From Planctomycetota bacterium (lineage in GTDB: Bacteria; Planctomycetota; Phycisphaerae; SM23-33): DNA of 43,969 nt. Where the stretch lies: NCBI GenBank assembly GCA_024275995.1, contig JAJRYB010000003.1, positions 1 through 43,969 on the forward strand. The letters run 5' to 3'. The notes under the pieces are model-generated. The model did no database searches. It was not told where the DNA came from and worked only from the letters and a program-made list of their open reading frames with translations. Both the position numbers and the translations under genes were made by a program. Below, in pieces: positions 1 through 43,969 of this stretch. Each line of letters begins with the position of its first letter. Within the stretch, counting starts at the first letter, position 1.

Positions 1-347
1 ACCACAAGGTAGCTTCGACACCGGCCGCCCGACGGGGCATCCTGCCCGAAGGCGATGGGTTCCATCGTGGCGATACCGGCCTGGCGGGCTGAGCGTATGT
101 TGGCCAGTTCGATCCCGGCTGGGCTGGGCCGATTTTTTCGCCCCCCTGCTCCATATCGTTTCAGGTAGGCGCGTATGGTTCGCCCCGTCGCGTCGGTTAT
201 TTCTATGCGGGTTCGTCGGCGATGGCCCAGCCCCGGCTTGTCGAGGTCCTCCCCGCCGATGAACGCCAGCGCCCCGTCGACGGTATCCAGGCCCAGCTTT
301 TCGAGAGAGGCCCGGAAGCGTTCGGAAATCCAGGATCGTTCGTTCAT
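1..347 (-). CDS. LPS core (Kdo/heptose) kinase-like protein, N-terminal part
   Basis: Partial gene that runs off the left edge of the window. Translating the minus strand from the ATG at 345-347 gives an open frame of 115 residues beginning MNERSWISERFRASLEKL. It contains the segment AYLKRYGAGGRKNRPSPAG followed by ANIRSARQAGIATMEPIAFG. This pattern (a lysine-containing strand, then a helix ending in 'aGi.t.epva.G') is the N-lobe of the WaaP/Kdo kinase family, which phosphorylates LPS core sugars at the cytoplasmic face of the inner membrane. Its ATG overlaps the stop of the upstream heptosyltransferase gene as ATGA, so the two are translationally coupled, which fits LPS-core assembly. The catalytic loop lies outside the window, so activity cannot be judged. 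Confidence 0.65.
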   Translation of the reverse strand, partial: MNERSWISERFRASLEKLGLDTVDGALAFIGGEDLDKPGLGHRRRTRIEITDATGRTIRAYLKRYGAGGRKNRPSPAGIELANIRSARQAGIATMEPIAFGQDAPSGGRCRSYLV

Positions 348-1420
348 TCGTCGCCTTTCGGCCAGTCGGCATCGAGCAGTTCATAAGCAGCCGCGAGGAC
401 CATCTCGGGCGTAATCGCCTTCATGCACCGATGATGTCCCTCTCCGCGAATCCGACAGGTAGGCTTCTGGCACGGCGAACACGGCACATCAACGCGGATC
501 GCCCGCTCCCCGGCGAAATCGATTTGTGCCCACGTCGGGTCCGTGCTTCCGAACAGCGTTACGACGGGCACGTCGAAGGCCGCCGCAAAGTGCCGCGCGC
601 CCGTGTCGTTCGTTATCAGCAGCGAGCAGCGGCTCATCATGCCCTTCAGCAGTCCCAGCGAGCCTTCCCGCTCGGCGAAATTTATCGCCGGCGGATTTTT
701 CATCGCCTCCGCTACGCGGGCAGCGATGGTCCGCTCGTTCGGAGCTGCGTTGATGATGATTTGCGCGGAACGGGTCTCGATGAGCGCGTCGGCGACGGCT
801 GCGAACCGCTCCGGCGGCCAGATCTTGCTCGGACCGAACCCCGCGCCGGGATTGAGCAGAATAACGGGCCTGCCCGATCGAATCGAGCACTCAGCCATCA
901 ACGCGCCGGCGGCGTCACTATCGGCGTCCGTCTCGGCGAGCGTCATGCGTCGACCGTCCGATTCCCCGCCCGCGTGCGACGCGATGGCGAGGTAGTAGTC
1001 GATCTGCGGAACCGGCGCGAAGGCGCCCTCAGAATCCCTCGGCGGGGCGAGCTTGTCGGTGAGCATCCACCCGCGAGCGCCCCTTGCGTAGCCGACGATC
1101 TTTCGTGCCCCGCCCCCCCACGCCAGCAATGCGCTTCGGAAACTATTGGGCAGGAGGATCGCCAGGTCGAACCGCTCCCCGCGAATGCGCCGGATGAGCC
1201 TGGCCGTATTCCAGCAGGACGGGAAACGCGCGGAAACATCCTCGATATCATCGTCGCTCAAGGCGGCGCCGCGGAGAGTCTCCAGCGCGCCGCTGCGTCC
1301 CAGGAACGTAATCCACGAGGTGGCGAACCTTTCCCGCACGGCGCGCAGGGACGGCGTTGCCATCACGGCGTCGCCGACAGGGTTGGGCAGGACGATCAGG
1401 ATTCGCTGCGGGTCGCACAT
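344..1420 (-). CDS. waaF: Glycosyltransferase family 9, heptosyltransferase (WaaF/RfaF-like)
   Basis: 358 residues, the normal length for ADP-heptose:LPS heptosyltransferases, which add heptose to the LPS inner core in the cytoplasm. The N-terminus has the Rossmann motif ILIVLPNPVGDAVMATPSLR (residues 7-26). The C-terminal half has LLNPGAGFGPSKIWPPERF, the sugar-nucleotide segment typical of the family, and LLITNDTGARHFAAAF with VPVVTLFGSTDPTW, the donor-binding motif. The tail has a Cys-rich stretch (CSPCQKPTCRIRGEGHHRC) also common in WaaF proteins. The gene overlaps the downstream kinase-like gene by four bases. The GT9 family is certain; the choice of heptosyltransferase II over I or III is by overall resemblance only. 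Confidence 0.85.
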   Translation of the reverse strand: MCDPQRILIVLPNPVGDAVMATPSLRAVRERFATSWITFLGRSGALETLRGAALSDDDIEDVSARFPSCWNTARLIRRIRGERFDLAILLPNSFRSALLAWGGGARKIVGYARGARGWMLTDKLAPPRDSEGAFAPVPQIDYYLAIASHAGGESDGRRMTLAETDADSDAAGALMAECSIRSGRPVILLNPGAGFGPSKIWPPERFAAVADALIETRSAQIIINAAPNERTIAARVAEAMKNPPAINFAEREGSLGLLKGMMSRCSLLITNDTGARHFAAAFDVPVVTLFGSTDPTWAQIDFAGERAIRVDVPCSPCQKPTCRIRGEGHHRCMKAITPEMVLAAAYELLDADWPKGDE

Positions 1421-1460
1421 GGGAGTATTGTATCGGCTGGGCGGCGTCGGGGGTAGACGC

Positions 1461-2294
1461 TCAGTCCGCTTCGAGGTTCGGCGGTGTCCTTGCCAGCGAC
1501 GCCCATGACGTTCTGCGGATAAGTTTGGGCACGTTGACAGGTTCGGTTCCCACCATTACGCTTCGCAGGCCCGCCGACGCGAAAGACCGCGCCGCCAGCG
1601 CCGAGGTGCAGATACCGAGGCGGAAATTTTTGAAGGTCTTCCGCAAAGCGGCGATCTGGCTCACCAGTCGCGATTCGACGACAATCCGCGGAAACTTCCA
1701 TTTCTTATCCCGTACGACGTGCCAGTATTCCCTCTGCCAGAGGAGGACCGGACCGTCCGGATAGCCGTTGGACTTCAGCCAGCCGTGCATTGAGGCGTGG
1801 TGTTTCACGGATCGTCGCGTCAGGTAAAGAACGTTCGCCCCGCCGGCGATTACCTGTAACGCCTGGCGCGCCGAATCTCGCGACTGCTTGTTCCACGGTC
1901 CCGGAAGCGCGTCCAGGTCGACCGCGACGAGAGGGTATTCAGCATCCCAGACGTAGGCCGGCGCTTCGGTTTCCAGCTCTTCACCCTCGTAATCCATGTG
2001 CTCGACGATCACCACGTATTTACCGGGCTTGTCCGGAACGGTGACGGTCGTCGCGGCGTATCCGAGTTCGTCGGTATGTGCGGCGCGCTGGATGGATGAG
2101 TCGGCGAGGCGAAACCGCATAGCGGCGCTGCGGACGGGGAATGACATTACGAAGAAATCGTTGCGCTGCAAACGCGCGATGACCGTCGCTTCGCCTCCCG
2201 CGGCTGCAAGCTGATCCGGAACGGTCAGTATGTAGTAACCGCCGCATCCGCTGAGCGTCGCCGTCATCAAAAGAACGAAACTTATCCGCAGCAT
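1461..2294 (-). CDS. Lipoprotein with lipin/LNS2-like HAD phosphatase domain
   Basis: 277 residues from the ATG at 2294, which follows an AAGGA ribosome site. The start gives a clean lipoprotein signal (MLRISFVLLMTATLSGC, lipobox LSGC), so the protein is probably anchored in the envelope. Residues about 30-115 look like a beta-sandwich domain (TVPDKPGKYVVIVEH). From about residue 125 there is VAVDLDAL, then VLYLTRRS, then WLKSNGYPDGPVLL. These match in order the lipin/App1-type phosphatidate phosphatase fold (Dx DxT, a serine or threonine motif, 'PdGP'). The canonical second aspartate and threonine of DxDxT are partly changed (D-L-D-A-L), so catalysis is uncertain. It has its own promoter at 2316-2344, directly after the terminator of the PEP-CTERM gene. 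No substrate can be assigned. Confidence 0.6.
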   Translation of the reverse strand: MLRISFVLLMTATLSGCGGYYILTVPDQLAAAGGEATVIARLQRNDFFVMSFPVRSAAMRFRLADSSIQRAAHTDELGYAATTVTVPDKPGKYVVIVEHMDYEGEELETEAPAYVWDAEYPLVAVDLDALPGPWNKQSRDSARQALQVIAGGANVLYLTRRSVKHHASMHGWLKSNGYPDGPVLLWQREYWHVVRDKKWKFPRIVVESRLVSQIAALRKTFKNFRLGICTSALAARSFASAGLRSVMVGTEPVNVPKLIRRTSWASLARTPPNLEAD

Positions 2295-2315
2295 TATCGA
2301 GTTCCTTTGACGGAG

Positions 2316-2344
2316 ATTAGGCACGAGAGGCTGCCGTTTGTCAA
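2316..2344 (-). promoter_or_regulatory. Sigma70-type promoter for the lipoprotein gene
   Basis: On the minus strand, TTGACA (2339-2344), a 17-base spacer, then CCTAAT (2316-2321). Transcription would begin near 2309, about 15 bases before the ATG at 2294. Confidence 0.55.
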
Positions 2345-2362
2345 TTGTTTGCGTGCGGGCAT

Positions 2363-2393
2363 AAAAAAACGGGCGACCCGAAGGAGCCGCCCG
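2363..2393 (-). terminator. Intrinsic terminator of the PEP-CTERM gene
   Basis: On the minus strand a 10-pair stem (CGGGCGGCTC with GGGTCGCCCG, including G-U pairs) closes a four-base loop and is followed directly by seven T residues. It lies just after the stop at 2419 and before the promoter of the next gene. Confidence 0.8.
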
Positions 2394-2418
2394 AGGATGC
2401 ACAATGCTTACGGTGCGA

Positions 2419-3165
2419 TTATTTTTTGCGACGGCGGAGCAACGGAATAACCCCTGCGCCCAGCAGCAGCATCGTCATCGGTTCAGGGATCTGGCTGAAG
2501 GTCTGGTAGAAGGAGCTGATCTTCGCGATCCCCTCCTGCCCGACCAGGCCGCCGTTGGCGCCTACATCCTTGAGGATCCAGACCTCGGACAGTGCTACGG
2601 GCTGTCCCGTCTGTGGGTCGGTGAAGAATTTGTGGTCGATCTCTTTTCGCGCGCCGCTGGCAGAATCGTAGTAGACGCCCTTCTGGGCGAGCGACGGATC
2701 GTTGAACTCGTTCGGATTTCTCGCATAAACCGTCTCGCTGATCGTAACCAGCCCGCCGTTGTCCGCCAGGTATCCAGCCATCTTCAGCGTGTTATCGTGG
2801 ATCAGCCAGGGTTCATCGGCGACGGCCTTGAAAACGATGACGGTGTCGGCAAGCTGCCCTGCCCCGGCGGACCACAGCCCGTCGAAGCGGATGCCGAGTT
2901 CGCCCTCGATGAGAACGCCGGTCAGGCGAATGGAGGTAATGTCCGGGACCAGCGTAGTGTTCAACGCCGTGGGACTGACTGTGAACATGCTGAAGACCTT
3001 GTCCCCTACCCTCAGGCCGCCGGCGGCGTTTACTTCCTCAATCGTCGGACCCATGGTCGGGGGATTCTGGAAATCCCAGATGATTTCCGCCTGCAGGAAC
3101 GAGGGGAACGACGCGAATACAACGATAGATACTAAAATAGCGGGTATGAGCGTTCGCCTGAGCAT
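2419..3165 (-). CDS. PEP-CTERM sorting domain exported protein
   Basis: About 248 residues. An N-terminal signal peptide (MLRRTLIPAILVSIVVFASF, cleaved near LQA) is followed by a Ser/Thr- and Gly-containing body with no domain I recognise. The C-terminus is IPEPMTMLLLGAGVIPLLRRRKK: the PEP motif, a transmembrane helix and a basic tail. This is the PEP-CTERM signal, recognised by an exosortase and usually linked to export with exopolysaccharide. ATG codons at 3165 and 3171 and a GTG at 3177 are in frame. The ATG at 3165 has GTGAGG six bases upstream and is preferred. It is a single-gene unit with promoter at 3271-3299 and terminator at 2363-2393. No exosortase gene is in the window. Confidence 0.85.
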   Translation of the reverse strand: MLRRTLIPAILVSIVVFASFPSFLQAEIIWDFQNPPTMGPTIEEVNAAGGLRVGDKVFSMFTVSPTALNTTLVPDITSIRLTGVLIEGELGIRFDGLWSAGAGQLADTVIVFKAVADEPWLIHDNTLKMAGYLADNGGLVTISETVYARNPNEFNDPSLAQKGVYYDSASGARKEIDHKFFTDPQTGQPVALSEVWILKDVGANGGLVGQEGIAKISSFYQTFSQIPEPMTMLLLGAGVIPLLRRRKK

Positions 3166-3270
3166 GAGCATCCTCACTTTCTACTACATCGAGCGTTAAT
3201 CGAGCCTTGCCACCGGCACCCACCGAGCACGTCAAGCAACGTGAGTCCGGAACCTTCCTAAGCGGGTACC

Positions 3271-3299
3271 AGTCTAACTGGCATCGTCAATTTTGTCAA
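3271..3299 (-). promoter_or_regulatory. Sigma70-type promoter of the PEP-CTERM gene
   Basis: On the minus strand, a perfect TTGACA (3294-3299), a 17-base spacer, and TAGACT (3271-3276). It would give a leader of about 100 bases before the start at 3165. Confidence 0.6.
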
Positions 3300-3532
3300 A
3301 CAAGTTTTAGGAAAATTACCAATAATAATGCACTTATGGAAAAAGTTTGGTTGCCCGACGTTTGCCCCGCTCAACTACAGATGACGCATATACCATAATA
3401 CCTTGCTGTCACTTATATTGCGGTAATATACTCGTTTACGGCAATTTATGGCAACTTAAGAAAGATACGGCGTATCCGCGGAGTTGTCGGGCCCTGTCTG
3501 CAGGGGCCAAGGCGTCTTTCACCGCTTTTGGC

Positions 3533-3561
3533 TTGACCGGGCGCCGGAGACGTAAAATACT
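3533..3561 (+). promoter_or_regulatory. Possible promoter of the glycosyltransferase gene
   Basis: TTGACC (3533-3538), 17 bases, then AATACT (3556-3561). The same GCTTGACCGGG context occurs at the -35 of the TPR lipoprotein promoter at 6884-6912. An overlapping TAAAAT at 3553 is spaced only 14 bases, so the exact -10 is uncertain. Confidence 0.35.
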
Positions 3562-3623
3562 GGTGTCAACGCCGTTGCGGAAATTCACCTTTCGCCGCCA
3601 ATACCGGCGGGGAGCGTTCGAAT

Positions 3624-4769
3624 ATGCGGGTCGCTATCGTTCACGAATGGTTTGCCTCGTACGCCGGCTCGGAGAAGGTCGTCGAGCAGATGCTCCACGT
3701 TTACCCCCAGGCGGAGCTGTTCGCCATAGTCGATTTCCTGCCTGCCGATCAGCGGGCGTTCCTCGGCGGGAGGACCGTCAGGACGTCGTTCATCCAGAAG
3801 CTCCCGCTGGCCCGCAGGCATTTCCGGCGATACCTGGGCCTGATGCCGCTTGCGATCGAGCAGTTCGACGTAAGCGAATACGACCTGGTGATCAGCAGCT
3901 CTCACGCCGTCGCCAAGGGCGTGCTTACCAACCCTCATCAGCTCCACGTGTGCATGTGCTACTCGCCGATGCGGTACGCCTGGCACTTCCAGGAGCAGTA
4001 TCTTCGCTCGGCGGGACTTGCTCATGGGCTCAAGTCGTGGCTTGTCCGGCGAACGCTCCACCGCCTGAGAAACTGGGACGTGCGAACCGCCAACGGGGTC
4101 GACGTGTTCCTCGCTGTTTCCGCTTACATCGCCGGGCGAATCTGGAAGGTCTACCGGCGTCAGGCCACGGTTATCTATCCGCCGGTCGACGTCGCCGCCT
4201 TCACCCTGCGTCGCGAGAAGGAAGATTTCTACCTCGCCGCGTCGCGCCTTACGCCGTACAAGCGCATGGATCTCATCGTGCGTGCGTTCGCGCAGATGCC
4301 CGGCCGAAAGCTCGTTGTCATCGGCGCGGGCCCGATGCTCAAAAAACTCCGCAGGCTCGCCACGCCGAACGTGACGATTATGGGATACCAGGGCGACGAT
4401 GTGCTCGTGGACCATTACCGGCGGGCGCGGGCGTTCGTGTTCGCGGCGGAGGAAGATTTCGGGATTGTCCCGGTCGAGGCGCAGGCCTGTGGAACGCCGG
4501 TGATAGCATTCAGCCGCGGCGGTGCCGGGGAGACCGTTATCGACGGCGTTACCGGAATATTCTTCGACGAGCAGAAGCCGCAGTCGCTCATCGATGCCGT
4601 GGAGAGGTTCGAATCCGCCGGCGACGCTTTCGACCCGGATCGCCTCCGCGAGAACGCCGAGCGATTCAGTATCGAGCATTTCCGCGATAACTTCGAGCGA
4701 ATCATCAGCCGCGAGTATTCCACCTTCCGATCCGGAGGGTCTGGCGATCAACCGAAGATCGTAACGTAA
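3624..4769 (+). CDS. Glycosyltransferase family 4
   Basis: 381 residues, a usual length for GT-B fold, retaining family 4 transferases, which build surface polysaccharides or glycolipids in the cytoplasm from nucleotide sugars. The N-terminal domain begins MRVAIVHEWFASYAGSEKVV. The C-terminal domain has AASRLTPYKRMDLIVRAF (residues about 211-228), VVIGAGPM and EEDFGIVPVEAQACGTPVIA, the E-x7-E nucleotide-sugar site with the glycine-rich follow-up. The ATG is preceded by GGGGAG. It stands alone on the plus strand and converges on yidD. Acceptor and sugar cannot be read from sequence. Confidence 0.88.
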   Translation: MRVAIVHEWFASYAGSEKVVEQMLHVYPQAELFAIVDFLPADQRAFLGGRTVRTSFIQKLPLARRHFRRYLGLMPLAIEQFDVSEYDLVISSSHAVAKGVLTNPHQLHVCMCYSPMRYAWHFQEQYLRSAGLAHGLKSWLVRRTLHRLRNWDVRTANGVDVFLAVSAYIAGRIWKVYRRQATVIYPPVDVAAFTLRREKEDFYLAASRLTPYKRMDLIVRAFAQMPGRKLVVIGAGPMLKKLRRLATPNVTIMGYQGDDVLVDHYRRARAFVFAAEEDFGIVPVEAQACGTPVIAFSRGGAGETVIDGVTGIFFDEQKPQSLIDAVERFESAGDAFDPDRLRENAERFSIEHFRDNFERIISREYSTFRSGGSGDQPKIVT

Positions 4770-4793
4770 CGTAGCGTGAGCGGGCGGGACCGG

Positions 4794-5042
4794 TCATTCC
4801 ACCGGGTCATACCCGCCCTTGCCCAGCGGGTTGCATCGCAGGATACGCCACAGGCCCATCATCGTTCCGACGATCGCGCCGCGTTTTTCCACCGCTTCGA
4901 TGAAATACCGGCTGCACGTCGGCACGAACCTGCACTGCCTGCCGATCAGCGGCGAGAGCGTCGCCTGGTAGAGGCACACGACCAGCACGATCGCCCTTCT
5001 CGGAAGAGAGAGAATTTCCCGAAGCGGCCGTGGCATGTTCAT
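4794..5042 (-). CDS. yidD: Membrane protein insertion efficiency factor YidD
   Basis: 82 residues. It has the YidD hallmark: a hydrophobic amphipathic N-terminal segment (RRAIVLVVCLYQATLSPLIG), then CRFVPTCSRYFIEAVEKRG and the C-terminal RILRCNPLGKGGYDP. YidD is a small membrane-associated protein that assists YidC-dependent insertion. The ATG at 5042 overlaps the rnpA stop as ATGA, the usual bacterial arrangement. No yidC follows; the next gene is a convergent glycosyltransferase. Confidence 0.93.
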   Translation of the reverse strand: MNMPRPLREILSLPRRAIVLVVCLYQATLSPLIGRQCRFVPTCSRYFIEAVEKRGAIVGTMMGLWRILRCNPLGKGGYDPVE

Positions 5043-5401
5043 CGCCCGTCCTCCATCTTCCGCTCCAGCCTTACCGACAGTGCGAGCAGCGACTCGCGGA
5101 GCCTTTCCAGCGAGATATCCGCACCGGCGCGTGGGACTATCATGTAGTCCCGTCCGCCCGGCAGGGACCGGCGCGACAGGCGGCACGCCTCCCGGCAGAG
5201 GCGTTTGACGCGATTTCGTCGGACCGCCCCACCGTGCTTTTTCGACACCGCCACGCCGAAGCGCGAGGGCAGGGCTTCCCGCTCGCGACGTGTCGCCAGC
5301 AGGGTAAGCACGCCGTCGGTCGCACTTTTGCCCTGCTCGAAGACTCGCGCGATGTCTGCGCGACGCTTAAGACGCAATTCTTTCCCTGCCGTGTTCTTCA
5401 T
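5039..5401 (-). CDS. rnpA: Ribonuclease P protein component
   Basis: 120 residues from the ATG at 5401, which has GGAG seven bases upstream; a longer frame to 5446 lacks such a site. It has the family features LRLKRRADIARVFEQG at the N-terminus, FGVAVSKKHGGAVRRNRVKR (the RNR RNA-binding helix) and DYMIVPRAG. It is the protein subunit of RNase P, which trims tRNA 5' ends together with the catalytic RNA. It overlaps yidD by four bases. The usual upstream neighbour rpmH (ribosomal protein L34) is not found between 5402 and the tRNA gene. Confidence 0.93.
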   Translation of the reverse strand: MKNTAGKELRLKRRADIARVFEQGKSATDGVLTLLATRREREALPSRFGVAVSKKHGGAVRRNRVKRLCREACRLSRRSLPGGRDYMIVPRAGADISLERLRESLLALSVRLERKMEDGR

Positions 5402-5522
5402 CACCACGCTCCGATGATGAGTTTTTATCACACGATACGGCGTCAAGCCAGATGTGCTTGGGGGGTGAGGTGAGATGGACTTGCCAAGACGAAGTTCGTC
5501 ACTGCCTTAGGCGGCGATAAAG

Positions 5523-5605
5523 CCCGCCGTCGCTAAAGCTATGGCGGGCACCGCCATCACCAACGCTACGGCGGACAAATCCGCCGAAGCCTTGGCGAAG
5601 GCGGA
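5523..5605. repeat. Three tandem palindromic units next to tRNA-Ala
   Basis: Three units of 24-26 bases, each with outer arms CCGCC/GGCGG: 5523-5548 (CCCGCC...GGCGGG), 5551-5574 (CCGCC...GGCGG) and 5580-5605 (TCCGCC...GGCGGA). Interiors differ (tcgctaaagc, atcaccaacgcta, gaagccttggcgaa). The last unit ends exactly where the tRNA 3' end begins (5606). Each could form a hairpin in RNA; they may act as a processing or termination signal, or be REP-like elements. Confidence 0.75.
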
Positions 5606-5678
5606 TGGAGCCGAAGGGAATCGAACCCATGACCTGCTGATTGCGAACCAGCCGCTCTCCCAACTGAGCTACGGCCCC
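5606..5678 (-). tRNA. tRNA-Ala (anticodon CGC)
   Basis: On the minus strand the 73-base sequence folds as a cloverleaf. The acceptor arm GGGGCCG pairs with CGGCTCC (one G-U) with discriminator A. The D arm is GCTC/GAGC, the anticodon arm GCTGG-TTCGCAA-TCAGC with anticodon CGC, and the T arm contains GGGTTCGATTCCC. CCA is not encoded. It decodes the alanine codon GCG. It lies about 200 bases upstream of rnpA on the same strand. Confidence 0.93.
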
Positions 5679-5773
5679 ATGAGTAACACGATAAGTATAT
5701 CGAACGAACCGCCCGATGGGAAAGAGGAAATCATCGAAAGGCTGGAAGAAAAGCGGATTTTGGATCATATCTT

Positions 5774-5806
5774 AAATCTGGAATCTCAGATTTGAGATCT
5801 CAAATC
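5774..5806. repeat. AT-rich palindromic dispersed repeat, copy 1
   Basis: The motif AAATCTGGAATCTCAGATTT (5774-5793) matches the reverse complement of 9649-9668 with two differences. It merges into an 18-base perfect palindrome GATTTGAGATCTCAAATC (5789-5806). It sits just outside the 3' end of the TPR lipoprotein gene. Confidence 0.65.
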
Positions 5807-5819
5807 CGGGATTTTCCGA

Positions 5820-6842
5820 TCAGAGTTTCGGCCCGAGGTACTTCGGAGAATATTTTCGCACGAGCTTGAGCAGTTCGGGCTGGTTGGGGTCTATCTCGAG
5901 CGATGCGTTCCATTGTTTCAGGGCCTTCTCACGAAGTGCCTCCCTGTTGCCCGTGCGGTCCAGCAGGAACTCGCTCATGTAGACCGCGCCCAGCCCGCGA
6001 TGAGCGGCGGCGTTGTCGGAATTGAGCGAAATGGCCTTCTCGTAGGCCTCCTTGGCCTTTGGGATGTTACGCATGTGGAAGTAGCACGCGCCCATGCGCT
6101 CCCACGGTTCGCCGGAATTCGGCATCGCGCCGGCGGCAAGGGTGTAAGTATGTACCGCCTTTTTAAGACGGTTCTGACGTACGTACGTCGCGGCAAGGTT
6201 AAGCAGCACCTGTGGCTGATTCACGTCAAGCTCCAGCGACTTCTTGTAGGACTTGACGGCCTCGTAAAGACGGTTCTGACTGTCGAAGATGATCCCCATG
6301 TTGCTGTATGCCTGCGGGTTAGTCGGGTTGGCCTTGATAGCGGCGCGGCAGTACTGCTCGGCAAGGTCGTATTTGCCCGCCTGGAAATAGCAGGCGCTGA
6401 GGTTCAGGTTCCCCTCGAAGTCATCCGGCTTGATCGTAATCGCGCGCAGGTATATGTACGTAGCCTTGCGGAGGTATTTTTCTGCCTGATCATCATCACG
6501 GGCGGCCTCGGCAAGCGCCTGATACGTTACGCCGAGGTTGTAGTGCGGGCGGAAATCGTAAGGGTTCAGGCGGCAGGCCGTTTCGTACGCGCGTCGGGCC
6601 AACTCGTAGCTGCCCCTGCGACGATGGATATCGCCCATCGATTCGTACGCCACCGACAGCGTCGGGTCCGCCTGCACCGCCCTGGTCAGCGCAACCAGCG
6701 CGTCGTCGTCGTTTCCGCGGTCCACCAGTAGCTGGGCGCGAACGTAATCGTCAATCGCCTGCTGGGGAAAAAGCGGTTGCCCGCAGCCGATGACCGTTAA
6801 AAGAAACCCCGCGCTCAGAACGCCTCTTACGCCAACTCGCAT
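5820..6842 (-). CDS. Tetratricopeptide-repeat lipoprotein
   Basis: 340 residues. The N-terminus is a lipoprotein signal (MRVGVRGVLSAGFLLTVIGC, lipobox VIGC). From about residue 30 to 320 it is built of about seven to eight TPR units, e.g. VAYESMGDIHRRRGSYELAR, AYSNMGIIFDSQNRLYEAVK and EPWERMGACYFHMRNIPKAK, with 'W/Y-x2-G/M-x3-A/Y...A' spacing and closing DP/NP turns. TPR lipoproteins are scaffolds for envelope complexes; the partner is unknown. The ATG has GGAG four bases upstream and a promoter is present at 6884-6912. It is monocistronic, followed by palindromic repeats and the tRNA gene. Confidence 0.87.
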   Translation of the reverse strand: MRVGVRGVLSAGFLLTVIGCGQPLFPQQAIDDYVRAQLLVDRGNDDDALVALTRAVQADPTLSVAYESMGDIHRRRGSYELARRAYETACRLNPYDFRPHYNLGVTYQALAEAARDDDQAEKYLRKATYIYLRAITIKPDDFEGNLNLSACYFQAGKYDLAEQYCRAAIKANPTNPQAYSNMGIIFDSQNRLYEAVKSYKKSLELDVNQPQVLLNLAATYVRQNRLKKAVHTYTLAAGAMPNSGEPWERMGACYFHMRNIPKAKEAYEKAISLNSDNAAAHRGLGAVYMSEFLLDRTGNREALREKALKQWNASLEIDPNQPELLKLVRKYSPKYLGPKL

Positions 6843-6883
6843 ATCACTCCAATCCGTCGGAATATTCTTTATGTTATCGTCCC

Positions 6884-6912
6884 TTTGTAGCTTTTCCGTC
6901 CACCCCGGTCAA
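6884..6912 (-). promoter_or_regulatory. Sigma70-type promoter of the TPR lipoprotein gene
   Basis: On the minus strand, TTGACC (6907-6912), 17 bases, TACAAA (6884-6889). Predicted start of transcription is about 35 bases before the ATG at 6842. Confidence 0.5.
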
Positions 6913-7159
6913 GCGGATAGCGTCTTGCGTGTGGCAAGAGCAAAATGGCGATAATAGGAAAAATGATATTTTTCCTAAAAATAGTGTACCGAGAGGCTTC
7001 TTGTCGTCGATTATTGCTAGAGAAAGCTGACAAGAGCAGGTGCGCGGAAGTTCACAGGCAATCCAAACGAATAACCCCCGACCCAGGTAAGTTCGTGATT
7101 GCTCACCCAGGATTATTATCTTGGCCGCGCGCCTGTTTTTATTTTCCCCGACCGGTTTA
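6913..7159. other. Gene-poor stretch upstream of the TPR lipoprotein
   Basis: No open frame with a ribosome site and family resemblance. A plus-strand frame at 6945-7160 has no recognisable product. Together with 7160-7540 this makes a 700-base stretch without an intact gene. Confidence 0.5.
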
Positions 7160-7164
7160 AGTTG

Positions 7165-7262
7165 ATGTGATAATCAGCCATGTTCTTCATCCCCTGGCCT
7201 TGGTTCCCCGTTTCTTCCGTCATCACTCGAACAGCGCCGTTCCTATTCGCAAAATCGCCGCG
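7165..7262 (-). pseudogene. Decayed duplicate of the yggS 3' end plus hicB start
   Basis: Two fragments of neighbouring genes recur here in the same order and strand. About 50 bases at 7213-7262 are nearly identical to the end of yggS at about 8034-8084 (shared core ACTCGAACAGCGCCGTTCCT on the plus strand, continuing through ATTCGCAAAATCG). Thirty bases further on, 7165-7190 matches the start of hicB: the minus strand reads MKNMADYHIN before leaving the hicB sequence. The part corresponding to hicA is missing. This is what remains of an ancient duplication of the yggS-hicA-hicB junction. Confidence 0.6.
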
Positions 7263-7540
7263 CCGACGGGCTGAGGTTTTTCTCAGCCATCACAACGCCG
7301 TTGCGCTGCCGTCTTCAACGATCACAAAATCCTCAGCCAGCACCTCCGCGCTGCAACCCCATCCTGCGTCCTTGTCTTGTCTGCTCATTTCATCTGTCCT
7401 GTTGGACCCCGGGATTTAATGGGGCGATTATCGGTTCTTGTCCTTCATTCCTTCGAGGCAAATCTCTATCGTGATATAACGTATGATCACATGTACAAGG
7501 CTCTGCGCGTATCGTCCTTGCTGAGGGAGATTGCTTGCCT
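7263..7540. other. Gene-poor stretch between the decayed duplicate and hicB
   Basis: No supported gene. Short open frames on both strands lack ribosome sites and recognisable motifs. Some of this sequence may be further decayed remains of the duplicated segment, but I could not align it to anything in the window. Confidence 0.4.
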
Positions 7541-7768
7541 TCATTCGGACGTTTGATAAATAACTGGGCGATAGCGAGGAGGAGGAATGGGCTTACCAGT
7601 TTGACGGGCGGCATCCAACCAGGTTTCTTTGGCTCGCTCCAATTCCGCCAGTGCCTCTTCGGGAGTGTCGCCAAAGGCCGAGCATGATTCCAAATCGGGG
7701 ATATCTGCAATATATCCTCCGTCTTCCTCGCTGTAGAAAATGTTAATATGATAATCGGCCATGTTCAT
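7541..7768 (-). CDS. hicB: HicB-like antitoxin
   Basis: 75 residues beginning MNMADYHINIFYSEEDGGY and continuing IADIPDLESCSAFGDTPEEA. This is the HicB partial RNase-H fold ('Y...dgGyvA.iPdlpgc.a.GdT.eEAl'). HicB neutralises the HicA mRNA interferase and often represses the operon. No clear C-terminal DNA-binding domain follows, so this is a short HicB; repression would need a different surface. The ATG at 7768 overlaps the hicA stop as ATGA; an ATG at 7762 is an alternative with a better-spaced GGGAG site. Confidence 0.85.
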   Translation of the reverse strand: MNMADYHINIFYSEEDGGYIADIPDLESCSAFGDTPEEALAELERAKETWLDAARQTGKPIPPPRYRPVIYQTSE

Positions 7769-8016
7769 CTCTCCCACTTTAGATTATACCGCTCAACGAG
7801 GCGGAGCAGTTGTCGAATTTGATACGGTTTTGCCTGTCCACGCACGTCTTGAAGGTTGATGAATCCAGGAATGTCAGGATGCGTGTAGATATGATGGCTT
7901 CCTTTTATCCTGTCCAGAAGGAAGCCAAGACTTTCGATAAGGTTCTCCATGTCCCGAAAGGAAACATTGTGCAGGTCACCCCGCCCCAGCCGGCGCAGTA
8001 GCTTCTTGCGATTCAT
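7765..8016 (-). CDS. hicA: HicA-like mRNA interferase toxin
   Basis: 83 residues. The double-stranded-RNA-binding-like HicA fold is recognisable: a helix with NLIESLGFLLDRIKGSHHIY, where the G-S-H histidine is the catalytic residue of the family, and a C-terminal strand-helix segment. HicA cleaves mRNA and is held in check by HicB, encoded directly downstream with a four-base overlap. The toxin-first order is standard for hicAB. The pair sits 27 bases after yggS, which suggests insertion behind a housekeeping gene. All key positions appear intact. Confidence 0.87.
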   Translation of the reverse strand: MNRKKLLRRLGRGDLHNVSFRDMENLIESLGFLLDRIKGSHHIYTHPDIPGFINLQDVRGQAKPYQIRQLLRLVERYNLKWER

Positions 8017-8043
8017 GCCTTTAGTTTCTCATTCCTTCCGTTA

Positions 8044-8763
8044 TCACTCGAACAGCGCCGTTCCTATTCGCAAAATCGTCGCGCCCTCCTCGACGGCGAC
8101 GGAATAGTCCTGGCTCATCCCCATGGACAGTTCCTTCAGATCGTCCCCTCCTATCCGCTCGGTGCACATTTCCTCGAACAGTTCCCGCAGGCGGACGAAT
8201 ATCGGCCGCGACTTTTCCGCATCGCGCGTGATGGGCGTCATCGTCATCAGTCCGATAAGATGCAGGTTTTCCAGCGTGCAGATCATCTCCCCCAGGTGCA
8301 TCGCCGCGCCGACGGCACAGCCGAACTTCTGCGGCTCCTTGCTGCAATTAACCTGGAGCATCACGTCGATCTGCCCCATTCCTTCGGCGCGGGCCTGGAT
8401 TTCCTCCGCCAGTCGCAGCGAGTCCAGCGAATGAATCACCCCGACGATCGGAAGGACGTTCTTTACCTTGTTTCGCTGGAGGTGCCCGATCATGTGCCAT
8501 CGCGGCGCGATCGGCAGAGGATTGCGTTTTCGTTGCAGGTATCCGTTCAGCTCTTCCGCTCGCCGTTGAAGCTGTTGAACGCGATTTTCGCCGAGTTCCG
8601 TCATGCCGGCGTCGAGAAGCAGCTTGATCTCGTCCAGGCCGACGGTCTTGGTGACGGCGACGATGCTCACGTCGTCCGTTCGTCCGCTCCTGGCGCGGGC
8701 GTCGGCGATATTGTCCCGGATGCGGGATAGATTCCCGGCGATCCTGCTCTTGGTAACTGCCAT
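8044..8763 (-). CDS. yggS: PLP homeostasis protein, YggS/PROSC family
   Basis: 239 residues, the family's usual size. It is a single-domain TIM-barrel PLP-binding protein involved in vitamin B6 and amino-acid homeostasis. Visible motifs are VSIVAVTKTV with the PLP-binding lysine (about residue 39), GENRVQQLQRR, WHMIGHLQRNKVK (family consensus 'wHfiGhLQ.NK'), the SLDS segment, and ELSMGMSQDYSVAVEEGAT with RIGTALFE at the end. The start is ATG at 8763 (MAVTKSRIAGNL); the open frame extends upstream but without family resemblance. It lies between hicA and the pterin methyltransferase gene, all on the minus strand. Confidence 0.92.
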   Translation of the reverse strand: MAVTKSRIAGNLSRIRDNIADARARSGRTDDVSIVAVTKTVGLDEIKLLLDAGMTELGENRVQQLQRRAEELNGYLQRKRNPLPIAPRWHMIGHLQRNKVKNVLPIVGVIHSLDSLRLAEEIQARAEGMGQIDVMLQVNCSKEPQKFGCAVGAAMHLGEMICTLENLHLIGLMTMTPITRDAEKSRPIFVRLRELFEEMCTERIGGDDLKELSMGMSQDYSVAVEEGATILRIGTALFE

Positions 8764-8813
8764 GATCGCAGAACATACCACGCGGTTCTTTTGAGGGCAA
8801 GCCTGCGTGCGGT

Positions 8814-9596
8814 CTACCGCATCGCAGTAACGTAGTTCATGCAGAACTCGTCGCGTCCGGCGACCGCCTCGGCTGCGTATATCGTCGCCATGACGCCGTC
8901 GACGCACGGGTCGGTTATCGCCGCGTCCATACCGGCGTAGATGCACTGCGCCAGGGCGGCCAGGTTCACGTTCTTTCGCTTGGGAAGCCCGAAACTTACG
9001 TTGCTCAACCCGCCGCCGATGTGAACCTCGGGCCATTTCGACCGGATCTGCGCGATGGCGTCTATTACGTGCCGCCCGCTGGCTGCATCCGCCGAAACGG
9101 GCAGGAAGCACGGGTCCACGATGATCTCGTCAAGCTTCTTTCCCGTGTCGGTAATCCTGGCGATGAGCTGCTCGGCCCGCTGGACGCGATCTTCCATGGA
9201 GCACGGCGTTCCGTCGTCACTCATCAGAAGCGCGACTACCATGCAATCGAATTCCTTGACGATATCCAGCATGTTCTCCAAGCGCTCGCTCTCCAGGGAG
9301 ATGCTGTTGAGGATCGGCTTTTTCTTCGCCATGGACAGGCCTTTGCGCATCACGTCCGGGTTGGCTGTGTCCACCGCGATTGGAAGCTCGCTGCCGGCCT
9401 GGACAAGGTCCATCAGCCAGACCATGTTCGCCTCTTCGGCGCCTTCACGCGGGTTCCCACCGTTGATATCGATGTAGGTGGCCCCGGCGGCGTCCTGTTC
9501 CTTTGCTGTCTTGACGATGTGATCGGCGTCCCTGTTTTCGAGGGCCGAGGCGATAGCCTTGCGGGTTGCGTTGATTTTTTCACCAATGACCAGCAT
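8814..9596 (-). CDS. Methyltetrahydrofolate:corrinoid methyltransferase-like protein (AcsE/MeTr family)
   Basis: 260 residues, the size of single-domain pterin-binding methyltransferases. Family features are VIGEKINATRKAI, the ATYIDINGGNPREG strand, LPIAVDTANPDVM, NSISLE, DEIIVDPCFLPVS and VHIGGGLSNVSFGLPKR. The last is diagnostic of the AcsE/MtvB/MtgA group, which move a methyl group between tetrahydrofolate and a corrinoid protein. Dihydropteroate synthase also shares the fold but differs at these motifs. No corrinoid protein, CO dehydrogenase or other one-carbon gene is nearby, so the partner is unknown. The ATG has AGGAGAG five bases upstream. Confidence 0.82.
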   Translation of the reverse strand: MLVIGEKINATRKAIASALENRDADHIVKTAKEQDAAGATYIDINGGNPREGAEEANMVWLMDLVQAGSELPIAVDTANPDVMRKGLSMAKKKPILNSISLESERLENMLDIVKEFDCMVVALLMSDDGTPCSMEDRVQRAEQLIARITDTGKKLDEIIVDPCFLPVSADAASGRHVIDAIAQIRSKWPEVHIGGGLSNVSFGLPKRKNVNLAALAQCIYAGMDAAITDPCVDGVMATIYAAEAVAGRDEFCMNYVTAMR

Positions 9597-9622
9597 CCAT
9601 ACTCTCCTGTTAAAGATTTCAG

Positions 9623-9645
9623 ACCTGCCTGCCGGTCAGGCAGGT
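9623..9645. repeat. 23-base perfect palindrome, intergenic
   Basis: ACCTGCCTG-CCGGT-CAGGCAGGT. Nine-base arms pair perfectly around a five-base loop. It lies between the methyltransferase gene and the VWA gene, next to dispersed repeat copy 2. Confidence 0.8.
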
Positions 9646-9648
9646 TTC

Positions 9649-9668
9649 AAATTTGAGATTCCGGATTT
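9649..9668. repeat. AT-rich dispersed repeat, copy 2
   Basis: AAATTTGAGATTCCGGATTT, the reverse complement (with two differences) of 5774-5793. It runs into the stop codon of the VWA gene (9667-9669), so the repeat has supplied or overlaps the gene's end. Confidence 0.65.
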
Positions 9669-10677
9669 ACTCTTCTTCCATCGCCCTTCGCTGCGCGTCC
9701 CAGTCCATCAGGGCGTCCAGCCCGTAGCTTACGCTCTCTCCACCGGTCAGTTCGGCAAATTTTTTCAGCCCTTCCGCTGCCTTCCCGAATTCGGTCATTC
9801 CCACAATCGTTATGGTGATTCCGAGTTTTTTCGCGCGTTCGACGAGTTTGGCCGCACTGCCCGATGTTCCATCCCCGAAAGAGCGGCTGACCATCATCAC
9901 GATCGCCTTCACCGCTGATTCGTTCTTGAGTTTTTCCGCACGATCGAGCGCCTTCTCAAGTCCCGCAGGCAACTCGGCGCTGCCTTCGGGAATGTACTCG
10001 TCCAGGAACGTTTTCAAAGACGCCCTGGCCGATTCATTCGCGTCGCTGAGTCCCCCGGCCGGGAACCAACTGTCGCCCTGGGCAACGCCGGCGATCAGCA
10101 CGGCGAATTTCTGGTCGTCGCCCAGGGATTTCACCGACGAGATCGTCATCACTCTGGCGAAGTCGAACGTTTCCTCCATGCCAGACCCGCCGTCCAGAAT
10201 ATAGATCACCGGGGCGCTTATGTTCATACCGGCAACCGTCTTGGGTTTCTCGTCGAGCGGGTTGACGTATCCCGAACCGCTCGTCCCGCCGCCTTCGGAT
10301 ATTTTCCTCTCTCCGCTACCGGCAATCAGGATCGCCATGTAAATCATCACGCCGATCATCAGAACTATCGCGCCTATCAGGATGAGCGAGACGATGCCCT
10401 GCACCTTCACCGGATCGGCGGTGGGTATGTGTTCTTCCGATATGGTGGCGGCTACTTCTCGCGTCGCCGACTGGCGGGCCGCCTCCTGCTGGGCTGTGGT
10501 CATCGGCGCGTCCGGACGAAAGCCCGGCGTATCCGGGCGACCAGCAGCGCCGCTGGATGATTTCCCAGCCACCATGTTGATCGTCTTGCAGTACGGGCAT
10601 CGGCAAACGCTCCCCGCGAACGCCTCGTCGATCGATATCTTCTTACGGCAGCCGGTGCAGCGAACTTTCATGGCCAT
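9667..10677 (-). CDS. Zinc-ribbon, membrane-anchored von Willebrand factor A-like protein
   Basis: 336 residues from the ATG at 10677, which has AGGTGG six bases upstream. The N-terminus is a zinc ribbon (C7-x2-C10 and C27-P-Y-C30). A linker follows, then a hydrophobic helix at about 94-118 (IVSLILIGAIVLMIGVMIYM), then a VWA fold starting APVIYILDGGSGM at about 155. The MIDAS motif reads D-G-G-S-G instead of DxSxS, so metal-dependent adhesion through this site is doubtful. Later VWA features, such as VMMVSRSFGDG and a strand at GITITIVGM, are present. It follows the P-type ATPase by 171 bases on the same strand and may be a separate unit. Role unknown. Confidence 0.7.
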   Translation of the reverse strand: MAMKVRCTGCRKKISIDEAFAGSVCRCPYCKTINMVAGKSSSGAAGRPDTPGFRPDAPMTTAQQEAARQSATREVAATISEEHIPTADPVKVQGIVSLILIGAIVLMIGVMIYMAILIAGSGERKISEGGGTSGSGYVNPLDEKPKTVAGMNISAPVIYILDGGSGMEETFDFARVMTISSVKSLGDDQKFAVLIAGVAQGDSWFPAGGLSDANESARASLKTFLDEYIPEGSAELPAGLEKALDRAEKLKNESAVKAIVMMVSRSFGDGTSGSAAKLVERAKKLGITITIVGMTEFGKAAEGLKKFAELTGGESVSYGLDALMDWDAQRRAMEEE

Positions 10678-10848
10678 CTGAATCCACCTCTTCTCTTGGG
10701 GCCTTGCTCCACCGCACTGTACCACTACTGCAAGGCCGGGGCAAATACCGCCTCCACGTTGAACGGCCAATCTACGAACCGGTTTTTACCGAGATGCGCG
10801 GGATGAAAATGAACAGGATGAAAACGTGTCGGAACGTGTCGGCGCCGG

Positions 10849-13062
10849 TTAAGGCTCGCCCCTCCGTTGTTGCGGCGTGCCAAGTAACCGCAGGCTGTTG
10901 GAGACGACCAGCAGCGTAGCGCCGGTGTCGGCGGCGATTGCCATCCACAGAGAGGCAACGCCCAGAAGCGTCAGGGCGATGAACAGAAGTTTCAACCCGA
11001 GCGCAAAAATAATATTCACCTTGATGACGCCCAGCGTGCGTCGCGAATGGCGGATGAGCCAGGACAGCTTGGTCAGGTCGTCGGACATCAGCGCCACGTC
11101 GGCCGTTTCCAGTGCGGCGTCGGTTCCCATCGCGCCCATGGCGATTCCGAACGTAGCAACGGCCATGGCGGGCGCGTCGTTGATACCGTCGCCGACCATC
11201 GCGACCTGGCCGTACTCGCGAACGAGAGACTGTACGGCGTCGACCTTGTCTTCGGGCAACAGCTCGAAGCGGAACTCGTCCACGCCGGTAGCAGCCGCTA
11301 CTGCCCTGGCCGTACCCTCGTTGTCGCCGGTGAGCATGACGATTTTTTGGACCCCGACATCCTTGATGGCCCGCACGCTCTCGGCGGCGTCTTCTCGAAC
11401 GCCGTCGGCTACGCTGATCAGCCCGCACACGTGATCGTCGTTACCAACCGCGATTACCGTGTGTCCGGCGTCCTCCAATTCATCAGCCTTGGCGTGGACT
11501 TCGGGCGTCTCCTGGACCTTGTCGTGCATCATGCGGTGGCTGCCGATCCAGAATAACCGCCCGTAGACGCGCCCCTGGGCCCCCTTGCCGGGTATCGCCT
11601 GGAAGTCCTCGGCCGGTGGGATGCCGATGCCCTCGGACCGAGCCGTTCGCAGGATCGCTCTGGCCAGTGGGTGCTCGCTGTTGGCCTCCAGCGCCGCTGC
11701 CCTTTCCAGAAGCTCTCCCGGCGTGTGATCGTTCAGGGGTATGACCTGCTGCACCTCGGGATGTCCGTAAGTCAGCGTGCCCGTCTTGTCCACCGCCAGC
11801 GCGCGGAGACGACCGGCAGCTTCCATATACATCCCGCCCTTGACCAGTACGCCGTTGCGGGCCGAGGCGGTGAGGGCAGAAACGACGCTGACCGGCGTCG
11901 AGATCACCAGGGCGCACGGGCAGGCGATCACCAGGATCACCAGCCCCCGATATATCCAGTCGGACCAGTCCAGCGACAGTGCCAGCGGAGGGATGAGCAC
12001 GATCGCCGCCGCCAAGGCCATCATGATCGGTGTGTAATACCGGGCGAAACGGTCCACCCACTGTTGTGCCGGAGCGCGGCGAGACTGGGCCTTCTCGACC
12101 ATCTGAATGATCCTCGCCAGCGTCGTGTCGCTCGCCGACTTCGTGGAGCGGAACTCCATCGCGCCGTCTTCGTTAATCGTGCCGGCGTACACCTCGTCGC
12201 CCGGCTTCTTGCTTATCGGCATCGATTCGCCGGTGATCGGAGCCTGGTTGACGGTGGAGGACCCCTTCAGAACCACTCCGTCCAGGGGGATCTTTTCGCC
12301 GGGGCGAACCAGGACGGTTGCGCCGACGGGCACGTCCTCGACCGGTTTCTCGTGAACTTCTCCATGTTCCGGACAGATGTACCGGGCGACGGTCGGGGAG
12401 AGGTCCATCAGCGCTCCGATCGCCCGTCGGGCGCGCCCGACGCTCCAGTGCTCCAACAGCAGCGATACGGCAAAGAGCAGCGCAACTGTCGCGCCCTCGA
12501 ACCATTCGCCGATGAACAGGGCGCCAGTGACGGCCACCACCATCAACAGGTTCATGTCCGGGCGCAACCTTCGACCGGCCAGCAGGGCCTTGGGGACCAC
12601 GAACCAGGCCCCCGTCACGACCGCTCCGACGTACAATAGAATCGACGCCAACGGGAAGACGTGCCGCTCGTCGTGTCCCTCGGCGAAGGCGTCAACGATA
12701 CTACCGTGCAGCAACCAGTGCGAGAGGAAGCCTGCCACCAGCAGACCGCCGCTCAATACCGCCATGATCAGCCGACCGTGCCGCTGCCAGAATGACGTCG
12801 GCTCCAGCTTTCCGCGGGACTCCCACGGAATGGCTTTCATGCCGGTGGCGGAGACGGCTGCGACGATATCGGCTGGGGAGACGCGCTCGGCGTCATATTC
12901 GACGGACATCCGTGCATTGAGTACGTCGAAATCCATCTCGATGACGCCGGGCCGGTTTCCGACCTCCCGCTTCAGGATGGTGACTTCCTCAACACAGTCC
13001 AGACCCTCGACCTTGTAGTCGATGCGCTGTGGGACGGATCTGTTTTCGCTATTGAAGCTCAC
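10849..13062 (-). CDS. P1B-type heavy-metal ATPase (Zn/Cd/Pb exporter)
   Basis: 737 residues, full length. An HMA-like N-terminal domain carries GLDCVEEV (C23 followed by E25/E26 in place of CxxC), and a His-rich loop is at about 129-134. All catalytic motifs are present: TGES (277-280), the membrane CPC (381-383), the phosphorylated aspartate in DKTGT (D425) and GDGIND. The last membrane helices read ALGLKLLFIA... with ADTGATLLV and end SLRLL, where the K and D are the metal ligands typical of ZntA-type Zn/Cd/Pb pumps. It exports metal from the cytoplasm using ATP. The GTG start has AAGGAGG upstream, and the gene overlaps the end of the preceding PPIase gene by 14 bases. It is the last gene of the SPFH/metal operon. 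Confidence 0.93.
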   Translation of the reverse strand: MSFNSENRSVPQRIDYKVEGLDCVEEVTILKREVGNRPGVIEMDFDVLNARMSVEYDAERVSPADIVAAVSATGMKAIPWESRGKLEPTSFWQRHGRLIMAVLSGGLLVAGFLSHWLLHGSIVDAFAEGHDERHVFPLASILLYVGAVVTGAWFVVPKALLAGRRLRPDMNLLMVVAVTGALFIGEWFEGATVALLFAVSLLLEHWSVGRARRAIGALMDLSPTVARYICPEHGEVHEKPVEDVPVGATVLVRPGEKIPLDGVVLKGSSTVNQAPITGESMPISKKPGDEVYAGTINEDGAMEFRSTKSASDTTLARIIQMVEKAQSRRAPAQQWVDRFARYYTPIMMALAAAIVLIPPLALSLDWSDWIYRGLVILVIACPCALVISTPVSVVSALTASARNGVLVKGGMYMEAAGRLRALAVDKTGTLTYGHPEVQQVIPLNDHTPGELLERAAALEANSEHPLARAILRTARSEGIGIPPAEDFQAIPGKGAQGRVYGRLFWIGSHRMMHDKVQETPEVHAKADELEDAGHTVIAVGNDDHVCGLISVADGVREDAAESVRAIKDVGVQKIVMLTGDNEGTARAVAAATGVDEFRFELLPEDKVDAVQSLVREYGQVAMVGDGINDAPAMAVATFGIAMGAMGTDAALETADVALMSDDLTKLSWLIRHSRRTLGVIKVNIIFALGLKLLFIALTLLGVASLWMAIAADTGATLLVVSNSLRLLGTPQQRRGEP

Positions 13063-15040
13063 GGGCTTCCTCCTTCAACATTTCGATGAGTGTGTAATCA
13101 TATATTCTTGCTTCGGCCTTGCGGAGCAGGTCGCTTTCCATCCTGCTCATGAGTTCGTAGTGCCTGGTCTCCATCAGGTCCCCGCGAACCCGATCTCTTA
13201 CCTCCTCGAAGGCCCGATCCATTGGCTCCTGGCGGTCCCGAACAAACGCGACGTGGAAGTTGCCTCCCATCCGAAAGACCGGACTAAGCCTGCCCTTTTC
13301 AAGGTCGAGCACGTTCTCGTGAAGCTCATGGTAGAACAGCTCGTTCAGGGCATTGTCGCTCTCGCCGATCCATCCCTCGATCCTCCCGCCCGTCCTGGCG
13401 GTGTACGGATCGTCGGTGTAACGCTTGGCTACACTGGCGAATCCATCTCCCGCAAGTTGATCCGGCGAGAGGGTCTTGAGTTCGGCCAGGGCCTTTTCGG
13501 CTTTTCGGCGGGCTCGTTTCTCTTCTTCGTCTCCGGCGCCGCCGTTGATGCGAAGGTAGTTGATCTTGACGCGAGCCGGCCGGCGGTAACGGCGCTTGTG
13601 CTTCGTGAAGAAATCCCGCAATTCCCGGTCCGTAACCGTGATTTTGTCATCCACCTCCTCCTGGTGCAACACCTGTTTGAGCAGGGCAAGCCGGACGCGG
13701 TCGATTCGTTTTCGATTCTTCCCGGCGCGCAGATCGTCGGAAGAATCCTCGACGACAAGGGAACGCTCGACCATCCTGTCCAGGAGTTTCTTTCGGGCTT
13801 CGAAATCCGCATACCTGGCCTGCTCCAGTGGCGTCAGTTCCCCGAACTCCTGCATGAAATCTCCCAGGCTGTAGGGTTCGCCGTGGATGGTGAATAGCGT
13901 GGCGTTGCGGTTTTCCTTCAGATGCCGCCGGCGAAGTTCTCCGGCCAGTTCGGAGGCGAGCTGTTCGCGGACCTCGTCAAATCGCTGAGGCCTTGGTTCT
14001 TCGCGAGCCTCCACTCGCGCCACCAGCAACCTGTCTCCGTCTTCGAGAACGTCCGTGACCTCGGGCGGGAAATGTCGGGCGAGTTTCATCTTTTTCCACA
14101 GCGACTCCTTCTCGGAGACCCAGTTCGTAGCGGCTGCCTTGCCGGGCGTACCCTTGTCGGTAAAGAATCTCCGTATCTTCGAAACGGGTGCGCCCGAAAG
14201 CAGGAGTATGCGGACCTCGCGGGCTATATCCCGACCGGGCGAGTCGCTTCCACCGGCCGGAACTTCAACCAGCAGCAGCTTCATTCGTGTGGGCAGACGG
14301 AACCGTTCGCGCTTCTCGAAGTAGGCCGTCCGCAACTGTTCCTCGTCACCCCTGGGGTACTTCAGGAGGTCGTAGTTGACGGTGAGTCCGGAGTTCTCCC
14401 TTAGCTCTTTGAGGTACTTCCGGATGAAGGCCCTTTCTTTCCGCCGCGTGAGAAGGACCCTGATTTTCCCAGTGACCTCTGAGAGGGTGCGCGAGCCGAA
14501 CTCTTTTCGGTTCTGCTCGTAATAGGTTTTGATCTCAGAGCCTTCGACGCGGATTTTCCCCTTGTGCCAACCACGATGGAGGTCGGCGATGTTGATCTCT
14601 TCGACAGCGTGTTTCAGCAGGTGGCGAACCTTCCCTCTCTCGGCGAGCTTCTTCTTCGCCACAAGATTTCCGATGAGCCGGTCCACGACCAGGCTGGTCG
14701 CCGCCTCCCTGTAAACAGCCAGCGTGTGGGCTTCCGCATGCTCACTACCGCAGGCCAGAGGCGTTTCGCACTGTTCGTCCTCTGTGCAGGAATCATGGTC
14801 ATCTCCGTGACGGGAGCAACGAAGGTGCTTTTCGCACCGTGGCAGGAACTCATGCAAGTAACGGCGCAGTTCCTCTTTGGTTACTTTTCCACCCCGGTAC
14901 GTAGCGACGATGCCGGGTTCCGGAGGCCTGAGCATGCGCATGGACAAAGCCCCCAGCAGGATCAGCACAAAAATGCCGACACCTACCTGGAAGCGCCTGT
15001 TACGGACCAGGACACCGATCTTTTTCATCTTTTTCCACAC
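13049..15040 (-). CDS. Membrane-anchored parvulin-type PPIase with Cys/His-rich insert (second copy)
   Basis: 663 residues from the GTG at 15040 (GGAG seven bases upstream); an ATG at 15028 and a TTG at 15070 are alternatives. An uncleaved membrane anchor (about 17-37) is followed by a SurA-N-like helical region. Between residues 63 and 105 lies an unusual cluster (H63, C69, H72, C75, H78, H82, C85, C91, C97, H101, H105), likely metal-binding. A degenerate parvulin-like segment occurs near 250-370. A better C-terminal parvulin domain lies near 490-610 (VKINYLRING, then DGFASVAKRYTDDPYTARTGG and GRLSPVFRMGGNFHVAFV). Such proteins catalyse prolyl isomerisation and chaperone exported proteins. 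It shares architecture and motifs with the protein at 19263-21224. Its end overlaps the ATPase gene. Confidence 0.8.
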   Translation of the reverse strand: MWKKMKKIGVLVRNRRFQVGVGIFVLILLGALSMRMLRPPEPGIVATYRGGKVTKEELRRYLHEFLPRCEKHLRCSRHGDDHDSCTEDEQCETPLACGSEHAEAHTLAVYREAATSLVVDRLIGNLVAKKKLAERGKVRHLLKHAVEEINIADLHRGWHKGKIRVEGSEIKTYYEQNRKEFGSRTLSEVTGKIRVLLTRRKERAFIRKYLKELRENSGLTVNYDLLKYPRGDEEQLRTAYFEKRERFRLPTRMKLLLVEVPAGGSDSPGRDIAREVRILLLSGAPVSKIRRFFTDKGTPGKAAATNWVSEKESLWKKMKLARHFPPEVTDVLEDGDRLLVARVEAREEPRPQRFDEVREQLASELAGELRRRHLKENRNATLFTIHGEPYSLGDFMQEFGELTPLEQARYADFEARKKLLDRMVERSLVVEDSSDDLRAGKNRKRIDRVRLALLKQVLHQEEVDDKITVTDRELRDFFTKHKRRYRRPARVKINYLRINGGAGDEEEKRARRKAEKALAELKTLSPDQLAGDGFASVAKRYTDDPYTARTGGRIEGWIGESDNALNELFYHELHENVLDLEKGRLSPVFRMGGNFHVAFVRDRQEPMDRAFEEVRDRVRGDLMETRHYELMSRMESDLLRKAEARIYDYTLIEMLKEEARELQ

Positions 15041-15140
15041 ACCTGCGCTCCGGTCGAGCGCGAAGGTCAACTCCCCCGCCCATCCGGCGGGGGTTGACTG
15101 CGTCCGACCGTGGTGCCCATCAAACCATTCGCCCGTCGGG

Positions 15141-15272
15141 CTATATCTTCCATTCCTTGATGCGATCCGACAAGGTCGTGATAAGTCCCGCCGTCTTGAA
15201 CAGGACGACCACCGCTCCGATGGCTACCAACAGATTTCCCACATTACTGAGTATTTCACCAACATTTGCCAT
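15141..15272 (-). CDS. 43-residue single-helix membrane protein, tandem copy B
   Basis: The ATG at 15272 has GGAG eight bases upstream. The product starts MANVGEILSN, has a hydrophobic helix at about 12-33 (LLVAIGAVVVLFKTAGLI) and ends with an amphipathic charged tail, SDRIKEWKI. It is 31/43 identical to the product of 15347-15478, so the two arose by tandem duplication with a repeat distance of 206 bases. It lies between the HflK-like and PPIase genes on the same strand. I do not recognise the family. Size and context suggest a small accessory subunit of a membrane complex. Confidence 0.75.
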   Translation of the reverse strand: MANVGEILSNVGNLLVAIGAVVVLFKTAGLITTLSDRIKEWKI

Positions 15273-15346
15273 TTTGTTTTCTCCGTGTACAGATCTATTC
15301 GATTTCGCGAGCCGCCAACGCGACGACTCTCCCAGGCCGGGACCAG

Positions 15347-15478
15347 CTACACATCCCATTCCTTGATGCGGTCTGAAAGGACGGTGATAAGAGCGGCCGT
15401 TTTGAACAGTATGACCACCGCTCCGATGGACACCAGCAGTGCGGCTACGCTACTAAGCAGGCTTCCGATATTCGCCAT
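15347..15478 (-). CDS. 43-residue single-helix membrane protein, tandem copy A
   Basis: The ATG at 15478 follows a GGAGACAATCAAG leader. The product starts MANIGSLLSS, has one hydrophobic helix (LLVSIGAVVILFKTAALI) and ends LSDRIKEWDV. It is nearly the same length and sequence as copy B, with substitutions mainly conservative (V/I, A/S, G/A). This conservation pattern argues that both are translated. Lacking a cleavable signal, each is probably a single-span inner-membrane protein. Function unknown. Confidence 0.75.
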   Translation of the reverse strand: MANIGSLLSSVAALLVSIGAVVILFKTAALITVLSDRIKEWDV

Positions 15479-15546
15479 CTTGATTGTCTCCATTGCACGG
15501 GTTTAGCGGATTCGCGAGCGTGCCACGCGGCAGCCCACGGTTTGTT

Positions 15547-15699
15547 TCACTCTGTCGGGTGGGTTTCTTCTCCCAATCGTGCGGCGGCCCGCTTTTCCAG
15601 TCGCTTCACGATCCACCAAAGGCGGGCGAGCAACATCGCGCCTCCGACGGCTGAGAGAATCAAAACCACTGTGGACACGATTTGCAGTACCTGGACCAT
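15547..15699 (-). CDS. 50-residue small membrane protein
   Basis: The ATG at 15699 has GGAG six bases upstream and lies 22 bases after the stop of the HflK-like gene. The product has one hydrophobic helix (about 4-26, VLQIVSTVVLILSAVGGAML) followed by RLWWIVKRLEKRAAARL, a basic amphipathic segment, and an acidic end. The sequence is not related to the two 43-residue proteins. By position it belongs to the same operon; it may be an adaptor of the SPFH assembly. Confidence 0.7.
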   Translation of the reverse strand: MVQVLQIVSTVVLILSAVGGAMLLARLWWIVKRLEKRAAARLGEETHPTE

Positions 15700-15721
15700 G
15701 TTGCGCTCCGGGTGCGGCTAT

Positions 15722-16711
15722 CTATCTCTTATCGAGAAACCTCAAGTTCACCTTCTTGCCTTTACCCGAAGAAGCGGTCAGAATGTACTTTCCGACCCGG
15801 GGAAGAATCTTCTCCATCGTTTCCAGATACAGCCGGTATCGGGTGACGTCTTCGGAATACATCTGCAGGTTCTTCTGATACTCTGCCAGCACGGACTCGA
15901 AGTTTTGGGCGTCGCCTTTGGCCCGATTGACGACCTCGGTGCGATATCCCTCTGCCGCACTGACCATTTCCCTGGCCCTTCCCCGAGCTTCCGGAACGAC
16001 GCTGTTGGCAAAGCCCCTGGCCTGGTTGATCGTCTGTTCGCGATCTTCCCTGGCGGTCTGGACGTCCCGGAAGGCGTCGGCTACGTCTGCGGGCGGGACG
16101 ATGGCGCGGATGTTGAACGCCGTAACCTGCAGACCGCTCTCGTAGGTGTCGAGAACCTTCTGGGCTTTCCAAAGGATCTTGGTCTGGGCGCTGATTTTCT
16201 CGGTCGTGAGAATATCGTCCACCCCCATCTGGCCCACAAGTTCAACGAGCGCAGCGCCGATGGCGTTGTGGAGCAGGCGTTCTGCGCTGAAATTGGTCCG
16301 GTAGAGGAACCTGACGGGGTCCTTGATCTTGTAATGGATGATGGCCTCGATGTTGATGATATTCTCGTCACCGGTCAGGAGTTGCAATCTTTCCGGGAGA
16401 AACGCCGGATGTTCGTGCTCCGGCAGAACCATACCGATCTCCGCGCGTCGGACCTTTCCCACGTTGATAATCTCGACACGATCCACGGGCCAGGGAACCC
16501 GGTAATGCGCGCCTTCGCCGATTGTGGCGATGACACGCCCGAATCGCTTGACGATGCCCTGCTGGCCGGGATTGACGATGTAGACACCCGTCAGGAAGTA
16601 CACGACGACCAGCATGCCCACCGCAACGGGTATGAGCACGGCAAGCTTCAAATGACCGAAGGCCTGCTTGATGTCGTCCCAGGAATTTCGTGGCGTCTCG
16701 TTCTCAGTCAT
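15722..16711 (-). CDS. HflK-like SPFH (band 7) protein
   Basis: 329 residues. One N-terminal membrane helix (about 22-44) is followed by an SPFH domain beginning VNPGQQGIVKRFGRVIATIG, then LTGDENIINIEAIIHYKIKDP, the HflK signature. A coiled-coil region follows, with AREDREQTINQARGFANSVV and AREMVSAAEGYRTEVVNRA. HflK and HflC form a large membrane cage around the FtsH protease in other bacteria and modulate turnover of membrane proteins. The ATG overlaps the stop of the HflC-like gene as ATGA. This is the second HflK-type protein of the operon; the other is fused to a transporter domain. No ftsH is in the window. Confidence 0.88.
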   Translation of the reverse strand: MTENETPRNSWDDIKQAFGHLKLAVLIPVAVGMLVVVYFLTGVYIVNPGQQGIVKRFGRVIATIGEGAHYRVPWPVDRVEIINVGKVRRAEIGMVLPEHEHPAFLPERLQLLTGDENIINIEAIIHYKIKDPVRFLYRTNFSAERLLHNAIGAALVELVGQMGVDDILTTEKISAQTKILWKAQKVLDTYESGLQVTAFNIRAIVPPADVADAFRDVQTAREDREQTINQARGFANSVVPEARGRAREMVSAAEGYRTEVVNRAKGDAQNFESVLAEYQKNLQMYSEDVTRYRLYLETMEKILPRVGKYILTASSGKGKKVNLRFLDKR

Positions 16712-17661
16712 TTCTGCACAACTCCTGCCGGGCGGGTCGTCGCGTTTCCGACGCTCGATTTGACCGACGAAGGCATTGGACCCCCGAAGTACTGCAACAA
16801 CTCCGAGTCGGCGGGCAGGACGGCAGTTGTCTTCCCGTCAATGATCTTCTCGTAAGCGGCCAGCGTCCTTATGAAGCGGTAGAAAGTGGGATCTTTCTGA
16901 AAGGCCTCCGCGTAAATGCGGATGGCCTCGGCGTCCCCCTCTCCCTTGATGATCTCGGCTTGCTTGTATGCTTCGGATACGATCGTCTTTTCTTCCTTTC
17001 TTGCCCCGGCGCGAATCTTGGCGGCCTCCTCGCTGCCCTCGGAACGGTACTTTCTGGCCATTTGCTCGCGTTCGGCCTTCATCCGGCGGAAAACGCTCAA
17101 CTTGTTTTTCTCCGGGAAATTCAACGTCCGCATCTCAACGTTGACCGTCTCGATTCCATAGCCTTGAGTCTGCCGGTTGCATCGGTCGGTTATCGCCTCG
17201 AGCATCTTGGGCAGTTTCATGCGGGTCTGGTCCACGTTGACCAGGTCGCTCAGTTCAAACTCCCCGATCGCCACGCCCAGCACCGAGGATACGACGTCCG
17301 ACAGGCGGGCCTCCGCGCCGACCTTGTTCCGGACCGTCTTGAGGAACGTCAGGGGATCCGTAATCTTCCACGAGGCGTAGTAGTCCACGACGATGCTTTT
17401 CTTGTCACGGGTGAGGAACTCGATCTGCCCGGCCTCGTACACCTGGAGACGATTATCGTATCGCTGCACGGTTTGAATCGGGTCGGGGTACTTCCAGTGC
17501 AGGCCCGGCTCGAGAATCGAGCGGACGGGTCTGCCGAACTGCGTTACGATCGCATATTCGGTCGTGTCCACGACGAAGAGGACGAGGTTGCTGATGATCA
17601 GAAGGAACACAAAAGCTCCCACGCCCAAGGTTACCTTCATCCATGTTCTCTTTGCTTCCAT
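16708..17661 (-). CDS. HflC-like SPFH (band 7) protein
   Basis: 317 residues. An N-terminal membrane helix (about 9-31) is followed by VVDTTEYAIVTQFGRPVRSI and LEPGLHWKYPDPIQTVQRYDN, the HflC form of the SPFH domain. Further on are RDKKSIVVDYYASWKITDP and the helical region MKAEREQMARKYRSEGSEEA and KGEGDAEAIRIYAEAFQKDP, which is highly typical of HflC. HflC assembles with HflK into an oligomeric membrane cage. Its ATG has AAGGAG seven bases upstream, 30 bases after the fusion gene, and it is translationally coupled to the next hflK-like gene. Confidence 0.9.
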   Translation of the reverse strand: MEAKRTWMKVTLGVGAFVFLLIISNLVLFVVDTTEYAIVTQFGRPVRSILEPGLHWKYPDPIQTVQRYDNRLQVYEAGQIEFLTRDKKSIVVDYYASWKITDPLTFLKTVRNKVGAEARLSDVVSSVLGVAIGEFELSDLVNVDQTRMKLPKMLEAITDRCNRQTQGYGIETVNVEMRTLNFPEKNKLSVFRRMKAEREQMARKYRSEGSEEAAKIRAGARKEEKTIVSEAYKQAEIIKGEGDAEAIRIYAEAFQKDPTFYRFIRTLAAYEKIIDGKTTAVLPADSELLQYFGGPMPSSVKSSVGNATTRPAGVVQK

Positions 17662-17691
17662 TGCGTGTCTCCTTCACCGCGTCGCGGTGGA

Positions 17692-19266
17692 CTATTTCGA
17701 CTCGAACAGCGTGCCCGCATTCTTTCCAACAAACCAGAGATCGGTGCCGCCGAGTTCGACCCCGCCGCCGAGGAGGATCTTCCGGACACCGGGCAGCACT
17801 TTCTCCATCGCTTCCAGGTAGAGCCTCGTCTCGGTGATCTCGCGAAACCTGCTGTACACGGAGCGTTTCCTGGCAAACCCCCCGGACTCGCCCTCGCTGC
17901 GACGAATCTTCTCCAGTTTGTATCCCTGCGCGTCCAGGACCATCTTGACCGCCTCGCCGCGCGCCCTCGGAACGAGAGCGTTGCGGTAGGAATAGGCCTC
18001 GTTGATGTACGTAACTTTATCCTCGCGCGCACTGGCTACATCCTGGAAGGCTTCGATCACGTCCGCAGGCGGGCGCAGCTCGAGAAACAACACGTCCACC
18101 ACCTCCAGTCCTGTGACATTCTTGTCGAGTTCTCTCTGGAGGGTACGTTTCGTCTCGTCCAGCGCCTCCCTGCGCCCGGTGGTGAGCAGGTCGTCGATGC
18201 GCGTATGTCCGACCATTTTGCGGACGCTAGCCTGCGCCGCCTCTCTTACCAGGGCATCCGGCTGAACGACCTGGAGGAGATACTCGATCGGGGCGGATAC
18301 GCGATAGTGCACGGCGACGTTCACGTCCACCAGATTCTCGTCACCGCTCAGGAGCAGGCGTTTGCCGGTGCTGACCTCCCGGATGGTTGTCGTTTTAATC
18401 AGGTCCACACGCTCCAGGGGGTACGGCAGACGGTAGTGAAGGCCCGGTCCGCGAGAACCGGGAAGAACCTTACCAAGGCGACGCACGACGGCCATTTCGT
18501 CCGGCTGGACGTAATACAGGCCCGACGCCAGGTATCCTGCCACCGCCAGGGTGACAAGGCAAACTGTGACAAGCTTGCCGGGGCCCTTCAGGGAACCATG
18601 CGCGTGATCGCTCGCGATCTCAGCCCGTCCCGAGGCGAGCGCTCGGACATTGGTGACGAGTATTTCAATGGCCGCCAGGAAGATGAATACCACGACAATG
18701 GTGGCTGCAACCTTGTCAAGCCCCACCAGGCCGAAGACGCTTCCAAACAATCCGACCAGCACGGCCGAGGAGCAGAACATGTCCATCCGCGCGTGAAAAC
18801 CGCCAGCCATGAGGCTGGGAGAGCCGGTCTGGCGACCTACGAAGAGCATGTACCGTCCCATGAAGTAGGTAATACAGACGCCCAGCAACGCGCCGATGGC
18901 TGCCGGAGCCGCGTAGGCGATCTCAACCGCCTCGCCGCCCACCGCCTCGGCGAAGAGTTCAAAGCCCATCCAGAAAATGAAGATCGCAACGATGATAGCG
19001 ACGATATTCTCGACGCGCGCGATAAGACCCGCGTAACGCTGGTCCTTCTGCCTGGCTACCACCAGGCCAAGATACACCACGCCGAGCACGAAGACGTCGG
19101 CCAGCGAATGCCATGCGTTGGCCTTCAGCGCCAGGCTGCCGGAGACGGAGGCCAGCAGGAAGCGCAGAAAGATCAGCGCGGTGTTGGCGCCGATACTGAT
19201 CAGTATCGTCTGTTCTTTTCTCTGTGCTGCGTCCTGGAGGTTCGGCATTCCCGTGGGTTCAGTCAT
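17692..19266 (-). CDS. CDF metal-transporter domain fused to HflK-like SPFH domain
   Basis: 524 residues with two parts. Residues about 15-210 are the membrane domain of a cation diffusion facilitator with six predicted helices. H53-x3-D57 (ANAWHSLADVF) lies in helix 2 and H158-x3-D162 (GGFHARMDMF) in helix 5, the four-residue zinc site of Zn-type CDF proteins. The usual cytoplasmic CDF C-terminal domain is absent. Instead, a short His-containing linker (DHAHG, 220-224) leads to another membrane helix (about 231-251) and a complete HflK-like SPFH domain (VQPDEMAVVRRLGKVLPGSR, SGDENLVDVNVAVHYRV and AREDKVTYINEAYSYRNALV). The frame is uninterrupted. The ATG overlaps the preceding PPIase stop as ATGA. 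I infer a zinc-sensing or transporting subunit built into an HflK/HflC-type assembly. Confidence 0.88.
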   Translation of the reverse strand: MTEPTGMPNLQDAAQRKEQTILISIGANTALIFLRFLLASVSGSLALKANAWHSLADVFVLGVVYLGLVVARQKDQRYAGLIARVENIVAIIVAIFIFWMGFELFAEAVGGEAVEIAYAAPAAIGALLGVCITYFMGRYMLFVGRQTGSPSLMAGGFHARMDMFCSSAVLVGLFGSVFGLVGLDKVAATIVVVFIFLAAIEILVTNVRALASGRAEIASDHAHGSLKGPGKLVTVCLVTLAVAGYLASGLYYVQPDEMAVVRRLGKVLPGSRGPGLHYRLPYPLERVDLIKTTTIREVSTGKRLLLSGDENLVDVNVAVHYRVSAPIEYLLQVVQPDALVREAAQASVRKMVGHTRIDDLLTTGRREALDETKRTLQRELDKNVTGLEVVDVLFLELRPPADVIEAFQDVASAREDKVTYINEAYSYRNALVPRARGEAVKMVLDAQGYKLEKIRRSEGESGGFARKRSVYSRFREITETRLYLEAMEKVLPGVRKILLGGGVELGGTDLWFVGKNAGTLFESK

Positions 19267-21224
19267 CGGTAGAGGGCCCTTTCCGCTTCGTGGCGTTTGG
19301 ACTCAATCTGGAGCATCCGGCTGAGGATGAAATCCCGGATGATCAGTTGCGATTTCACCAGCAGCTCGTTCTGAAGCTCGTTCATGCGCTGCTGATGCTT
19401 GAACTGCCTGAGAAAAGCTTCTACGGCGGGCCTGGCCTCTTCGAAGGTCTGCTGGATGCTGGGACGATGCTCACGCAACTTGACAATCCAGAAGTTATTC
19501 GAGAACTCGAAGAAGTCGCTTACCTGCCCGACCTTCAGACCGAATACGTAACGATGAAAACCGTGCTCCATCAACTCGCCGAGATGGCTGCCGCCCTCAT
19601 ATATCCACCGGTCCATTTTACCACCGCGCGTGGCGGTCCAGTCCTCGGAGTATTCCTTGGCTACCTTGGCGAAATCCTCGCCGGCGCCGAGCTTCGCCTG
19701 GGCCTGTTCAATCTTCTTCCGCGCCCGCTTGCGCTCGTCTTCGCTGAAACCGACACCCACCCGGATAACGCTTATCCTGGCCTTGGCCGGCTGCATCAAC
19801 CGCTGCTTCTGCTTCTCGTAAAACGCCCTGGCCTCGGAGTCGCTGATCTCGACCTTCTCGTCTACCTCCTCCTTGTGCAGCATTTGCTGAAGAGCCCGTC
19901 TCTTGAGCTGCTCGATCTCTTTGCGCTGCTGGGTGTCCGTGGCCTTATCATCCGCTTTTTCCATCAGCAGTTCCTTGACGATGAGCTGGTCGAGGATGTT
20001 TTTCCTGGCCTCGAAGCTGGCGAACTGCTTCTGCTCGGCCGCTGTGAGTTCCGAAAACTCCTGCTGGAACTGCTCGACCGTGAACCGCTTGCCGTGGATG
20101 CTGAAAAGGGCCTCGTACCTGTTGAGCTTGAACTTCTCCCGTTCCTTCCGGCGACGGACCGCTGCGCGGACGTCCCCAACGACCGCGGAGAGGGGTTTTT
20201 GTTTCCGGGCCCCACGCTCCAGGATCTTGACGATGTAGTAGAAGCCGCCGTCCCTGAAAATAGAGGTAAACTCGCCCGGGTAGCGACGAAAGACCTCCTC
20301 CTCGAATTTCCTGCTCTTTCGCCCGCGCCGAACGACCTCCGAACTCGCCGTGTTACCGTCGGCAAACTCCACCGCGACCGCGTTGAAGTCTTCTCCTGCG
20401 CGCAGTTTCATAAGGGCCTTCTCCGCCTTCTCCCGGGCAGCCTTCTCGTCGCCGGCGCTTATCCGAAGCGGTAGTACCTGCACAAACTCCGGCGCCACGA
20501 ACTCCTTGCGGTTGGATTCATAATAGGCGCTGATCTCCGCCTCGGTCGGATCGGGAACCTTCAATAGCTCGTAGTTCCGCTCGATCACGGCGTTCGCCTT
20601 GAGCTCCGCGATGTATTTCGGGATGTATTCAGCCTGCTTCTGTGCAACGAGGATGGATTCGATCTCCTTTTCCACTTCGTCGAGCGGACGGTCCTTGTAC
20701 TCGTCCTTTCGCTGCTGGTAGTACCGGCGTATCTCGACCTTGTCCGGTTTCAGTTTGTCGGCGTGCATCTGGCCCGCCAAAGCGCCAAGGTTGATCTCCT
20801 CGACCAGGTGCTTCAGCTTGTGCTTGACGTCCTTGCGACTGGTCATCCCCTTGTCCCTGATCCACCTGTCCACCATTTTCTCCATGACCAGTTGCTGGAG
20901 GAGAGTGCGGTAGGATTCGACGGAGTCAAGAGGGTGAGTTTCGCAGTCCTCTTCCGCTGAACACTTTGAATGATCGTAGGCATGTTTCTCGCAGACGGCA
21001 TGTTTCCCTTGGCGGTGGGTCGCCTCGTTGATGTACCGCCGCAGCTCATTGGCCGTAACCTCGCCGCCGACAAAAGTGGCCACCACATCGTCGCCGATAC
21101 GCTTGGCCATATCGGTCCGTTCGTCCTGCTGGTCCTGTTCCTGCTTGACGGCCAGAAGAACCAGCATCAGGGCGAGAGCCGTGACGCCCACAATGGTTAT
21201 GATGATGCCCAGCTTGCTTGACAT
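19263..21224 (-). CDS. Membrane-anchored parvulin-type PPIase with Cys/His-rich insert (first copy)
   Basis: 653 residues. A membrane anchor (about 6-26, IIITIVGVTALALMLVLLA) is followed by a SurA-N-like region with TFVGGEVTANELRRYINEA. Then comes a cluster H70, H75, C78, H81, H85, C88, C94, H97, a likely metal site. Two parvulin-like regions follow, near 240-350 (VQVLPLRISAGDE...AGEDFNAVAVEFADG) and near 475-590 (ARISVIRVGVG...AGEDFAKVAKEYSEDWTAT RGG). It should act as a prolyl isomerase/chaperone on the outer face of the inner membrane. It shares its architecture and the motif C-E-K-H...C...C-E-T with the product of 13049-15040. The ATG has GAGGAG upstream, and the stop overlaps the fusion gene. 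Confidence 0.82.
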   Translation of the reverse strand: MSSKLGIIITIVGVTALALMLVLLAVKQEQDQQDERTDMAKRIGDDVVATFVGGEVTANELRRYINEATHRQGKHAVCEKHAYDHSKCSAEEDCETHPLDSVESYRTLLQQLVMEKMVDRWIRDKGMTSRKDVKHKLKHLVEEINLGALAGQMHADKLKPDKVEIRRYYQQRKDEYKDRPLDEVEKEIESILVAQKQAEYIPKYIAELKANAVIERNYELLKVPDPTEAEISAYYESNRKEFVAPEFVQVLPLRISAGDEKAAREKAEKALMKLRAGEDFNAVAVEFADGNTASSEVVRRGRKSRKFEEEVFRRYPGEFTSIFRDGGFYYIVKILERGARKQKPLSAVVGDVRAAVRRRKEREKFKLNRYEALFSIHGKRFTVEQFQQEFSELTAAEQKQFASFEARKNILDQLIVKELLMEKADDKATDTQQRKEIEQLKRRALQQMLHKEEVDEKVEISDSEARAFYEKQKQRLMQPAKARISVIRVGVGFSEDERKRARKKIEQAQAKLGAGEDFAKVAKEYSEDWTATRGGKMDRWIYEGGSHLGELMEHGFHRYVFGLKVGQVSDFFEFSNNFWIVKLREHRPSIQQTFEEARPAVEAFLRQFKHQQRMNELQNELLVKSQLIIRDFILSRMLQIESKRHEAERALYR

Positions 21225-21389
21225 TCGACTCCTCTTTTGCTTACTCGGATTTCCGGCGTTTCCTTATGCCCGCAGGCAGAGCGCACCAGTTCCGAACTTC
21301 ACGGCAGCGCCGTACCCGATACTTGCCGTAGCGACAGACATGCCGTTACGTGGTCGCTCTCAAGTGCAGGAAGCCAGCAAGGGGGGAGA

Positions 21390-21809
21390 TCAGACGAGCA
21401 AGACGATGGTGCGGGGGGAATAATCGGACGGGGGCGCCGTCTCGGTAGTGGCGAGCATACTCGATGCGTAAGGATACGGCTGCGCGATCTGCGACGCGAC
21501 GGCCTGGCACGCCTGAAGGTCGTCGCGCACCATCGACGGGCGCGACGGCAGATCCGCCGGAACGCTTACTCCGCCGGTAACGGGTACGTCCAGGCAGCAC
21601 TCGATAAAATCCACCGCAACTGGTCCGGCGGACTCGGAGAGGCACCTTTCACCCGGCGAGGGCGGGCACATTTGATCGCTGGCCTGGGCTACGGACTTCA
21701 GGGCGACGTGCCCATCGGTACCGACGCACAGCAGCACGGGCACACCGCCTCCGAAAGAGGCGGCAACACCCACAACCAGGGTCCATACCATGGCAAGCCG
21801 CTTGAACAT
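21390..21809 (-). CDS. Small exported Cys-containing protein at the head of the SPFH/metal operon
   Basis: 139 residues. An N-terminal signal-like segment (MFKRLAMVWTLVVGVAASFG) is followed by LLCVGTDGHVALKSVAQ, then MCPPSPGERC, then FIECCLDVPVTGG. The 'LCvGtDGHv...' and 'ECClDvP' signatures resemble short exported proteins I associate with metal-efflux operons, but I cannot name the family. It has no good ribosome site; a promoter sits so close that the transcript may be leaderless. It lies 165 bases before the first PPIase gene on the same strand. A metal-binding or metal-handling role is inference. Confidence 0.6.
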   Translation of the reverse strand: MFKRLAMVWTLVVGVAASFGGGVPVLLCVGTDGHVALKSVAQASDQMCPPSPGERCLSESAGPVAVDFIECCLDVPVTGGVSVPADLPSRPSMVRDDLQACQAVASQIAQPYPYASSMLATTETAPPSDYSPRTIVLLV

Positions 21810-21815
21810 ACTCGG

Positions 21816-21845
21816 ATTCTACGACCGGAAGCCCGCAAGGTTCAA
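21816..21845 (-). promoter_or_regulatory. Promoter of the SPFH/metal operon (possibly leaderless start)
   Basis: On the minus strand, TTGAAC (21840-21845), an 18-base spacer, and TAGAAT (21816-21821). The ATG of the small exported protein lies only six bases after the -10, so transcription would start at or next to the start codon. Confidence 0.5.
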
Positions 21846-22052
21846 CTTTTTCTTGAAAACCCGCTGCCGTCGGTGCGCCGGCGTTTCCAAGCCCAAGGGA
21901 CACAGGTCTTGGCGCAATCGGACCTGGAAGTGGCAGATCATGAAGAATATCTGTACCATCCTCGCCGCCATGATGGGTTAGAATGCTGTCGACCGGAGCC
22001 GAACGGATCGGTCCATCGGGGCGTTGGACGAGTAAAGAGGCCTGCGAAAAAA

Positions 22053-23174
22053 ATGGCGAGACGGAAACTGAGCATATCCGACCTGGACCCGCGCATGGCG
22101 CCGCTGGCAGGCGCCGGGGCGCCCGCGATGTGGTTCGAGCCAGACAGGGAACCTTTTCGATTGGCCGGCTTTCCATGGTATCGGCAAGACGGAGTTTTTC
22201 GGCGTTTACCGGTGACCGCCCCGGTGACACTTCCTGAAGCGGTTGATCAGCTCGCCGACAACACAGCGGGCGGCCAGGTCGCATTTCAGTCTGATTCGAC
22301 CCACGTCGCCATTCAGGTGGACCTTGCAGGCATGGCCGACATGAACCACATGCCCTCAACGAGCCAGTGCGGTTTCGACCTCTACGTTGGTCAGCCACAC
22401 CGACAGCGGTTTCACAACGTCGCAAAATACGATCATCATCAGACAAGCTACGAAATACTGCTTTTCGAACATCCGGACAGGGAAATGCGGACCTTCACGC
22501 TGAACTTCCCCCTTTACCAGGGAGTGAAGCGGGTGAGGATCGGGCTGGCGCCGAAGGCCCAAATCGCGCCGCCTCCAGCCTGGGATTCGACCGGTCGCAT
22601 CGTGATCTACGGAACGTCGATCACACAGGGCGCCTGTGCCTCTCGCCCGGGCCTGGCCTATACGAACATCCTGAGCAGAGCTCTCAATACTGAGATCATC
22701 AACCTCGGATTCTCCGGAAACGGTAGAGGCGAGGGTGATATCATCCGCCTTGTCGCCGACGTTCCTGATCCTCGCTTGTTTGTCTTGGACTACGAGGCGA
22801 ACAGCAACTACGACGGGCTGGTGGAAACACTACCTCAGGCCATAAGCATCGTGCGCGACAAGCACAGCCGCGTTCCCATACTGATTGTCTCCCGCATCGC
22901 TTTTGCCGGAGATATAACTCACCCAGACTCTCTCCAGGAGCGCCGTCGCTGCCGGGACATGCAGGCCCAACTGGTGCAGTCCGTGCGGGACAGCGGCGAC
23001 CAACTCACTCACTTTCTCGATGGATCCATCGTCCTCGGGCCGGATGCTGACGAGTGTACGGTAGACGGAGTGCATCCCAACGATATCGGCTTCATGCGCA
23101 TCGCCAGGGGCCTCGAACCCGAAATCAGAAGGATCCTTCGGATGGAGATTCCGGAATGTAGAGGCAGTATATAG
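22053..23174 (+). CDS. SGNH/GDSL-type hydrolase (putative carbohydrate esterase)
   Basis: 373 residues. An N-terminal beta-rich region (about 1-175) is followed by an SGNH domain: IVIYGTSITQG with the nucleophile S189, INLGFSGNGRGEGD with the oxyanion glycine and asparagine, DYEANSN (third block, about 247-252), and TVDGVHPNDIGF with catalytic D338 and H341. These are the four SGNH blocks in order. Enzymes of this two-domain shape deacylate sugars or glycans. There is no signal peptide, so it is probably cytoplasmic. It is preceded by AAAGAGG and followed closely by the ADP-ribosylglycohydrolase-like gene, with which it may share an operon. Confidence 0.85.
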   Translation: MARRKLSISDLDPRMAPLAGAGAPAMWFEPDREPFRLAGFPWYRQDGVFRRLPVTAPVTLPEAVDQLADNTAGGQVAFQSDSTHVAIQVDLAGMADMNHMPSTSQCGFDLYVGQPHRQRFHNVAKYDHHQTSYEILLFEHPDREMRTFTLNFPLYQGVKRVRIGLAPKAQIAPPPAWDSTGRIVIYGTSITQGACASRPGLAYTNILSRALNTEIINLGFSGNGRGEGDIIRLVADVPDPRLFVLDYEANSNYDGLVETLPQAISIVRDKHSRVPILIVSRIAFAGDITHPDSLQERRRCRDMQAQLVQSVRDSGDQLTHFLDGSIVLGPDADECTVDGVHPNDIGFMRIARGLEPEIRRILRMEIPECRGSI

Positions 23175-23253
23175 TCTTCTTCGCGGCGCCGGCCGATGCG
23201 CGTCGGCCCGTACTTTGACAATCAAAGACAATCAAATTTATGGAGCATCATTT

Positions 23254-24765
23254 ATGCCGGATCGGTCGCCTCAAGACAGAATCGCAGACTACTCGCAGCG
23301 CGTGCTTGCCTGCTGGACTGGAAAAAATATCGGAGGGACGCTGGGAATGCCCTTCGAAGGCGTCCCTGGCCCGCTGGACCTGAACTTCTATGATCCGGTC
23401 CCCAACGAGGCGGTCGCCAATGACGATCTGGACCTGCAACTATTGTGGCTGGCGTCTCTGGAACGCAAACAGGCTCCGCTGGACCACGCCGACCTGTGCG
23501 ATGCGTGGCGGCGGTACCAGGTCTTTGCCGCAGACGAGTACGGTATCGCGCGATGGAACCTGTTTCGCGGTATCGAGCCTCCACTCAGCGGCGTCCACAA
23601 CAACTGGTTCCGCGACGGAATGGGGGCCGCCATCCGTTCGGAAATCTGGGCCTGCCTTTTCCCCGGCCAACCTCAATGGGCGGCCTGGTTCGCGTGGCAG
23701 GACGCCTGCGTCGATCACGCCGGAGACGGCATCTGGGCCGAGGTTTTCCTGGCCGCTACCCAATCGCTGGCGTTCGTCAATCAAAACGTCGTCGAAGTGA
23801 TACGCCGTTCGCTCGGAATGCTTCCGGAGGACTGCCGCCTCAGGACCGCCATCGAAATGCTGCTCGATATGTTCAAAGACGGACAGGACCTCGAAACCGC
23901 CAGGCGGGCGATTTTCGACCGCTTCGGCAGCCACAATTTCACCGACTGCGTGATGAACCTCTCGTTCATTGTGCTGGGGCTTTTGTGGGGGGACGGCGAC
24001 TTCGACAGAACCGTCCTGACGGCGGTAAACTGCGGAGAAGACACCGATTGCACCGGCGCGACCGTCGGCGCGACTTTCGGGCTTTTCTACGGGCTTGACG
24101 CGATTCCTCAGCGGTGGAAGGAACCTGTCGGCGAGGCGATTGTCGTCAGCGATCACCTGAAGCATCTACCCATGCCCGCCGACCTGGGCGAGTTGACCCG
24201 ACGGACCGAGGCGATTTCCAGCCTTCTGACGGTACAACTGCGGGACCAGTCCTCTCCGACGATTCCACGGGGCGAGCCTCGGGATACGATCGACGACGAC
24301 AATCGCTGGCTGATCTTTTCGGGATCCCAGCCGACGTTCAGCATGGACGCTCCAGAACCGATCGGTCCCGACCGTGCGTGCGAACTGACGGGCAGTTTCC
24401 CGGGCATCGTGATGGACCTGTCCGAGCATCTCGCAGCCGGCGAAACGGTTCTGAACCTGCAAACCTTCATTCACTCGCCCCGCAACGTCGAGGGATTGCT
24501 GATGATCTGCGCCAATGCGGGAATCACGGCCTGGCTGGACGGACGGATGGTGCTGAACTACCACGGTCGTCGGCCGATCGTACCGGCGTTTCATCGCACT
24601 GAAGGTGGCGGAGCGATTCCGGTTCATCTCGAGCAGGGACGCAGCCACCTGTTGCAGATTCGCCTGCTGGGGTGCGGAAGTTCGCCGATGGCGGTGGTGG
24701 CGGTTGGCGAGGTTAACTGTCATTACATCCCGGATGCGAAGTTCGCCCCGCTGGCGAGCGATTGA
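23254..24765 (+). CDS. ADP-ribosylglycohydrolase-family protein with C-terminal extra domain
   Basis: 503 residues from the ATG at 23254 (GGAG eight bases upstream). The N-terminal two-thirds is an all-helical ADP-ribosylglycohydrolase fold: VLACWTGKNIGGTLGMPFEG at the start, NDDLDLQLLWL (metal-binding acidic motif), and VNCGEDTDCTGATVGATFG near residue 260, matching the family's 'GgDtDt.ga..Ga..G' site with dinuclear metal ligands. The last about 140 residues look like a separate beta-sandwich (LNLQTFIHSP, AWLDGRMVLNYHG). Such proteins in planctomycetes often accompany sugar-degradation genes, and the substrate may be a ribosylated or other glycosidic small molecule rather than a modified protein. 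Confidence 0.83.
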   Translation: MPDRSPQDRIADYSQRVLACWTGKNIGGTLGMPFEGVPGPLDLNFYDPVPNEAVANDDLDLQLLWLASLERKQAPLDHADLCDAWRRYQVFAADEYGIARWNLFRGIEPPLSGVHNNWFRDGMGAAIRSEIWACLFPGQPQWAAWFAWQDACVDHAGDGIWAEVFLAATQSLAFVNQNVVEVIRRSLGMLPEDCRLRTAIEMLLDMFKDGQDLETARRAIFDRFGSHNFTDCVMNLSFIVLGLLWGDGDFDRTVLTAVNCGEDTDCTGATVGATFGLFYGLDAIPQRWKEPVGEAIVVSDHLKHLPMPADLGELTRRTEAISSLLTVQLRDQSSPTIPRGEPRDTIDDDNRWLIFSGSQPTFSMDAPEPIGPDRACELTGSFPGIVMDLSEHLAAGETVLNLQTFIHSPRNVEGLLMICANAGITAWLDGRMVLNYHGRRPIVPAFHRTEGGGAIPVHLEQGRSHLLQIRLLGCGSSPMAVVAVGEVNCHYIPDAKFAPLASD

Positions 24766-24996
24766 TTCCTCGTGCGATTCGCGTGGGGTCCTGTGCGATC
24801 AACGATCGCGGCACGATCGGCTAGAGCACTGAAAGATTGAGATGCCGTAAGGTTTCGTCGGTGAGGACGAGGCTGGCAAGGAAGAAAAATGAGGCATATT
24901 CGTTAATATTCCGAATTTTTCCTGACGCCGCCAGCCGACGCCGCAAACTTCAAAACATGCGGCAGGTCAATTTTGAATTGCTCTGGACGTCGTAGC

Positions 24997-26937
24997 CTAC
25001 ATGGACCGCATCCACACCCGCATCGCCCCGCGGCTGCGATTGTTCCAGAGGGCATAGGGAACGGCTTTGGCTCGAACGGCCAGGCTCTTCTGTCGTATCG
25101 GCCCAGGGGCATACAATGGCGCGGCGTCCCCGGCGACAGCCCGTCGCGCGTTGACCGATACGGTCACGCATCCGCCCAGGAGATCCTTCTCCCAACGCGC
25201 CGTGGGCTTGTGGTCGGCAGCGAGACAGATCCCGTCCAGCGGCACGCCGCAGTCGGCTTCCTCGAAACAGTAGACGATCGGACCGCGCCGAATCACGACC
25301 CGCCCGGCGGCGCTTTCGACGTTCGGATGGGCTTTGATGCGCTGCACGTCCATCGGCAGCGTGAGGCGAACCGTCTCGCCGCCCTTCCATGTGCGGTCGA
25401 GGAGTGCATAGCCGTCCTTCATGACCGGCGCCATGCGGATCGCCCGGCCGTCGATGCGAAGCGTCGCGCCGCGACACCACCCCGGAATACGCAGGGCCAG
25501 CGTGAATCGGCTGGGCTGCCTGACGCGCACGCGAAGGCGAACATCGCCCTTCCACGGATATCGCGTCTTCATTTCGACGACGGCCGATCCGGAGGAAACC
25601 TGCCATCGAATGCTGCCACCGAGGTAGAGATTCACACGAAGCAGCGAGCCGTCTTCAGTGCGCGTGGCGGCGTAATTGCCCAGCGACGCCAGCATTCTCG
25701 CCAGGTTCGGCGGGCAGCACGCACAGCCGAACCATTCCTGGCGATCGTGACCGAAGCCGTGCTTCGGCGGGTGCAACTCAAGGCGTTTCGGGTCGCTGGC
25801 CAGGCGGTTCTGGTAGAAGAATCGCATCCCGTCGAGACTCATGCCCGCCAGCACGTTGTTGTACAGCGCCAGTTCCATCACGTCGGCATACTCGCTGCGC
25901 GGGTCGACCTCCAGCATCCGACGGGCGAAGAACACCATCGCGATGGCGGCGCACGTTTCGGCGTACGCCGACTCATCCGGCAGGTCGTAGTCTTCGGTGA
26001 ACCGCTCGTCCCGGGCGGTCGACCCCACGCCGCCTGTGACATACATGCGTCGCTTCGTGATCGACTCCCAGAGCGCCCGGCATGCGGCGAACAGTTCCGT
26101 ATCGTGCGTCTCCGTCGCCACCTCTGCCATCCCCGAATAGAGATACAGCGCCCGGACGGCATGGCCGACGGCGTCGGTCTGCTTCCGCACCGGTACATGA
26201 GCTTGGGCGCATTCCAGGGGAGCGGCACTCTTGCCCAGTCGCTTCGATTCGGCCACGAAATAGTGCCCCTGCCCCCTGCGCTTCCGTCCGCGCTCGTCCA
26301 CGAAGTATTTCGCCAACTTCAGGTAGCGCCGCTGCCCCGTTGCCCGGTAGAGGCTAACCAGAGCGAGTTCCACCTCCTGGTGCCCGGGGTATCCCTTCAC
26401 CTGGTCCTTGCGTGGGCCGAAACGCCGGTCCATGTGATCCGCCAACCGCTCCATCGCCCCCAGCAGGCGGTCGTCCCCCAGCGAGTCGTGCAACGCGACG
26501 GCCGCCTCCATCAGATGACCAGCCGTGTAGAGTTCGTGAGCGCCCAGAAGATCGGTCCACCTTTCGTCCGGGCGGCACCTCGTGAAATACGGGTTCAGAT
26601 ATCCGTCTGGCTCCTGGGCGGCGACGAGATCGGCGACCACCCGATCCATCGCCGGACGCAACGTTGCGTCCTCGTGCTTACTGAGATAGTACGCGACGGC
26701 CTCCAGCCACTTGGCTACGTCCGACGTCCAGAAACAGTGCGACTCCTCGGGGAGGGGGCGTTTCGGATCACCCGCCGCCCAGATGGCCTGAAACCGCCCG
26801 GTCTGGCGACACTGCTTCTCGGCATGACGGAGCATGCCCGGCAAAACATTTGTCAGCCGATCGTCCCAGAACGGATTTTGGATCGAAACATCCGACAGAG
26901 ACACGCCCTGCTCCACACGCTCGATATGCTGAGACAT
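24997..26937 (-). CDS. Glycoside hydrolase family 127 (beta-L-arabinofuranosidase-like)
   Basis: 646 residues from the ATG at 26937 (GGAG six bases upstream). An (alpha/alpha)6 barrel is followed by beta domains. The family signature is complete: SAYAETCAA (E327, C329) and WFGCACCPPN (C407, C408). In the characterised enzyme HypBA1 these correspond to the zinc ligands, with the first cysteine of the CC pair acting as nucleophile. WTSDVAKWLEAVAYYL and LYTAGHLMEAAVA are also typical. It removes beta-L-arabinofuranose or a related sugar. There is no signal peptide. It precedes a URO-D-like gene on the same strand by about 200 bases. Confidence 0.9.
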   Translation of the reverse strand: MSQHIERVEQGVSLSDVSIQNPFWDDRLTNVLPGMLRHAEKQCRQTGRFQAIWAAGDPKRPLPEESHCFWTSDVAKWLEAVAYYLSKHEDATLRPAMDRVVADLVAAQEPDGYLNPYFTRCRPDERWTDLLGAHELYTAGHLMEAAVALHDSLGDDRLLGAMERLADHMDRRFGPRKDQVKGYPGHQEVELALVSLYRATGQRRYLKLAKYFVDERGRKRRGQGHYFVAESKRLGKSAAPLECAQAHVPVRKQTDAVGHAVRALYLYSGMAEVATETHDTELFAACRALWESITKRRMYVTGGVGSTARDERFTEDYDLPDESAYAETCAAIAMVFFARRMLEVDPRSEYADVMELALYNNVLAGMSLDGMRFFYQNRLASDPKRLELHPPKHGFGHDRQEWFGCACCPPNLARMLASLGNYAATRTEDGSLLRVNLYLGGSIRWQVSSGSAVVEMKTRYPWKGDVRLRVRVRQPSRFTLALRIPGWCRGATLRIDGRAIRMAPVMKDGYALLDRTWKGGETVRLTLPMDVQRIKAHPNVESAAGRVVIRRGPIVYCFEEADCGVPLDGICLAADHKPTARWEKDLLGGCVTVSVNARRAVAGDAAPLYAPGPIRQKSLAVRAKAVPYALWNNRSRGAMRVWMRSM

Positions 26938-27136
26938 GGTTTTCTCCATCGCAACCGGTGCTCCTGCACGAAGAACTCCAAAGCCGGACTTCCGGACAGG
27001 CCTGGTAGTCCGGATCAGACGTCACTCATTCCCGGAACGACCACCCGCTCCCCATGCACCGGCACGCGAAGCCGCGGATCGGTTCGACCGGCTTGCCGGG
27101 TAAGCTGCTCAGGCGCGATGCCGGGGTTGCCCATGG

Positions 27137-28219
27137 CTAGCGGTACTCCCTGACGACCTCCAATGCCTTCTCCGCGACCTCCATCGTCGTCGGACACATC
27201 CAGACATAGACGCCCTTCGTGCCGATTTCGTCGAGTAGCGGATTGAGTTCATGGAGTTCGACGCCGACGACCTGCACGCTCTTGCCTGCGTCGAGAACGC
27301 GGTGGTAGAGTTCGTACCAGCGTGGATTCCCACCGGCTTCGATGCCGGCCTGGGGCGTCCACTCGACGGCATCGAGTGCATCGATGGCCAGCAGAGAGTC
27401 CAGCTTGTCGATGCATTGCGTGCCGTCGAGGTGGTACATGGAATGGTCCAGCCATTCACATTGCTCGGTCAGGGCCGGCACGACGAACCGCTCAAACATC
27501 TCCGGGGAGAACATCGCGCAGGCGTCGCACTGCACCTTGGCCGTCTTACCGGGACCCCACAGATCGAAAGCGCCGAAACTCGAACTGCCGTCCGGCAGCT
27601 GGATGATATCGTAGATTCGCCGGTAGGCTTCGAAGAAGGCCTGGTTGATCTCCATGACCTTCTGCTCAACCCATTCGGGGCGTTCGATCATGTCCATCAT
27701 CAGCGTCTGCGGGTCGCGCAGGGCTGCGATGATGTCGATGTTCTCCACCAGATCCGGGCAGCCCACCATGTACTTGCCTTCCGCCAATACTGCGCAGGCG
27801 CGACAGGTGGCTTCGGTCATCTTCCACCAGTGGCTCTCGGGGTCAAACTTCAGCAGTGGCAGCGATTCCGGATTGGCCACTTCGTGAATACACGGCTTGA
27901 ACCAAACCGTGTCCGGCGAGAAGCCCGGCTCGGACCCCAGAAATAACGCCAGCGACCCGGGGCCGATATCGGTGCCCGAAATGGGCAGACCGTCGCCCGG
28001 GAACTGGTGTTGCGCCAGCGCAAAATGATTGCGTCTGGCCCGCAGGGCGCCGTCTTCGTAGGCCTCAACCAGGCCGGCTGGTCCCGGGTCTTCCATCGCT
28101 TCGTGTGGCGTGGCCTGTGGATGGGAGCCAACCGCCACCACCAGTCCCTTGCGGTTCCACCAATCGACAAAGTGCTGTTTTGTATCTTTCCAGTTCGACT
28201 GCCACGTCAGATCAAACAT
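27137..28219 (-). CDS. Uroporphyrinogen decarboxylase-like (URO-D fold) protein, type 1
   Basis: 360 residues from the ATG at 28219 (AAGGA eight bases upstream). It shows URO-D-superfamily barrel features: LMMDMIERPEWVEQKVMEI, then YHLDGTQCIDKLDSLLAIDA with ALDAVEWTPQAG. True HemE has different conserved residues, so tetrapyrrole decarboxylation is unlikely. Relatives include corrinoid-dependent methyltransferases (MtaA/CmuA type), but most planctomycete members are uncharacterised and lie in glycan-degradation islands, as here. Its neighbours are GH127 and a large glycosidase-like gene (28247-30529) that ends 28 bases upstream of its start. Confidence 0.78.
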   Translation of the reverse strand: MFDLTWQSNWKDTKQHFVDWWNRKGLVVAVGSHPQATPHEAMEDPGPAGLVEAYEDGALRARRNHFALAQHQFPGDGLPISGTDIGPGSLALFLGSEPGFSPDTVWFKPCIHEVANPESLPLLKFDPESHWWKMTEATCRACAVLAEGKYMVGCPDLVENIDIIAALRDPQTLMMDMIERPEWVEQKVMEINQAFFEAYRRIYDIIQLPDGSSSFGAFDLWGPGKTAKVQCDACAMFSPEMFERFVVPALTEQCEWLDHSMYHLDGTQCIDKLDSLLAIDALDAVEWTPQAGIEAGGNPRWYELYHRVLDAGKSVQVVGVELHELNPLLDEIGTKGVYVWMCPTTMEVAEKALEVVREYR

Positions 28220-28246
28220 GCATGTATTCCTTCTCTTGAACAAGCA

Positions 28247-30529
28247 TCATACCTCCGGCAACGGATAATCGCTGCCCTGAATTTTGAAGGGAGTCGGAAA
28301 ATCAAGGAATGTCCAATCGTTGCAGAGTTGCTTCAAGCATCGCGGTAATCCGGATTCCGCGATCCCCTGGGCAACACCTTTCCACTTGCCTTTCTCATCG
28401 CGCCATAACGCAACATCAAGGGGGGTGTGTAAATCCAGCGAAACTCCCGCGCCCTGGACCAGCGACAGTCCACCGGCGGCTATTGCCTGGAGTTTTCCCG
28501 CAGCATCTACCCTTGCGGCGAAAAGACCCTGAGCTTTGGCTCTGATCGGAACGCCGTTTACCGCAATGATTTCATCGATGGGGTCGCCCGCATACGACCG
28601 GTTTGCGAGTATTCTTATCACGGTTCCATCGATCAACCTGGAAGTCCCATCCGGTGCGGGGATACCGATTTGTTCGCTTTCGAACAACAGGAATTCCTCT
28701 GTAAGTGGTGTCTGCCTGGGAGCATTACTCGCGGACAATCCGGAAAGTATTTCATCCAGCGCGTTTTGGTTTTGGTTTTGAAGCTCGATGAACTGTGGGG
28801 GTAATTCATTATTTCCGTCAAAAGCCTTGACACTCGAATCTTTCGTCCAGTTACCCACACGATAAAGGGTTGTTTCTGTTATCGGGTTACGATTGAAAAA
28901 GTCACAAACGCTTTTGGGGCAAAGCTCGGGATGATAAAGCACCAGGGCGCTGTAACGCTGAGGGCCGACTTTTACATATCCATCATCAGTAATTTCAAAG
29001 GTGCCAGCGGAAATCTCACTGCTTGGATAAAGATCAACGGCATAACCGTTTCTCCATAGCTCAAGTGACAATTCCTCTCCATAATCAAGATATCCATCAC
29101 CTGCCCAGTTCATCAGGCTCTCATGGCCAAACACAAACGCAACCGGACAATCCAGGGGAGACTTTGAAATAAAATTCAGCAACCTTACCCTGCACTGGGC
29201 CTGGATAAGGTCCGAGTTGAGATACAACCCGTAACGGAGGACCTTTTTCCTCGAAACGCTGAGGCCTGTTTCCATATTTGCGAATGGATCGGGATAGAGG
29301 GGATGGAATACCATTCTTCCACCTCCAAGCGCGTAGCGCCAGATATTCCGCTCATAGTGTTCAACCCTGTTCGAATAACCTTCATTCAGCCAGTTTGGCG
29401 AATTGAATTTCTTACACAGCGCGGTGCACGCGGAAAGAGGCGTTATTTCATCGGTCTGCGCCCAGTCTCTTCTCGCGCCCCACCATGATATGCCGTTCTT
29501 GAAGATTTCATGTTCATTGATTCGCGGATACCACGTCGGATGCTTGGCTACGATCGCATCTCTACCGAAAACGGCTTTTACATCGTCATAGTAGTGTTGT
29601 TCAATTTCGATGTTGCGGCGAAAATTCAAATCCATGTAAATCCTGATAGCGCTAACCCGCCGCTCGTCCCGGCCCTCAAAAGGTATCGCCATCACCAACA
29701 GGTCATCCAACAAGCAGCCGCCGCCTGATTCGCCTGCATATTCCCGATCATAAAATTCAGAATACCAGAATGCCCTCCTCTGGAACATTTCTCCCTGGGT
29801 GGTCGGAAATCCCCACTCATCTTTCACGGCGCCTTTCAGGGGCAAATCGTGGTATTGCTCCAGCAGCTCGCGCTGATAATCGATTATGTGAGGGGAGAAT
29901 ACATCCGGTGAAAACAAAGAGAATTCCGCCATTACGAAGAGATGCGTAAGACCGTCCGATCCCGAAAGCTCCAATGAGCCGGTAACAATCCCGGCATCTT
30001 CTTTGTCGATATTAATCTGCCGGCTGACATCGGTAAGAGTATCCGGGATAATCTCCGCGGATTTGTTTTTGTTCCCCGCAAATGCTCTGACAAACTTTCC
30101 TTCAAGCGGATAGTAAGGCGTACCCTGACCGGTCATATGATCATGGCAACTGAAGCTTCTGATTTCAAAGTCTCCGCAACCATCCTGGAGCACTATCTCT
30201 TCCAGGCGAATAACTTTCTGCATTTCATCGGGGTGGCGCCTTTGAAACTCCTTCCGCGCTAGACGAGGGTCAAGATCAAATGCAACACCAATACCCTTGC
30301 TTTGCGCATAGTCTATAAATTTACGGACCAGTTCTTTTGTATCGGATTCGGCAACCGCATGTCCCTTGATGCGCATGGACAGGGCAATAAGATTGAACGT
30401 CCCGTGATCCGCCACGACGTCGATCATGCCCTTCCACGATCGATCATTTTCAAAATGGTCTTCACAGAGTGTGATAAAAGCTATTTCCGGAAGAATCGAA
30501 GTATCAATTCTGACATTATTATTCATCAT
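28247..30529 (-). CDS. Large glycosidase-like protein of unrecognised family
   Basis: 760 residues (ATG at 30529 or 30526, GGAG nearby). I do not recognise the family. Visible features: an N-terminal barrel-like region with AQSKGIGVAFDLDPRLARKEF, a beta-sandwich-like insert, a segment VKDEWGFPTTQGE that could carry a catalytic Glu, WWGARRDWAQTDE, a flavodoxin-like middle region (VAFVFGHESLMNWAGDGYLD; YSALVLYHPELCPKS) resembling the glutamine-amidotransferase-like domain of beta-galactosidase-type enzymes, and a C-terminal beta domain. The base composition is visibly more AT-rich than the genes around it, suggesting recent transfer. No signal peptide. Confidence 0.72.
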   Translation of the reverse strand: MMNNNVRIDTSILPEIAFITLCEDHFENDRSWKGMIDVVADHGTFNLIALSMRIKGHAVAESDTKELVRKFIDYAQSKGIGVAFDLDPRLARKEFQRRHPDEMQKVIRLEEIVLQDGCGDFEIRSFSCHDHMTGQGTPYYPLEGKFVRAFAGNKNKSAEIIPDTLTDVSRQINIDKEDAGIVTGSLELSGSDGLTHLFVMAEFSLFSPDVFSPHIIDYQRELLEQYHDLPLKGAVKDEWGFPTTQGEMFQRRAFWYSEFYDREYAGESGGGCLLDDLLVMAIPFEGRDERRVSAIRIYMDLNFRRNIEIEQHYYDDVKAVFGRDAIVAKHPTWYPRINEHEIFKNGISWWGARRDWAQTDEITPLSACTALCKKFNSPNWLNEGYSNRVEHYERNIWRYALGGGRMVFHPLYPDPFANMETGLSVSRKKVLRYGLYLNSDLIQAQCRVRLLNFISKSPLDCPVAFVFGHESLMNWAGDGYLDYGEELSLELWRNGYAVDLYPSSEISAGTFEITDDGYVKVGPQRYSALVLYHPELCPKSVCDFFNRNPITETTLYRVGNWTKDSSVKAFDGNNELPPQFIELQNQNQNALDEILSGLSASNAPRQTPLTEEFLLFESEQIGIPAPDGTSRLIDGTVIRILANRSYAGDPIDEIIAVNGVPIRAKAQGLFAARVDAAGKLQAIAAGGLSLVQGAGVSLDLHTPLDVALWRDEKGKWKGVAQGIAESGLPRCLKQLCNDWTFLDFPTPFKIQGSDYPLPEV

Positions 30530-30691
30530 GGACTCCGTAAGGTTTGAAATGGTAATTTTACAGTACGGCTGTCAAACTGGCTTCAACCAATATGTAATTA
30601 TGCGGTATACTGGCGTGCACACACGCACGGTGGGAGAGATGTCCCTGTCGGACCCGGGAGAGCTGATTCGGCGAGAGGCCGTTGGCGGGGG
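30530..30691. other. 162-bp spacer with possible promoter elements
   Basis: AT-rich spacer upstream of the large glycosidase-like gene on the minus strand. TTGACA and TAAAAT elements are present on the minus strand but not at standard spacing, so no promoter is called. No hairpin terminator for the pseudopilin gene was seen. Confidence 0.35.
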
Positions 30692-31432
30692 CTATTTCGC
30701 CGCGTAGCCCGGGCGACACCAGAGGCGCTTCATTTCCTCGTCGGCTGCAGGCCAGGACGGAACGAAAAGATCATCCGCAAGTCGCCAGCTGACGTGGCCG
30801 TCAAGCCAGGCGACGTTGCCGCCTTCCTGGTGGCGATCGCCCACAGGGGCCCAATTGCCGTCGAGGTAGGAATCGTAAACCGTGTCGCCGTTACTGTCGG
30901 CCAGCGCGAGACGGTCGGCCAGTCCGGTAATATCGGACATATTGAGCTTCTGCGTTAAAATACTGCCGTCGGCTGTGTAGTAGCCCAGGTAGGCGTTGTA
31001 CCCGTAGCACAACTCGTTCCAGTTGATCTCGCGAGGCTGCTCGGAAGGACACTGCCAGACATCATCGTCCACCTGGAGTTGCAGAAACTGGTACCAGAGG
31101 CGAGGAGACGACGTAAACAGATCGTAAGAGGGAAGGATGCCGTCGTTTTCTTCAGTGTACATCGTCAGGGCAAACGAAAGCTGTCGCAGCGCGCTGGCGC
31201 AGACGACGCCTTTTGCGAGGTCCTTGGCCCTCGAGAGCGAGGGCACGAGGATAGAGACCAGCAGGGCAATGATAGCGATCACCACGAGCAGCTCGATCAA
31301 CGTAAAACCGAAGCGCGACCTGCGCCGCCGTCGGCGACCTGCCACCGGGCGAGAACCCGGCTGGGGCGATGAGCATACGGCACCGGCCGCCGCACGCCGC
31401 CACTCTTTCTGACTGACATCCGTGACGGTCAT
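30692..31432 (-). CDS. Type II-secretion/type IV-pilus-like pseudopilin with H-x9-DG tail
   Basis: 246 residues from the ATG at 31432. The prepilin signal is RFGFTLIELLVVIAIIALLV: a cleavage site G/F, E at +5 and a hydrophobic helix. It is preceded by an unusually long leader of about 43 residues with RRRRRR. The mature part has SRAKDLAKGVVCASALRQL and ends with a beta-sheet region containing HQEGGNVAWLDGHVSW, the H-x9-DG motif of the planctomycete/verrucomicrobial pseudopilin family. Many such genes lie in glycan-degradation islands; the role in secretion or surface structure is not settled. An upstream start at M74 of the longer frame is possible but has no ribosome site. Confidence 0.83.
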   Translation of the reverse strand: MTVTDVSQKEWRRAAAGAVCSSPQPGSRPVAGRRRRRRSRFGFTLIELLVVIAIIALLVSILVPSLSRAKDLAKGVVCASALRQLSFALTMYTEENDGILPSYDLFTSSPRLWYQFLQLQVDDDVWQCPSEQPREINWNELCYGYNAYLGYYTADGSILTQKLNMSDITGLADRLALADSNGDTVYDSYLDGNWAPVGDRHQEGGNVAWLDGHVSWRLADDLFVPSWPAADEEMKRLWCRPGYAAK

Positions 31433-31449
31433 AAGTGTTGTCCCGTAAT

Positions 31450-31480
31450 GTCCGGCGGCGCCACAGCCGTGCCGCCGGAC
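31450..31480. terminator. Strong inverted repeat between LamG-PEP-CTERM gene and pseudopilin gene
   Basis: Ten-base perfect arms (GTCCGGCGGC and GCCGCCGGAC) around an 11-base loop. No T-tract follows on either strand, so it may act as a transcript-stabilising or attenuating hairpin rather than a full intrinsic terminator. Confidence 0.55.
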
Positions 31481-31541
31481 CAGGTGGCGGACCCCGCCCC
31501 GGTATGAGGCGGCGGCCATATTCATATTCCACCACCGGAAG

Positions 31542-32345
31542 CTATTTTTTTCGCCGCCGACGACAGATGGCAACCAGTCCGCCCAGCCCCAGAACGGCCA
31601 GGGTGGTCGGTTCCGGAATGGCCTGGATTCGCAGCTCGTCGAGCAGGCCTTCGCCCGGGTCATTGCCGTCATTGCCGATTCCAACCAGTAATGTGTCACT
31701 GGCTGTGAAGATCGGCCCAACGTAGGTCGTATTGGTACCGCCATCGGACAGGGTTTGCAGCGCGTCGTTGACGGTGATGGTCGGCGTGTTCACCGAATCC
31801 CACTCCACGACGACATGATACCAGTCGGTAGTGCTAACCATGTTGGGCGTGGAAAGCTTGCGATAACTCCCGTTGCCGTCTTCCATTATGAGGTAGAACT
31901 GTCCGCCCCCGTACGTGAGGGGATTCATCCGCACTCCGACGGAGAAGTCGCCCGCGTTGGAGCCACCGTCATTCTTCCGTACGATGTCCTGATCGCTGCC
32001 CCAGCCGAACGAAGTTTCGCTGAGCTTGATCAGGAAACTGATCGAACCGGCAGTCTGCGCCGCGTCAAAAGACGGATCGTCATCAATCTGGTTTATCCCG
32101 CTGGCTTGCGTGTATTCCGTCGCTTTGTCATAGAATCCCGTGTCGCCGGTGGCCAGCGGCCCGGCTGTCGCGTGATTGCCGTTGAAGGAGCTGTCCTGGG
32201 GCATTGACGTCCCGGCAGCCTCGTCAAAGTGGAACAGCAAGACGGTATAGGCGTCGGGGGTGTACGGCGCCGCCAACAGGGCGTTGCAGGCGAATACGCC
32301 CAGCGCAAGCGTTACAACCAATGTGAAATTCGCCATTCTAGTCAT
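31542..32345 (-). CDS. LamG-domain PEP-CTERM exported protein
   Basis: 267 residues from the ATG at 32345 (AAAGGAG upstream). A signal peptide (MANFTLVVTLALGVFACNALLAA) is followed by a LamG/concanavalin-like sandwich: YTVLLFHFDEAAG at the start, SISFLIKLSETSFGW, STTDWYHVVVEWDS, and GEGLLDELRIQ. The C-terminus has IPEPTTLAVLGLGGLVAICRRRRKK, the PEP-CTERM sorting signal. LamG domains bind glycans, so it is probably a surface or secreted carbohydrate-binding protein, directed by exosortase. It is divergent from lacI, and a palindrome overlaps its promoter. Confidence 0.87.
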   Translation of the reverse strand: MTRMANFTLVVTLALGVFACNALLAAPYTPDAYTVLLFHFDEAAGTSMPQDSSFNGNHATAGPLATGDTGFYDKATEYTQASGINQIDDDPSFDAAQTAGSISFLIKLSETSFGWGSDQDIVRKNDGGSNAGDFSVGVRMNPLTYGGGQFYLIMEDGNGSYRKLSTPNMVSTTDWYHVVVEWDSVNTPTITVNDALQTLSDGGTNTTYVGPIFTASDTLLVGIGNDGNDPGEGLLDELRIQAIPEPTTLAVLGLGGLVAICRRRRKK

Positions 32346-32426
32346 CGTCGTTCTCCTTTGCTGTGGCGGATACCCGCCTGTCCTCAACTGTTCCGCCTCC
32401 CAAAGAGGAAGAGAGGCTCTCTTTTT

Positions 32427-32438
32427 GTGACACGTTAC
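32427..32438. promoter_or_regulatory. Weak operator-like site
   Basis: GTGACACGTTAC differs at two positions from the palindrome GTAACATGTTAC found at 32477 and 32746. It lies downstream of the LamG gene's promoter, within its leader region. Confidence 0.35.
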
Positions 32439-32475
32439 TCTCGCAACCACCGACTCGACGATGGCCACTCCGCGG

Positions 32476-32489
32476 TGTAACATGTTACA
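32476..32489. promoter_or_regulatory. LacI-type operator O1 (TGTAACATGTTACA)
   Basis: Perfect 14-base palindrome just downstream of the minus-strand -10 element at 32492-32497, so bound repressor would block transcription of the LamG gene. The core GTAACATGTTAC is repeated exactly at 32746-32757, over the lacI promoter. Confidence 0.7.
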
Positions 32490-32491
32490 GT

Positions 32492-32519
32492 ATTTTACCA
32501 CAGATCGTCATTTCCGCAA
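32492..32519 (-). promoter_or_regulatory. Promoter of the LamG PEP-CTERM gene
   Basis: On the minus strand TTGCGG (32514-32519), 16 bases, TAAAAT (32492-32497). The -35 is weak, the -10 good. Operator O1 lies immediately downstream. Confidence 0.4.
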
Positions 32520-32722
32520 TACATTTTCCGCGAAAAGGCCAAATATTTTTACCGCCCCACCCCTGAACCCACTGCTTCGATAAGAAAACATCAAGCATGT
32601 CTCCCGACGAGACAAAGAAGACAAAGAATCGTTAAATGCCTTAACGTGTTGTCTTGTCAAAGGTTAGATTCTATTTGTCGCCCCAGCGCCCCTGTCCTAT
32701 CGGATCGCCGTCAAGAAAGCAG

Positions 32723-32752
32723 TTGACAGTCAGCCCAGGATAAGCGTAACAT
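32723..32752 (+). promoter_or_regulatory. Promoter of lacI and its operon
   Basis: TTGACA (32723-32728), 18 bases, TAACAT (32747-32752). The -10 lies inside operator O2, fitting autorepression. About 75 bases of leader precede the ATG at 32833. Confidence 0.55.
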
Positions 32753-32757
32753 GTTAC
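32746..32757. promoter_or_regulatory. LacI-type operator O2 (GTAACATGTTAC)
   Basis: Perfect 12-base palindrome overlapping the -10 of the lacI promoter. It is identical to the core of O1, 269 bases away on the other side of the regulatory region. Confidence 0.7.
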
Positions 32758-32832
32758 CTTAGGCTTGTCGATCCGCCGCAGGCACGGGAAGTTTTGTCCG
32801 GCATGAGATGAGCCTGCCTTGGGAGTTTTATA

Positions 32833-33882
32833 ATGAATATCCGCAAGATCGCCGACGCAGCCGGAGTTTCCACCGCCACGGTTTCACGGGTGCTGAATGC
32901 ACAACAAGGCACGCGCACCGCCGTAAGCGAGAAAACACGCCGTCGGGTTCTCGACACCTGCACGCGCCTGCGATACGAACCCAACACGCACGCCAAGCGC
33001 ATTTTCGCCCGTAAAAGCTGGGTGCTCGGAGTGATCATGCCCGCGTTCGGCCCTCATCAGGTCGAAGCCCAGCGATTCGACGTTAACGAGGGCAATACCA
33101 TCGCCGGAATCATGCACTCGTGCAGACAAATGTCCTACAACACCCTGCTGTTGATAGCCGACAACGCCTTTATTTCACGCAGGGAGTATCTTCGGGTTCT
33201 GCGCAGCCGCATGGTGGATGGCCTGCTGATCTGGGGGGCGTGCCTGGATGAGGACTACATAGAGGATCTCAAGGAAGAGACGTCGGATTTCCTGCTGGTT
33301 TACACGCACGGAGGTCATCAGGATGTCAACTTCGTGCAGTCCGATCACAAGGCCGAAGGAAAGCTGATGTGCGAGCACCTGCTGGAGCTTGGCCACAGGC
33401 GCATCGGTTTTATCTGTGGTCCTGAAACTTCCACCGTCGCCCTCGAACGGGCGGAAGGTTTTAGCTCGGCGTTACGAGCGGGCGGCGTGTACGATTCCCG
33501 CCTGATCGTAAAGGGCGGCTTTGCCGAAGAGGACGGGTGGCGAAAGGCCCAGTTGCTTATCGAGCGGAATTCGTCCATAACGGCGATCGGGTGCGTGAAC
33601 GACGAGAGCGCAATGGGAGCCTTCCGCGCGATGCGTTCAAGGGGATTGCGGGTGGGCAAGGATATATCGATCATCGGCGCCGACGCCGAATACGATCATC
33701 AGATCATCAGGCTGACGACCGTGGACCCGCACATGTTCAAAGTCGGTCAACTTTCGGCCCGGCGCCTGGTCGAGCATCTTGACGCAGAAAAGAGAGACCC
33801 CGACACAACGCCGGAAAGAATCACCATAACTATTCCTCCATTGCTGGTTCCCGGCGAAACCACCGCGCCGCCCATAGCATAA
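32833..33882 (+). CDS. LacI-family transcriptional regulator
   Basis: 349 residues. N-terminal helix-turn-helix and hinge: MNIRKIADAAGVSTATVSRV followed by LNAQQGTRTAVSEKTRRRVL and YEPNTHAKRI. The periplasmic-binding-protein-like core has VLGVIMPAFG, VDGLLIWGAC, HRRIGFICGPETSTVALERAEGF and ISIIGADAEYD. It should bind the 12-base palindromes upstream and release them, or bind them more tightly, when a sugar ligand is present. GGGAG lies upstream of the ATG. It heads a plus-strand series of genes of sugar and glycan metabolism. Confidence 0.93.
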   Translation: MNIRKIADAAGVSTATVSRVLNAQQGTRTAVSEKTRRRVLDTCTRLRYEPNTHAKRIFARKSWVLGVIMPAFGPHQVEAQRFDVNEGNTIAGIMHSCRQMSYNTLLLIADNAFISRREYLRVLRSRMVDGLLIWGACLDEDYIEDLKEETSDFLLVYTHGGHQDVNFVQSDHKAEGKLMCEHLLELGHRRIGFICGPETSTVALERAEGFSSALRAGGVYDSRLIVKGGFAEEDGWRKAQLLIERNSSITAIGCVNDESAMGAFRAMRSRGLRVGKDISIIGADAEYDHQIIRLTTVDPHMFKVGQLSARRLVEHLDAEKRDPDTTPERITITIPPLLVPGETTAPPIA

Positions 33883-33897
33883 TTCCAGGAGCGTCAA

Positions 33898-34743
33898 GTG
33901 TCCCGCAGCCGCAATCTGTCGTTCTACATAAACCAGCTTACCTGCCGGCCGGAATATCTGGGGGAAATCCGCGACGCGGGGTTCTCCTCGGTCTGCTGGG
34001 TGGATTCGCTGGAGTGGTTCGAAATGGATTTACCCCACCGACGCCGGAAGCTGGCAGAGGCGAGGCAACTCGTCGAGTCGCATGGCCTGGCGCCACTGGA
34101 CTATCATCTCGGGACTACCGGCCTGATCAAACAGGGCGACGAGGTCATCGCGACAGATGTGCTTGCACAGCGGGTCGAGGAGCTTCAAGGGTTCGGCATA
34201 GTGAACCTCGTCGTGCATTTGCGTTCGGTCTTCGGCGTGGAAGATGCCGACCTGCTGCCTTATCTGGACGAAAGAGGACCGGCCTGGCTGGACGATCTGC
34301 TGGTCGAGCCGCTGCGCGCCGCCGCCGACCTTGCCGGTCAATACAACATGCGTATCGCCCTGGAGAATATCCCCCACCCCCACCGCAGATCGGTCCGGGA
34401 CATCCTTGAGGTAATCGCCCTGGCCGACCGGTCGAACATCGGCATATGCCTGGACACCGGTCACACCCACATTTGCGGGTTCGACCTGGCCGACGAAGTC
34501 CGCCGGGCGGGCGATCGCCTGTTCACGCTGCACGTGCACGACAATTTGGGCTTGCGGGACCGGCACCTCATGGCGGGCCTGGGGACCATCGACTGGCCTG
34601 GTTTCGACGCCGCCCTCGACGACGTGCGGTACCAAAGCCCCATCCCGTTCGAGGGGATTCGCGGAATCGACGATGACCACCGGCTCCTGCATACCGCCGT
34701 GATCGTCTGGCGTGCGATGGAACGAATCGACGCCGACCGGTAG
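33898..34743 (+). CDS. Sugar phosphate isomerase/epimerase-like protein (AP endonuclease 2 fold)
   Basis: 281 residues, GTG start with AGGAG six bases upstream, 15 bases after lacI. The xylose-isomerase-like TIM barrel is recognised by metal-ligand motifs: ALENIPHP (Glu), CLDTGHTHICG (Asp, His), LHVHDNLGLRDRHLMAGLG (His, Asp, and the catalytic helix) and FEGIRG (Glu). Enzymes of this group interconvert ketoses or isomerise inositol or sugar phosphates. The position directly behind lacI suggests it acts on the sugar sensed by LacI. The substrate is unknown. Confidence 0.87.
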   Translation: MSRSRNLSFYINQLTCRPEYLGEIRDAGFSSVCWVDSLEWFEMDLPHRRRKLAEARQLVESHGLAPLDYHLGTTGLIKQGDEVIATDVLAQRVEELQGFGIVNLVVHLRSVFGVEDADLLPYLDERGPAWLDDLLVEPLRAAADLAGQYNMRIALENIPHPHRRSVRDILEVIALADRSNIGICLDTGHTHICGFDLADEVRRAGDRLFTLHVHDNLGLRDRHLMAGLGTIDWPGFDAALDDVRYQSPIPFEGIRGIDDDHRLLHTAVIVWRAMERIDADR

Positions 34744-34798
34744 AGGCACAGCAAGTAAAACTGCAACGATTGAAAAGAAAAAAGGAAAGGAAACTCTC

Positions 34799-37700
34799 AT
34801 GAACGCACTCACCTCAATCTCCCCACGACTCGTCATGACCGCCCTGTTGTGCGTATTTTCGGCACATGCAACGCTGTTCGGCGACACGGCCGGCAAAGAG
34901 GTGAAATGGAAGTTCTCTTCGACGAAATGGGTTCAGCAGGGATCGAACCTTTCATACCCCTCCGCCGCCGGCGTGCAGACCGCCAGCAGGCCCGCCCCGG
35001 AGGGGTCTTTCGAGATCACCTACCGCATGCGTATATCGCCTGAAGCGGACGGCGGGTTCGTAGCCGGAGGATGGGCCGGAGTACAGGTAAATGGAGTCAA
35101 TCTGCTGCTTCGCCCGGACGGATACTGGTGGCCTCACCGGATGAAGGGCGAAAAGCGCTCGCGCGGCGATTTGCTGGCGGAAAAAATCTCACCCGGGCGA
35201 TGGTACAACGGTCGTATCGTCTACACCACCGGCGGGATGATCGAATGGTACGTCGGTGGCAGGTTGATCTGCCGGGTTTTACCGCCCGGTAAGTCGGCCA
35301 ACCTGACGTTGATCAGCAACAGGATGGCCTGCTCCTTCGCCGACGTGCAGGTCCGAATGATAGAAGAGGACGGCGGGACCAAGCCGAACTTCAATCTCCT
35401 GGCCAATCCTTCTTTCGAGCACGTGGTGGACGGGTTGGCTTATTACTGGCGCCCATCGCATTCGCTGGGCCAGCAGATCGCCACCACATTCGGCAGCATG
35501 GAGAAGTTCTGGGCAAGCTGGGGGCCGCGCAACAGCGGCGCGTTTGAAGGCAAGACAGTAATGCGCCTGGAAAAGACGGGGGTCGTCTCGCACGCCGTAT
35601 CTGTCTTGCCCCAAAACCCGTACACCTTCAGTTGCTACCTGAAATCGGAGACTGACGGACAGCCGGCCACCATGTTCCTCCGTGAAAAGGGCGGGCGATG
35701 GTACTCCAGGAAGATCAAACTCTCCACGCAATGGAAGCGCTATTCATTCACCAAGAAGATGCTGAAGGGCGCAGCCTATGTGGGCATTGGCGTCGACGAA
35801 GGTGTGGTCTGGCATGACGCGGCCAAGCTCGAATTGGGCAAACAGAGCACCCGCTTCGTGCCCGAAAAAGGCGCAGCCACCACCGGAACATCCCCCGCGC
35901 AGAACCCCGTGTTCGACCTTCCGTTCGTCGAGGGCGGGTTCAAACTCGACGGCCGTCTTGACGAGGAGTTCCGCCGAAAGGCTTTGCACGTAACCGATTT
36001 CCGCCTGCTGGGCACGAAGGGCAAGCCCAGCAACAAGACCGAGGCTTGGCTGGCGACCGACGGCAAATCGCTGTTAATCGCGGTACTCTGTAAAGACGAC
36101 AAAACCGATGCGATCAAGTGCAAAATCACCGAGCGCGACGGAAACGTCTGGACGGACGAATGTGTCGAGCTGTTCCTGAATCCCGAGATGGATCGCGAAA
36201 ACTATATTCACATAGCGGTGAATCCCGACGGCGTCTTCTACGACGCCCGCGCGGGAGACTCCTCCTGGGATCGCCAGGTGAAGATCAAGACCCATCGCCA
36301 GAGCGACGCGTGGAGCGTGGAGATCGCCATCCCCCTGGCCAGCCTGGACCTGACGCCGCTTACCGGCCGACGGTGGGGAATCAACCTTGGCAGGCAGAAC
36401 CATGTCGCACAGGAAATATCGAGTTGGGCGAACATCCCGTTAGTCGACTTCCACCAGACGAAGTACTACCCGCAAATCAACTGGCCCGACCGGGTCGTTT
36501 TCGACAAGTACCTGTTCGACGTCACGGCGCTCAAGGTCGACCCGCAAAAATCGGGCGTTTCGCTTTCGGGCGACGTCTACAACAGGACGCCGCGCGATCG
36601 GCAAATCACCGCCGCCTTCAGCCTGGAAGGCCAGTCCGCTCCCGCGCTTGGGCTGGACGTTGCGCGCGGCCGCAAGACTGCCTTCACCATGGCTTTCCCC
36701 AAGGCGGCGCCCAAGGACGAGGCCTTCGTCAGCTTCACCCTGAAAGACGCCCGTACGGGCGAGCTCCTGCGCGAAGGCAGCACCTGGGCGGGGTTCTCGA
36801 ATCAGTCCGCCCAGCCGGTAAGAACCAGCGGCACATATATCGATCCCCGCAGCGGCGCCGTGGTCGATAACGGAAAGCCGCGACTGATCTTCGCCCCGTC
36901 CATACCGGTCTGGAAGCACAACCTCAAGGATATCCCAGCGATCATGCGGGAATATGCCCGCGGCGGTTTCACCGAGGTGCTGGTGGTTTCGCACACCAAT
37001 CGCCCCGAGAGCGATCAGATCTGGACCACCGTGCTGGACGAAGCGCAGCGCAACGGTTTGAAGGTGCTGTTCTGGTTCGCCACGCGCCCGAAGGATCTCC
37101 TGAAGGACAATCACCTGGAGAGCGTGCTGGCCAAGTGGAGGAAACACCCCGCCCTGCTGGCATGGCTGGTGGTGGACGAACCGGAGCTTCATGCCCGCGA
37201 GCAGGACGTCAAAGAGATCGTCGCCCGGGCCAAGAAAGCCGATCCGGACCATCCGGTGTTCATCAATCTGACTCATCTCGGACCGGCGCGGCGGTACGCG
37301 GGCCTTCCGGGCGATGTCCTGATGATCGATTATTACCTGACCTCCAGTCCGACGCGCACCGTCGGCGACGTGCTGTACCAGTCGCGCAAGATGGTCGGCA
37401 TCGCCAGGCAGCGCGGTATGCCCGCGTGGTCTTTCCTGGCCGGTGACAATCACCAGAACCATTACCGCGAACCCACGCCCGGAGAGCATGTCGCCCAGGC
37501 GTACGGCAACGTGATCGAGGGCGTCACCGGACTGATGTATTTCATGGGTCATCCGCTCGGGAAGGAAGCATGGAAAGCCTACAAGCGGACCGGACAGGAG
37601 CTTAAGCGCCTGACGCCGGTGATCTTCGCGAAAGAGGCACGCGTCGGACTGGTCAGGACCCCCTCGAACATTCTGTACACTACTCGCCGCCATGACGGGA

Positions 37701-37921
37701 ATCTCTACATCATCGCCGTCAATATAACCGACAAAAGTAGTGACGCCGTATTCCGGCTGACCGACCTGGCCGGTACGGGGACCATCGATTGCGACGTGAT
37801 GTTCGAGGGAAGGAAAATCCCCCTCCGCAACGGTACGTTGAAGGATCGTTTCGCCCCCTACCAGCGGCACGTATACGTGATTCCCCAACAGGGCGCCAAG
37901 GCTGCGGAGGCCGCCAAATGA
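34799..37921 (+). CDS. Large exported multidomain glycosidase-like protein with CBM domains
   Basis: 1040 residues. Signal peptide (about 1-28) from the ATG at 34799 (AAGGAAAGG upstream). In order: an N-terminal concanavalin-like domain (about 30-190); a CBM4/9-like sandwich starting LLANPSFEHVVDGLAYYW (about 200-350); a CBM9/DOMON-like domain with LDGRLDEEF and TDECVELFLNPEMDRENYIH (about 380-580); and a TIM-barrel-like region from FAPSIPVWKHNLKDIPAIMR to the end, with AWLVVDEPELHAREQDV where the acidic residues could be catalytic. It is probably a secreted polysaccharide hydrolase of a family I cannot name. It shares its stop codon with the next gene's start (ATGA). Confidence 0.8.
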   Translation: MNALTSISPRLVMTALLCVFSAHATLFGDTAGKEVKWKFSSTKWVQQGSNLSYPSAAGVQTASRPAPEGSFEITYRMRISPEADGGFVAGGWAGVQVNGVNLLLRPDGYWWPHRMKGEKRSRGDLLAEKISPGRWYNGRIVYTTGGMIEWYVGGRLICRVLPPGKSANLTLISNRMACSFADVQVRMIEEDGGTKPNFNLLANPSFEHVVDGLAYYWRPSHSLGQQIATTFGSMEKFWASWGPRNSGAFEGKTVMRLEKTGVVSHAVSVLPQNPYTFSCYLKSETDGQPATMFLREKGGRWYSRKIKLSTQWKRYSFTKKMLKGAAYVGIGVDEGVVWHDAAKLELGKQSTRFVPEKGAATTGTSPAQNPVFDLPFVEGGFKLDGRLDEEFRRKALHVTDFRLLGTKGKPSNKTEAWLATDGKSLLIAVLCKDDKTDAIKCKITERDGNVWTDECVELFLNPEMDRENYIHIAVNPDGVFYDARAGDSSWDRQVKIKTHRQSDAWSVEIAIPLASLDLTPLTGRRWGINLGRQNHVAQEISSWANIPLVDFHQTKYYPQINWPDRVVFDKYLFDVTALKVDPQKSGVSLSGDVYNRTPRDRQITAAFSLEGQSAPALGLDVARGRKTAFTMAFPKAAPKDEAFVSFTLKDARTGELLREGSTWAGFSNQSAQPVRTSGTYIDPRSGAVVDNGKPRLIFAPSIPVWKHNLKDIPAIMREYARGGFTEVLVVSHTNRPESDQIWTTVLDEAQRNGLKVLFWFATRPKDLLKDNHLESVLAKWRKHPALLAWLVVDEPELHAREQDVKEIVARAKKADPDHPVFINLTHLGPARRYAGLPGDVLMIDYYLTSSPTRTVGDVLYQSRKMVGIARQRGMPAWSFLAGDNHQNHYREPTPGEHVAQAYGNVIEGVTGLMYFMGHPLGKEAWKAYKRTGQELKRLTPVIFAKEARVGLVRTPSNILYTTRRHDGNLYIIAVNITDKSSDAVFRLTDLAGTGTIDCDVMFEGRKIPLRNGTLKDRFAPYQRHVYVIPQQGAKAAEAAK

Positions 37922-39798
37922 ATCCCCCGCCCGCGTTACTCGTCGGCCCGCACATCGGCGAGGGTTACAACTCGGCCAGGCTTTACATGTCGCACCTGCG
38001 CAAGGTGGTCGAAGAAGACCTCGGCAACGTGGTGATGATCCGCTTCCGCCCGCGCGACGAAATGCCCCCTGCCACCATTCGCAAAATCGTCAGTTTCTGC
38101 GTGGAGAATCGCCTGTACTTCGTCTTTCTTTTCGCCATGCGCACCGGGGCTCCGGGAGATTACCCGGGCAAGATCGCGCCCGCCCTTCTGGACTGGATCA
38201 AGCGGACCGCGGGGGATCTGTTCCTGGGCGACACGATCGCCGAGATGGGCGGCCTGGCCGCCTGGTTCGACAGCAACTTCGCCGCGATCCCCAAGACGCT
38301 GCAACCCTTCCGCACGGTTCGCGACTACTCCGACGGGGCGGCCGCTATGAAGTCGCACGTGACGCGACTGGTGCAGGCCGAGCGCAAAATGGGCATGCCG
38401 ATGGTATGGGGGCTCGAAGCGACGCTGATGCACCAGCGATCAGGGTGGCAGGCGGGCGTCGATCGGCTGCTCAGCGAGACGCTGGCGTACGATCCGGAAC
38501 TGATGCTCTCGGGCAACCGCGGCGTGTCGCGTTCGATGGGCAACCCGCCCTGGGGAGTCTACATACCGATGGAATGGTACGGCGGGACCGATCATAAAGA
38601 CGAGCTGAAATTCCACCGATACGCCCTTTCCCTTCGACACGCGCTACTGCGAGGCGCCGGGTCAATCTTCGTCGAAAGTCCCGTATTCGGGCTGTGCAGC
38701 TACGGGTCGAGGGCGGGCGCGGACGATCCCACTGTCCGGCGCTACCGCGACATGTTGGGCAAGTTTTACCGTCTGACCAGGCGGATAGGCCCGCTGGGAC
38801 AAGGCCCGATCTGCAAGTCCGGTTTCGTCATGGGGATCAACGACAGTCACAACGGATATGGCTGCGCGAGGCTGTGGGCCCAGAACCGCTGGCCTCACGG
38901 ACCCGCCGAACGGAGCTGGCAAATCGTCGAGCGAATCCACGAACCCACACGCTGGTCGAACCCGTTCCAGTTGGCGCCGAATGGGCGCGTCCGGGCCGAT
39001 TGCGTTCCGGGAGGCACCTACGATCTTGTCCCCGCCGAAAGCTCAGCCGAACACCTTGGCGAGTACGAGACGCTTGTGTTCATGGGCTGGAACACCATGA
39101 CCGGGGAACTCTACCGCAAGCTCATACGGTACGTCCGGGGCGGTGGGACACTGCTGATGTCGGCTGCACACCTGCGCACCGGCGTCTCGGGCGACAACAG
39201 GGGCGACTTTCTGCGAGGCGGAAAGCTCACGGAGTTGTTCGGCTGCTCCCTGCTCAAGCCCCGGCCGCCCAAGGTGTACGGATTGCGTTTCCTGATCCAG
39301 CCATCGCGGAAAAATTTCAGGCTTCCGGTCGTCCCGGCCGGCTATATGTGCGACCCGTGGATGTCATACGGGTCCATGTCAGTCTGTACCGTCCGCGTTA
39401 AAGACGCCAAGGTCTTGGCCCGCGTCGTGGGCGACGATCTGAACATGTCCGACAACGGCCATCGCCTCCGGCAGGACACCGCGTTCCTCACCGAACATCG
39501 TTTGGGTAAAGGACGCGCATATCTCGTCTGCGCCGACGAATATCCCGGACATCCCTCCCTGATGGACATTTACGATCACCTGACCCGCCAGTTGCTTCTC
39601 AGCATCCCCGAGCCCCGGCCGGTGCACATCCCCAATGGGGTCCGCCACGGGTGGTATCGCCACAACGGCAAGGACCGCCTGGTGCTGCTGAACGTCTCGC
39701 CGACCGATTCCGCGCGCGTGCGACTGGAGAACGGAACGGGCGTCACCGTCAAACCAGGACAGCTCGTCTCGAAATTCCTGGATCAGCCGCCTGATTGA
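37918..39798 (+). CDS. Glycosidase-like protein with TIM barrel and amidotransferase-like domain
   Basis: 626 residues from the ATG at 37918, with GGAGG seven bases upstream and a four-base overlap with the preceding gene. No signal peptide. An N-terminal barrel (MPMVWGLEATLMHQRSGWQ; YIPMEWYGGTDHKDELK, with conserved acids) is followed by a glutamine-amidotransferase-like domain (YETLVFMGWNTMTGELYRKL and VRGGGTLLMSAAHLRTG) and a C-terminal beta domain. This order resembles GH42-type beta-galactosidase relatives, but the sequence motifs differ from any family I can name. It presumably processes oligosaccharides from the preceding exported enzyme. Confidence 0.75.
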   Translation: MNPPPALLVGPHIGEGYNSARLYMSHLRKVVEEDLGNVVMIRFRPRDEMPPATIRKIVSFCVENRLYFVFLFAMRTGAPGDYPGKIAPALLDWIKRTAGDLFLGDTIAEMGGLAAWFDSNFAAIPKTLQPFRTVRDYSDGAAAMKSHVTRLVQAERKMGMPMVWGLEATLMHQRSGWQAGVDRLLSETLAYDPELMLSGNRGVSRSMGNPPWGVYIPMEWYGGTDHKDELKFHRYALSLRHALLRGAGSIFVESPVFGLCSYGSRAGADDPTVRRYRDMLGKFYRLTRRIGPLGQGPICKSGFVMGINDSHNGYGCARLWAQNRWPHGPAERSWQIVERIHEPTRWSNPFQLAPNGRVRADCVPGGTYDLVPAESSAEHLGEYETLVFMGWNTMTGELYRKLIRYVRGGGTLLMSAAHLRTGVSGDNRGDFLRGGKLTELFGCSLLKPRPPKVYGLRFLIQPSRKNFRLPVVPAGYMCDPWMSYGSMSVCTVRVKDAKVLARVVGDDLNMSDNGHRLRQDTAFLTEHRLGKGRAYLVCADEYPGHPSLMDIYDHLTRQLLLSIPEPRPVHIPNGVRHGWYRHNGKDRLVLLNVSPTDSARVRLENGTGVTVKPGQLVSKFLDQPPD

Positions 39799-39807
39799 AA
39801 GCCTCCC

Positions 39808-40605
39808 ATGGAAAGCCATCGGATAAAACTGGTCGCGTTGGATTTCGATCTCACCATCTACGACTACGCCGACCCTCCGGCTATTCAAATCCTGCGTGAG
39901 TGGTTCATTCGCCTTGACCGGGCAGGTGTGGCGTGTGGGCTTTGCTCCGGGCGAAGCCGGAAGAGTCTCCGCCAGGTACTTGGCGAAGTGGGCATTGAGT
40001 GGAACGCCCCGTTCCCCCGATTCGTGATCGCCGACGAGGGCTACCTTATGCCCACCGAGGGCGAGCCTTCGGTCGAGATGGAACAATGGAACCGCCTGCG
40101 AACCGAAGCGGTCGAACAACTGGCGCAACAGGTTCAACCGATTTTCGAGCGGGAAGTGGCGGCGTTGGCTGACAAAGGGCTGCAAGCGACGGCGCCGGTC
40201 AGCCCGGGTCCGGCCGGCCTGGCGACCACCTACGAGAACCCTCCCGAGGCATGGAAGGCGTTCAAGCGCATCCAGCCGATCATCGCGCGGTACGAGGACG
40301 CGTATCTTTCGCTCAACCATCACATCCTCATGATCGTTCCTCGGCAGTTCACCAAGGGGACCGCCCTGGCCGAGCTGGGGCGACTTCGCAGCCTGGCGCT
40401 ACCACAGATATTGGCCGTCGGAGACAACCTCAACGACCGGACCATGCTTTGTGACAGGCTCGGTTTCACCGTCGCCACTGTCGCAAACGCCGATCCCCTG
40501 ATCCGACGGGGCGTGCGTGCGGCCGGAGGGTTCGTCGCATCCAAGAAGATCGCCGCCGGTGTCTGCGAAATATTCGCTCACCATTTTCCGCAGACACCCT
40601 CCTGA
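39808..40605 (+). CDS. HAD-superfamily phosphatase (Cof type)
   Basis: 265 residues. The catalytic motif VALDFDLTIYDY (nucleophile D14 or so) is followed by CGLCSGRSRKSLRQVL (motif II) and ILAVGDNLNDRTMLCDRLG with FTVATVANAD (motif III/IV), all typical of Cof-type sugar phosphatases with a cap domain between. It probably dephosphorylates a sugar phosphate of the pathway encoded nearby. It starts nine bases after the preceding stop. Confidence 0.9.
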   Translation: MESHRIKLVALDFDLTIYDYADPPAIQILREWFIRLDRAGVACGLCSGRSRKSLRQVLGEVGIEWNAPFPRFVIADEGYLMPTEGEPSVEMEQWNRLRTEAVEQLAQQVQPIFEREVAALADKGLQATAPVSPGPAGLATTYENPPEAWKAFKRIQPIIARYEDAYLSLNHHILMIVPRQFTKGTALAELGRLRSLALPQILAVGDNLNDRTMLCDRLGFTVATVANADPLIRRGVRAAGGFVASKKIAAGVCEIFAHHFPQTPS

Positions 40606-40759
40606 AGAAAAACTGCCGGAATGCTTCGCCGGCGGTTCGCCCGGCGAAAAAGGAATAGACGAAAGATCCATACGGCGAGCTATTATCTCAAACAAGACAA
40701 ACATCCCCATCGTAGAATGCGATTCCGTTCCTTCCGTAAGTCGCGTAAGGAGCGATGCG

Positions 40760-41860
40760 TTGATAGGGGCGTATGTTTTTCCCGGCTGGGAGAGCAAGGC
40801 CCAGTGGAGCGTAATCAAAGACACGCCCTACCTGGGACGATACGACACCGCCCGCGTGGATGTCGCCAACTGGCATGTCAAGTGGGCGGCGGAGCACGGG
40901 GTGGATTTCTTCGCGTTCGACTGGTACTGGCATCTGGGAAAGGAAACTCTCAACGCGCAGGTGGAAGCCTTCATGCAAGCGGACAATCTGGGGCACACGA
41001 AGTTCTGCCTCCACGCCTGCAACGAAACGTACTTCCACCCCAAACCGGGCGGAAACTGGGAGAAGTTCTTCGACTTCGGTCTCCAGTGGGAAATCGACCC
41101 GGACGAAATCGATCACGACTTCAGCCGCCAGGACTTCCTCGATCGGTTTTCATACGTAGCCGACCGCTATTTCAGCAGTCCCCGATACCTTCGCGTCGAC
41201 GGCAAGGAGGTCTATATCCAGTACCGCGCGAATCTGATCATGAGGCTGCTGGGCGTGGAACGCACGCGGGAGATTTACGACGACGTCCGCCGCATGCTGC
41301 GCGAAAAAGGCCACCAACTGTACCTGATCGCCGGAGGAAGCTGCACGCATCCGGAGTATCTCTCGCTGGTCAAGGATGCGGGATTTGACGCTGTCACCGG
41401 ATACAACCACCCGTTGGAAGCATGCGAAATACTCGACCAGGGTGCTCGGCGCGTCGCGCGAGGCCGATACAGCGACGTGGTGGAAAGCTACAAACAGACC
41501 TGGAATCGCGTCCACACCGCCTGCCGCTCTGCCGGCGTGGACTACGTTCCGCCACTGCTTTCGGGCTTCGATAACTCTCCCTGGAGCGGAAGCGTAATCG
41601 TCGAGGATCCCACCGCCGAAGCGTTCGGGCGAATGTGCGAAAACGTCAAACCGTATCTCACCGCCCCGCACAGGATGACCATCGTCTGCGCGTGGAACGA
41701 ATGGGGCGAGAGATCGGTAATCGAGCCTTCGCACAGCCACGGATTTTCGTACCTCGACGCAATTCGCGAAGCCTTCACCGACGCCGCACCACACGAGCAG
41801 CACGAGGGTCCCGCTCATCCTGAACGGTTCACCGTCACACGCGAAACGCCGATTCCGTAA
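40760..41860 (+). CDS. GH99-like/WbsX-like protein
   Basis: 366 residues from a TTG start at 40760, supported by AAGGAG (40747-40752) seven bases upstream; the open frame extends to 40517 without a site and overlaps the HAD gene. GAYVFPGW starts the protein, followed by GVDFFAFDWYWHLGKETL, YLRVDGKEVYIQYRANLI, SGFDNSPWSGSVIVEDPT and VCAWNEWGERSVIEPSHSHG. These match the 'glycosyltransferase WbsX / GH99-like' family, whose best-known relatives are endo-alpha-mannosidases, with two conserved acids in the last motif. No signal peptide. It is the last plus-strand gene of the lacI-led series. Confidence 0.82.
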   Translation: MIGAYVFPGWESKAQWSVIKDTPYLGRYDTARVDVANWHVKWAAEHGVDFFAFDWYWHLGKETLNAQVEAFMQADNLGHTKFCLHACNETYFHPKPGGNWEKFFDFGLQWEIDPDEIDHDFSRQDFLDRFSYVADRYFSSPRYLRVDGKEVYIQYRANLIMRLLGVERTREIYDDVRRMLREKGHQLYLIAGGSCTHPEYLSLVKDAGFDAVTGYNHPLEACEILDQGARRVARGRYSDVVESYKQTWNRVHTACRSAGVDYVPPLLSGFDNSPWSGSVIVEDPTAEAFGRMCENVKPYLTAPHRMTIVCAWNEWGERSVIEPSHSHGFSYLDAIREAFTDAAPHEQHEGPAHPERFTVTRETPIP

Positions 41861-41947
41861 GGTCGGGCGCGTTCGGCCAGGTCGCCCTCGGCGCCTCGCT
41901 TCTTCCCGGGGCAGGTTCCGTTAATCCCGGCGGGTATTCTCCACAGC

Positions 41948-43189
41948 TCAGAAATCCCCGGTCAGCTTGCGCATAAGTTTGGTCCACCGCGTAAGGCGGG
42001 TGAGGTCACCCTCGACCGTCTCGATGTCCTTGAGATGTATATGAGGCAGGCAGCCCTTGCACGCGGCCAACCCGTCTTTGATCACCTTGGTAATCAGTAC
42101 CTCCTCGTACCCGCAGCACATCATGGTGGCAGGATTGGGTCGCCAGGACATGGCGTAGTCCGTGCCGATCTGCTCGGCGCACCCGGCCACGTCGGCGGTG
42201 GGCGTAACGGCAATGCTGCGAAGGTTCTTAAGCTGTCTGAGCATGTCGATCTTCTTCGTCAGGTTCTCGCAACAGCCGTAGTGCGTCAGGCCGAAGTGCT
42301 CGTAGATCGGCATCTGGTACTGGAAGAGAAATTCGTCGTGAAATTCCGGCGAGATCAGCGTGTACTCCTGGGCGGCGGCGAAGCCCCAGATATCCTTGCG
42401 TTTGCAGGGCGCGTTGGGGCGGGGAGCTTCGAGCTGGTCGACATAGCACTGCTGCTGGTTCTGGCCGCAGGTCAGGCTGTAATGACCGGCGTCCTCGGCC
42501 TGCTGATTGTTGGCCAGGATGCCATCCCGCATCAGCGCCAGCAGCCGGTGCAGTTCATCCGGGTATTCGTACATGTCCATCATGAGCGTCTCGAGCCCGC
42601 GCAGCTTGGCGATGCTCGTGGAAATATCGGCCATGAACCCGCTGTACGCTGGCGAGCGCAGTACGTCAATCGGAAGGATGTCGCCGACGGCCTCGCTCAT
42701 CCTCTCCACGCGACGGGCAGTTTCCTCTTCATCCACCTCGTGGGGGGTGGGTGTCAGCTTGTCCATGTCATCCCAACTCTTCAGGGGTGGGTCAAAACCA
42801 GCCGCCCCGCCTTCCACGCCGGACGAGTGCATGCTCTCGTCCACGCCCCACAGGCTACCCCATTGCCCGGTAACGGCTGCGTCCACGGTCAGCCAGGGCT
42901 CCTGGATCGTGTCGTCGCCCACCACCTCATGTTGGAAGATCATCATCCGCAGTGCCCGCTCGTACTGACGATAGAACGGATCCTCACAGGCCATCTCCGA
43001 ATCGGCGAATACTTCGCGACACCAGACGTTCCACATGCCGTAAGTGGCCAGGATCGGCACGCGGGTCTTCTTGAGACTGAAGTGGTCTGTCCAAAGCCTC
43101 CGCTTCTCGTCCTGTATCGGCAGATCGGCAATCTCCCGATATCGTCGGGCCAGTTCCCGCAAGACGGCAACGTCATTCTTGTGGCTCAC
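41948..43189 (-). CDS. Uroporphyrinogen decarboxylase-like (URO-D fold) protein, type 2
   Basis: 413 residues, GTG start at 43189 with AGGAG six bases upstream. A helical N-terminal part (RELARRYREIADLPIQ) is followed by barrel features: PAYSGFMADISTS, LMMDMYEYPDELHRLLALM, the HYGCCENLTKKIDML motif with a Cys pair, and VTPTADVAGCAEQIGTDYA then MSWRPNPATM. These differ from both HemE and the type 1 protein at 27137-28219. It may be a corrinoid-linked methyltransferase of unknown substrate; the conserved cysteines could bind zinc. It converges with the GH99-like gene. No other one-carbon gene is adjacent. Confidence 0.78.
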   Translation of the reverse strand: MSHKNDVAVLRELARRYREIADLPIQDEKRRLWTDHFSLKKTRVPILATYGMWNVWCREVFADSEMACEDPFYRQYERALRMMIFQHEVVGDDTIQEPWLTVDAAVTGQWGSLWGVDESMHSSGVEGGAAGFDPPLKSWDDMDKLTPTPHEVDEEETARRVERMSEAVGDILPIDVLRSPAYSGFMADISTSIAKLRGLETLMMDMYEYPDELHRLLALMRDGILANNQQAEDAGHYSLTCGQNQQQCYVDQLEAPRPNAPCKRKDIWGFAAAQEYTLISPEFHDEFLFQYQMPIYEHFGLTHYGCCENLTKKIDMLRQLKNLRSIAVTPTADVAGCAEQIGTDYAMSWRPNPATMMCCGYEEVLITKVIKDGLAACKGCLPHIHLKDIETVEGDLTRLTRWTKLMRKLTGDF

Positions 43190-43653
43190 AACTATCTCCT
43201 CAAAAGGAAACGCGGGGTTGTCGATCGAACGATTACAAACATTGCAGGAGCTGGGCCCCTGACTTCTCGGTAACCTAATGGTTTACAGGGCGTTCCATCA
43301 TGTTCCATTTCCATGTTAACGGTTGATTACAATTTCCGCAAGGCGGTTTGCAAAGCGGATTCTCATTACTGTATTCTTTCGGGCGAGGGTGCCCGCGTCA
43401 CTATCCCCCGGCGGTTCGTAAATGTTGAACGCGACGCCAACACCTTACGCCAGCGTCGCATACGCGCGCAAAGTACCCCTTTTGCGCGCTCAAAAAGTCC
43501 AGCGGATACCCGAAATTACCTCCAAAAATATTTTTTTATATCTCTCGCCTGAATAAAGAGTTGCGCACGTCACTTTTCGAAAAATTACCTGTTCGGGTAG
43601 CTAAAACAGGGGTATTGGCCCAAGTATGGAGGGCGGTCACAGAGCGGGAGAAC

Positions 43654-43753
43654 GTAGATAGTAGAGAGTAGAAAAACGCCTGACGCTTCGGCAAGCAAAC
43701 ATGTTAATCGAGCGGGAAGGCTCTCCCGCGGCCTACTCTCTCCTTTCTACTAC
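43654..43753. repeat. Possible small inverted-repeat element (MITE-like)
   Basis: Left arm GTAGATAGTAGAGAGTAG (43654-43671) partly matches the reverse complement of the right arm CCTACTCTCTCCTTTCTACT (43732-43751). A GCGGGA/TCCCGC hairpin (43712-43729) lies between the arms. It could be a non-autonomous mobile element remnant. Confidence 0.4.
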
Positions 43754-43811
43754 CTGGCCTGTGGCATAGCCTTTCCAGGCTGTGTAGATGCTATTTGAAA
43801 ACAGAATACAG

Positions 43812-43843
43812 CGGTTAATCGGTTGACCGGTTAATTGGTTAAC
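43812..43843. repeat. Four 8-base tandem repeats
   Basis: CGGTTAAT, CGGTTGAC, CGGTTAAT, TGGTTAAC in direct succession. All four share GGTT. The array lies five bases before the likely insertion-sequence end. Confidence 0.75.
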
Positions 43844-43848
43844 TGCAG

Positions 43849-43969
43849 TAGTGTCCCGTTAAAAGTCGAATAGTTCCAGTTGGTTATGACATTGCATGTT
43901 TTCGATTCTGTAATCCTGCTCCGAAAACACCTGCAAAATGGGCCTTTTGTCGAATAGCATGAGGCTCAA
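43849..43969 (-). mobile_element. End of an insertion sequence, cut by the window edge
   Basis: The sequence TAGTGTCCCGTTAAAAG (43849 onward) precedes, on the minus strand, the stop of an open frame. It fits an IS terminal inverted repeat next to a transposase 3' end. The other end is outside the window. Confidence 0.45.
43859..43969 (-). CDS. Transposase C-terminus (partial)
   Basis: A 36-codon open frame runs from the right edge to a TAA at 43859-43861 and reads LSLMLFDKRPILQVFSE..., ending NQLELFDF. The 'QLxLFD' tail directly before a terminal repeat resembles the ends of DDE-type transposases such as those of the IS4 group. The catalytic part lies outside the window, so the family cannot be fixed. 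Confidence 0.45.
   Translation of the reverse strand: MSLMLFDKRPILQVFSEQDYRIENMQCHNQLELFDF

What the first reader, a model, noticed from the sequence alone, without database searches (positions are those of the whole stretch)
17692..19266. A CDF zinc-transporter membrane domain fused to an HflK-like SPFH domain
The uninterrupted 524-residue frame joins a six-helix CDF membrane domain with an intact H53-x3-D57 / H158-x3-D162 metal site to a complete HflK-like SPFH domain. The CDF cytoplasmic regulatory domain, which normally senses zinc and drives dimerisation, is gone and an SPFH scaffold stands in its place. HflK normally assembles with HflC into a large membrane cage. A fusion like this would place many copies of a zinc transporter in the cage wall, tying metal flux to membrane quality control. 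I know of no characterised protein with this architecture.
Basis: partly seen in the sequence, partly recalled or inferred. Interest (0 to 1): 0.88.

Follow-up and report, generated by a model that had tools for sequence, protein, structure and literature searches.

The report
Zinc exporter fused to membrane cage protein
Many unrelated bacteria carry one protein that joins a zinc exporter to HflK, a protein that builds cages on the cell membrane; it sits with two more cage proteins and often with other metal-resistance genes, which suggests a so far undescribed way of tying metal pumping to membrane cages.

Summary
On the minus strand, 19266-17692, one 524-aa frame joins a six-helix CDF membrane domain (site H53/D57/H158/D162) to a seventh helix and a complete HflK body. 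It is no artefact: 55 loci (window, one conjugative plasmid, 53 genome contigs; a lower bound) from about 15 phyla carry it, each metal ligand is kept in 52-54 of 55, and HflC and then HflK follow wherever the contig is long enough, with one exception (an archaeal MAG shows HflC only). PpiD/SurA-like isomerases and P1B ATPases, nearly all of Zn/Cd/Co class, lie near many copies (33 and 24 of 55; 0 of 27 ordinary hflKC loci).

Two corrections. The SPFH body is predicted on the periplasmic side, so it does not take the place of the cytoplasmic CDF domain; it lies where metal would leave. And the pattern is wider than CDF: an SO_0444-type Cu/Zn permease and a P1B ATPase are also fused to HflK in the same triads, and planctomycete chromosomes carry a CDF-like::SPFH protein that lost all four ligands.

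Best reading: a mobile divalent-metal operon whose exporter is built into the membrane base of a three-component HflK/C vault. Transport, assembly and metal identity are untested. No paper found describes it.

The parts
17692..19266 (-). CDF::HflK fusion, 524 aa: CDF membrane domain (aa 10-212; metal site H53, D57, H158, D162), cytoplasmic linker, TM7 (229-247), HflK/SPFH body (250-500)
16708..17661 (-). HflC (TIGR01932, 206 bits, cut-off 134)
15722..16711 (-). second HflK-type SPFH protein (TIGR01933, 231 bits), a paralogue lineage of its own; overlaps HflC by 4 nt
19263..21224 (-). membrane-anchored PPIase (PpiD/SurA-like) with Cys/His cluster CEKHAYDHSKCSAEEDCETH; overlaps the fusion by 4 nt
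13049..15070 (-). second PPIase with Cys/His cluster CSRHGDDHDSCTEDEQCETPLACGSEH
10849..13062 (-). P1B-type heavy-metal ATPase, Zn/Cd/Pb class by its CPC and ADTGA motifs, N-terminal HMA domain
15547..15699 (-). candidate 50-aa single-helix protein (MVQVLQIV...)
   Evidence: only a weak relative elsewhere
15347..15493 (-). small single-helix protein (METIKMANIGSLLSSVAALLVSIGAVVILFKTAALITVLSDRIKEWDV), family conserved at the same place in L052-L056, L160, L200
15141..15272 (-). second copy of that small protein (MANVGEILSNVGNLLVAIGAVVVLFKTAGLITTLSDRIKEWKI)
21390..21809 (-). predicted exported Cys-containing protein upstream of the first PPIase; a possible, weakly similar counterpart at the same place in L160
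   Evidence: E 0.002 among the ORFs searched; no Pfam hit

Best explanation
It is the first gene of a divalent-metal (most likely zinc) homeostasis operon. The CDF half exports metal from cytoplasm to periplasm, and its C-terminus is an HflK subunit on the periplasmic side. With HflC and a second HflK from the next two genes it builds a three-component SPFH vault whose membrane base contains the exporters, so metal is released into or under the vault. SPFH assembly would replace the missing CDF C-terminal domain as the means of bringing exporter protomers together. The membrane-anchored PPIases and the P1B ATPase of the operon work at the same place. Shown here by computation: architecture, ligand conservation, operon, spread, predicted topology, recurrence with other metal transporters. 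Inferred: transport activity, metal identity, vault assembly, release into the vault, the role of the PPIases.
For: Single ORF with both domains above curated cut-offs. 55 loci; ligands H53/D57/H158/D162 kept in 53/52/54/52 of 55, including homologues only about 35% identical overall. HflC then HflK follow in the same orientation in nearly all fusion loci; exceptions are contig ends and archaeal L098, which shows HflC only. P1B ATPase near 24/55 fusions vs 0/27 ordinary hflKC loci (p 1e-5) and PPIase 33/55 vs 0/27 (p 2e-8). ATPase motifs are nearly all of Zn/Cd/Co type. Metal-regulator relatives nearby: CadR/ZntR-like MerR, CmtR-like ArsR. Same operon order in another family of the class (L160: PPIase, fusion, HflC, HflK, PPIase, P1B) and on a conjugative plasmid (L049: fusion, HflC, HflK, PPIase, P1B). 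HflK body complete to about residue 344 of E. coli HflK. Charges per loop (K+R 4.5/0.7/3.0/1.0/2.6/0.9/6.0, in/out alternating) put the SPFH outside. Two unrelated metal transporters are fused at the same place in HflC-HflK triads: SO_0444/ArsP_1 permease and P1B ATPase.
Against: No experiment. CTD-less CDF transport in a fusion is not shown. The ligands are partly changed in a few fusions (L061, L065, L077, L098, L099). In Eisenbacteria the triad sits in a housekeeping neighbourhood (gyrA, dnaN), without PPIase or P1B found nearby. Dead-CDF relatives show that the fold can persist without transport. Flanking associations come from related loci, so the p-values overstate independence.
Confidence: 0.6

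Rival explanations
1. The CDF half is a metal sensor or mere membrane anchor: metal binding at its site sets the state of an HflK/C vault that handles damaged envelope proteins during metal stress, with the PPIases as partners and no meaningful transport by the fusion itself.
For: Planctomycete chromosomes hold a CDF-like::SPFH-HflC-HflK triad with all four ligands lost, so the fold can serve without transport; PPIases and an EnvZ/OmpR-like two-component pair near many copies point to envelope proteostasis.
Against: Full transport-site conservation in most fusions; what replaces CDF in other triads is a transporter each time.
Confidence: 0.22
2. An ordinary CDF exporter that uses the SPFH part only as an oligomerisation tag in place of the CDF C-terminal domain; HflC and HflK of the operon are bystanders.
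For: CTD lost in all fusions; CDFs act as dimers (established for YiiP).
Against: HflC and the second HflK stay linked in nearly every locus; in the planctomycete chromosomes a triad persists although the metal site is gone; the SPFH is on the other membrane face from the CTD.
Confidence: 0.1
3. Misassembly, frameshift or MAG artefact.
For: The window comes from a 134-contig assembly.
Against: Same ORF and order in dozens of independent genomes, including named strains and a plasmid recorded as complete.
Confidence: 0.01
4. An FtsH-regulating HflK/C complex in which the exporter is a built-in substrate or cargo controlled by proteolysis.
For: HflK/HflC family membership; an Arg near the HflK-FtsH contact reported in PMC12048511 is kept in 42/55 fusions and 27/27 ordinary HflKs but 0/21 operonic second HflKs (numbering of the paper and of my sequence differ by two, so only suggestive).
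Against: FtsH is on another contig in this genome, and an FtsH query hit 1 of 55 fusion loci.
Confidence: 0.07

Closest known systems
E. coli HflK-HflC(-FtsH) vault (7vhq, 7wi3, 9cz2)
   Same: SPFH body, TM entering the periplasm, HflK/HflC pair encoded together; 35% identity over 266 residues
   Different: N-terminal cytoplasmic region replaced by a six-helix metal transporter; two HflK-type subunits; PPIase and metal ATPase neighbours; no FtsH in the operon
CDF zinc transporters (YiiP/FieF, ZnT family)
   Same: six-helix fold (Z 24.6 to YiiP), H-x3-D ligands in TM2 and TM5
   Different: no cytoplasmic C-terminal domain; a seventh helix and an SPFH body follow. CDFs lacking that domain are known: Russell and Soulimane 2012 (title as cited in PMC4995437); that this is MmCDF3 is my recollection
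SO_0444-family Cu/Zn efflux transporter (NF033936)
   Same: metal permease also found fused to HflK in HflC-HflK triads
   Different: unrelated fold; a separate fusion
Stomatin bound to aquaporin 1 (9zd2)
   Same: an SPFH oligomer physically associated with a membrane transporter (title of a fold-search hit)
   Different: eukaryotic, non-covalent, not metal-related

Membership tests
CDF (cation diffusion facilitator) | Cation_efflux membrane domain above cut-off | tested here: met
   PF01545 98 bits vs 26.6; TIGR01297 98.4 vs 82.35
CDF (cation diffusion facilitator) | tetrahedral metal site from TM2 and TM5 | tested here: met
   H53/D57/H158/D162, kept in 52-54 of 55
CDF (cation diffusion facilitator) | cytoplasmic C-terminal domain (usual, not universal) | tested here: not met
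   no match; linker of a few to a few dozen residues before TM7 in all fusions
CDF (cation diffusion facilitator) | metal transport | not testable with these tools
   needs an assay
HflK (SPFH) | hflK model above cut-off | tested here: met
   TIGR01933 211.9 vs 159.4
HflK (SPFH) | single TM then periplasmic SPFH body | tested here: met
   prediction only: TM7 229-247, charge rule, fold match 232-512
HflK (SPFH) | encoded next to HflC | tested here: met
HflK (SPFH) | 24-subunit vault with HflC | not testable with these tools
   cryo-EM needed
HflK (SPFH) | FtsH binding | tested here: inconclusive
   FtsH not in the operon; contact Arg ambiguous
P1B-2 Zn/Cd/Pb ATPase (partner gene) | CPC plus TM8 D-x-G motif | tested here: met

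The most novel reading that the evidence does not exclude
A general, undescribed class of membrane machine: SPFH (HflK/C) vaults whose membrane base is built from metal exporters, with CDF, SO_0444 permease or P1B ATPase modules exchangeable on a shared HflK1-HflC-HflK2 chassis, enclosing a periplasmic chamber for exported metal and PPIase-assisted handling of metal-damaged proteins.
Probability: 0.4. Interest if true: 0.92.

Novelty: new variant of a known kind. Interest (0 to 1): 0.82.

Why it matters
What SPFH vaults are for, apart from holding FtsH, is an open question. Covalent, recurrent fusion of HflK to three unrelated metal transporters gives a direct genetic link between a vault and a cargo function, and lets it be tested in culturable strains. 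It also adds an overlooked kind of mobile metal-homeostasis operon: the plasmid copy looked at is annotated only as HflK.

Tried and rejected
Artefact or misassembly: rejected. Lone oddity of one lineage: rejected; tree and plasmid copy indicate transfer between phyla, though MAG labels may err. Operonic FtsH: not found. Copper as the main metal: not favoured, since the partner ATPases are nearly all Zn/Cd/Co type, but Sco and PCu(A)C genes sit near 9 and 8 loci, so copper is not excluded. The Arg near the FtsH contact: numbering ambiguous, left inconclusive. CDF-like nature of the chromosomal 762-aa protein: profile comparison 87-89% with controls against ArsP at 0.1%; good but not proof. A sequence homologue of the Cys-rich upstream protein was not found in L052-L056. 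Literature searches found no description; subscription papers and preprints are largely missing from the library.

Full report
What is there. The frame lies on the minus strand (19266 to 17692) and encodes 524 aa. Pfam and NCBIfam find a CDF membrane domain (21-210) and an HflK-type SPFH protein (251-499), both above curated cut-offs. The AF2 model, built with 42 homologues, has six helices, a low-confidence linker, a seventh helix, the SPFH domain and long helices. The first part matches YiiP (Z 24.6, 2.2 A), the second E. coli HflK (35% identity over 266 residues).

The operon. Order on the minus strand: exported Cys protein (21809), PPIase (21224), CDF::HflK (19266), HflC (17661), HflK (16711), two or three tiny single-helix proteins (15699-15141), second PPIase (15070), P1B ATPase of Zn/Cd/Pb class (13062-10849). 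The PPIase/fusion, HflC/HflK and PPIase/ATPase pairs overlap. In a genome of another family of the class (G051, L160) the order PPIase, fusion (76-77% identical), HflC, HflK, PPIase, P1B is the same. On a conjugative plasmid of Aquibium oceanicum the order is fusion, HflC, HflK, PPIase, P1B; the fusion is annotated only as HflK.

How widespread. Some are near-identical. By record titles they include Planctomycetota, Lentisphaerae, Kiritimatiellota, Rokuibacteriota, Methylomirabilota, Chloroflexi, Actinomycetota, Marinimicrobia, Spirochaetales, Alphaproteobacteria, Deltaproteobacteria, Eisenbacteria, WWE3 and one archaeal MAG. Within the window's own phylum it is rare (full-length in 4 of 392 genomes). 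The ligands H53, D57, H158 and D162 are kept in 53, 52, 54 and 52 of 55. HflC and then the second HflK follow wherever the contig is long enough, except archaeal L098, where only HflC was found. PPIases accompany 33 of 55 and P1B ATPases 24 of 55, against none of 27 ordinary hflKC loci with flanks of similar length. Most ATPases carry P1B-2 (CPC, AD-x-G) or P1B-4 (SPC, HEGST) motifs; L059 has a copper-type one on the other strand about 8 kb away. Nearby regulators resemble ZntR/CadR, CmtR and EnvZ/OmpR. In the SPFH tree, 38 fusions and one truncated locus form one supported group, and the second HflK is a separate lineage.

Topology. Basic residues per loop alternate strongly, giving N-terminus inside, six helices, linker inside, TM7, SPFH outside. 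So the SPFH body is on the exit side of the transporter, not where the cytoplasmic CDF domain would be. This is prediction, not measurement.

The wider pattern. Nine genomes of the class carry an SO_0444/ArsP_1 permease fused to HflK; where the flank was read, HflC and HflK follow, and one such locus sits beside a CobW-type GTPase, MerC and alkaline phosphatase. Another permease fusion is in G528 (cut at the contig end). Two genomes (G076, G547) have a P1B ATPase fused to HflK, followed by HflC and HflK. Separately, the window's own genome and 46 of 59 relatives searched with it match a 762-aa protein whose six-helix N-terminus aligns along its length with the CDF domain (87-89% probability; 0.1% for unrelated controls). 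All four ligands are replaced (H53 by L, D57 by G, H158 by Y, D162 mostly by N/C/G) while E201, A188 and D184 remain. It too is followed by HflC and HflK, and a P1B ATPase lies within reach in 14 of 19 regions read, three of the other five ending at a contig edge. CDF descent of that domain is likely, not proved.

Mechanism. The common feature is a metal transporter at the N-terminus of the first HflK of an HflK-HflC-HflK triad. The simplest reading is an exporter built into the membrane base of an SPFH vault; the vault then encloses or borders the place where metal arrives, with PPIases and the P1B ATPase acting there. H-D-H-D ligands are, from general knowledge of the ZnT transporters, typical of zinc. 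The main rival is that the CDF half senses metal or only anchors the vault. Nothing here decides between them; transport assays do.

Literature. Nine full-text searches found no description of the fusion or the operon. The survey of prokaryotic SPFH proteins (PMC2636767) defines 12 subfamilies, and its text holds no occurrence of efflux, metal or transporter; a study of nine P. aeruginosa SPFH proteins (PMC13086221) has no occurrence of transporter. The library lacks most subscription papers, so absence is not proof.

Noticed in passing
L006/L163 (own genome C109:18349-20634) and L133-L156: Chromosomal CDF-like::SPFH protein with all four metal ligands lost, followed by HflC and HflK, often near a P1B ATPase: a likely dead transporter kept as a vault component.
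   Followed up: partly
L010, L022, L032, L034, L035, L039, L041, L043, L047, L198: SO_0444/ArsP_1 permease::HflK fusions; HflC (and HflK where read) follow.
   Followed up: partly
L162:3467-6487 and L197:5228-8209: P1B heavy-metal ATPase::HflK fusions followed by HflC and HflK.
   Followed up: partly
window 15141-15493: Two paralogous single-helix proteins of about 45 aa, a small family conserved between hflK and the next PPIase or ATPase gene in L052-L056, L160, L200.
   Followed up: partly
window 19263-21224 and 13049-15070: PPIases carry a Cys/His cluster (C-x-K-H-x2-D-H-x2-C type) in the window and L052-L058, not in most other fusion loci; a possible metal-binding insert.
   Followed up: partly
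L061, L065: Fusions in which D57 is G and D162 is H: possible altered metal preference.
   Followed up: no
L161:1918-4104: CobW-type GTPase and MerC genes next to a permease::HflK triad, which might point to zinc supply rather than efflux there.
   Followed up: partly
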